DNA of 36,231 nucleotides, taken from the NCBI GenBank assembly GCA_003233345.1, contig QILK01000142.1, forward strand, positions 1 through 36,231. The letters run 5' to 3'. The stretch comes from Gammaproteobacteria bacterium. Lineage in GTDB: Bacteria > Pseudomonadota > Gammaproteobacteria > SZUA-21. The position numbers and the translations under genes are program-made. Shown here piece by piece: positions 1-36,231 of the stretch. The first letter of the stretch is position 1. Each line of letters opens with the position of its first letter. The notes beneath the pieces were generated by a model. That model was not told where the DNA came from and ran no database searches. It saw only the letters and a list, made by a program, of their open reading frames with translations.

Positions 1-1212
1 GCCATTATGACCTTCTATGGAATATATTTGCTGGTTAAACATTTCCGACTGATCGTCGCCAACCAATGCTTTCGACTATTTATTGCCTTATTTTTATGTA
101 TATTTGTTCCTTTGTTGTTATCATTACCCGATGCAGTGAATCCAGGTCGAGCGCTTAGCTCGACATCGAAATATCTTGTTTTTCCTTTTATTCTAATCTT
201 TGCACTAATTAAAATGGGTGAGAATAATGAATACAAAAGGAAACTGTTTATCGCCTGCGGCATCATAATAGCATTCTGGGTCATCGATGCACTTATCCAA
301 TATGTATTTGGATACGATATATTAGGTTATCCATATATCCCTAAAAGTGAGGGTGGCGTTAACTTTTTTGGTTTCTCATATTCTGCTGGAGACGCTGGCG
401 GCAGACTTAGAGGAATATTTTTTCCCAAGCAGCGCTTAGGTACCGTAACCGCTGCCCTGTCACCCATCGTATTCGACTTTGTCAGGATTTATGCCCGACG
501 TTTTAAACTATTATGGTTACTCATTCCATTGACGATATTTGTGATCTTATTATCTGGAAGTCGTAATGCATGGTTAATATTGCTTTCTGCCGGCTTTTTC
601 TATTTCATATACTTATCACTGAAGGCTGGCGTTAAAAAAACAATAAAATATTTTTCAGTATTGTTCCTGGTATTCATTGTCGTGGGGTTTGCCGCCTATC
701 AGGTTCCCCATGTAAAAAAATATGTTACTACCACATCCCTGCTGTTTAAAGGTGATTTTAACAGTATCGACGAAGCGACAGCGTATCGACTGTCGCTTTG
801 GACAATCTCCTATAAAATAGGCTTGGATAACTACCTAAATGGCGTCGGGCCGCGCGGGTATCGCTATGTATTCAGGGAGTATGCTCAGGAAAGCAATCGA
901 TGGTATAAAACGGCGCAAACGCACCCACATCAAATGACATTGGAAATTTTTACTGAAACCGGTTTAATCGGCATTAGCGCTTATCTGTTTTTTTGGTTTT
1001 TGCTCTTCCGATTTCTGTTGCGCTTACGCGGCGAATCGTTACAACGTGCCGCGCCCTGGGGAATAGCTGCAATTGTAGCAATGTCGCCGATAAATTCGCA
1101 TATGGCATTTTATGGAAATTACTGGTCAACGATTAGCTGGTGGCTGTTAATTATTATGGTTGTTATGGCCAACCAGAACAAGGTTGAGACTAAAAGTAAA
1201 ACAGTATTGTAG
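1..1212 (+). CDS. O-antigen ligase family protein (WaaL/Wzy_C type), probably 5'-truncated by the window
   Basis: Polytopic inner-membrane protein of the Wzy_C/O-antigen ligase family, which transfers or polymerises undecaprenyl-linked glycans on the periplasmic face. The protein is a series of hydrophobic segments with a large periplasmic loop in the second half. That loop carries the family signature HPHQMTLEIFTETGLIG (around residues 310-325) and an upstream SGSRNAW segment typical of the family. The first ATG in the window is at 7, but the frame is open to base 1 and members usually have more membrane segments before the LSLPDAVNP region, so the true start is probably upstream. The M28 peptidase follows after 17 bp. 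Whether it acts as ligase or polymerase cannot be decided from sequence. The family call is firm. Confidence 0.85.
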   Translation, partial: AIMTFYGIYLLVKHFRLIVANQCFRLFIALFLCIFVPLLLSLPDAVNPGRALSSTSKYLVFPFILIFALIKMGENNEYKRKLFIACGIIIAFWVIDALIQYVFGYDILGYPYIPKSEGGVNFFGFSYSAGDAGGRLRGIFFPKQRLGTVTAALSPIVFDFVRIYARRFKLLWLLIPLTIFVILLSGSRNAWLILLSAGFFYFIYLSLKAGVKKTIKYFSVLFLVFIVVGFAAYQVPHVKKYVTTTSLLFKGDFNSIDEATAYRLSLWTISYKIGLDNYLNGVGPRGYRYVFREYAQESNRWYKTAQTHPHQMTLEIFTETGLIGISAYLFFWFLLFRFLLRLRGESLQRAAPWGIAAIVAMSPINSHMAFYGNYWSTISWWLLIIMVVMANQNKVETKSKTVL

Positions 1213-1229
1213 CTGATCAAGGATAATAA

Positions 1230-2282
1230 ATGTCCGATACTAGAAAAATATTTGGCAAAAGAAAATTATTAGTTATTTTACTGCTTTTTAGTTTGCTGCC
1301 ATTTTTTCTTTGGTTTTACGTAACGCAACCAATCAACGTTGATAAAACAGACCATCGTTCACTGCGGTTATCACAAGCCTTAAAAGCGCATGTGATCGCA
1401 TTGTCTGTCACCATGGCACCACGAGATTACCTTCATCCACAAAACACCAAAAAGGTTGCCTTATATATTAAGAAAGAGTTTGCAAAAACCAATGCAAAAG
1501 TCACCTTACAGGACAACCCCAATGTCAATGACTATTTTCGTTCGGCTAACATTAATATCGCTTTGCACGACAAATCGAAAGCGAGTGATTACTACAAAAA
1601 CATTATCGCTGAATTTGGTCCGGATACCCGAGAACGAATAATAATAGGCGCACACTACGATGCTTTTAAAGGTAGCCCCGGCGCTGACGACAATGCAACC
1701 GGTGTCGCCGCTTTGATTGAAATAGCCAAGCTGTTATCAAAAGAACAATTGAAAATAAAAGTCGAGCTTGTCGCCTATTGCCTGGAAGAACCGCCTTTTT
1801 TTTTAACAAAGGCGATGGGGAGCTATGCACATGCCTCCACCACAAAAAACAGCGGTAGTAAAGTAAAGGTGATGATTTCTCTGGAAATGCTGGGGTATTA
1901 CGATAACAAATCTGCTTCTCAGAGCTACCCGCTTGGGTTTTTAAAGTACTTCTATTCTGATCAGGGAAATTTTATTTCCGTCATTGGCAAATTTGGGCAG
2001 ACAAGAATAACGCGCAAGATAAAAAAATTGGTTTCAGCCAATACATCTCTACCGGTCTACTCCATTAACGCACCCACCTTATTAGTTGGCGTCGATTTCT
2101 CCGATCATCGAAACTACTGGGATCACGGCTTTCCTGCGGTGATGATTACCGATACAGCCTTCTATCGAAACAAGCATTATCACTTGCCGACAGACACGTA
2201 CGACAAAATCGACTATCAGCGAATGTCATCTGTAGTAGCAGCCATATATATGGCTGTAAAAAAAATGGCGGATGAATCGTAG
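1230..2282 (+). CDS. Membrane-anchored M28 family zinc aminopeptidase-like protein
   Basis: Family M28 peptidases are di-zinc exopeptidases. One N-terminal hydrophobic segment (about residues 12-30) should anchor the catalytic domain in the periplasm. The zinc-site pattern is present in order: GAHYD (His142, Asp144), the PGADDNATG segment with the bridging Asp, LEEP with the catalytic Glu pair, SLEMLGYY, where Glu occupies the usual Asp/Glu ligand position, and the final His in HYHLPTDT. Length (350 aa) fits a single-domain M28 protein. It follows the O-antigen ligase gene closely and is probably co-transcribed with it, but a link to polysaccharide assembly is only positional. Its substrate cannot be predicted. 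Confidence 0.88.
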   Translation: MSDTRKIFGKRKLLVILLLFSLLPFFLWFYVTQPINVDKTDHRSLRLSQALKAHVIALSVTMAPRDYLHPQNTKKVALYIKKEFAKTNAKVTLQDNPNVNDYFRSANINIALHDKSKASDYYKNIIAEFGPDTRERIIIGAHYDAFKGSPGADDNATGVAALIEIAKLLSKEQLKIKVELVAYCLEEPPFFLTKAMGSYAHASTTKNSGSKVKVMISLEMLGYYDNKSASQSYPLGFLKYFYSDQGNFISVIGKFGQTRITRKIKKLVSANTSLPVYSINAPTLLVGVDFSDHRNYWDHGFPAVMITDTAFYRNKHYHLPTDTYDKIDYQRMSSVVAAIYMAVKKMADES

Positions 2283-2288
2283 AGGTAT

Positions 2289-2404
2289 GTGGGATTTTTC
2301 TTGAATTCTAGAGACTTATTGTTTTTTCCGGCGTTCGCTACGCGAAGTCCGGGCTACATCCGTGGACCCAAAAATTCCCACTGCTATAAGCCAATGGGAA
2401 TTTT
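2289..2404. repeat. Nested palindromic element (REP/MITE-like), likely bidirectional terminator
   Basis: This lies between two convergent genes and contains three nested inverted repeats. The inner palindrome at 2328-2352 is CCGG-cg-TTCGC-tac-GCGAA-gt-CCGG, resembling dispersed proteobacterial repeats that begin GTAGCCCGGA. A perfect 10-bp hairpin pairs AAAATTCCCA (2371-2380) with TGGGAATTTT (2395-2404). An outer arm GTGGGATTTTT (2289-2299) also matches 2370-2381 with one bulge. The A/T-rich flanks would let the hairpin end transcription from both sides. Only one copy is seen in the window. Confidence 0.6.
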
Positions 2405-2424
2405 CAGAACCATGGCGACATTTA

Positions 2425-2688
2425 CTAGAAGTGAACGCCTAAGTAACTACCATGCCGGTTGTGATGACGCACACGTCTATGGTGGCGATTACCGTGCGTT
2501 CGATAATAAACTCTATGCACGTTTCTACGATGGCCTCGGTAATGAGTAACATGACCATTGCCACTATAGTGGTGAGCGTTATTAGATGCATGGTGTACGT
2601 TAGCAGCCGATGCAGTGCTCATGATTGCCAGACCTGATGAAGCAAGTAGAGCAAGCGATAATACAAGTTTTTTAGTTCGGTTAATCAT
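2425..2688 (-). CDS. Small exported histidine-rich protein
   Basis: An 87-residue protein with a clear Sec signal peptide (basic start INRTKK, hydrophobic core, likely cleavage after STASA near residue 28). The mature part of about 59 residues holds some 15 His plus many Arg, Tyr and Asn in HH, RHH and NRHG patterns, and no Cys. A periplasmic metal-binding or metal-buffering role is inferred from composition and from the metal-resistance neighbours. No domain family is recognised. A good ribosome binding site (AGGAGA) precedes the ATG on the minus strand. Upstream are a 6-bp hairpin (2702-2717) and four 11-bp-phased CTGAA repeats (2755-2792). It reads in the same direction as the multicopper oxidase gene, 186 bp downstream of it. 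Its NRHG motif recurs in the repeat protein at 19677. Confidence 0.75.
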   Translation of the reverse strand: MINRTKKLVLSLALLASSGLAIMSTASAANVHHASNNAHHYSGNGHVTHYRGHRRNVHRVYYRTHGNRHHRRVRHHNRHGSYLGVHF

Positions 2689-2701
2689 TTTGTATCTCCT
2701 T

Positions 2702-2717
2702 AGGTATTTTTATACCT
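2702..2717. promoter_or_regulatory. Small perfect inverted repeat in the 5' region of the His-rich gene
   Basis: AGGTAT-TTTT-ATACCT, a perfect 6-bp stem with a 4-base spacer, lies immediately upstream of the ribosome binding site of the minus-strand His-rich gene. It could be a small operator or an mRNA hairpin masking the site. Function is not known. Confidence 0.35.
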
Positions 2718-2754
2718 GATTTGTAAATCGTGCATACAGGATACAAAAACCATG

Positions 2755-2792
2755 CTGAATCTTAGCTGAATTTTTTCTGAACCCCTCCTGAA
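2755..2792 (-). promoter_or_regulatory. Four CTGAA (TTCAG) boxes at exact 11-bp spacing: candidate response-regulator site
   Basis: CTGAA occurs at 2755, 2766, 2777 and 2788, each copy separated by exactly 6 bases, so all lie on one face of the helix. On the minus strand this reads TTCAG-N6 four times, pointing toward the His-rich gene whose start is at 2688. Direct repeats with an 11-bp period are the usual target architecture of OmpR/PhoB-family response regulators. No two-component pair is encoded in the window. Confidence 0.55.
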
Positions 2793-2874
2793 CGTTTATT
2801 TTTTTAAAAGTAAAAAAACAGCGTGGCTTGATCAACACAAACAATCGTGAGCAAATATTAAAGTCTATCCGACA

Positions 2875-4440
2875 TTATCGTACCAGGTAGTTACGCATCA
2901 TTCCCATGTCTTCGTGTTCGAGATTATGGCAGTGATATAAAAACTGGCCTTTATAATCTTCAAATTTGAGCAGTAGTTTAACGTGCTCTCCCGGCATCAC
3001 CAGCATAGTATCTTTCCATCCCTGATCGACATACCCGGATTTTAAATCCTGCCAGGCAGTATTATTTTTTGCCTTGTTTTCACGCCCGATAATCTGGAAT
3101 TGCAAACCGTGAATATGAATTGGATGGGGCATGGCACCTCTCATCCCCATCATTCCCATCGACTCAACATTACGAAACTCCCAAACTTCCGTGTCGTTAA
3201 GTTTCACTATTTCATCTTTTTCCACCTTGTTCATGCTAAACGTTCGCTGGTTGATACCCCATTTCATATTCCTCATAGTGAGGTCAAAACGACGCGGTGA
3301 TTTTGCGTTGCTCGCGTCAGCCAATTGTAATTTGTGAAGCTTTGTTAGCTTTGATGGCACGGTTTCACTATGTTTTATTTTCTTAACGACCCGTGCTTTG
3401 AAGATGGTTAGTGCATGGTTCTTTTCCGACGGCTTCGATCCCATCATGCCCTGCCCCATCATTCCCCTTCCCATCATGCCGCCACTCATGGGAGATCCAT
3501 CGTTAAATGGCAATGCCTTCAGCACTACCTCGGCACCTTTTTTGCGGTTACTAAAATCTACCCATAGTTCTATTCTTTCGGCTGGGGCCAATGTGAGCGT
3601 TTGCCGTTTTATTACCTGTTCGACCAGGCCACCGTCAGTACCAATGACAGAAAACGGCGTATTGTCACTCCAGGCTAACTTGTAGATACGCGAATTCGAA
3701 CCGTTTAATAACCTTAGACGGTATGGGCGGGTTTCAACGGGCAAAGTAAAATCAGGTCGGCCATTAACCAGAATATTATCGCCTTTAAACCCCATCATTC
3801 GCTCCATCATATTATTCAGATAAACAAGCTGATTGCTCCGATCAAAGCGACGATCCTGTATGACCAGTGGTATATCATATTTTCCTGAAGGTAAATGCAA
3901 AGCCTGTTCTTCGCTGTCGCTAACAATAAACAATCCTGCTAAACCGGCATAAACCTGCTTACCGGTTTTTTCATGAGGATGGGGATGAAACCAATAAGTA
4001 CCGGCGCGGTTTTTAACTTCAAATTCGTAAACATAACTTTTGCCTGGCGCGACGGCATAGCGCGGGTGACCATCCATTTTTTCAGGAATATGTAAGCCAT
4101 GCCAATGAATAATGGACTCTTGCGGTAACTGATTGACGAAATGAATCCTGACTTTCTGACCTGTCCTGACTCGAATGACCGGTCCCAGATAGCTGTCGGG
4201 GATATTTTGCAGTGCTGATTGCGGGCCCTTAATAATTTTTCCCTGGTAAGAAAAAACCTTGGTTTTTTTACCTGAAAATAGAGCCACACTGGTCTGAGTA
4301 GCTGTTAATTTTAGTTCAACATCCGGGACAAATGACGGACTAGCAAAAGCCCACATACTTGTTCCAGCCATTGCGATCGCTGCAGAAGCAGCGGAATATT
4401 GTAGAAATTGTCGGCGCGAAAGTTGTTTGAAGTCGGTCAT
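2875..4440 (-). CDS. Tat-exported multicopper oxidase (CueO/CopA-type cuprous oxidase)
   Basis: Periplasmic laccase-like multicopper oxidase, expected to oxidise Cu(I) to the less toxic Cu(II). The N-terminus has a twin-arginine signal (SRRQFLQ, residues 8-14). The copper ligands are complete: HWH at 112-114, HPHPH at 152-156, HPIHIHG near 440-450, and HCHNLEH at 503-509. Cys504, His509 and Met514 form the type-1 copper site. A Met-rich loop of about 20 residues near 316-333, with repeats of GMMG, resembles the Cu(I)-recruiting insert of CueO. At 521 aa with three cupredoxin domains it is near normal family length. It is transcribed divergently from the Cus-like operon across a 377-bp intergenic region, consistent with shared copper control. 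CueO, PcoA and CopA names overlap in this family, so no symbol is given. Confidence 0.92.
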   Translation of the reverse strand: MTDFKQLSRRQFLQYSAASAAIAMAGTSMWAFASPSFVPDVELKLTATQTSVALFSGKKTKVFSYQGKIIKGPQSALQNIPDSYLGPVIRVRTGQKVRIHFVNQLPQESIIHWHGLHIPEKMDGHPRYAVAPGKSYVYEFEVKNRAGTYWFHPHPHEKTGKQVYAGLAGLFIVSDSEEQALHLPSGKYDIPLVIQDRRFDRSNQLVYLNNMMERMMGFKGDNILVNGRPDFTLPVETRPYRLRLLNGSNSRIYKLAWSDNTPFSVIGTDGGLVEQVIKRQTLTLAPAERIELWVDFSNRKKGAEVVLKALPFNDGSPMSGGMMGRGMMGQGMMGSKPSEKNHALTIFKARVVKKIKHSETVPSKLTKLHKLQLADASNAKSPRRFDLTMRNMKWGINQRTFSMNKVEKDEIVKLNDTEVWEFRNVESMGMMGMRGAMPHPIHIHGLQFQIIGRENKAKNNTAWQDLKSGYVDQGWKDTMLVMPGEHVKLLLKFEDYKGQFLYHCHNLEHEDMGMMRNYLVR

Positions 4441-4817
4441 CTTACTCTTCCTGCTATAGTGTTAGCTTTTAAAAATTTAGTCGTAAAACTGACTGCCTAC
4501 GGTGTCATATTCACCGATATAATCAATCCTAACCTTATGCGCTACACACAGGTCAATGATATTTAGTCCCGCCAATCATAACAATGGAAAAATTAATCAC
4601 ACGATAATCAAGTGATCTGTTTAGTCGCCGATAATGCTAGTTAGAGACTAAGACTGTCATCATTATTGCAACTATTCTGATTTTGATAGGTCGTAATAAC
4701 ATAGACATGAGGGCGCTAATTCATTAGTATTTGCTTAGGGTATTGCAAGACAATCATTATCCTTATAATACATGGGGTAATATATAAGTGAAACATAAGG
4801 CTACAATTTAGATTCAA
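4441..4817. promoter_or_regulatory. Divergent promoter region between multicopper oxidase and Cus-like operon
   Basis: This 377-bp AT-rich stretch has no convincing gene. It contains three direct copies of TTTAGTC (4476-4482, 4562-4568, 4620-4626) and an inverted GACTAA at 4646-4651. There is a small dyad CGGTG-N7-CACCG (4500-4516). A good -10 hexamer TATAAT lies at 4764-4769, facing the Cys-rich gene, but its -35 is weak. This could reflect activator-dependent transcription. No canonical CueR dyad or CopR/CusR box was recognised. Confidence 0.45.
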
Positions 4818-5276
4818 ATGGAAAACCTGAGAAACAAATTACTGCAACGCAGTATCGCCAGATTAATTCTGGTCATTTCGTTGTTTTTGCCGCTGCAAAT
4901 GTCGTTTGCCTGCCAATTGATGGACGGCAACAAAAGCGCCCGCTGCTGTTGTATTGATAATGCTCAAAATGGCTGTGAGCACGGCGGTGGTTGTGATAAT
5001 CATTTTACAGATGCTTCTGGCGATAATGCCAGTAGTGCTGATAGCAACTGTTGCACTGTCAATCTGGATTCTCCAAATCAGGATCTTGTCAGCTCGTCCT
5101 ATTTCCAACCAGACAGATTACTAGAGACACCACCGCAGTTTGACGGCATTGCCCAGCAAGGCTATCAATTTGTTGATCATAATATCAAAGTTAACAACAA
5201 TATTTCTGACAGCCTTTATACTTATAATATAAATAAACGCTTTACTTACCTCGACACTCAACGTTTCCGAATCTAG
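4818..5276 (+). CDS. Exported cysteine-rich protein leading the Cus-like operon
   Basis: A 152-residue protein with a signal peptide (basic RNKLLQRSIAR, hydrophobic core, likely cleavage at SFA-C near residue 31). The next 50 residues carry eight Cys, including a CCC run, CEHGGGC and CC, mixed with acidic residues and two His. The C-terminal half is polar and lacks Cys. The composition fits a soft-metal (Cu+/Ag+) binding periplasmic protein. This is inference: no named family was recognised. It lies 82 bp before the outer-membrane channel gene, the position occupied by a His-rich protein in the czc operon downstream. Start chosen at the ATG at 4818; its ribosome binding site is weak. Confidence 0.7.
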   Translation: MENLRNKLLQRSIARLILVISLFLPLQMSFACQLMDGNKSARCCCIDNAQNGCEHGGGCDNHFTDASGDNASSADSNCCTVNLDSPNQDLVSSSYFQPDRLLETPPQFDGIAQQGYQFVDHNIKVNNNISDSLYTYNINKRFTYLDTQRFRI

Positions 5277-5358
5277 GTCAATACTTCCTCGTTTATTCTA
5301 CTTTAGATATCTTTAGCGAATTTAAAGAATATTCATACTGTTAAACAGGAGGTCTAAC

Positions 5359-6654
5359 GTGAATCACGTTAGCAAAATCAGCACACTGCCCGTGCTAACA
5401 TTTTTATTTTTGACGCAAACATCCCTGGCTTATGCGGGTAACCCGATACGCTTTGCGTCATTAAAAAAACTGGATGCGTCCCAACTTATACAGTGGGTAA
5501 TGCACAAAAACCCTGGCATCCCGGCCATGCGCGAAAAATGGCGTGCCGCCAAAGCCTATAGCCTTCGGGCTGGCGCGCTAGAGGACCCGAATCTTTCCTA
5601 TACACTGGCACCGAATAATAGCAATAGCCCTAATGCCGGTCGTGGTGAAAAATATATGTTTTCACAAAAAATACCCTGGCCAGGTAAACGGCAATTGCGC
5701 AGACAATCGGCGGATTCTGAAGCCGATGCTGCTTCATATGATATTAGCACGTTAAAGGTAAAGTTAAGCTCAGCGGCGCGAACAGGATTTGCCGATTGGT
5801 ATTATATACACCGGGCACTGGTCATCAACCGCGCAGACCAGCAACTGTGGAAAGAATATCAGCGTATTGCGACAAAAAAATACGGGCTTGGCCAAGTATC
5901 AAAACAAGATGCGTTAAAGGCGGAAATGCGTCTAACCATGTTAAAGCACCGCGAAATTATACTGATCAGAAAGCTCAAAATCGTCAAGGTCTATATCAAT
6001 CAATTGCTCAACAGGCTGCCGGATACAGCTATCCCCCCACCTCAACGACTAACGCTGCCCCGCCGTCAACTGAATATAGAACACTTACGCAGACTTGGAT
6101 TACAACATCCTGCCCTACTTTCATTGCATGCAAAACATAAAGCTTCGACATTCAGGGTCAAACTGGCTAAACGTAACTACTACCCGGATCTTAAGTTAAT
6201 GGCCGGTTATAATAGTTTGTGGAATGACGAAAACAAGCGAACCACTATTGGCATAGGCATTAACATACCCTTTGGGCAGGGCAAGCGCCGGGCAGCCGTT
6301 ACCCAATACCAGGCCAAGCAAACCGAACTAATTTGGATAATCGAACGAGAAAAAACTGGAATTCTGGCAGCGATTCAACGCCATTATGAAAAAGTAATTG
6401 AAAGCAGACATACAATTAGCTTGTTTCAAAAAAAATTATTGCCTTTGTCTCGCGAACACTTGCATGCTGCCAAAGCAGACTATCAAGCTGGCAAAGGCGA
6501 TTTTCTATCATTAGTCGATGCGCAAAACAGCCTGAGCAAAACCAAACTGCAATATGTCGAGACACTGGCACAATATCATAAACGCCTGGCACGCTTATAT
6601 GAAAGCACTGGCAGTCTGCATAATACATTAAAAATATTTGAGGCAGTCCCATGA
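5359..6654 (+). CDS. cusC: TolC-family outer-membrane channel of a Cu/Ag efflux system (CusC-like)
   Basis: Outer-membrane efflux protein that completes a tripartite pump with the two genes downstream. It starts with GTG at 5359, supported by a strong AGGAGG at 5348-5353. A Sec signal peptide is present (cleavage near AYAG, residue 26). Unlike E. coli CusC there is no lipobox. The body shows two OEP repeats, with typical segments such as QKIPWPGKRQLRR and, near the C-terminus, KADYQAGKGDFLSLVDAQ. Its stop overlaps the adaptor start (ATGA), indicating translational coupling. The Cu/Ag assignment comes from the cognate RND pump, not from this protein. Confidence 0.88.
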   Translation: MNHVSKISTLPVLTFLFLTQTSLAYAGNPIRFASLKKLDASQLIQWVMHKNPGIPAMREKWRAAKAYSLRAGALEDPNLSYTLAPNNSNSPNAGRGEKYMFSQKIPWPGKRQLRRQSADSEADAASYDISTLKVKLSSAARTGFADWYYIHRALVINRADQQLWKEYQRIATKKYGLGQVSKQDALKAEMRLTMLKHREIILIRKLKIVKVYINQLLNRLPDTAIPPPQRLTLPRRQLNIEHLRRLGLQHPALLSLHAKHKASTFRVKLAKRNYYPDLKLMAGYNSLWNDENKRTTIGIGINIPFGQGKRRAAVTQYQAKQTELIWIIEREKTGILAAIQRHYEKVIESRHTISLFQKKLLPLSREHLHAAKADYQAGKGDFLSLVDAQNSLSKTKLQYVETLAQYHKRLARLYESTGSLHNTLKIFEAVP

Positions 6655-8630
6655 GTTCCAAAAAAATTCGTCGACAGATTATAATGGTAATACCCATGTT
6701 ATCGGTAATTTTAGCTATCGGGTGGTTTATGTTAGGTAACAACGCCACCACCGTTGACGGTAAAATCTACAAAGCCGGAAATTATCAAATAAAAATAGCT
6801 ATCAATCCAAAAAAACCCCGGGCAGGCATTAACAAACTGACACTGTTAATACTCGACAATAAAGGGCAAGCGATTAACAATGCCAAAATCAAAGCGACTG
6901 CTATTATGCCGGCCATGGGTTCGATGCCAGAGATGCGTGCACCAGTGGAAATAAAACCGTTAAGCAACGGGCGCTATCACGGAGAATTTGATTTATCGAT
7001 GGCGGGTGCCTGGCCGTTGACGATTAATATTGAATCACCAACATACGGACAAGCAAAACTTCAATTTGATCTGAATACCAGTCAAATTGGATTAACGCTG
7101 GAAAATGCTAGCCCATCAAGTCAAATGAGTTCAGTTGAGCAAACCTCAGGAGATACCGGTAACGCTAAAAGCAAACCAGAACTGGATGCAGAAGGCTTTG
7201 CAATTGCAGGAAAATTTCGCGTCAGAATTTCCATTACCCCAAACCCACCCAAAGTTGGAAACAACAAAATAAAGGTAGAAGTCAAATCAAAACAAGGGAA
7301 ACCGATAGAAAAAGCCAAAATTCGCGCGCTGGCACAGTATCACCCAGATGAAAAAACTCCAGCCAGCAACTTAATGATTAAAATAATTGAAGACGGTAAA
7401 GGCATTTATCACGGTGAGTTCAAGCTCACGCAAGCAGGCAATTGGCCGTTGGCAATCGATGTCGAAACATCAGAGTTTGGTCATGGCGACCTGGTTTATG
7501 ATATGACAACCGGACAAAAAACCTTAACCCTAAAAACCGCAACACCGGGTACGATTTCCCATTACACCTGCTCCATGCATCCTTCCGTTAAATCGAAAGC
7601 GCCAGGAACCTGTCCTATTTGCAGCATGAATCTGGTGCCGGTCAGCAAAAAGGAAGTCACATCCGGTATTATCAGGGTCAGTGCCAAACGTCGTCAGTTA
7701 ATTGGGGTAACGACTGGTAAAGTGGAACGCAAAGAATTTATCAAAACCATTCGTGCCGCAGGCAGGGTTACTTACAATGAATCAAAAGTAACCGATATTT
7801 CTCTGAAGTTTAATGGCTGGGTCGGAAAACTATACGCCAATTACGTTGGCACTGCGGTTAAAAAAGGCCAACCCTTGTTCACCATATATAGTCCGGATCT
7901 GGTCTCGGCCCAGGAAGAATACCTGGAAGCCATTCGCAGACGTTCAAACAAAAACAATCCATTGGTTAAAGCCTCGATTCGCAGGCTGTTACGCTGGAAC
8001 ATAAGCCAGGATCAGATCAATACCTTGACCCGAACCCGTAAAGCACTGGAGTATATGCCGATCCTTTCTCCGGTGACCGGAACCGTGGTCAAAAAAAATA
8101 TTGTTGCCGGGTCATCATTTAAAGCCAGTAAGACACTGCTACGTATCACCGATCTTTCAACGGTGTGGGTGGAAGGTCAAATCTACGAATACGAGATCGC
8201 TAATGTCAAGGTAGGAATGGACGTGAAGGTATTACTACCGGATATAACCGGCCCCCCTATTCCAGGAAAAATCACCTATATCTACCCGTTTCTAGAAAGT
8301 GGCTCGAGAACCAATCGGATTAGAGTAGAGCTGGAAAACAAAGACGGAAAACTACGCCCTAATATGTATGCACATGTACATATACTAGTAGACCAGGGCA
8401 GGAAGCTGGTGGTACCGGAAAGCGCGGTACTTTATTCCGGTCTTAACCGAGTGGTGTTTATCGATCTTGGTGGGGGGCGATTGCAACCCCGAAAAATAGA
8501 AATCGGTAGTCGTAATGATAACTATATTGAGGTCAAAAAAGGACTCAACGTTGGCGACGTGGTCGTGACTTCGGGTAATTTTCTGATTGGCGCAGAAAGT
8601 AAATTAAAATCGGGAGTGGATCAATGGTAG
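6651..8630 (+). CDS. cusB: RND periplasmic adaptor (CusB-like) with two FixH/YtkA-like domains and a heavy-metal-binding domain
   Basis: Membrane-fusion protein linking the CusA-like pump to the channel. At 659 aa it is much longer than a minimal CusB (about 400). An N-terminal anchor (residues 10-28) is followed by two tandem FixH/YtkA-like beta domains (about 38-148 and 183-296) sharing the frame NGRYHGEF/GIYHGEF and AGxWPL. The first copy carries a Met-rich stretch, MPAMGSMPEM (86-95); the second has lost it. Next is a heavy-metal-binding domain (about 304-331; CSMHP and CPICSM), then the usual hairpin, lipoyl and beta-barrel adaptor domains with the CusB-like segment SPVTGTV. The gene overlaps its neighbours at both ends (4 and 7 bp). 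Cu/Ag specificity is inferred from the Met and Cys sites and the pump. Confidence 0.92.
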   Translation: MSSKKIRRQIIMVIPMLSVILAIGWFMLGNNATTVDGKIYKAGNYQIKIAINPKKPRAGINKLTLLILDNKGQAINNAKIKATAIMPAMGSMPEMRAPVEIKPLSNGRYHGEFDLSMAGAWPLTINIESPTYGQAKLQFDLNTSQIGLTLENASPSSQMSSVEQTSGDTGNAKSKPELDAEGFAIAGKFRVRISITPNPPKVGNNKIKVEVKSKQGKPIEKAKIRALAQYHPDEKTPASNLMIKIIEDGKGIYHGEFKLTQAGNWPLAIDVETSEFGHGDLVYDMTTGQKTLTLKTATPGTISHYTCSMHPSVKSKAPGTCPICSMNLVPVSKKEVTSGIIRVSAKRRQLIGVTTGKVERKEFIKTIRAAGRVTYNESKVTDISLKFNGWVGKLYANYVGTAVKKGQPLFTIYSPDLVSAQEEYLEAIRRRSNKNNPLVKASIRRLLRWNISQDQINTLTRTRKALEYMPILSPVTGTVVKKNIVAGSSFKASKTLLRITDLSTVWVEGQIYEYEIANVKVGMDVKVLLPDITGPPIPGKITYIYPFLESGSRTNRIRVELENKDGKLRPNMYAHVHILVDQGRKLVVPESAVLYSGLNRVVFIDLGGGRLQPRKIEIGSRNDNYIEVKKGLNVGDVVVTSGNFLIGAESKLKSGVDQW

Positions 8631-11600
8631 ACCCGATCGGCCCCGCGAACGAAGGACTAATTCAACGTTTGATCCGCTATTGCGCAGAAAAGCCGTTACT
8701 GACATTAATCATTGTCGCGGCGGCAGCGCTTTGGGGATACTACTCATTAAAGAATACCCCATTGGACGCAATTCCTGATCTCTCTGATGCCCAGGTGATT
8801 ATTTTTACCGAATGGCCTGGCCGTAGTCCGGACCTGGTGGAAGACCAAATTACTTACCCCCTGACCAGCTCGCTATTAGCGGCACCCAAAGTTAAATTTG
8901 TCCGTGGCCAGACCTTTATGGGTTTAAGCTTTGTCTATGTCATCTTTGAAGATAATACCGATATTTACTGGGCAAGATCCCGGGTACTTGAATATCTCAA
9001 TACGGCGGCGGCCAAGCTACCTGCCGGCGTCAAACCAACATTAGGCCCAGATGCGACGGGGGTGGGCTGGGTATTCCAATATGCTTTGGTCGATAAGTCA
9101 GGAAAACATAACCTTGCCGACCTGCGTTCGATTCAAGATTTTAACTTGCGCTACCGCCTCGAGTCGGTTAAAGGGGTCGCCGAAGTTGCCTCTATCGGCG
9201 GATTTGTTAAGGAGTACCAGGTAAAAATAGATCCTAACAAATTACAAGAATACAAGCTGTCACTGGCAAAAGTCGCTAAAGCGATACGCCGTTCTAACAA
9301 TGATGTCGGTGGTCGTGTCCTTGAAATCGCCGGGCATGAGCATTTTATCCGTGGACGCGGTTATATAAAATCAGTCAAGGACATCGAAAAAATTGCGTTG
9401 GCAATCGACAAGAATGGTGTCCCTGTTACCGTGCGTAACATCGCCCATGTGAGCATAGGTCCAGCCATGCGCCGTGGTATCGCCGAACTCGACGGTGAAG
9501 GTGAAACCGTCGGCGGTATTGTGATCATGCGTTATGGCGAAGATGCTCTCTCGGTTATTCAACGGGTAAAAGATCGCATTAGCGATATTGAATTATCGTT
9601 ACCGGATGGGGTAAAAATCGTACCAACTTATGACCGATCAAAGTTAATCAATCGGGCGATTACCACCTTGACCACCACCCTGATTGAAGAAATGATTGTG
9701 GTCTCCCTAATCATCATTATATTCTTAATGCATTTTCGTTCAGCACTAATTGCTATTCTAACGCTACCCATCGCTATACTTTTATCCTTTATCCCCATGG
9801 CCAGCCAAAACCTGACGGCGAATATTATGTCATTGGGCGGTATTGCCGTTGCCATCGGGGCTATGGTCGATGCATCGATCGTCATCATTGAAAATATTCA
9901 TAAACGCCTGGGGTCGTTTGCTGGAAACGACGAGGCCAAGCGTAAGCAAATTATTATATCGGCAATGCAGGAAGTGGGACCAAGTGTATTCTTTTCCTTG
10001 CTGATTATTACCGTATCGTTTTTACCAGTGTTTTCACTGGCCGGCGCCGAAGGACGTTTGTTTAAACCACTCGCGTTCACGAAAACCTATTCCATGGGGT
10101 TTGCTGCATTGCTTGCCATCACGTTTACACCGGCGCTGGCAGTCATCATGATTCGCGGAAAAATCAAGGGTGATAAAAGCCGACTCAATCAATGGCTAAT
10201 CGCAAGCTACTTACCCCTGGTTCGCCTAGCGATTCACTTTCGTTACTGGGTTGTGGGAGCGGCGACGCTCGCATTGGTCGCGACCATGCCAATATTGTTT
10301 AAACTCGGCAATGAATTTATGCCACCTTTAAACGAGGGCAGCATACTATATATGCCCACGGCATTACCGGGAATGTCGGTCACAGAAGCGGGACGAATAC
10401 TGCAATCAATGAATACCCAGATTAAAAAATTTCCTGAAGTCGATCATGTTTTTGGTAAGATCGGCCGCTCCACGACCGCCACCGACCCGGCGCCACTTTC
10501 GATGGTGGAAACGGTGATTACACTGAAACCAAAATCCGAATGGCGAAAAGGCATGACCTGGGACAAACTAATCGCCGAGATGGATAAAGAACTGCGATAT
10601 CCGGGCATGCCGAATATCTGGTGGATGCCAATCCAGACGCGAACCGAAATGCTGGCCACCGGTATTCGCTCAGCGCTTGGCATTAAAGTGTTTGGCGATG
10701 ATACAGCCAAGCTGGAAAAAATTGCGGTGAAAATTGAGCGCGCTTTACTCGATGATGAGCGCACCAAACCCTATACCCGCAGCGCTTTTGCTGAGCGCCT
10801 CACGGGCGGTTACTTTATTGATTTTAAAATCGATCGCGATAAGATCGCGCGTTATGGATTAACGATTAGCGATGTAGAAGACGTTATCCAGGCAGCGGTA
10901 GGCGGTAAATCGGTTTCCAAAACTTTTGAGGGCAGGGAGCGTTATTCCATTATCATGCGTTATGCCCGTGATTACCGTGATAACCCTGATGCGTTACAAC
11001 GCGTCTTGGTCGCCACCCCCAAAGGTGCACAAGTACCGTTAAAACAATTAGCCAAAATCGAATTTAATACTGGGCCACCGATGTTACGCAATGAAAACGG
11101 ACAACTGGTTTCATTTGTATTTGTCGATGTAAAAGGCATCGGCATCGCCGATTACGTTGCACTGGCCAAGCAAGTGATTAAAGAGAAAAATCTTAAAGTA
11201 CCCATAGAGTGGGCTGGACAGTTTAAATACTTTGAACGCGCTAAAGAGAAGCTGATGCTGGTTGTGCCGCTAACACTATTTATTGTATTCTTTATGCTAT
11301 ACCTCAATCGTGAATCACTGACCGAAGCGCTGATCATTCTGTTAGCGGTGCCCTTTTCGCTGATAGGTGCGGTTTGGTTTCTGTATTTTCTTGATTATAA
11401 TCTAAGTGTCGCCGTTTGGGTTGGTATGATTGCCCTGGCTGGACTGGATGCTGAAATGGGTGTATTAATGATGTTATACTTGGGACTAAATTACCGTCAG
11501 CGGCGTGATGAAAACAAGCTCAATACACGCGCGGATTTATTCGATGTAATTGCTCAGGGTGCCAGCCAACGCATACGCCCAATGTTAATGACTGGCCTGG

Positions 11601-11770
11601 CACTGCTTATCGGCTTAATTCCGATCATGTGGAGCACTGGCGCTGGCGCCGATGTGATGAAACGTATCGCCGCGCCAATGCTCGGCGGCGTTCTTACCGT
11701 GCTGCTGATGGTTCTCTTTGTTTTTCCTGCCATCTTTGCGATTTGGAAAGAGCAAAAAATGAGTAAGTAG
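8624..11770 (+). CDS. cusA: HME-RND copper/silver efflux pump (CusA-like)
   Basis: Inner-membrane proton-driven pump of the heavy-metal RND family, 1048 aa like E. coli CusA. The three periplasmic Cu(I)/Ag(I)-binding methionines known from CusA (573, 623, 672) have clear counterparts at Met577 (LYMPTALPG), Met627 (SMVETV) and Met676 (TEMLATG), with identical spacing. The transmembrane proton-relay segment GAMVDASIVIIENIHK is present. One odd point is the late segment IALAGLDAEMGV, where CusA usually reads IALAGVAAEFGV. The start overlaps the adaptor gene by 7 bp. The pump would move copper from periplasm and cytosol to the outer-membrane channel. Confidence 0.95.
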   Translation: MVDPIGPANEGLIQRLIRYCAEKPLLTLIIVAAAALWGYYSLKNTPLDAIPDLSDAQVIIFTEWPGRSPDLVEDQITYPLTSSLLAAPKVKFVRGQTFMGLSFVYVIFEDNTDIYWARSRVLEYLNTAAAKLPAGVKPTLGPDATGVGWVFQYALVDKSGKHNLADLRSIQDFNLRYRLESVKGVAEVASIGGFVKEYQVKIDPNKLQEYKLSLAKVAKAIRRSNNDVGGRVLEIAGHEHFIRGRGYIKSVKDIEKIALAIDKNGVPVTVRNIAHVSIGPAMRRGIAELDGEGETVGGIVIMRYGEDALSVIQRVKDRISDIELSLPDGVKIVPTYDRSKLINRAITTLTTTLIEEMIVVSLIIIIFLMHFRSALIAILTLPIAILLSFIPMASQNLTANIMSLGGIAVAIGAMVDASIVIIENIHKRLGSFAGNDEAKRKQIIISAMQEVGPSVFFSLLIITVSFLPVFSLAGAEGRLFKPLAFTKTYSMGFAALLAITFTPALAVIMIRGKIKGDKSRLNQWLIASYLPLVRLAIHFRYWVVGAATLALVATMPILFKLGNEFMPPLNEGSILYMPTALPGMSVTEAGRILQSMNTQIKKFPEVDHVFGKIGRSTTATDPAPLSMVETVITLKPKSEWRKGMTWDKLIAEMDKELRYPGMPNIWWMPIQTRTEMLATGIRSALGIKVFGDDTAKLEKIAVKIERALLDDERTKPYTRSAFAERLTGGYFIDFKIDRDKIARYGLTISDVEDVIQAAVGGKSVSKTFEGRERYSIIMRYARDYRDNPDALQRVLVATPKGAQVPLKQLAKIEFNTGPPMLRNENGQLVSFVFVDVKGIGIADYVALAKQVIKEKNLKVPIEWAGQFKYFERAKEKLMLVVPLTLFIVFFMLYLNRESLTEALIILLAVPFSLIGAVWFLYFLDYNLSVAVWVGMIALAGLDAEMGVLMMLYLGLNYRQRRDENKLNTRADLFDVIAQGASQRIRPMLMTGLALLIGLIPIMWSTGAGADVMKRIAAPMLGGVLTVLLMVLFVFPAIFAIWKEQKMSK

Positions 11771-11779
11771 GTTTGCACT

Positions 11780-12406
11780 ATGAGTGGATGCTGTGATCAA
11801 GATGATTCTTTACACCGCCTGCGTGAACGCCAGCGCGGTACATTACTATTGGTTCTGGGTATCAACGCACTTATGTTTTTTATCATCAGTGCCGCTGCAC
11901 TCTACGGTAAGTCAACCGCGTTAATAGCGGATAGCCTTGATAACCTTGGAGACGCTTTGACTTATGGGCTTAGTCTATACGTGGTTTCCAAGAGTGTTAC
12001 CGTAAAGGCCAAAGTGGCCTTGTTTAAAGGGGTGCTTATTCTTCTTGCCGCTCTGGTTGTCGCCGGACAAATTGTCTATAAACTCTTTGTCCCCAGCGTT
12101 CCCCTTTTCGAGGTAATGGGCATATTTAGCCTTCTCGGTCTTGTCGCCAACTCACTTTGTCTGTTTTTTCTGTGGCGACACCGCCATGAAGATGTAAACA
12201 TGAGCTCGGTGTGGGAATGTTCTCGAAATGACATCGCATCAAACCTTTCTGTTCTATTGGCGGCTGGCGCGGTCTGGTACACAGGTTCAGGCTGGCCCGA
12301 CATTCTAATAGCCCTCGCGCTGGTCGTTCTGTTGGTGCGTTCTGCTATACGGGTAATTTCTTCCGCGCTGGCAGAAATTCGAACGCCTAGCGAAAATAAA
12401 GACTAA
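11780..12406 (+). CDS. Short cation diffusion facilitator (CDF) transporter
   Basis: Six-helix cation transporter of 208 aa. It lacks the C-terminal cytoplasmic domain of classical CDF proteins (about 300 aa). The metal site in helix 2 reads DSLDNLGD (Asp51, Asp54, Asn55, Asp58), and the helix-5 site reads CSRND (Cys147, Asp151) in place of the usual HxxxD. An N-terminal Cys pair (Cys4, Cys5) and a His-rich loop (HRHED) add possible ligands. This subgroup is commonly annotated simply as 'cation transporter'. The gene begins 9 bp after the pump stop, so it is probably the last gene of the Cus-like operon. A Cys-containing site suggests a softer metal than Zn, but specificity is unproven. Confidence 0.82.
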   Translation: MSGCCDQDDSLHRLRERQRGTLLLVLGINALMFFIISAAALYGKSTALIADSLDNLGDALTYGLSLYVVSKSVTVKAKVALFKGVLILLAALVVAGQIVYKLFVPSVPLFEVMGIFSLLGLVANSLCLFFLWRHRHEDVNMSSVWECSRNDIASNLSVLLAAGAVWYTGSGWPDILIALALVVLLVRSAIRVISSALAEIRTPSENKD

Positions 12407-12650
12407 ATGAACCTAGCCTGAAGGCCGTTAATTCACAATAAGCTTAGGTGCAATTTAATTAGTAAGCAGTTAAAGTAATGTTTATCGAAGTAATTGATTA
12501 TTAAAAAATAATAGGTAACTTTTTGTTATAGTTAGCAATATTTACAGCCGATGCTTGACTTAAACAGACTAACAGCATACCATAAAAAATATCTTGGTAC
12601 AGATATTGAATATACTTTCAATATAATTATTTTTTGGCCGATAATTGAGT
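12407..12650. promoter_or_regulatory. Promoter region of the czc-type operon
   Basis: AT-rich intergenic stretch of 244 bp. A sigma70-like promoter is visible: TTGACT (12555-12560), 17-bp spacer, TACCAT (12578-12583), predicting a start near 12590. The operator-like dyad listed separately lies just downstream of that start. No gene was seen here. Confidence 0.5.
12603..12624. promoter_or_regulatory. ArsR/SmtB-type operator candidate upstream of the czc operon
   Basis: Perfect 8-bp inverted repeat ATATTGAA-N6-TTCAATAT. Its core TGAA-N6-TTCA is the 12-2-12-type half-site arrangement bound by ArsR/SmtB metal sensors such as SmtB. It sits about +14 to +35 relative to the predicted start at 12590 and about 25 bp before the first start codon, which suits repression. 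No ArsR-family gene is in the window. Confidence 0.5.
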
Positions 12651-13028
12651 ATGATGAATAAACGAATTTTAATTTCTGGTTTTGTGATGTTTACTCTCCT
12701 GTTTAACGGGCTTGCGTGGGCGTCTAATAAATCAAACCATTCGCTTTTTACTCATCCAGCGGGCAAACACAGTCATCAAAATCACAAACATTTAGTCACT
12801 GACACCTTAGATCAAAGTCATGACCAAATTTCTACTAACGACGATGACGGCGTTTCTGAAAAAAACTGTGACCACCATTGTCACGGCAGTGCGCACTTTG
12901 TGGTAGGTCTCATTAGTAGTTTCTCTTTTTTACCCGCCTCATATAAAGCGCGCTATAAAACAAATATTTTATTAACCCATATCTCATTAAGCCTTACTCC
13001 ACCTGTTCCGCCCCCACTCACTATATAA
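12651..13028 (+). CDS. Exported His-rich protein, CzcI-like by position
   Basis: Small exported protein of about 125 aa with a signal peptide (MMNKRILISGFVMF... ending GLAWAS). A His-rich middle follows (HPAGKHSHQNHKH, then CDHHCHG), and a proline-rich tail, PPVPPP, ends the protein. The position directly before the czcC-type gene, plus the layout of signal peptide, His cluster and Pro-rich end, recall CzcI of Cupriavidus czc operons. Sequence identity was not tested. The frame also opens with TTG at 12645, but ATG at 12651 is preferred. No strong ribosome binding site is visible. Probable role: periplasmic Zn/Co/Cd buffering or modulation of the pump. Confidence 0.7.
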   Translation: MMNKRILISGFVMFTLLFNGLAWASNKSNHSLFTHPAGKHSHQNHKHLVTDTLDQSHDQISTNDDDGVSEKNCDHHCHGSAHFVVGLISSFSFLPASYKARYKTNILLTHISLSLTPPVPPPLTI

Positions 13029-13040
13029 CTTATGTTGTTT

Positions 13041-13140
13041 AAGTATCTTTAAGATACTTCTAAATTAAGATCCGTTAATTTTGATTGAACTGGCTGACGA
13101 TTGTCAGCGACATACAGATGATTTTGTATTTTTCTGTATG
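13041..13140 (+). promoter_or_regulatory. Structured leader before czcC: three consecutive hairpins
   Basis: Three perfect inverted repeats follow one another. They are AAGTATCTT-T-AAGATACTT (13041-13059), GCTGAC-GATT-GTCAGC (13093-13108) and CATACAG-N16-CTGTATG (13111-13117 with 13134-13140). They lie between the CzcI-like gene and the preferred czcC start at 13165. They could form an attenuator, a processing site or a cis-regulatory RNA. No known riboswitch class was recognised. Confidence 0.4.
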
Positions 13141-13164
13141 ACACATACACAGCAGGTTATAAAA

Positions 13165-14403
13165 ATGTATTCTGGTAATAGAATTAGACTATTCCTAGTG
13201 ATTTGCCTTGTGGCATCTCCTTTGGCACAAGGTGCTCCTAGAGCGGATGATCCATTGGTACTTACCCGGTTTTTGCAAACCGTGTTAGACGATAATCCAA
13301 AGGTTTTAAAAGCAAAAGCAGCTTTAGACGAAGGCATTGCGAATGAAAGAGATTACAGTCGCCCCCTTTATAATCCTTCTCTGGATCTGGATCACGAAAG
13401 AAGCAACATAGAAACCAATACTATTGGGCTATCCCAATCCATTGACTGGAAAGGGAAACGCCGGACAAGAACAAAGATAGGCGGTTTAAAACGGCAGGTC
13501 GCGGAAATAAAGTATCATTTGGTCCAATTGCAAATTGGGATTGAGTTATTAACGGCCATCGCAAACTACCAAAAGAATGCTGAACTTTTCAAGCTGGCAA
13601 AAAAACGTCTGCGACTTATGGCCAAGCTTAAATCCCTAGCGATCCTACGTCATCAAGCCGGTGATTTGAGTCCCGTTGAAAAAGACTTAACTAATCTTGC
13701 TTTTATTGACGCACAAATGAAAAAAAATCAAGCCAAGGTTGATCTTTTACATATTGAGCAGAGCCTAATTAATCTAGTGGGAAGAAAATTAGTTGTATGG
13801 CCTCATATCAAGCAACAGGTAATACCCCGTGTAGATTCAAGTGCGTTTATTTCAGAAAAGGCGCTCTATACTTTACCAAACATAAAAGTTGCTCAGCTCA
13901 ACATTCAAATCGCGCAAAACCAGATCAACTTACAAGTAAAACGACGTAGTGGTGATCCCACCATCGGGATTAGAGCAGGCGAAGAAGGACGCGATAAATT
14001 AACCGGATTTACGTTGTCAATACCACTGAATGTTCGCAATACAGGCAAAGCTAAAGTCCTTGCTGCTAATGCGTTGCATATACAAGCACAACGTGAAGGT
14101 GAACAGGCAATGCGAAACGCCAAATCCTCAATACGTTCAAGCGAACAGGGTTATCATCTTACATTAAACGCTTGGACAGCATGGAAAAAAAGCGGCCGTA
14201 TCTCACTCTCCAGGCGTTATCGGCAATTACAAAAACTCTGGCAAGCGCGTGAGTTAGATACGACTAACTACCTTATTCAGGTCAATCAGACCCTTGAAGC
14301 AGAATCCAGCGGTATTAAGTTAAAAAACCAACTTCTTATCTCTTGGACACATTGGCTCAAAGCAACGGCTGGATTCAGTCGTTGGTTAAAGTCAACTAAA
14401 TAG
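13165..14403 (+). CDS. czcC: TolC-family outer-membrane channel of a Zn/Co/Cd efflux system (CzcC-like)
   Basis: Outer-membrane efflux protein for the CzcA/CzcB-like pump downstream. The frame opens with TTG at 13081, but the first 28 codons do not look like a signal peptide. The ATG at 13165 gives a normal one (YSGNRIRLFLVICLVASPLAQGAP) and a 412-aa protein. Two OEP repeats are visible, with the segment LSQSIDWKGKRRTR typical of the CzcC branch. The base composition is visibly more AT-rich than the Cus-like operon. Metal specificity is inferred from the pump. Confidence 0.85.
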   Translation: MYSGNRIRLFLVICLVASPLAQGAPRADDPLVLTRFLQTVLDDNPKVLKAKAALDEGIANERDYSRPLYNPSLDLDHERSNIETNTIGLSQSIDWKGKRRTRTKIGGLKRQVAEIKYHLVQLQIGIELLTAIANYQKNAELFKLAKKRLRLMAKLKSLAILRHQAGDLSPVEKDLTNLAFIDAQMKKNQAKVDLLHIEQSLINLVGRKLVVWPHIKQQVIPRVDSSAFISEKALYTLPNIKVAQLNIQIAQNQINLQVKRRSGDPTIGIRAGEEGRDKLTGFTLSIPLNVRNTGKAKVLAANALHIQAQREGEQAMRNAKSSIRSSEQGYHLTLNAWTAWKKSGRISLSRRYRQLQKLWQARELDTTNYLIQVNQTLEAESSGIKLKNQLLISWTHWLKATAGFSRWLKSTK

Positions 14404-14429
14404 TAAAAATAATTTATTTTGGAGGAATT

Positions 14430-14645
14430 ATGAAAAAATTTACATTAGGGTTACTTATGCTTTTGGCTTTTAGCTTTAACGCATTAGCAGCAGAGAAACA
14501 TGAGACACATTCAGGTCATAAAGACGGAGATAAAGCGGCTCCTGCAAAACATGCCGCACATAAAGGGCACAAAGATGGCGATTGTAAAGCAACAGACAAG
14601 GATGCCAAGAAAAACTGCGCTAAGGATAAACCAGAAACTAAATAA
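14430..14645 (+). CDS. Tiny exported His/Lys-rich protein
   Basis: A 71-aa protein with a textbook signal peptide (KKFTLGLLMLLAFSFNALA, cleavage near residue 20) and an excellent ribosome binding site (GGAGG, 14421-14425). The mature part is highly polar, with six His, two Cys and many Lys and Asp. It shows an internal repeat around GHKDGD (HSGHKDGDKAAPAKH and HKGHKDGDCKA). No known family. Sitting between czcC and czcB, it probably binds metal in the periplasm; this is inference from composition and position. Confidence 0.72.
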   Translation: MKKFTLGLLMLLAFSFNALAAEKHETHSGHKDGDKAAPAKHAAHKGHKDGDCKATDKDAKKNCAKDKPETK

Positions 14646-14721
14646 CCTTTTTTATTAATGTGAACTTAAAGTACAGGGACGTTCTTAATTTTTTGGTGTA
14701 ATAGACTACTGAGGTATCATA

Positions 14722-14907
14722 ATGATTTCGCTATTTTTACGATCAGTACTTATATCTTTCGTCATTTTTATAGGGGCTTGCTCTAACAGTGATGCAACAA
14801 ATAGTACTGATTCTGGTCATAATACCAAAGGCCATGTGCATTCAGAAAAGAATAAACATGATAAAAAAACAGGCGACCACTCAGGTCATACACATGATAA
14901 GCGATAA
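14722..14907 (+). CDS. Small His-rich lipoprotein, partial duplicate of the CzcB N-terminus
   Basis: A 61-aa lipoprotein. The signal peptide ends in the lipobox FIGAC (Cys20), and the mature 42 residues contain seven His. Its first 20 residues align with those of the CzcB-like protein encoded 254 bp downstream (MISLFLRSVLISFVIFIGAC versus MNSLFLRTLLISSVVFISAC). Both continue into a Gly-His/Lys-rich tract. The upstream DNA is also shared (ACAGGGACGT at 14673, ACAAGGACGT at 14926). It therefore appears to be a stand-alone copy of the adaptor's metal-binding N-terminus, probably a membrane-tethered metal-binding protein. Confidence 0.7.
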   Translation: MISLFLRSVLISFVIFIGACSNSDATNSTDSGHNTKGHVHSEKNKHDKKTGDHSGHTHDKR

Positions 14908-14975
14908 ACTTAACATTATATCGGCACAAGGACGTGCCTTATTTAACCCGGAAAATCATACACTAAGGTGAAATC

Positions 14976-16337
14976 ATGAACTCGTTATTTTTACGAACAC
15001 TACTAATATCTTCCGTTGTTTTTATCAGTGCTTGCAGTAAAAATGACGGCTCAGAAGGTTCAAGCACTAAGCACGATGAGAAAGGCCATAAACATTCTGC
15101 AAATGAAAAACAGGAGCAAGGAAAAGGCAAGGCTGAACATAATCATAAGGAAGGTGAAAAACACCAGCAAGGCGAGGACTCAGGACACAAGAAAGATAAA
15201 CCTAAAAATAATGCGAGCGCAGGCCACAAGAAAGACGACGGACACAATCACGGAAGTAGTAAAGAGAAAGGTAAAAAAGGTGACGGCCACGATCATAAAG
15301 AAGAAGAAGAAGAAAATGTTGTAAAGCTTAACACTAAAAAAAGAAAATTGGCTGGTATATTAACGCTAGCACTCAACAATAATAATATCTCAGAGCAATT
15401 TTCAACGACCGGGGAAGTTAAAATAGATTCCTATGCTTCTGCCAATATTACAACGCGTATTCAAGCACAAGTCGTAAAAAGAATCGTTAAACGCGGCGCG
15501 ACAGTGAAAAAAAACCAGCCAATGGTTGTTTTGTCCAGTGTACAAATGGCCGAAGCGCAAGCCGGTTTATTACTTGCAGAGCAGGAGTGGCGTCGTGTCA
15601 AGATATTGGGTAAAAGTGTCGTATCCGCCAGGAGAATAAATGAAGCAAAAATAAAATATCAGTTGGCATTTGCAAAGGTTCAGGCTTTTGGTATGACACA
15701 AAAACAAATTATGACTCTTCTCAAAACCAAGGACGCCAAAAATGCAAATGGTACCTTTACACTTATCTCAACAATAGACGGAACTGTTATCCATGATAAA
15801 TTTATCGAAGGGGAAGTAATAGAACCAGGAAAATTATTATATAGAATTACAAATGAGTCTAAAGTATGGGTCGAAGCCCATGTCAAACCGGAGCAAATTA
15901 AAAAACTCAAGGTGGGTACAGTTGCAAAGGTCAAAGCTAAATCTAATACGGTAGGAGCAAAAATCATTCAGCTACCGCATATGGTAGATGAAAAAACAAG
16001 AACAATTCCGGTACGTTTATCGGTTGATAATAAAAACGATGATTTACATGCAGGCGAATTTGTAACAGTTACTTTTGTTTCTGAACCAACAAAAAATAAC
16101 GAAAACATCAGGGTTCCAACCGCCGCAGTCGTCAGGAACGCTAAAGGCAAGTGGCGAGTATTTGTAGAAAAAGCGCCTAATCAGTTTTCGCCTGTGAACG
16201 TTGTCATTGTTAAAAATGACGGCGACGATGTTTTAATCAAAGGGTCATTATCAGATAACACTAGCATCGTGGTAAAAGGAGCGTTCTTCCTGCAATCCGA
16301 ACTCTCTAAAAGTGGTTTCCACGTTCATAATCATTAA
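14976..16337 (+). CDS. czcB: RND periplasmic adaptor lipoprotein with His-rich N-terminus (CzcB-like)
   Basis: Membrane-fusion protein, 453 aa, joining the CzcA-like pump to the channel. It is a lipoprotein (lipobox FISAC, Cys20). Residues 30-110 are low-complexity, with about twelve His plus Lys, Glu and Gly (for example GHNHG and GDGHDHKEEEEE), a likely Zn/Co-binding tail. The adaptor core follows: a lipoyl half-motif around VVKRIVKRGATVKKNQPMVVLSS, a short hairpin, the STIDGTVI segment, a beta-barrel and a C-terminal domain. CzcB proteins often carry His-rich N-termini, supporting Zn/Co/Cd rather than Cu. The pump gene starts 21 bp after its stop. Confidence 0.9.
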   Translation: MNSLFLRTLLISSVVFISACSKNDGSEGSSTKHDEKGHKHSANEKQEQGKGKAEHNHKEGEKHQQGEDSGHKKDKPKNNASAGHKKDDGHNHGSSKEKGKKGDGHDHKEEEEENVVKLNTKKRKLAGILTLALNNNNISEQFSTTGEVKIDSYASANITTRIQAQVVKRIVKRGATVKKNQPMVVLSSVQMAEAQAGLLLAEQEWRRVKILGKSVVSARRINEAKIKYQLAFAKVQAFGMTQKQIMTLLKTKDAKNANGTFTLISTIDGTVIHDKFIEGEVIEPGKLLYRITNESKVWVEAHVKPEQIKKLKVGTVAKVKAKSNTVGAKIIQLPHMVDEKTRTIPVRLSVDNKNDDLHAGEFVTVTFVSEPTKNNENIRVPTAAVVRNAKGKWRVFVEKAPNQFSPVNVVIVKNDGDDVLIKGSLSDNTSIVVKGAFFLQSELSKSGFHVHNH

Positions 16338-16358
16338 TTCAAACGGTTTCCTTATAAT

Positions 16359-19300
16359 ATGCTAAATAAAATAATCGATTTCGCGGTAATAAACCGTCTT
16401 GTTGTTTTGATCGCGCTAATGGTCGTTTTGGTGGGTGCGGCCATGACAATACCCAATCTAAATCTCGATGCCTTTCCTGATGTGACTAATGTACAAGTCA
16501 CTATTAACACTGAAGCAAGAGGATTGGCTTCTGAAGAAGTTGAGCAACTTATCACTTATCCAATTGAAGCGGTAATGTATAGCATGCCCGACGTTGAAGA
16601 GGTTAGGTCTATTTCAAAAACCGGGCTCTCAGTCATCACCGTTGTTTTTAAAGAAGGCACTGACATATATTTCGCAAGACAACTGGTATTTGAAAATCTT
16701 GCGACGGCAAAAGAGCAAATTCCAAAAGGTATTGGAACGCCAGGTATTGGGCCCAATACCTCCGGCCTGGGTCAGATCTTTCAATATACGTTACGTTCTA
16801 AAGTACCGGGACAATATAACTCAATGGCTCTTCGCAGCATCAACGACTGGGTAGTCAAACTCGCGTTAATGCCGGAAGAAGGTGTCACTGAAGTTTTGTC
16901 ATTTGGCGGAAAAGTAAAGCAATACCAAGTGTTACTTGATCCAAATCGCCTGCTTTCTTTTGATCTAAAAATCGGTGAGGTACTCGAAAAAATAGAAAAA
17001 AACAACAGAAACGCCGGCGGTTGGTATATGGACCGTGGTGCTGAACAGTTGGTGATTCGCGGCGTTGGCTGGATTAGATCCGGGAAAAACGGAATAAAAG
17101 ATATTGAAGAAATTCCACTTAAAACACGCGACGGCACAGTTGTCCGTGTAAAAGATGTCGCAAAGGTCAAGTTTGGCGCTGAGATACGACAAGGCGCAGT
17201 GACTATGACTACTAAGTCAGCCAGTGGTAAAGCAATACCACAAGGCGAAGTGGTGGTCGGTATAGTATTAAAACGCTTGGGCGCCAATACAAAGTCCACC
17301 ATTGATGGTGTTAAAAAGCGAATGGAAAATCTGAAAAGGACTTTACCTGATGGCATTATACTAGAACCGTTCTATGACCAGGCAGACTTGGTTAATAAAG
17401 CGGTGACTACAGTTGTCGACGCATTGTTGACCGCTTTTGTTCTGATAGTCATTATATTGATATTATTTTTACTAAACCTACGCGTGACTTTCCTGGTATT
17501 ACTTTCCATCCCGGTCTCCGGTGGTATCGCATTAATGATCATGTCGTACTGGGGTATCTCGGCAAACTTGATGACGCTTGGTGGGCTAACAATCGCAATC
17601 GGCATGATGGTCGATGGCTCGGTTGTGATGATGGAAAATATATTCAGCCATATCAGTAAAAAACAAAACGCCTCGCCAGACATCCCTGATGGCACTTTGG
17701 ATTCGGGTGTTAGCACTGATTCAAAGGCCAACAATATTGCATTACGGATACAGGAGGCGTGCAAAGAAGTGGGGCGCCCAGTTTTTTTTGCAGTGTTAAT
17801 AGTCTGTATCACTTTCGCTCCTTTATTTACGCTCGAAGGCGTAGAGGGTAAAATGTTCCAACCAATGGCAGTCTCCATTGTTTTGGCAATGTTTGCATCA
17901 CTTGTTGTTGCTATTTTATTTATCCCGGCACTGGCAACCTATACCTTTCGAAAAGAAATCGTGGAAAAGAAAAGCCCGATCTTTGTGCCGCTGGAACGCC
18001 TTTATCAAAAAACACTTAAATTTGTTCTTAAACGACCCAAGCTAGTCACACTAGTATCTCTCGGTTTATTTTTGGGAACCATGGCGGTCACTCCCCTGCT
18101 GGGTACTGAATTTGTCCCTGAGCTGGAGGAAGGTACGCTTAACGTCCGTGTCACCCTAGCCCCCTCTTCGAGTTTAAAAACCGCATTGGAAGTATCCAAA
18201 AAACTCGAAGCCAAATTAATAGACTTTCCTGAAGTCACTTATGTATCGAGCCGAATTGGACGTGCTGAAATTGGTGGCGACCCGGAACCCGTCTCGAACG
18301 TAGAGATCTATATAGGTCTCAAACCGGTTGCTGAATGGACCTCTGCCAACAATCGAATTGACTTGCAAAAACTGATGGAAAAGAAAATGTCTCAACATAC
18401 TGGTTTACTGTTGACCTTTTCGCAACCAATCGCCACCCGCGTGGATGAACTGTTATCCGGTGTCAAAGCCCAACTCGCGATAAAATTATTTGGTCCTGAT
18501 CTAAAAATTCTTGCGGAAAAAGGCAAAGAGATTGAGGCGTTGGTTAAACCACTGAGAGGTGCACGTGGCGTGGCCATGGAACAGGTCGTCGGTGAGGCAC
18601 AATTGCTTGTTGAGCCGATCAGGACTGAGTTATCCCGATATGGAATTTCCGTTGCGACAATGATGTCCCTTGTGTCCGATGCCATTGGCGGGCAGTCGGC
18701 AGGACAGGTCATTAGTGGTAACGAACGATATGATATTTATGTACGATTAGCGCCAAATCATCGCAAAAACATCTCATCTATTAATAAATTACTCATTAAG
18801 TCTCCGACGGGTGCTTTAGTCGAATTAGGAAAACTGGCAAAGGTCTCCATCAAGGAAGGACCCCCGCAAATCAGACGGGATGACGTACAGAGGCGCGTAG
18901 TGATACAAACTAATCTTGAAGGAAGAGATATGGGTGGATTTGTACAAGAGATTAAAGAAAAGATTAAGAAAAACATTAAATTCCCTCTCGGGTATCGGGT
19001 TGAATACGGGGGGCAGTTTAAAAATCAGGAGCGAGCGCAAAAACGCCTAATGATTGTGGTACCCATATCATTGGGACTGATCTTCTTGTTACTTTACTTT
19101 GCGTTTGGCTCGATTGGTCAAGCTATGTTAATAATGATTAATGTACCACTCGCACTCATTGGTGGTGTAGCGGCATTATTTATTTCTGGACAATATTTAT
19201 CTGTACCCGGCTCTATTGGTTTTATTACACTATTTGGCGTCGCAGTATTGAATGGGGTCGTCATGGTAAATTCGATTAATCAACGCATCTCTGATAATAC

Positions 19301-19553
19301 TGATATTACCATGGCAGTCTATCATGGAGCGTTATCTCGCTTACGCCCAGTTTTAATGACCGCTGTGACCACAATTTTGGGTTTAGCTCCCATGATGCTG
19401 GCAACGGGCGTCGGTTCAGAAGTTCAGCGGCCATTGGCAACCGTAGTGGTGGGCGGTATATTTACTGCGACGCTTCTGACACTTATTGTTTTACCAGTAC
19501 TTTATAAAAAGTTTTCGAAGGCCAAGTTACTGTTACATGATATTAAGATATAA
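16359..19553 (+). CDS. czcA: HME-RND Zn/Co/Cd-type efflux pump (CzcA-like)
   Basis: Proton-driven heavy-metal RND pump of 1064 aa, with the proton-relay segment GMMVDGSVVMMENIF. The positions that hold Cu(I)-binding methionines in CusA are different here: LNVRVTLAP, SNVEIYIGL and ATRVDELLSG. The last is the pattern typical of Zn/Co/Cd/Ni pumps. A short hydrophilic insert with NASPDIPDGTLDSGVSTDS lies after the relay helix. It is the last gene of the second RND operon; a 12-bp palindrome (19555-19566) follows the stop. Which divalent metal is preferred cannot be read from sequence. Confidence 0.93.
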   Translation: MLNKIIDFAVINRLVVLIALMVVLVGAAMTIPNLNLDAFPDVTNVQVTINTEARGLASEEVEQLITYPIEAVMYSMPDVEEVRSISKTGLSVITVVFKEGTDIYFARQLVFENLATAKEQIPKGIGTPGIGPNTSGLGQIFQYTLRSKVPGQYNSMALRSINDWVVKLALMPEEGVTEVLSFGGKVKQYQVLLDPNRLLSFDLKIGEVLEKIEKNNRNAGGWYMDRGAEQLVIRGVGWIRSGKNGIKDIEEIPLKTRDGTVVRVKDVAKVKFGAEIRQGAVTMTTKSASGKAIPQGEVVVGIVLKRLGANTKSTIDGVKKRMENLKRTLPDGIILEPFYDQADLVNKAVTTVVDALLTAFVLIVIILILFLLNLRVTFLVLLSIPVSGGIALMIMSYWGISANLMTLGGLTIAIGMMVDGSVVMMENIFSHISKKQNASPDIPDGTLDSGVSTDSKANNIALRIQEACKEVGRPVFFAVLIVCITFAPLFTLEGVEGKMFQPMAVSIVLAMFASLVVAILFIPALATYTFRKEIVEKKSPIFVPLERLYQKTLKFVLKRPKLVTLVSLGLFLGTMAVTPLLGTEFVPELEEGTLNVRVTLAPSSSLKTALEVSKKLEAKLIDFPEVTYVSSRIGRAEIGGDPEPVSNVEIYIGLKPVAEWTSANNRIDLQKLMEKKMSQHTGLLLTFSQPIATRVDELLSGVKAQLAIKLFGPDLKILAEKGKEIEALVKPLRGARGVAMEQVVGEAQLLVEPIRTELSRYGISVATMMSLVSDAIGGQSAGQVISGNERYDIYVRLAPNHRKNISSINKLLIKSPTGALVELGKLAKVSIKEGPPQIRRDDVQRRVVIQTNLEGRDMGGFVQEIKEKIKKNIKFPLGYRVEYGGQFKNQERAQKRLMIVVPISLGLIFLLLYFAFGSIGQAMLIMINVPLALIGGVAALFISGQYLSVPGSIGFITLFGVAVLNGVVMVNSINQRISDNTDITMAVYHGALSRLRPVLMTAVTTILGLAPMMLATGVGSEVQRPLATVVVGGIFTATLLTLIVLPVLYKKFSKAKLLLHDIKI

Positions 19554-19676
19554 TCTCTATATAGAGGAGTGGGTAAAATTTTTTAAAATAATATTACTTT
19601 AAATTAGCCATCGAATTGATGTAAAATAGTTATTCAACTAACGACTAATATCAACACCTTATTGGAGGTAATTAAA

Positions 19677-19988
19677 ATGAAATATAAAAATATACTTTGC
19701 TTGGGGCTGGCCGTTTTTGCGTTTAATGTAACGCTAGTCAACAGTGCATCTGCAGGTGATAACCCGGCTAAATCAATTATACATAATGCCATTGACGTGG
19801 CTTATGATAGCCACGGTTATAATCGTCATGGATACAATCGTCATGGATACAACCGGCACGGATATAACCGCCATGGACGTAACCGTCATGGATACAATCG
19901 TCATGGCTATAACAGGCACGGATATAACCGCCATGGACGTAACCGTCATGGACACTATAATCGACGTTATCATAGAAGGGCCCACTAG
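19677..19988 (+). CDS. Exported His-repeat protein with (Y/R)NRHG pentapeptides
   Basis: A 103-aa protein with a Sec signal peptide (KYKNILCLGLAVFAFNVTLVNSASA). The mature part is dominated by pentapeptides: nine NRHG units, seven preceded by Tyr and two by Arg, then a basic HYNRRYHRRAH tail. One His every five residues suggests metal binding or a structural coat, but no function is known. The ATG at 19677 is chosen because GGAGG (19664-19668) fits it; an upstream in-frame TTG at 19662 overlaps that site. It has its own upstream region of about 120 bp. The NRHG motif also occurs in the minus-strand protein at 2425. Confidence 0.7.
   Translation: MKYKNILCLGLAVFAFNVTLVNSASAGDNPAKSIIHNAIDVAYDSHGYNRHGYNRHGYNRHGYNRHGRNRHGYNRHGYNRHGYNRHGRNRHGHYNRRYHRRAH
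19812..19955 (+). repeat. 15-bp tandem repeat with 60-bp higher-order period
   Basis: DNA coding for the NRHG repeats. The basic unit is 15 bp, and two successive 60-bp blocks (19824-19883 and 19884-19943) are nearly identical, with only a few differences around 19907-19915. A third block starts at 19944 and breaks off. This indicates recent block duplication and likely length variation between strains. Confidence 0.8.
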
Positions 19989-20300
19989 ACCCATCCAATA
20001 AAAACTCACGAATAATTCCCGTATTTTTAGTTTCTGAACTTACGGGAATCATTCGCCCAATCATGCTACTTCATAAATAGTAATGCGTTTTTGAAAGACT
20101 GCACCGACCCTTATCTAAATTATTTATTAAATTTATATGGATGTATATACACCTTAAACCCGGCGTACTTTATAAAAAGCGGATACAACTCGGACAGCTT
20201 GTCAAATCAATTTTTTGGGTTTCATGTTTCATAACCTGTATACACACACCTTATATTTTAATATGTCAAGGTCTCGGGATTTTGTAGTTTAACAAAATTA
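19989..20300. other. Gene-free interval between convergent His-repeat gene and ada
   Basis: 312 bp without a credible gene. A hairpin at 20010-20054 pairs GAAT-a-ATTCCCGTA with TACGGGAAT-c-ATTC (one mismatch, 17-base loop) and may end transcription of the His-repeat gene, although no U-run follows. A smaller one, ATTTTGT-agttta-ACAAAAT (20279-20298), lies just past the ada stop. Short palindromes TGTATATACA (20142-20151) and TGTATACA (near 20237) are also present. Confidence 0.45.
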
Positions 20301-21356
20301 CTAGGCTCTCGCGGTAACATTAGCCTTCTCAAAGTCGAGCAACCATTTTTTTCGGTATAACCCTCCACCATAACCGGCTAAACCACCATCCGCACTAATC
20401 ACTCGATGACACGGAATGATAATACCAATTCGATTGCGGCCATTTGCGCTGCCCACAGCTCTAATCGCTTTCGCGTTACCAAGCGCGATTGCTTGCTGCT
20501 TATACGAACGTGTCTCGCCGTATGGAATTGCCACAAGCATTTTCCAAACCAATTGTTGAAATTGAGTACCGGGACTGTGTAGCGGTACGGTAAACTTCTG
20601 TCGCTGACCAGCGAAATACTCCTGGATCTCTGCTTGCGCCTGATCCAAGTAAGGACTTGTGCCCGGAAGAATTACTGCATCGAGCCTCTTGCATAGATCC
20701 TTAAACTCAGTTTCCAACATTCTGCGATCAGTAAATTCTAACAGGCATATACCTTGATGACTCGCGCAAACAAACATAGGACCAATGGGCGTGGTGAAAC
20801 GTGCAATATTTAAGACAGACTTTTGTTTACCACTCGTTGGCGGCACACCAAAAATTGAACGATAACATTCATTAAAGGCACTAAGCGATTCATATCCACT
20901 GTCCATTGCCGAGTGAGTGACTGTGCTACCTGCATTAATGCTATTAAAGGCTGCATTGATTCGTAGCAATCTTTGGTAAGCGTGAAAAGTCATGCCATGA
21001 TATTTTTTAAACCACCTTCTAATCTGACTGGGTTCGATATTTCTTTGCTTTAAGTTATAATCCTTGATCCGCAAATTGGGATTTTCATGCAGGTCCTTAA
21101 TGACGTGTTTTACATAGTCCGGGGTTTCGTTTTGCTTTTCCATAGGCTTACAGACCTTGCATGGCCGGTATCCATTTTGCAGCGCCTCCAGCGCTGAATG
21201 ATAGAAAACCACATTTTCCGGCTTCGGCTTCCGCGCGGTACATGAAGGCCGACAAAAAATCCCCGTTGTCTTGACAGCGGTGATAAATATCCCTTCAAAA
21301 GAAGAATTTTTTTTACCAATTGCATTATACTTTTCCTGAAATGTCAGATTACTCAT
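20301..21356 (-). CDS. ada: Bifunctional methylated-DNA methyltransferase and transcriptional activator Ada
   Basis: DNA alkylation repair and response regulator, 351 aa (E. coli Ada 354). The N-terminal zinc domain has Cys35, Cys39, Cys66 and Cys69, matching E. coli Cys38, 42, 69 and 72. Cys35 would accept methyl groups from phosphotriesters and switch the protein to an activator. An AraC-type helix-turn-helix region occupies about 85-185. The C-terminal O6-methylguanine methyltransferase domain ends with the active-site motif IPCHRVI. No clear Ada box (AAT-N6-GCAA) was found upstream. It is functionally unrelated to its metal-resistance neighbours and transcribed against them. Confidence 0.95.
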   Translation of the reverse strand: MSNLTFQEKYNAIGKKNSSFEGIFITAVKTTGIFCRPSCTARKPKPENVVFYHSALEALQNGYRPCKVCKPMEKQNETPDYVKHVIKDLHENPNLRIKDYNLKQRNIEPSQIRRWFKKYHGMTFHAYQRLLRINAAFNSINAGSTVTHSAMDSGYESLSAFNECYRSIFGVPPTSGKQKSVLNIARFTTPIGPMFVCASHQGICLLEFTDRRMLETEFKDLCKRLDAVILPGTSPYLDQAQAEIQEYFAGQRQKFTVPLHSPGTQFQQLVWKMLVAIPYGETRSYKQQAIALGNAKAIRAVGSANGRNRIGIIIPCHRVISADGGLAGYGGGLYRKKWLLDFEKANVTARA

Positions 21357-21572
21357 TGGTATTATCTCATTAGTTTGCTATTCCAGAACTTAACATATGT
21401 GTGATTAACTGCTAGCGAAAAATTGACAAGTATATTTACCCATCAATAAAATCCACTAAATGTATTTGGAAGAAAGCATCTCGGATTTAATGCAGGGAAT
21501 TTTGATCCACATCATCGCAATAAAAATCTAAATCACTACTATACATTAATAACTCTTTCAAACTGGAATAAT

Positions 21573-22487
21573 ATGCTATTTGAAATAAGTGGTATCACTA
21601 CCAACCCGTTAACGCCGGTGGTATGGGGTATACTGGTTGGCTTGGTATTTTCATTAGTGGGTGCCGCCGGCGGCATCCTGTCATCCGTTGGGCTAATCTC
21701 GGTCTTTGGCATAAAAGACGTGAACCTGGTAAAACCAATGGCACAAGCGTTAACGCTGGTATCGCCGTTAGTATCGGTACCCGCATACTGGAAGCAATGT
21801 CGCGTGGTTTTTGCGCTGGCTTTTATACTCGGTGCAGGTGGTATTATCGGTGCTACCGTCGGTAGTTCGCTATCGTTCAGCTACCTAAATGAACTAACGC
21901 TGTTTACACCACTATTCGGCGTATTGGTTTTGTTTATCGCGTTACAGATTATCTGGAAACTGCTTTATTCCCGGCGGGCGGCAAAAAATACAACAGAACG
22001 CGCCGCTGCGCATTTTATTGATACCATCGCCCAAGGTCACCCACCCTGTGATGATGGTGTAAAAGTCAGGTTATATTCATTAACAAAATATCAATTTGAG
22101 TTTGGTGGAGAACGGTTTCAATTTAACCCGTTTTATCCATTTTTTGTGGGTATGGGTATCGCCATTATTTCTTCTGCGTTTGGGGTAGGCGGAGGGTTTT
22201 TACTCGTCCCCTTTATGTCTATCCTATTACGTTTGCCAATGGCGATCATCGCCGGAACCTCCGCGCTGGCAATACTGATCCACTCAACGATCTCCATTGC
22301 AAATTATATGCGACTGGGTGTGTCACTAGACTACATGTTATTAATGTTATTGCTTGGTGGCACCATCGTTGGCTCTTACTTGGGCCCGCTTATCAGCCGC
22401 TATTTTAAAGAGGCTTGGTTAAAGATGGTACTGGTGGCGATACTTATTCTAATTGGCTTACGCTATACCGGGATCTTGGTAATTTGA
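21573..22487 (+). CDS. TauE/SafE-family membrane permease
   Basis: Polytopic membrane protein of 304 aa in the sulfite exporter TauE/SafE (DUF81) family. It shows the internal twofold repeat typical of the family: GLVFSLVGAAGGILSSVGLI near the N-terminus and the matching SSAFGVGGGFLLVP in the second half. A hydrophilic loop (about residues 130-180) separates the halves. Family members move sulfite, sulfoacetate or other small organosulfur anions; the substrate here is unknown. A possible promoter TTGACA (21422-21427) lies upstream, about 150 bp before the start, and the gene is followed by the MerR-type promoter of the next cluster. The relation to copper handling is only positional. Confidence 0.85.
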   Translation: MLFEISGITTNPLTPVVWGILVGLVFSLVGAAGGILSSVGLISVFGIKDVNLVKPMAQALTLVSPLVSVPAYWKQCRVVFALAFILGAGGIIGATVGSSLSFSYLNELTLFTPLFGVLVLFIALQIIWKLLYSRRAAKNTTERAAAHFIDTIAQGHPPCDDGVKVRLYSLTKYQFEFGGERFQFNPFYPFFVGMGIAIISSAFGVGGGFLLVPFMSILLRLPMAIIAGTSALAILIHSTISIANYMRLGVSLDYMLLMLLLGGTIVGSYLGPLISRYFKEAWLKMVLVAILILIGLRYTGILVI

Positions 22488-22526
22488 ACTAATTTATTTT
22501 TCTTGGAATATAGAGGAATATCTAAC

Positions 22527-22557
22527 TTGACTTGCGAGTAACTCACAAGTTTATACT
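22527..22557 (+). promoter_or_regulatory. MerR-family metal-responsive promoter with 19-bp spacer and central dyad
   Basis: The -35 TTGACT (22527-22532) and -10 TATACT (22552-22557) are separated by 19 bp, longer than the normal 17. Over this gap lies a near-perfect dyad, ACTTGCGAGT-A-ACTCACAAGT (22530-22550, one mismatched pair). This is the architecture of promoters distorted by MerR, ZntR, PbrR, CadR or CueR. The AGT-A-ACT centre closely resembles the PbrR-type operator. It drives the YHS/DUF5676 cluster. No merR-like gene is in the window. Confidence 0.8.
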
Positions 22558-22598
22558 ATTAGCATCAATAAACAACTAGCGTTAAGGAGGGTAATAAG

Positions 22599-22880
22599 AT
22601 GGAAGGTCTTTTCAGTCTATTATTTTTCGCCATATTCTTTTATGTCATGATGCGTTTCGGCTGTGGCAAACACATGACTCACGGCCATCACAGTTCAAAC
22701 AAAGGCAAATCAGACGATCAAATCAATCACCTAGACCCGGTATGTGGTATGCAAGTCAAACCCGAAGAAGGTTATGGAAAAATGCACCAGGGTCATTTAG
22801 TCCGGTTTTGCTCCAAGTCCTGTCTCGAAAAATTTGAAGCAAATCCAGAACGTTATCCACTAAAGGAGGTCAAATCATGA
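22599..22880 (+). CDS. Small membrane-anchored YHS-domain protein
   Basis: A 93-aa protein with an N-terminal membrane segment (LFSLLFFAIFFYVMMRFG, residues 4-21), a short His-rich stretch (HMTHGHHS) and a C-terminal YHS domain. The YHS domain has DPVCGMQV and FCSKSCLEKFEANPERY, three Cys suited to copper or another soft metal. A strong GGAGG precedes the ATG. It is first behind the MerR-type promoter, and its stop overlaps the next start (ATGA). The probable role is to bind metal at the membrane for the P1B-ATPase, whose own N-terminus is a YHS domain; this is inference. Confidence 0.82.
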   Translation: MEGLFSLLFFAIFFYVMMRFGCGKHMTHGHHSSNKGKSDDQINHLDPVCGMQVKPEEGYGKMHQGHLVRFCSKSCLEKFEANPERYPLKEVKS

Positions 22881-23167
22881 ACAAAGGTATCTCACTTGTC
22901 GCGTTAGGTCATGCCACCAGCTTGTTTCTGGCTATCACCTTTACTTTCTGTGTTGCATTTGATTATTTTTTTCCCGAACAGGCAATGTTCGGCGCCTGGC
23001 AAAAATTGTTACCGGGTTTTGATGGTATCAACTTAAAAAGTTATTTTATCGGGTTAATTCAAACCTATGGGTATGGTTGGTATATCGCGCTAATATGGGC
23101 TCCACTGTATAACTTTTTCTGCGCTCGATCATACGCAAAAATTAATAAAAATTTAACGGGAGAATAG
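22877..23167 (+). CDS. DUF5676 family small membrane protein
   Basis: A 96-aa protein with two membrane segments (about residues 8-30 and 66-86) around a loop with FFPEQAMFGAWQKLLPGFDGI. The layout and the GFDG...GYGWYIA pattern match the DUF5676 family, often found beside YHS proteins and copper ATPases. Function unknown. It overlaps the YHS gene by 4 bp, with AAGGAGG ahead of its start, so the two are surely co-translated. Confidence 0.78.
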   Translation: MNKGISLVALGHATSLFLAITFTFCVAFDYFFPEQAMFGAWQKLLPGFDGINLKSYFIGLIQTYGYGWYIALIWAPLYNFFCARSYAKINKNLTGE

Positions 23168-23220
23168 TTAATAAATCCAGATAGGCAAATGCTAGAATCA
23201 ACAGGCCATAAGGAATCGCT

Positions 23221-23505
23221 ATGGAACATCGGTGGGGAACTAGAAAACCCGTATTACAGGATGTATGCATTCGCGATGAAACGGGTGTTACATCACACGG
23301 CAAGATCAATAACGTCAATCGCGACGGCATGTATATCCAAATTGATTTGCATGGGATCAAAAAAGGTTCCATAATTGACCTGGAAACCGCCAACGGCCGT
23401 TGCATTCGCGGCTGTGTGGTGCATGTGCAGACAAACGGTATCGGCATTATGTTTGTATCATCTAATTTTTCCCCTTGCGAGCAGCTATTGGAACAATTTC
23501 AATAG
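23221..23505 (+). CDS. PilZ-domain protein
   Basis: A 94-aa single-domain protein resembling PilZ, the c-di-GMP-binding fold. The N-terminus has RWGTR, fitting the RxxxR motif. The second motif appears as NVNRDGMYI, a variant of (D/N)xSxxG in which Ser is replaced by Asn. C-di-GMP binding is therefore plausible but uncertain. It lies 53 bp after the DUF5676 gene and 46 bp before the MFS gene, and is probably in the same transcript. Its presence in a metal cluster is unexpected. Confidence 0.72.
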   Translation: MEHRWGTRKPVLQDVCIRDETGVTSHGKINNVNRDGMYIQIDLHGIKKGSIIDLETANGRCIRGCVVHVQTNGIGIMFVSSNFSPCEQLLEQFQ

Positions 23506-23551
23506 CGACGCAATCAAAATTTGCTGACATCATGCTTGGAGGTAAAAGTGG

Positions 23552-24775
23552 ATGGTTGATAAACAATGTGATCAACTGACCACATTGCCGTTTTTTCTGC
23601 TGATGATGTCAGTATTCACTGTCTATGTTGGATACGGTATCGTCCTTCCCGTGCTGCCATTTTTCCTCGAGCGCTCGCTTGGAGACGCTGCCCGATTTTC
23701 GGTTGCCTGGCATACGGGTATGATTGCCGGTATTTATATGCTGGCATTGTTTGTATGTGCTCCATTTTGGGGACGCGTCTCGGATCGCATTGGTCGCCGG
23801 CCAGTTATTCTTATAGGCTTGGGCGGTTGTGTTTTGGCATTAGCCTCTTTTGGTCTGGCAACAAATGTGTTGTTAGCCTATCTTTCGCGCGCAATGGCCG
23901 GCGCCTTGGTCTCGGCTGTATTACCAGTAACACTGGCCTATGTCAGTGATACCAGTAGCCATGAAACGCGCGCGCGGCGTTTTGCCTGGATGACCGCCGC
24001 CAGCACGCTGGGGTTTTTAGTCGGCCCTTTGCTTGGCGGATGGCTGACTGATCTGCAAACCCCGACAACAACCGACACTACCACGACGACTTTGTTTTCA
24101 ACGCCCTTTTTTGTAGCTGCTACCGCTGGCGCTGCAATCTGGCTGGCCGTCTATCACTGGCTTCCCGCGATTTCCTCATTAACCGGCGTAATAACAAGAC
24201 CACCAAGATCGCGCAATATAAGTTCAATAACGTTATTACGTTTTCTGGCGTTGCTGGGAATGTTTGGACTTGGCGTTTTCGAAGTGGCGATCGCTTTGCA
24301 GGGTCAGCAAGTTCTGGGACTCAATCCCTTACAGATCGGTTTAGTGTTTATGGAGTGTAGTCTAATCATGGTGCTGGTTCAGGTATTTGTTTTTTCACCG
24401 CTGGCCAGACGGGTCGAATTCCGGTTCATCATCGTACCGGCCTTTGTGCTGATGGCGATCGGCATTGGCGCACTGCCCTCGGTGGCTGACATGAACTGGC
24501 TTATACTCGTCGTAGGATTATTTGCAGCCGGTTCAGGAATATTAATTCCAATGCTGGTATACCGGGTTTCGTTGGATGCCGGTGTCGATCAGGGCGCTGA
24601 GCTTGGCAAGCAAACCGCTGCTGCTAGTTTGGGTCAGGGACTTGGGTCAATAGCTGCCGGTTGGCTCTATGGTATTACTGCTGAGACACCCTTTTTAGCA
24701 ACTGCATCATTATTGCTGTTAGGTGCACTGGCGGCTATGGCCTATGGTCGGCGTGAACCTGCGCGAGCTGAGTAA
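23552..24775 (+). CDS. MFS efflux transporter (DHA1-like)
   Basis: Major facilitator of 407 aa with the expected twelve hydrophobic segments and motif A between helices 2 and 3 (GRVSDRIGRRPV, about residues 73-84). Motif C-like glycines in LGFLVGPLLGGWLTD point to the drug/H+ antiporter branch, which includes Tet-type exporters. The start at 23552 fits GGAGG at 23538-23542. Its position between the PilZ gene and the Cu-ATPase suggests co-regulation with metal stress, but the substrate (drug, metal-siderophore or metabolite) cannot be told. Confidence 0.82.
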   Translation: MVDKQCDQLTTLPFFLLMMSVFTVYVGYGIVLPVLPFFLERSLGDAARFSVAWHTGMIAGIYMLALFVCAPFWGRVSDRIGRRPVILIGLGGCVLALASFGLATNVLLAYLSRAMAGALVSAVLPVTLAYVSDTSSHETRARRFAWMTAASTLGFLVGPLLGGWLTDLQTPTTTDTTTTTLFSTPFFVAATAGAAIWLAVYHWLPAISSLTGVITRPPRSRNISSITLLRFLALLGMFGLGVFEVAIALQGQQVLGLNPLQIGLVFMECSLIMVLVQVFVFSPLARRVEFRFIIVPAFVLMAIGIGALPSVADMNWLILVVGLFAAGSGILIPMLVYRVSLDAGVDQGAELGKQTAAASLGQGLGSIAAGWLYGITAETPFLATASLLLLGALAAMAYGRREPARAE

Positions 24776-24866
24776 GCCATGCAAAATCGTTCTCTAACAA
24801 TTCTCATCGCGCAATTACGAATACTCGTTAATGTAGAGTGAAACCAGAAAACAATTGAAAAACAGC

Positions 24867-24898
24867 TTGACATGTTACCTGCACCCATCTCTTATAAT
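24867..24898 (+). promoter_or_regulatory. Promoter of the Cu-ATPase gene with an unusually long 20-bp spacer
   Basis: Perfect consensus hexamers TTGACA (24867-24872) and TATAAT (24893-24898), separated by 20 bp instead of 17. Overlong spacers are a hallmark of MerR-family-activated promoters such as CueR-controlled copA, but no clear central dyad is visible here. Predicted start near 24905; the gene starts at 24951. Confidence 0.55.
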
Positions 24899-24950
24899 GG
24901 AAAATATAGAAATAAGTAAAACAGCTTCAATTTATTAAAGGAGTATTAAA

Positions 24951-27365
24951 ATGTCATTAGATCCAGTGTGTGGTATGGAGGTTGATCAAAAAACTGCCGA
25001 ACACCAGGCTTCGCATGAAGGTGAAGAATATTACTTTTGCTCAACGCATTGTCTAACTAAATTTACGACATCACCGTCGACGTACTTGTCTGCAAGCAAA
25101 CCCGTGGAGTCTACTGAAAGCGACACAGATCCAGACGCATTATACACCTGCCCTATGCACCCGGAGATTCAACAACAGGGGCCTGGTCCCTGTCCAAAAT
25201 GTGGTATGGCATTAGAATCCATGGCCCCCCCGGTAGCGGCAACCAAGACTGAATATACTTGCCCGATGCATCCTGAAATTGTGCAGGATAGTCCGGGGGC
25301 CTGCCCAAAATGTGGCATGGCGTTGGAGTCCCGTACCATTGAAGTCGAAGACGATACCAGCGAACTAGACTATATGACATCGCGTTTCTGGGTCAGCACT
25401 GTATTGGCAATACCGGTATTTTTAAGTGCTATGGCAGCAGAATTCTGGCCTGAGCAAATGGCTGAAATTATCAATCCAAAGACCAGACAATGGTTGGAAC
25501 TGATTCTATCCGCCCCAATCGTTTGGTGGGGTGGCTGGGTCTTTTATGTTAGAGCAATACAATCTGTCATTACCCGTAACCTTAATATGTTTACCCTCAT
25601 TGGTTTGGGTGTGAGTGTTGCCTGGGTCTATAGCTTTATCGGTGTTGTGTTTCCTGGTATTTTTCCAGCAGAAGTGTTTAATGACGTCGGGGTTGTACCG
25701 GTTTATTTTGAAGCCGCAGCGGTCATTACCGCATTGGTGTTGTTAGGTCAGGTACTGGAATTACGCGCGCGTAGCCAGACCAACGCCGCGATTAAATTAT
25801 TGTTGGGACTCGCACCTAAAACAGCCCGAATCGTCCATAAAAACGGCGAGGAAGAAGATATACCACTGGAACATGTAAAACCTGGAAACCATTTACGTGT
25901 TCGACCTGGTGAAAAGGTGCCTGTTGATGGGGTGGTTATTGAAGGCGAGAGTAATGTTGACGAGTCGATGGTAACCGGTGAACCCATTCCAGTCGTAAAA
26001 ACTGCAGGTGAAAAACTGATTGGTGCAACCGTCAATGGTACGGGTGGGCTACTGATGCGTGCTGACCGGGTGGGCAGTGATACGCTGTTGGCGCAAATCG
26101 TTAAAATGGTCGCAGAGGCCCAACGTTCCCGCGCACCGATTCAAAAATTAGTCGATACCGTCGCCGGCTATTTTGTGCCCGTCGTGGTAGTAATCGCGAT
26201 CGCTACCTTTATCGTCTGGGGCTTGTGGGGCCCGGAACCGGCAATCGCTTTTGCGATCATAAATTCAGTTGCCGTGTTGATTATCGCCTGTCCTTGTGCC
26301 TTAGGACTGGCAACACCTATGTCAATTATGGTGGGCACCGGTAAAGGTGCGATGATGGGTGTACTGATAAAAAACGCTGAATCATTGGAGATACTCAGAA
26401 AAGTGGATACCCTGGTTGTCGACAAAACGGGAACACTGACCGAAGGCAAACCCAAGTTGGTGGCAGTCACCACCCTGAAAGATGTCGATGAACAACACGC
26501 GCTTAAACTGGCTGCCAGTCTGGAGCGCGCCAGCGAACACCCGCTTGCCGAAGCCATCGTCAAGGGTGCAGAAGCACGCGATATTAAGCTGGTCAAGACT
26601 AATAATTTTCAATCGGTAACAGGCAAAGGCGTCACGGGTGAAGTGGATGGCCATCAAGTTGCACTGGGTAACAAAAAATTACTCCAAAGTCTGAATATAG
26701 ACCCTAAGGACCTGCCCGCACGAGCGAATGCTCAGCGAGCAGAGGGGCAGACCGTTATGTTTTTGGCTATTGATGGCCACGCCGCCGGGCTGATAGGCGT
26801 CGCTGATCCAATCAAAGATTCTACACCGGAAGCTATTCGCGATTTACACAACGAAGGAATTTCGGTGGTCATGCTGACGGGGGATAGCCTGAAAACGGCT
26901 GAAGCAGTTGCAGCAAAACTGGATATAGACGAGGTTCAGGCGGAGGTACTGCCTGATCAAAAAGCAATGGTAGTCAAGGAATTGCAGGCCAATGGAAAGA
27001 TCGTGGCAATGGCAGGTGATGGCATTAACGATGCGCCCGCGTTAGCCCAGGCGCAGGTGGGTATCGCCATGGGAACCGGAACCGATGTTGCCATGGAAAG
27101 CGCTGGTGTCACCCTGGTAAAAGGCGATCTACGAGGTATTGTTCGCGCCAGACGGCTAAGTCGGGCGACCATGCGTAATATTCGTCAAAATCTGTTTTTT
27201 GCCTTTATTTATAATGCACTAGGCGTCCCGGTCGCTGCGGGGCTATTGTATCCAATCTTTGGTACTGCCGGCTTGCTATCACCAATTATTGCAGCGGCAG
27301 CAATGAGCTTTAGTTCCGTGTCGGTCATCACCAATGCGCTTCGACTGCGAAATCTAAAACTTTAA
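24951..27365 (+). CDS. copA: Cu(I)-exporting P1B-type ATPase with YHS and two heavy-metal-binding domains
   Basis: Copper-translocating P-type ATPase, 804 aa. Instead of the usual HMA (GMxCxxC) domains it starts with a YHS domain (residues 3-45; DPVCGMEV and FCSTHC). Two heavy-metal-binding domains follow (about 64-90 and 101-127), each with CPMHPEI and [10 protein letters not shown]. The membrane metal site is CPC (447-449). The phosphorylation site is DKTGT (Asp491), with the SEHPLAEA His-Pro motif and GDGINDAP downstream. Late-helix signatures YNALGVP and MSFSSVSV match the Cu+ P1B-1 subgroup. It would export cytosolic Cu(I) to the periplasm for the multicopper oxidase and Cus-like pump. 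A strong AAGGAG lies before the ATG. Confidence 0.95.
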
Positions 27366-27471
27366 TAGGATCGCTTATAAACAATTAAGGAACTCAGTAA
27401 AAGAGTTGGTGAATTGACAAAGATAAAATAGACATTAGATATTAACAGCTAACTTATTCTTTGGAGGTATC

Positions 27472-28149
27472 ATGAATCACGACGTTGCGTATGGTATGTG
27501 GATTATTGTCGCTTTTAATATCGGCATTTTCCTGTTTTTTATTATCAGCTTTCTAATACCCAAGGGACGCGCGGAATGGCGCAGCATGGGAGTCGTGACT
27601 GCATTTTTGATTGCCCTCTTTTCGGAAATGTATGGTTTTCCGCTAACCATCTATCTGCTAAGCGGCTGGTTAGGCGATGCCTATCCTGTGTTACAACCCT
27701 ATAGTCATAAATTTGGGCACCTTTGGGTCGTGGTCTTTGGTGGCTCCACCTTTGCGTGGGCAGTGGTCATGGGGCTTAGCTTGATATTTATGCTTGCCGG
27801 TTATACGTTAATGTCCAAAGGCTGGCGTCAGGTACACGGCGCGCACGGCCAGTTGGTCACTGACGGCGTTTATAGTTTTGTACGTCATCCGCAATATACC
27901 GGCCTGTTTTTGGTTATTATCGGCTTTCTGATTCAATGGCCGACCTTTATTACCGTGATCATGGCACCTATTTTACTCTACTCCTATCGTCGATTGTCGC
28001 ATTCTGAAGAGCAGAAGATGTATAAGCTATTTGAGAGTGACTACGCAGCGTATGCCAAAGATAGACCCCTGTTTTTCCCACCCATGTCGCAGTGGAAAAA
28101 TTTTTTAACCGTATCGATCACAGAAAATACTGAGATTAAAAACAGCTAA
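27472..28149 (+). CDS. Isoprenylcysteine carboxyl methyltransferase-like membrane protein (ICMT/PEMT family; cf. CzcN)
   Basis: A 225-aa protein with five or so membrane segments and the conserved C-terminal SAM-binding signature of the ICMT/PEMT family: GVYSFVRHPQYTGLFLVIIG, then a late Glu (HSEEQKMY). Bacterial members methylate lipids or have unknown substrates. Relatives (CzcN, NccN) occur in metal-resistance clusters of Cupriavidus. Its own promoter is likely (TTGACA at 27412, TAGATA near 27434). The stop shares a base with the next start (TAATG), so it is coupled to the FAD oxidoreductase. Confidence 0.82.
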   Translation: MNHDVAYGMWIIVAFNIGIFLFFIISFLIPKGRAEWRSMGVVTAFLIALFSEMYGFPLTIYLLSGWLGDAYPVLQPYSHKFGHLWVVVFGGSTFAWAVVMGLSLIFMLAGYTLMSKGWRQVHGAHGQLVTDGVYSFVRHPQYTGLFLVIIGFLIQWPTFITVIMAPILLYSYRRLSHSEEQKMYKLFESDYAAYAKDRPLFFPPMSQWKNFLTVSITENTEIKNS

Positions 28150-29276
28150 TGCATAAAAAAGACAAAATCATTCAAATAGCCGGTGCCGGTCCCGCAGGAC
28201 TGGCCGCCGCCATTACTTTGTCTAAAGCAGGCTATAAGGTACAGGTCAATGAAGCCAAAAAAGAGGTTGGCCAACGTTTTGGCGGCGATCTGCAGGGCCT
28301 GGAAAACTGGACCAGCAAGCAAGATGTTCTGCAATGGATGGCGCAGCAAGGACTCACGACCGGTTTTGAATACGCGGCTTGCTCAACGGGTTATGCGTTC
28401 GATGCATACGACAAAGCCTATCCATTAAAAAGCCGGGAGCCGCTATTTTATTTGCTGGAACGCGGCCCTGGGAAAAACACATTGGATCACGCCTTACTTG
28501 AGCAAGCCCTGTCACTAGGGGTGACCGTTACGTTTAATCGTCGACTGACAAAAATGGATGACCAGGGTATTTTAGCGATCGGTCCCAAGGCGGCTGACGC
28601 GATTGCCGTGGGATACCATTTTAGTACCGATATCGATAATGGCTTTTGGGCAATATGTGATGATAATCTCGCCCCAAAAGGGTATGCCTACCTATTGGTA
28701 CTCAATGGCCGGGGTACGATAAAAACCTGTATGTTTACCGGCTTCAATAAAGAACAGTCTTATGTTGATAAAACCGTAAACGCATTTGAAAGACTACTTG
28801 GGCTGAAAATAATCGACCGCCAACCGCATGGAGGCGTTGGCAATTTTCTGCTACCGAAAACCGGCCTACAGGGAAACCGTCTGATCGTCGGCGAGCAGGC
28901 AGGCTTTCAGGATACCTTGTTTGGATTTGGTATGCGCTATGCACTCAGTTCGGGAGTACTCGCCGCAAAAAGTATTATTAACGGCGCTAACTATGAAGAA
29001 TTGTGGCGTCGGGAGTTACAACCACTGCTAAAAACTTCCGTTAGCAACCGTTGGCTATATAATCTTTTAGGCAACAGGGGTTACCGCCTGGTATTAAAAC
29101 TGCTTGCTAACAAATCCGATCTGCGTAAAACGCTGCGCCGCCATTATCAATTAACTTTATTTAAACGTCTTTTATACCCATGGGCACAGCACCGCTATAA
29201 AAGCAAGCGTAAAGATATAAGTTGTCACCATGACAACTGTAACTGCGTCTGGTGTCGAGGAGGCAAATTTGTATGA
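28149..29276 (+). CDS. FAD-dependent oxidoreductase, geranylgeranyl-reductase-like, with C-terminal Cys cluster
   Basis: A 375-aa flavoprotein. The N-terminus has a Rossmann dinucleotide-binding motif (GAGPAGLAAAITLSKAG, residues 9-25), followed by an acidic residue after the second strand. The second FAD motif is in the GEQAGFQDTLFGFGMRYAL region (about 245-262). The overall pattern is that of the geranylgeranyl reductase/lycopene cyclase group. The C-terminus ends with a Cys/His tail, CHHDNCNCVWC, spaced CX4CXCX2C, which could hold a zinc ion or an Fe-S cluster and is not part of the basic fold. It is translationally coupled to the ICMT-like gene upstream and followed by a patatin lipase gene, so the trio may modify a membrane lipid or isoprenoid. 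Substrate unknown. Confidence 0.8.
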   Translation: MHKKDKIIQIAGAGPAGLAAAITLSKAGYKVQVNEAKKEVGQRFGGDLQGLENWTSKQDVLQWMAQQGLTTGFEYAACSTGYAFDAYDKAYPLKSREPLFYLLERGPGKNTLDHALLEQALSLGVTVTFNRRLTKMDDQGILAIGPKAADAIAVGYHFSTDIDNGFWAICDDNLAPKGYAYLLVLNGRGTIKTCMFTGFNKEQSYVDKTVNAFERLLGLKIIDRQPHGGVGNFLLPKTGLQGNRLIVGEQAGFQDTLFGFGMRYALSSGVLAAKSIINGANYEELWRRELQPLLKTSVSNRWLYNLLGNRGYRLVLKLLANKSDLRKTLRRHYQLTLFKRLLYPWAQHRYKSKRKDISCHHDNCNCVWCRGGKFV

Positions 29277-29294
29277 ATTTGTTTTTGTAACGTG

Positions 29295-30227
29295 ATGAAT
29301 AATCATAAAACAAATAAGCAGGCACGTATTGGAATCGTTTTAAGCTCGGGTGGCATTAGAGGTGTTTATGCACATACCGGTTTTATTCAGGCGCTGGCGG
29401 AAATGGGCATAAAGGTTAGCGCGGTAACCGGATGTAGTGCCGGTGCCATCGTCGGTGGCATTTATGCCAGTGGTAAGAATATGCAGGCGTGGACTAAGAC
29501 GCTGGCATCGCTTAACCCCCGCCGCTTTTGGCGGCCTCAATGGTTTCGCATGATCCTCCAACTATTACTACATAGAGGTAAAGGGCTAACCGGTCTATCC
29601 TCAATGGAGGCGGCCAGGGAGTTTTGTAAAGAGCAGATTGAAGTAGAACGTATTGAAGATTGCAAAATCCCGTTTAAGTCTTTGGCGATGAACATTGAAA
29701 CAGAGACCAAAGAAATTTTTAGCAAAGGTGATCTCGCTTCTGCGATAGTCGCGAGTGCGGCTATTCCGATTGTGTATCAACCCGTAAAAATTGAAGATAA
29801 ATATTATTTAGACGGCGCCCTAGAGGATTTTGCGCCAACGGACGCAATTTGTTGTCAACATAACCTGGATATACTAATCCTGCACTATGTCGCCAGTGAT
29901 TCTAATGATTCACTAAGCTTTGCGCAAATGATAGGTAAACCCTGGACGATTTATAGAATTCTCGGAAAGCTGCTTTATAAACGATACCCATGGTATTTGA
30001 CCGGAAAACCTATTTCCCTGCTACATTGCCCTTGCCAATGTGGTACTGAAATTATAGTCATTGAACCAAAACTGGATGATTTGTCCTGGCCGCTTACTGA
30101 CACTGGAATAAATATATTGGAATCCGCGAAAAAACAGACAGTAAATTTACTGGCGCCGTATCGAGATAACATTAACCAAGGTGACAAGAAAGATCTTGTT
30201 ATTAAAATTTCTCGTCATCAGAATTGA
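29295..30227 (+). CDS. Patatin-like phospholipase (RssA/NTE family)
   Basis: Lipid acyl hydrolase with a Ser-Asp dyad. The oxyanion loop SSGGIRGVYAHTG is near residues 16-28, the nucleophile elbow is GCSAG (Ser48) and the catalytic Asp is in LDGALEDFAP (Asp173). Length (310 aa) fits single-domain patatin proteins of the RssA type. It starts 15 bp after the FAD oxidoreductase stop. A GTG at 29292 lies one codon before the chosen ATG, so the start is uncertain by one residue. Probably cytoplasmic or membrane-associated, since no signal peptide is seen. Substrate unknown. Confidence 0.87.
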   Translation: MNNHKTNKQARIGIVLSSGGIRGVYAHTGFIQALAEMGIKVSAVTGCSAGAIVGGIYASGKNMQAWTKTLASLNPRRFWRPQWFRMILQLLLHRGKGLTGLSSMEAAREFCKEQIEVERIEDCKIPFKSLAMNIETETKEIFSKGDLASAIVASAAIPIVYQPVKIEDKYYLDGALEDFAPTDAICCQHNLDILILHYVASDSNDSLSFAQMIGKPWTIYRILGKLLYKRYPWYLTGKPISLLHCPCQCGTEIIVIEPKLDDLSWPLTDTGINILESAKKQTVNLLAPYRDNINQGDKKDLVIKISRHQN

Positions 30228-30485
30228 AATAGGCAGATATAGTTTTTGTCTATTCGAAAACCGAACTATCAGGATAAAAACTGTTTTGTTGACGCAGGTC
30301 AAGTTAAAATTGAAAATTAATTGTTACAATATATTTGTTTCAATAAACTATATTTTTTCTTATTTATTATTATCATTCACATACCTGTAAGATAAATTAA
30401 GATAAATTTAGTATCAGTAAATCTCAGTACATAGTAGTTAAAACTTATACCCGAATCAGATTCTAACAATCAGAGGAGAGTAAAA
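30228..30485. other. Upstream region of the glycogen/phosphoketolase operon
   Basis: A very AT-rich gene-free stretch. It holds the FNR-like dyad and -10 element described separately. A long leader of about 150 bases runs from the predicted start near 30337 to the first ribosome binding site. No other structure was recognised. A 69-codon frame at 30181-30390 has no coding character. Confidence 0.5.
30289..30330 (+). promoter_or_regulatory. FNR/ANR-type site at -41.5 with -10 element
   Basis: Perfect dyad TTGAC-GCAG-GTCAA (30289-30302), one base per half-site away from the FNR/ANR consensus TTGAT-N4-ATCAA. A -10 hexamer TACAAT lies at 30325-30330, predicting a start near 30337. The dyad centre (30295.5) then falls at -41.5, the exact position of FNR/CRP-class activators at class II promoters. 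No separate -35 is needed in such promoters. Confidence 0.55.
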
Positions 30486-30527
30486 ATGTACACTCACATC
30501 ATTAAAGCAAGCGTCCTATTATGCTAG
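30486..30527 (+). CDS. Putative 13-residue leader peptide overlapping the phosphorylase start
   Basis: ATG at 30486 has the only good ribosome binding site here (GAGGAGAG, 30472-30479). It opens a 13-codon frame (MYTHIIKASVLLC) whose TAG stop lies inside the start region of the phosphorylase gene (ATGCTAG, start at 30521). Termination and restart there would couple translation of the phosphorylase to this leader. It could instead be chance; conservation is untested. Confidence 0.4.
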   Translation: MYTHIIKASVLLC

Positions 30528-32215
30528 ATGAATTTATTCATGAGCCGCGAATCGCCTACTTCTCAATGGAAATAGCGTTACACAATGACATGCCTACCTA
30601 CAGTGGTGGCCTTGGCGTACTCGCAGGCGACACTTTGCGTTCGGCAGCTGACATGGAATTACCAATGGTCGCGGTGACGCTGGTAAGCCGATCCGGTTAT
30701 TTTCAGCAGCAAGTGGACGATTCCGGCCACCAACTTGAAAATCCAGATGGCTGGAACCCGGCTCAATGGGCAACACCACTAACAGCAAAAATTGCATTAA
30801 CTATTGAACACCGTACGGTATGGGTTGGCGGTTGGCTATATATTCTCAAGGGCCATATGAATGGTCGGCAACCGATCATTTTACTGGATACCGATTTCGC
30901 TGAAAACCAGGAAGAAGACCGCCAAATTACCAATCAACTCTACGGTGGTGACGATGCAAACAGACTTAAACAAGAAATGGTATTGGGATTAGGCGGTATC
31001 CGCCTGTTGCAGGCAAGTGGCTTTGAAATACGTCAATATCATATGAATGAAGGACATTCGGCCCTGTTGGCACTGGAACTTTTGCAACGCTATGCTTATC
31101 CGCAAGAAAATTTGCGTCCAGGAGAATCAAAATACGACCTGCCAAGAGTACGCGAGCTTTGCTGCTTTACCACACACACGCCAGTAGAAGCGGGTCATGA
31201 TCGCTTTTCCTACGACCTGGTTTACCAGATTATGGGGGAGTTTATTGAAACAAATACATTAAAACAGCTTGCTGGCGAAGAGAGTCTGAATATGACACGG
31301 TTAGCGCTTAACCTCAGCGAGTTTGTCAATGGCGTCGCTAAACGCCACGCACAAATATCACGCACCATGTTTCCAGGTTACCATGTACGTGCGATCACCA
31401 ATGGCGTGCATCCGTTTACCTGGTCTTGCAAAAGCTTTCGCCAACTATTTGATAATCAACTCCCAGGATGGTGCCATGAACCGGAGCTATTAATGCGAGC
31501 TGATTGCTGTTTATCAAACCAGGAAGTCTGGCAAGCACATCAACAGGCAAAGCAAGATCTAATCGAAGATATTGAAAATTTAGTCTCAGTCAGGCTAGAC
31601 GCTGAACTACCCTGCTTCGGATTTGCCCGGCGCATGACAGCTTATAAACGCCCCGATCTATTATTTTCCGATCTGAATCGTTTGAAAAAAATCGCTTCGC
31701 GTTTTCCGTTTCAGGTTGTTCTAGCTGGGAAAGCACATCCCAGAGATGAAGGCGGGAAGCGATTGATTGAAAGTATCTACCAGCATATCGAAGAGTTGGC
31801 TGACACTGTTACTATCGTTTTTCTCCCTGGGTACGATATGGAGATGGCAAAAAAACTGGTGGCCGGTGTGGACGTTTGGTTAAACACACCGTTACGACCA
31901 ATGGAAGCATCCGGCACCAGTGGCATGAAAGCAGCCTTTAATGGCGTGCCCAATTTAAGCGTACTTGATGGTTGGTGGATAGAAGGCTGTATCGAAGGGG
32001 TTACTGGCTGGGCAATTGGTAACAGTGACGCAACGGATAATAGCAATGATGCCGCATCGCTATACGAAAAACTTGAGAATAAGGTATTACCTCTCTATTA
32101 CCATGAGCGCGATGCATGGATTGCGGTGATGAAAGGCGCAATTGCAAAAAATGCATCCGTATTTAATAGCCACCGGATGATGCGGCGTTATGCTACTGAG
32201 GCGTATATCCGTTAG
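30521..32215 (+). CDS. glgP: Alpha-glucan phosphorylase, short GlgP family
   Basis: Pyridoxal-phosphate enzyme releasing glucose-1-phosphate from glycogen. At 564 aa it belongs to the short alpha-glucan phosphorylase family rather than the classical form of about 800 aa. Recognised segments are EPRIAYFSMEIAL at the start, TYSGGLGVLAGD (phosphate/glucan site), YHMNEGHSA, CFARRMTAYKRPDL-type sugar/phosphate binding, and the cofactor site EASGTSGMKAAFNG with Lys470. The start at 30521 matches the usual family N-terminus but has no ribosome binding site of its own. It probably relies on coupling to the short frame at 30486. It leads the operon with acetate kinase and phosphoketolase, feeding stored glucan into acetyl phosphate. 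Confidence 0.9.
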   Translation: MLDEFIHEPRIAYFSMEIALHNDMPTYSGGLGVLAGDTLRSAADMELPMVAVTLVSRSGYFQQQVDDSGHQLENPDGWNPAQWATPLTAKIALTIEHRTVWVGGWLYILKGHMNGRQPIILLDTDFAENQEEDRQITNQLYGGDDANRLKQEMVLGLGGIRLLQASGFEIRQYHMNEGHSALLALELLQRYAYPQENLRPGESKYDLPRVRELCCFTTHTPVEAGHDRFSYDLVYQIMGEFIETNTLKQLAGEESLNMTRLALNLSEFVNGVAKRHAQISRTMFPGYHVRAITNGVHPFTWSCKSFRQLFDNQLPGWCHEPELLMRADCCLSNQEVWQAHQQAKQDLIEDIENLVSVRLDAELPCFGFARRMTAYKRPDLLFSDLNRLKKIASRFPFQVVLAGKAHPRDEGGKRLIESIYQHIEELADTVTIVFLPGYDMEMAKKLVAGVDVWLNTPLRPMEASGTSGMKAAFNGVPNLSVLDGWWIEGCIEGVTGWAIGNSDATDNSNDAASLYEKLENKVLPLYYHERDAWIAVMKGAIAKNASVFNSHRMMRRYATEAYIR

Positions 32216-32264
32216 TTTAGTCACGATTATAGGTTAGACGCAAGTTTAAATAGGATGGTTTTAA

Positions 32265-33368
32265 ATGTCCGTAATGACTGTAAACGCTGGAAGTTCTTCG
32301 CTACGTCTTGATCTTTTTAATATACAAGACGGTGATTCACTGTTGGTCATCGATTCACAACATATAGTCGCCCCTGCAAAATTTTCCGACTGTGTGCAAA
32401 ATTTCTTACAGAAAAATCACGATGGTGTGGACGTTATAGTGCACCGTATAGTACACGGTGGTAATAAAATTACCCGGTCGCAAGTGATCGATCAAGCGTT
32501 AGAGACCGAATTGGAAAAACTGTCAACCCTGGCCCCACTGCACAATCCAGTCGCACTGGAACTGATCCGGGTATGTCGCCGTCTATGCAACGACGACGTG
32601 GTTCAGATTGTCGTACCTGATACTGCATTTTTTTCCACGCTTCCGGATGTCGCCAAATACTATGCGTTACCACAAACGCTATGTGATCAATACGATATTC
32701 GCCGCTACGGATTTCATGGAATTGCTCATCAGGCTATGTTACGAACCTGGTTTGCAATGCGGGCAGACAATAAAGTTGGTAAACGGGTTATTTCAATCCA
32801 GCTCGGCGCAGGATGTTCGATAACCGCAAGCCGCAACCAGAAACCGGTCGATACTTCGATGGGGTTTACCCCTCTGGAAGGACTGGTGATGGCGACGCGA
32901 TGCGGTGATGTAGATGCCGGTGTAATACTTTATTTACAGCAACAAATGCAATGCTCAATCGACGATTTGCAACGGATACTCAACAATGAAAGTGGCTTAC
33001 TAGGCCTGTCGGAAGAAAGCGCAGACACACGTCAATTGCTACTCAGTAAAAATTCATCGGCAACACTGGCTATCGATCTCTATTGTTACCGAATCAAGAA
33101 ATATGTCGGTGCCTACCTGGCAGTATTGGGTGGTGTTGACGCAATTTTATTTGGTGGTGGCGCAGGCGAGAACAGCTGGGAATTACGCGCGAAAATTCTT
33201 AATGGCCTGGAATGGATGGGGATAAAACTGAACTCCAAACTGAATCAGGCTGTTAGCGATAAAAAACGATATATCAGTACCAGTGATAGCATCGCCATCT
33301 GTGTTATACCCGTCGACGAAAGTCGGGAAATGGTTCGCGAGGCTCTATCCAATTTAGCGATTTTTTAA
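32265..33368 (+). CDS. ackA: Acetate kinase
   Basis: Converts acetyl phosphate and ADP to acetate and ATP. Family signatures are present: NAGSSSLR at residues 7-14, [10 protein letters not shown] (usual form RYGFHGTSH) and [21 protein letters not shown]. The phosphate-binding loop, normally HLGNGAS, reads QLGAGCS here, so two usual residues are changed. Length is 367 aa against about 400 for classical enzymes. The glycine-rich [10 protein letters not shown] near the C-terminus is normal. It is sandwiched between phosphorylase and phosphoketolase, so it should use the acetyl phosphate the latter makes. Confidence 0.9.
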
Positions 33369-33391
33369 TTCTTAACGATAAGGAGAATAAC

Positions 33392-35785
33392 ATGGAAAAC
33401 CAAATGTGTACTCCCACAGTAGAAAGCAGCCCGTTATCGGCTAAAGAAGTATCGGCTATCAACGCTTATTGGCGTGCAGCAAACTATCTTTCTGTTGGCC
33501 AGATTTATCTACGTGATAATCCACTGTTACGCGAACCGCTGACACCCGAACATATCAAACCAAGATTACTGGGGCACTGGGGCACCACACCAGGACTGAA
33601 TTTTATCTATGTACATATGAACCGGGTCATTAAAAAATACAACCTCAATAGCCTGTATATTGCCGGACCAGGACATGGTGGCCCAGGGGTTGTTGCCAAT
33701 ACGTACCTGGAAGGTACTTATAGCGAATTCTATCCTGACATCTCTGAAGATACGGAGGGAATGAAAAAATTGTTTAAACAGTTTTCATTTCCAGGCGGCA
33801 TTCCAAGTCATGTTGCACCGGAAACACCAGGATCGATACACGAAGGTGGTGAATTAGGCTATTCCCTGTCTCATGCCTTTGGCGCTGTCTTTGATAATCC
33901 CGATTTAATCGCCTGCTGCGTGGTCGGAGACGGTGAAGCTGAAACCGGGCCACTGGCGACAGCATGGCACTCGAACAAATTTCTTAATCCTGTCAATGAT
34001 GGTGCTGTATTGCCAATATTGCACCTAAACGGATATAAAATTGCAAATCCGACGATACTGGCACGCATCAGCCAGCAAGAACTTACCAATCTTTTTAAGG
34101 GCTATGGTTACAAGCCCTATCTTGTTGAGGGCTCAGACCCAAACCAGTTGCATCAGATCATGGCGGAAAAAATGGATTCGGCCATTATCGATATCCATAA
34201 AATCCAAAAACAGGCAAGATCCGTCGGTGTAAAGACCCGGGCAAACTGGCCAATGATCATACTGCGAACACCAAAAGGATGGACAGGACCCAAAGTGGTC
34301 GATGGAAAAAAGGCAGAAGGATTCTTCCGTTCACATCAAGTCCCGCTTGCCGGAATAGCCAATAACCCAAAGCACCTGCAACAACTGGAATCGTGGCTGA
34401 AAAGTTATCGGCCCGATGAGCTTTTCGATAAACAGGGCCATCTTATAAAAGAATTATCCGCGTTGGCTCCCAAGGGACATTATCGTATGGGTGCCAACCC
34501 GCATGCAAATGGCGGGCAGTTGCTAAAGCCGCTAACAATGCCTGACTATCGCCAATACGCCGTTTCCTTATCAGCGCCGGGTGCGGTTAATGCTGAATCT
34601 ACCCGGGTTATGGGTAAATTTCTACGCGATGTAATGAAATTAAATAAAAATTCGCGTAACTTTCGCGTTATGGGACCGGATGAAACCGCATCTAACAGAC
34701 TGGATGCGCTTTTTGAAGTAACCAACCGCACCTGGATGGCAAAAACACTTCCAGAAGACGAGCACCTCGCCGTCGATGGCAGGGTCATGGAAATTTTAAG
34801 CGAACACACTTGTCAGGGCTGGCTAGAAGGGTATCTGCTTACCGGGCGGCATGGTTTATTTTCCTGTTATGAAGCCTTTATTCATTTAATCGACTCTATG
34901 TTTAACCAGCACGCCAAATGGCTTAAGGTCACCAGTAAAGAAATCCCATGGCGACGGCCGATCGCATCTCTGAATTATTTGCTGACCTCACATGTCTGGC
35001 GTCAGGACCACAACGGTTTTTCACATCAGGACCCTGGTTTTATCGATCATGTTGTCAATAAAAAAGCCGATATCATTCGCGTCTATCTACCGCCTGATGC
35101 CAATTGCCTGTTGTGCGTTACCGATAAATGCTTGCGCAGTCGGAATCTGGTCAATGTTATTGTTGCCGGGAAACAGCTTCAACCTCAATGGCTACCCATG
35201 GATGCAGCGATTAAACACTGTACTTCGGGAATCGGTATCTGGGAATGGGCAAGTAATGACCGTGGAGAAGAGCCAGACGTTATCATGGCTTGTGCCGGCG
35301 ATACACCCACGATTGAGACTCTCGCGGCAGTCGATTTATTACGGCAAACAATACCTGATCTAAAAATTAGGGTGATTAATGTTATGGATTTAATGACGCT
35401 GCAACCCAAGGAAGAACACCCTCATGGATTAAATGACAATGAATTTGACAACCTGTTCACTAAAAACAAACCTATCATATTTGCCTACCATGGTTACCCC
35501 TGGTTAATTCACCGCCTGACTTACAGACGCACTAACCATAAAAATATGCATGTTCGTGGCTACAAGGAAGAAGGTACCACCACAACACCGTTTGATATGG
35601 TGGTCAGGAATGAGCTAGACCGTTTTCACTTGGTAATGGATGTCATTAACAGAGTCGAAAACCTTGGCTGCAAAGCTTCACACATAACACAATTAATGCG
35701 CGATAGATTAATTGATCATCAGCACTATATCGTCGAGCATGGGGAGGATATGCCTTTGATCAGTGAGTGGAAATGGCCAAGTTAG
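33392..35785 (+). CDS. xfp: Phosphoketolase (Xfp)
   Basis: Thiamine-diphosphate enzyme that splits xylulose-5-phosphate and/or fructose-6-phosphate with phosphate to give acetyl phosphate plus glyceraldehyde-3-phosphate or erythrose-4-phosphate. At 797 aa it has normal length. Signatures include GPGHGGPG (92-99), [20 protein letters not shown], and the ThDP/Mg site GDGEAETG (179-186) continuing to ATAWHSNKF. The C-terminal domain has [13 protein letters not shown] and [18 protein letters not shown] strong AAGGAGAA precedes the ATG, 23 bp after ackA. Together the three genes make an ATP-yielding glycogen-to-acetate route. Substrate preference cannot be read from the sequence. Confidence 0.95.
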
Positions 35786-35818
35786 AAACACGTGTTGGTC
35801 TTTTTCAGGAGACAAGTC

Positions 35819-36231
35819 ATGAATAACGAAAACATAAATCTAAAAAGACGACGGTTCTTAACTGCAACCACATCGGTCGTTGGTGCCATTGGAGCCGGGG
35901 CGGGAGCCTTTATTATTTTCAATTACATGTCAATCTCGGAAAAGGACAAGGCACAAGGTGCCTCGATTGAAGTCGACATCAGTAAGTTGCCGCTCGGCAG
36001 ACTACTGGTTGTCGAATGGCGAAACCAGCCAGTCTGGATTTTGAAACGGACGCCAGAAGTAATCAAAGCGATTGATGCAGTCAACGAAGATCGACTACGT
36101 GATCCAAACTCCGAAGTCACTGAACAACAGCCAGATTATGCTAAAAATAAATATCGCTCACAAATAAAAAACATCATGGTGGTTATTGGTCTATGCACAC
36201 ACCTGGGATGCTCCCCGCGTGAAGAACAAGC
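35819..36231 (+). CDS. petA: Ubiquinol-cytochrome c reductase iron-sulfur (Rieske) subunit, 3'-truncated by the window
   Basis: The first 137 residues of the Rieske protein of the cytochrome bc1 complex, which passes electrons from ubiquinol to cytochrome c1. It has a twin-arginine signal-anchor (KRRRFLT near residues 9-15), a single membrane helix (about 18-34) and the first cluster-binding box, CTHLGC (Cys126, His128, Cys131). The second box lies beyond the window. The ribosome binding site CAGGAGA suits the ATG at 35819. It begins 33 bp after the phosphoketolase stop but is functionally a new respiratory gene set, presumably petABC. Confidence 0.95.
   Translation, partial: MNNENINLKRRRFLTATTSVVGAIGAGAGAFIIFNYMSISEKDKAQGASIEVDISKLPLGRLLVVEWRNQPVWILKRTPEVIKAIDAVNEDRLRDPNSEVTEQQPDYAKNKYRSQIKNIMVVIGLCTHLGCSPREEQ

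Follow-up and report, generated by a model that had tools for sequence, protein, structure and literature searches.

The window analyzed here, the whole 36,231-nucleotide stretch of contig QILK01000142.1 from a gammaproteobacterial MAG (3.89 Mb, 91% complete), carries toward its end the genes glgP, ackA, and xfp, encoding an alpha-glucan phosphorylase, an acetate kinase, and a phosphoketolase (Table 1). The three genes run in one direction, and the gaps of 49 nt between glgP and ackA and of 23 nt between ackA and xfp suggest that they form one transcript, in which the Rieske gene, starting 34 nt past xfp, could be included. Profile matches bear out the gene identities proposed in the first-pass annotation, namely, glycogen phosphorylase, phosphoketolase, acetate kinase, and a neighboring bc1 Rieske gene, with one refinement of the earlier call: the phosphorylase is of the TIGR02094 alpha-glucan type and not a classical GlgP. 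The glgP start has no good Shine-Dalgarno sequence of its own, and its translation is possibly coupled to that of the short leader ORF overlapping it; the ORF proved not to be conserved in relatives. An Rfam scan of positions 30000-31000 gave no match.

Phosphorylase, phosphoketolase, and acetate kinase together lead from glycogen to acetyl phosphate and on to ATP and acetate with no net redox change, the mutase, isomerase, and pentose-phosphate enzymes of this route coming from elsewhere than the operon. The genome encodes one haem-copper oxidase, a respiratory oxidase, and, truncated at a contig end, part of a glgC gene (a 270-bit match spanning 175 positions, below the full-length cutoff).

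Table 1. Features of the glgP-ackA-xfp region (positions in the window)
Feature	Position	Strand	Remarks
Predicted FNR/ANR-like activator dyad, TTGAC-GCAG-GTCAA	30289..30302	.	TTGACGCAGGTCAA; would span -48 to -35
Predicted -10 hexamer TACAAT	30325..30330	+	22 nt downstream of dyad
Inferred transcription start	30337	+	Inferred from -10 position; puts dyad centre at -41.5
Possible leader ORF MYTHIIKASVLLC*	30487..30528	+	Strong Shine-Dalgarno GAGGAG; overlaps glgP start by 8 nt
Alpha-glucan phosphorylase, glgP-type (TIGR02094)	30521..32215	+	Profile match 544 bits
ackA, acetate kinase, 367 aa (TIGR00016)	32265..33368	+	Profile match 327 bits
xfp, phosphoketolase	33392..35785	+	Profile match 1503 bits
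bc1 Rieske gene (TIGR01416), cut by contig end	35819..36231	+	132 bits on part before contig end

The dyad upstream of glgP, read directly from the sequence, is the perfect TTGAC-N4-GTCAA palindrome that the first-pass annotation had claimed, and it is the one perfect match to this pattern in the whole window. Set against TTGAT-N4-ATCAA with T/C variation allowed, it matches at all fixed positions and has the C/G variant at both variable positions. The measurable part of the claim that the dyad is centred at -41.5 is the 22-nt gap to TACAAT, which was confirmed; the figure itself, for a dyad centre at 30295.5, holds given an assumed start 7 nt beyond the -10. TACAAT lacks a good -35 at suitable spacing, which is what an activator-dependent promoter would show. 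A near-consensus dyad overlapping the -35 position, a poor -35, a -10 about 22 nt downstream, and a genome encoding Fnr are features shared with class II FNR/ANR promoters; unlike in the usual members of this class, both half-sites are TTGAC, the less usual symmetric form, and the promoter described here is predicted from its sequence. We consider it likely that the dyad marks a promoter activated by Fnr from a class II position and serving a redox-neutral fermentation of glycogen, with glgP-ackA-xfp probably being induced as oxygen becomes scarce.

An Fnr/Anr gene and further sites in the genome, which the first-pass annotation had named as checks on its reading, were both found. The all-C/G form TTGAC-N4-GTCAA is not overrepresented (4 occurrences in the 3.9-Mb genome versus 7 of a backward control pattern), whereas the broader TTGAY-N4-RTCAA occurs 62 times versus 14 for its backward control. 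Fifty-one of these broader sites were fetched, 34 of them coding and 17 intergenic, and a -10-like hexamer lies at a gap of 21-23 in 13 of the 34 orientations of the intergenic boxes, compared with an average of about 4 for other three-position windows. A search for ccoN, intended as a positive control on Fnr-regulated genes, gave no match over the cutoff in the genome. On the contig that carries fnr, an FNR-like box followed at gap 22 by a -10 (L157, position 1201) precedes a c-type cytochrome gene adjoining fnr; on another contig, C90, two FNR-like boxes lie 147 bp apart (L003, positions 1354 and 1501), upstream of a gene for a protein resembling B12-binding radical SAM proteins.

Three Crp/Fnr-family proteins, encoded on contigs C74, C144, and C28, score above the Pfam cutoff in the genome. 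The C74 protein has CxxCx5C plus a fourth cysteine and ETVSR, an ExxSR motif, in its recognition helix, aligns to solved FNR over 224 residues, and reaches 219 bits on NF008365, slightly under the curated cutoff of 228; by these features it is a complete four-cysteine Fnr. The dyad might instead be read by one of the other two family members, that is, the C144 protein or the Crp/NtcA-like C28 protein, in response to nitric oxide, nitrogen, redox, or energy state. Both proteins exceed the Pfam cutoff, and the C144 protein (RExxSR) retains ExxSR, the pattern by which TTGA half-sites are read. However, the set of cluster cysteines and the best Fnr match are found in the C74 protein only, and the boxes of other lineages fit the classical FNR consensus (TTGATATAGATCAA), so we regard control by another family member as unlikely, though it is the most serious of the alternatives. 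Since two further Crp/Fnr proteins are present, we infer the regulator of the dyad, with Fnr as its likeliest, not sole possible, reader.

A slightly less probable alternative is that the dyad arose by chance and that transcription of the operon comes from a constitutive sigma-70 promoter or reads through from the gene at 29292-30227. Two features of the region would allow this: no terminator was found between that gene and the operon, and TTGACG, within the dyad, could be taken for a -35 paired with GAAAAT at a 17-nt spacing. When the 293-bp intergenic region was dinucleotide-shuffled, however, a perfect TTGAY-N4-RTCAA box arose with a probability of 0.0026, and one accompanied by a -10 at gap 21-23 with a probability of 0.0004.

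Comparison with related loci bears on the chance explanation from both sides. Among 80 phosphorylase relatives fetched, of which 78 had upstream sequence that was analyzed, a strict box with a -10 lies within 600 bp upstream of glgP at five loci besides the window (L023, L058, L059, L065, and L081). The number expected among 78 is 0.005 from shuffles and about 0.2 from the density of real sites elsewhere in the loci, the latter being our own estimate and nearer the truth. The L065 box, overlapping a predicted coding sequence, may be a chance match. L023, L058, and L059 share the order box, small cytochrome c gene, glgP, ackA, with a gap of 22 in all three. ackA directly follows glgP at 7 of the 78 loci, and three of these seven are boxed versus 2 of the remaining 71 (hypergeometric P of about 0.004, calculated by hand and uncorrected for phylogeny). 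Further loci came from a second sample: L267 and L272, which belong to the lineage of L023, L058, and L059, and, from another family, L268, in which a box with gap 22 is followed by glgP and ackA. The gap of the window is matched exactly at L023, L058, L059, L267, L268, and L207, and identical geometry recurs before glgP-ackA pairs, which argues against chance. L023, L058, L059, L267, and L272 are related, leaving about three or four independent origins of the box.

On the other side, most of the 78 relatives, and also L285, the locus with the closest glgP found (78% identical), are without a strict box and -10 upstream of glgP. Lack of conservation in relatives, which the first-pass annotation had said would speak against its proposal, is therefore in part what we observe: the box stands before some glgP or glgP-ackA loci (L023, L058, L059, L267, and L268) but is absent from most. 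Judged from this distribution, the box before the operon is lineage-specific wiring rather than a fixed property of the operon. Almost no boxes were found upstream of the xfp operons in a scan of 60 xfp loci. In a genome of the same genus (G001), the contig with ackA-xfp carries TTGACCAGGATCAA followed at gap 22 by TAGAGT, positioned after xfp and preceding porin, cytochrome c, and phosphoglucomutase (pgm) genes; the glgP contig of this genome begins inside glgP, its promoter region lying outside that contig. With a box beside xfp, Fnr control of the glgP-ackA-xfp neighborhood is plausible in the genus, though the boxed gene differs in G001.

Several of the related loci have further features of their own. 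At L081, an fnr gene, likewise boxed, lies 5 kb from the boxed glgP. The box site at L023 is common to glgP and a divergently oriented PEP synthase gene, and PEP synthase genes near glgP at L023 (745-3236) and L081 (11073-13665) carry FNR-like boxes with a -10, an arrangement that suggests that glycogen breakdown and gluconeogenesis may be under common control there. In a Methylotenera MAG (L079, 5648-5661), the identical 14-mer TTGACGCAGGTCAA is located between glgP and a cytochrome oxidase cluster that runs divergently; it was not counted as support, having no -10 at the right gap toward glgP and adjoining that oxidase cluster.

That Fnr acts as a repressor or minor modulator, for example, by blocking the weak alternative promoter TTGACG-17-GAAAAT that overlaps the dyad, is very improbable, as the placement of the dyad and its gap are those of activation sites and the promoter scan of the region found no consensus sigma-70 promoter above chance, its promoter-like matches (5 found, 4.1 expected) being no better than random.

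Activation of the operon by Fnr would proceed as follows. When oxygen falls, [4Fe-4S] Fnr, encoded on another contig, would dimerize, bind positions 30289-30302, and contact RNA polymerase at a promoter with a poor -35 of its own, thereby switching on glgP-ackA-xfp. The gene products would then phosphorolyze stored glycogen and cleave fructose 6-phosphate and xylulose 5-phosphate to acetyl phosphate, which would give acetate and ATP with no net change in redox state. The oxygen control proposed in the first-pass annotation gains from the Fnr of the genome, the enrichment of the 21-23 gap, the recurrence of gap 22, the presence of part of glgC along with the oxidase, and the FixK precedent described below; it is weakened by the absence of the box in most relatives.

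Control of phosphoketolase by a Crp/Fnr-family regulator in a respiratory bacterium has a parallel in the alphaproteobacteria. In Rhodopseudomonas palustris TIE-1, the putative FixK targets measured include the phosphoketolase Rpal_1869, whose expression rose about tenfold in one anaerobic condition and, in the corresponding column, fell about ninefold when fixK was mutated (PMC3050613). A phosphoketolase also belongs to the FixK regulon predicted for alphaproteobacteria (PMC2908626). These systems differ in lineage and regulator, and glycogen phosphorylase and acetate kinase are not mentioned in the available text of either source, whereas the operon described here holds both in its phosphoketolase unit. 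Likewise, the combination of phosphoketolase and acetate kinase, converting acetyl phosphate to ATP and acetate, is shared with the bifid shunt and similar genes of cyanobacteria and methanotrophs; unlike there, the operon is headed by a predicted Fnr site and an alpha-glucan phosphorylase gene, and its pathway is predicted from the genes. The Burkholderia hypoxia (lxa) locus was considered as a precedent and set aside, the enzymes of the operon not being mentioned in PMC9733578. In the literature searched, we found no description of a glgP-ackA-xfp unit controlled by Fnr. Since regulation of phosphoketolase by FixK has been published, the predicted Fnr site on glgP-ackA-xfp adds a case to a familiar kind.

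The result is a concrete prediction that can be tested: on losing oxygen, this uncultured respiratory bacterium may persist through Fnr-induced conversion of glycogen to acetate and ATP, for which no electron acceptor is required. As the same site geometry recurs before glgP-ackA pairs in other families, this wiring may be common to some environmental Gammaproteobacteria. It is tempting to speculate further that alpha-glucan phosphorylase and acetate kinase, with or without phosphoketolase, constitute a portable emergency-ATP unit that came under Fnr several independent times in respiratory Gammaproteobacteria. We hold this proposal tentatively and with more doubt than belief; if true, such a unit would let otherwise respiratory bacteria begin to ferment glycogen in a redox-neutral way once oxygen is exhausted.

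The glgP subfamily is often found near copper or heavy-metal efflux genes. A CopA- or CusA-like gene lies within the fetched flanks at 34 of the 78 relative glgP loci, and likewise in the window (2875-27365).
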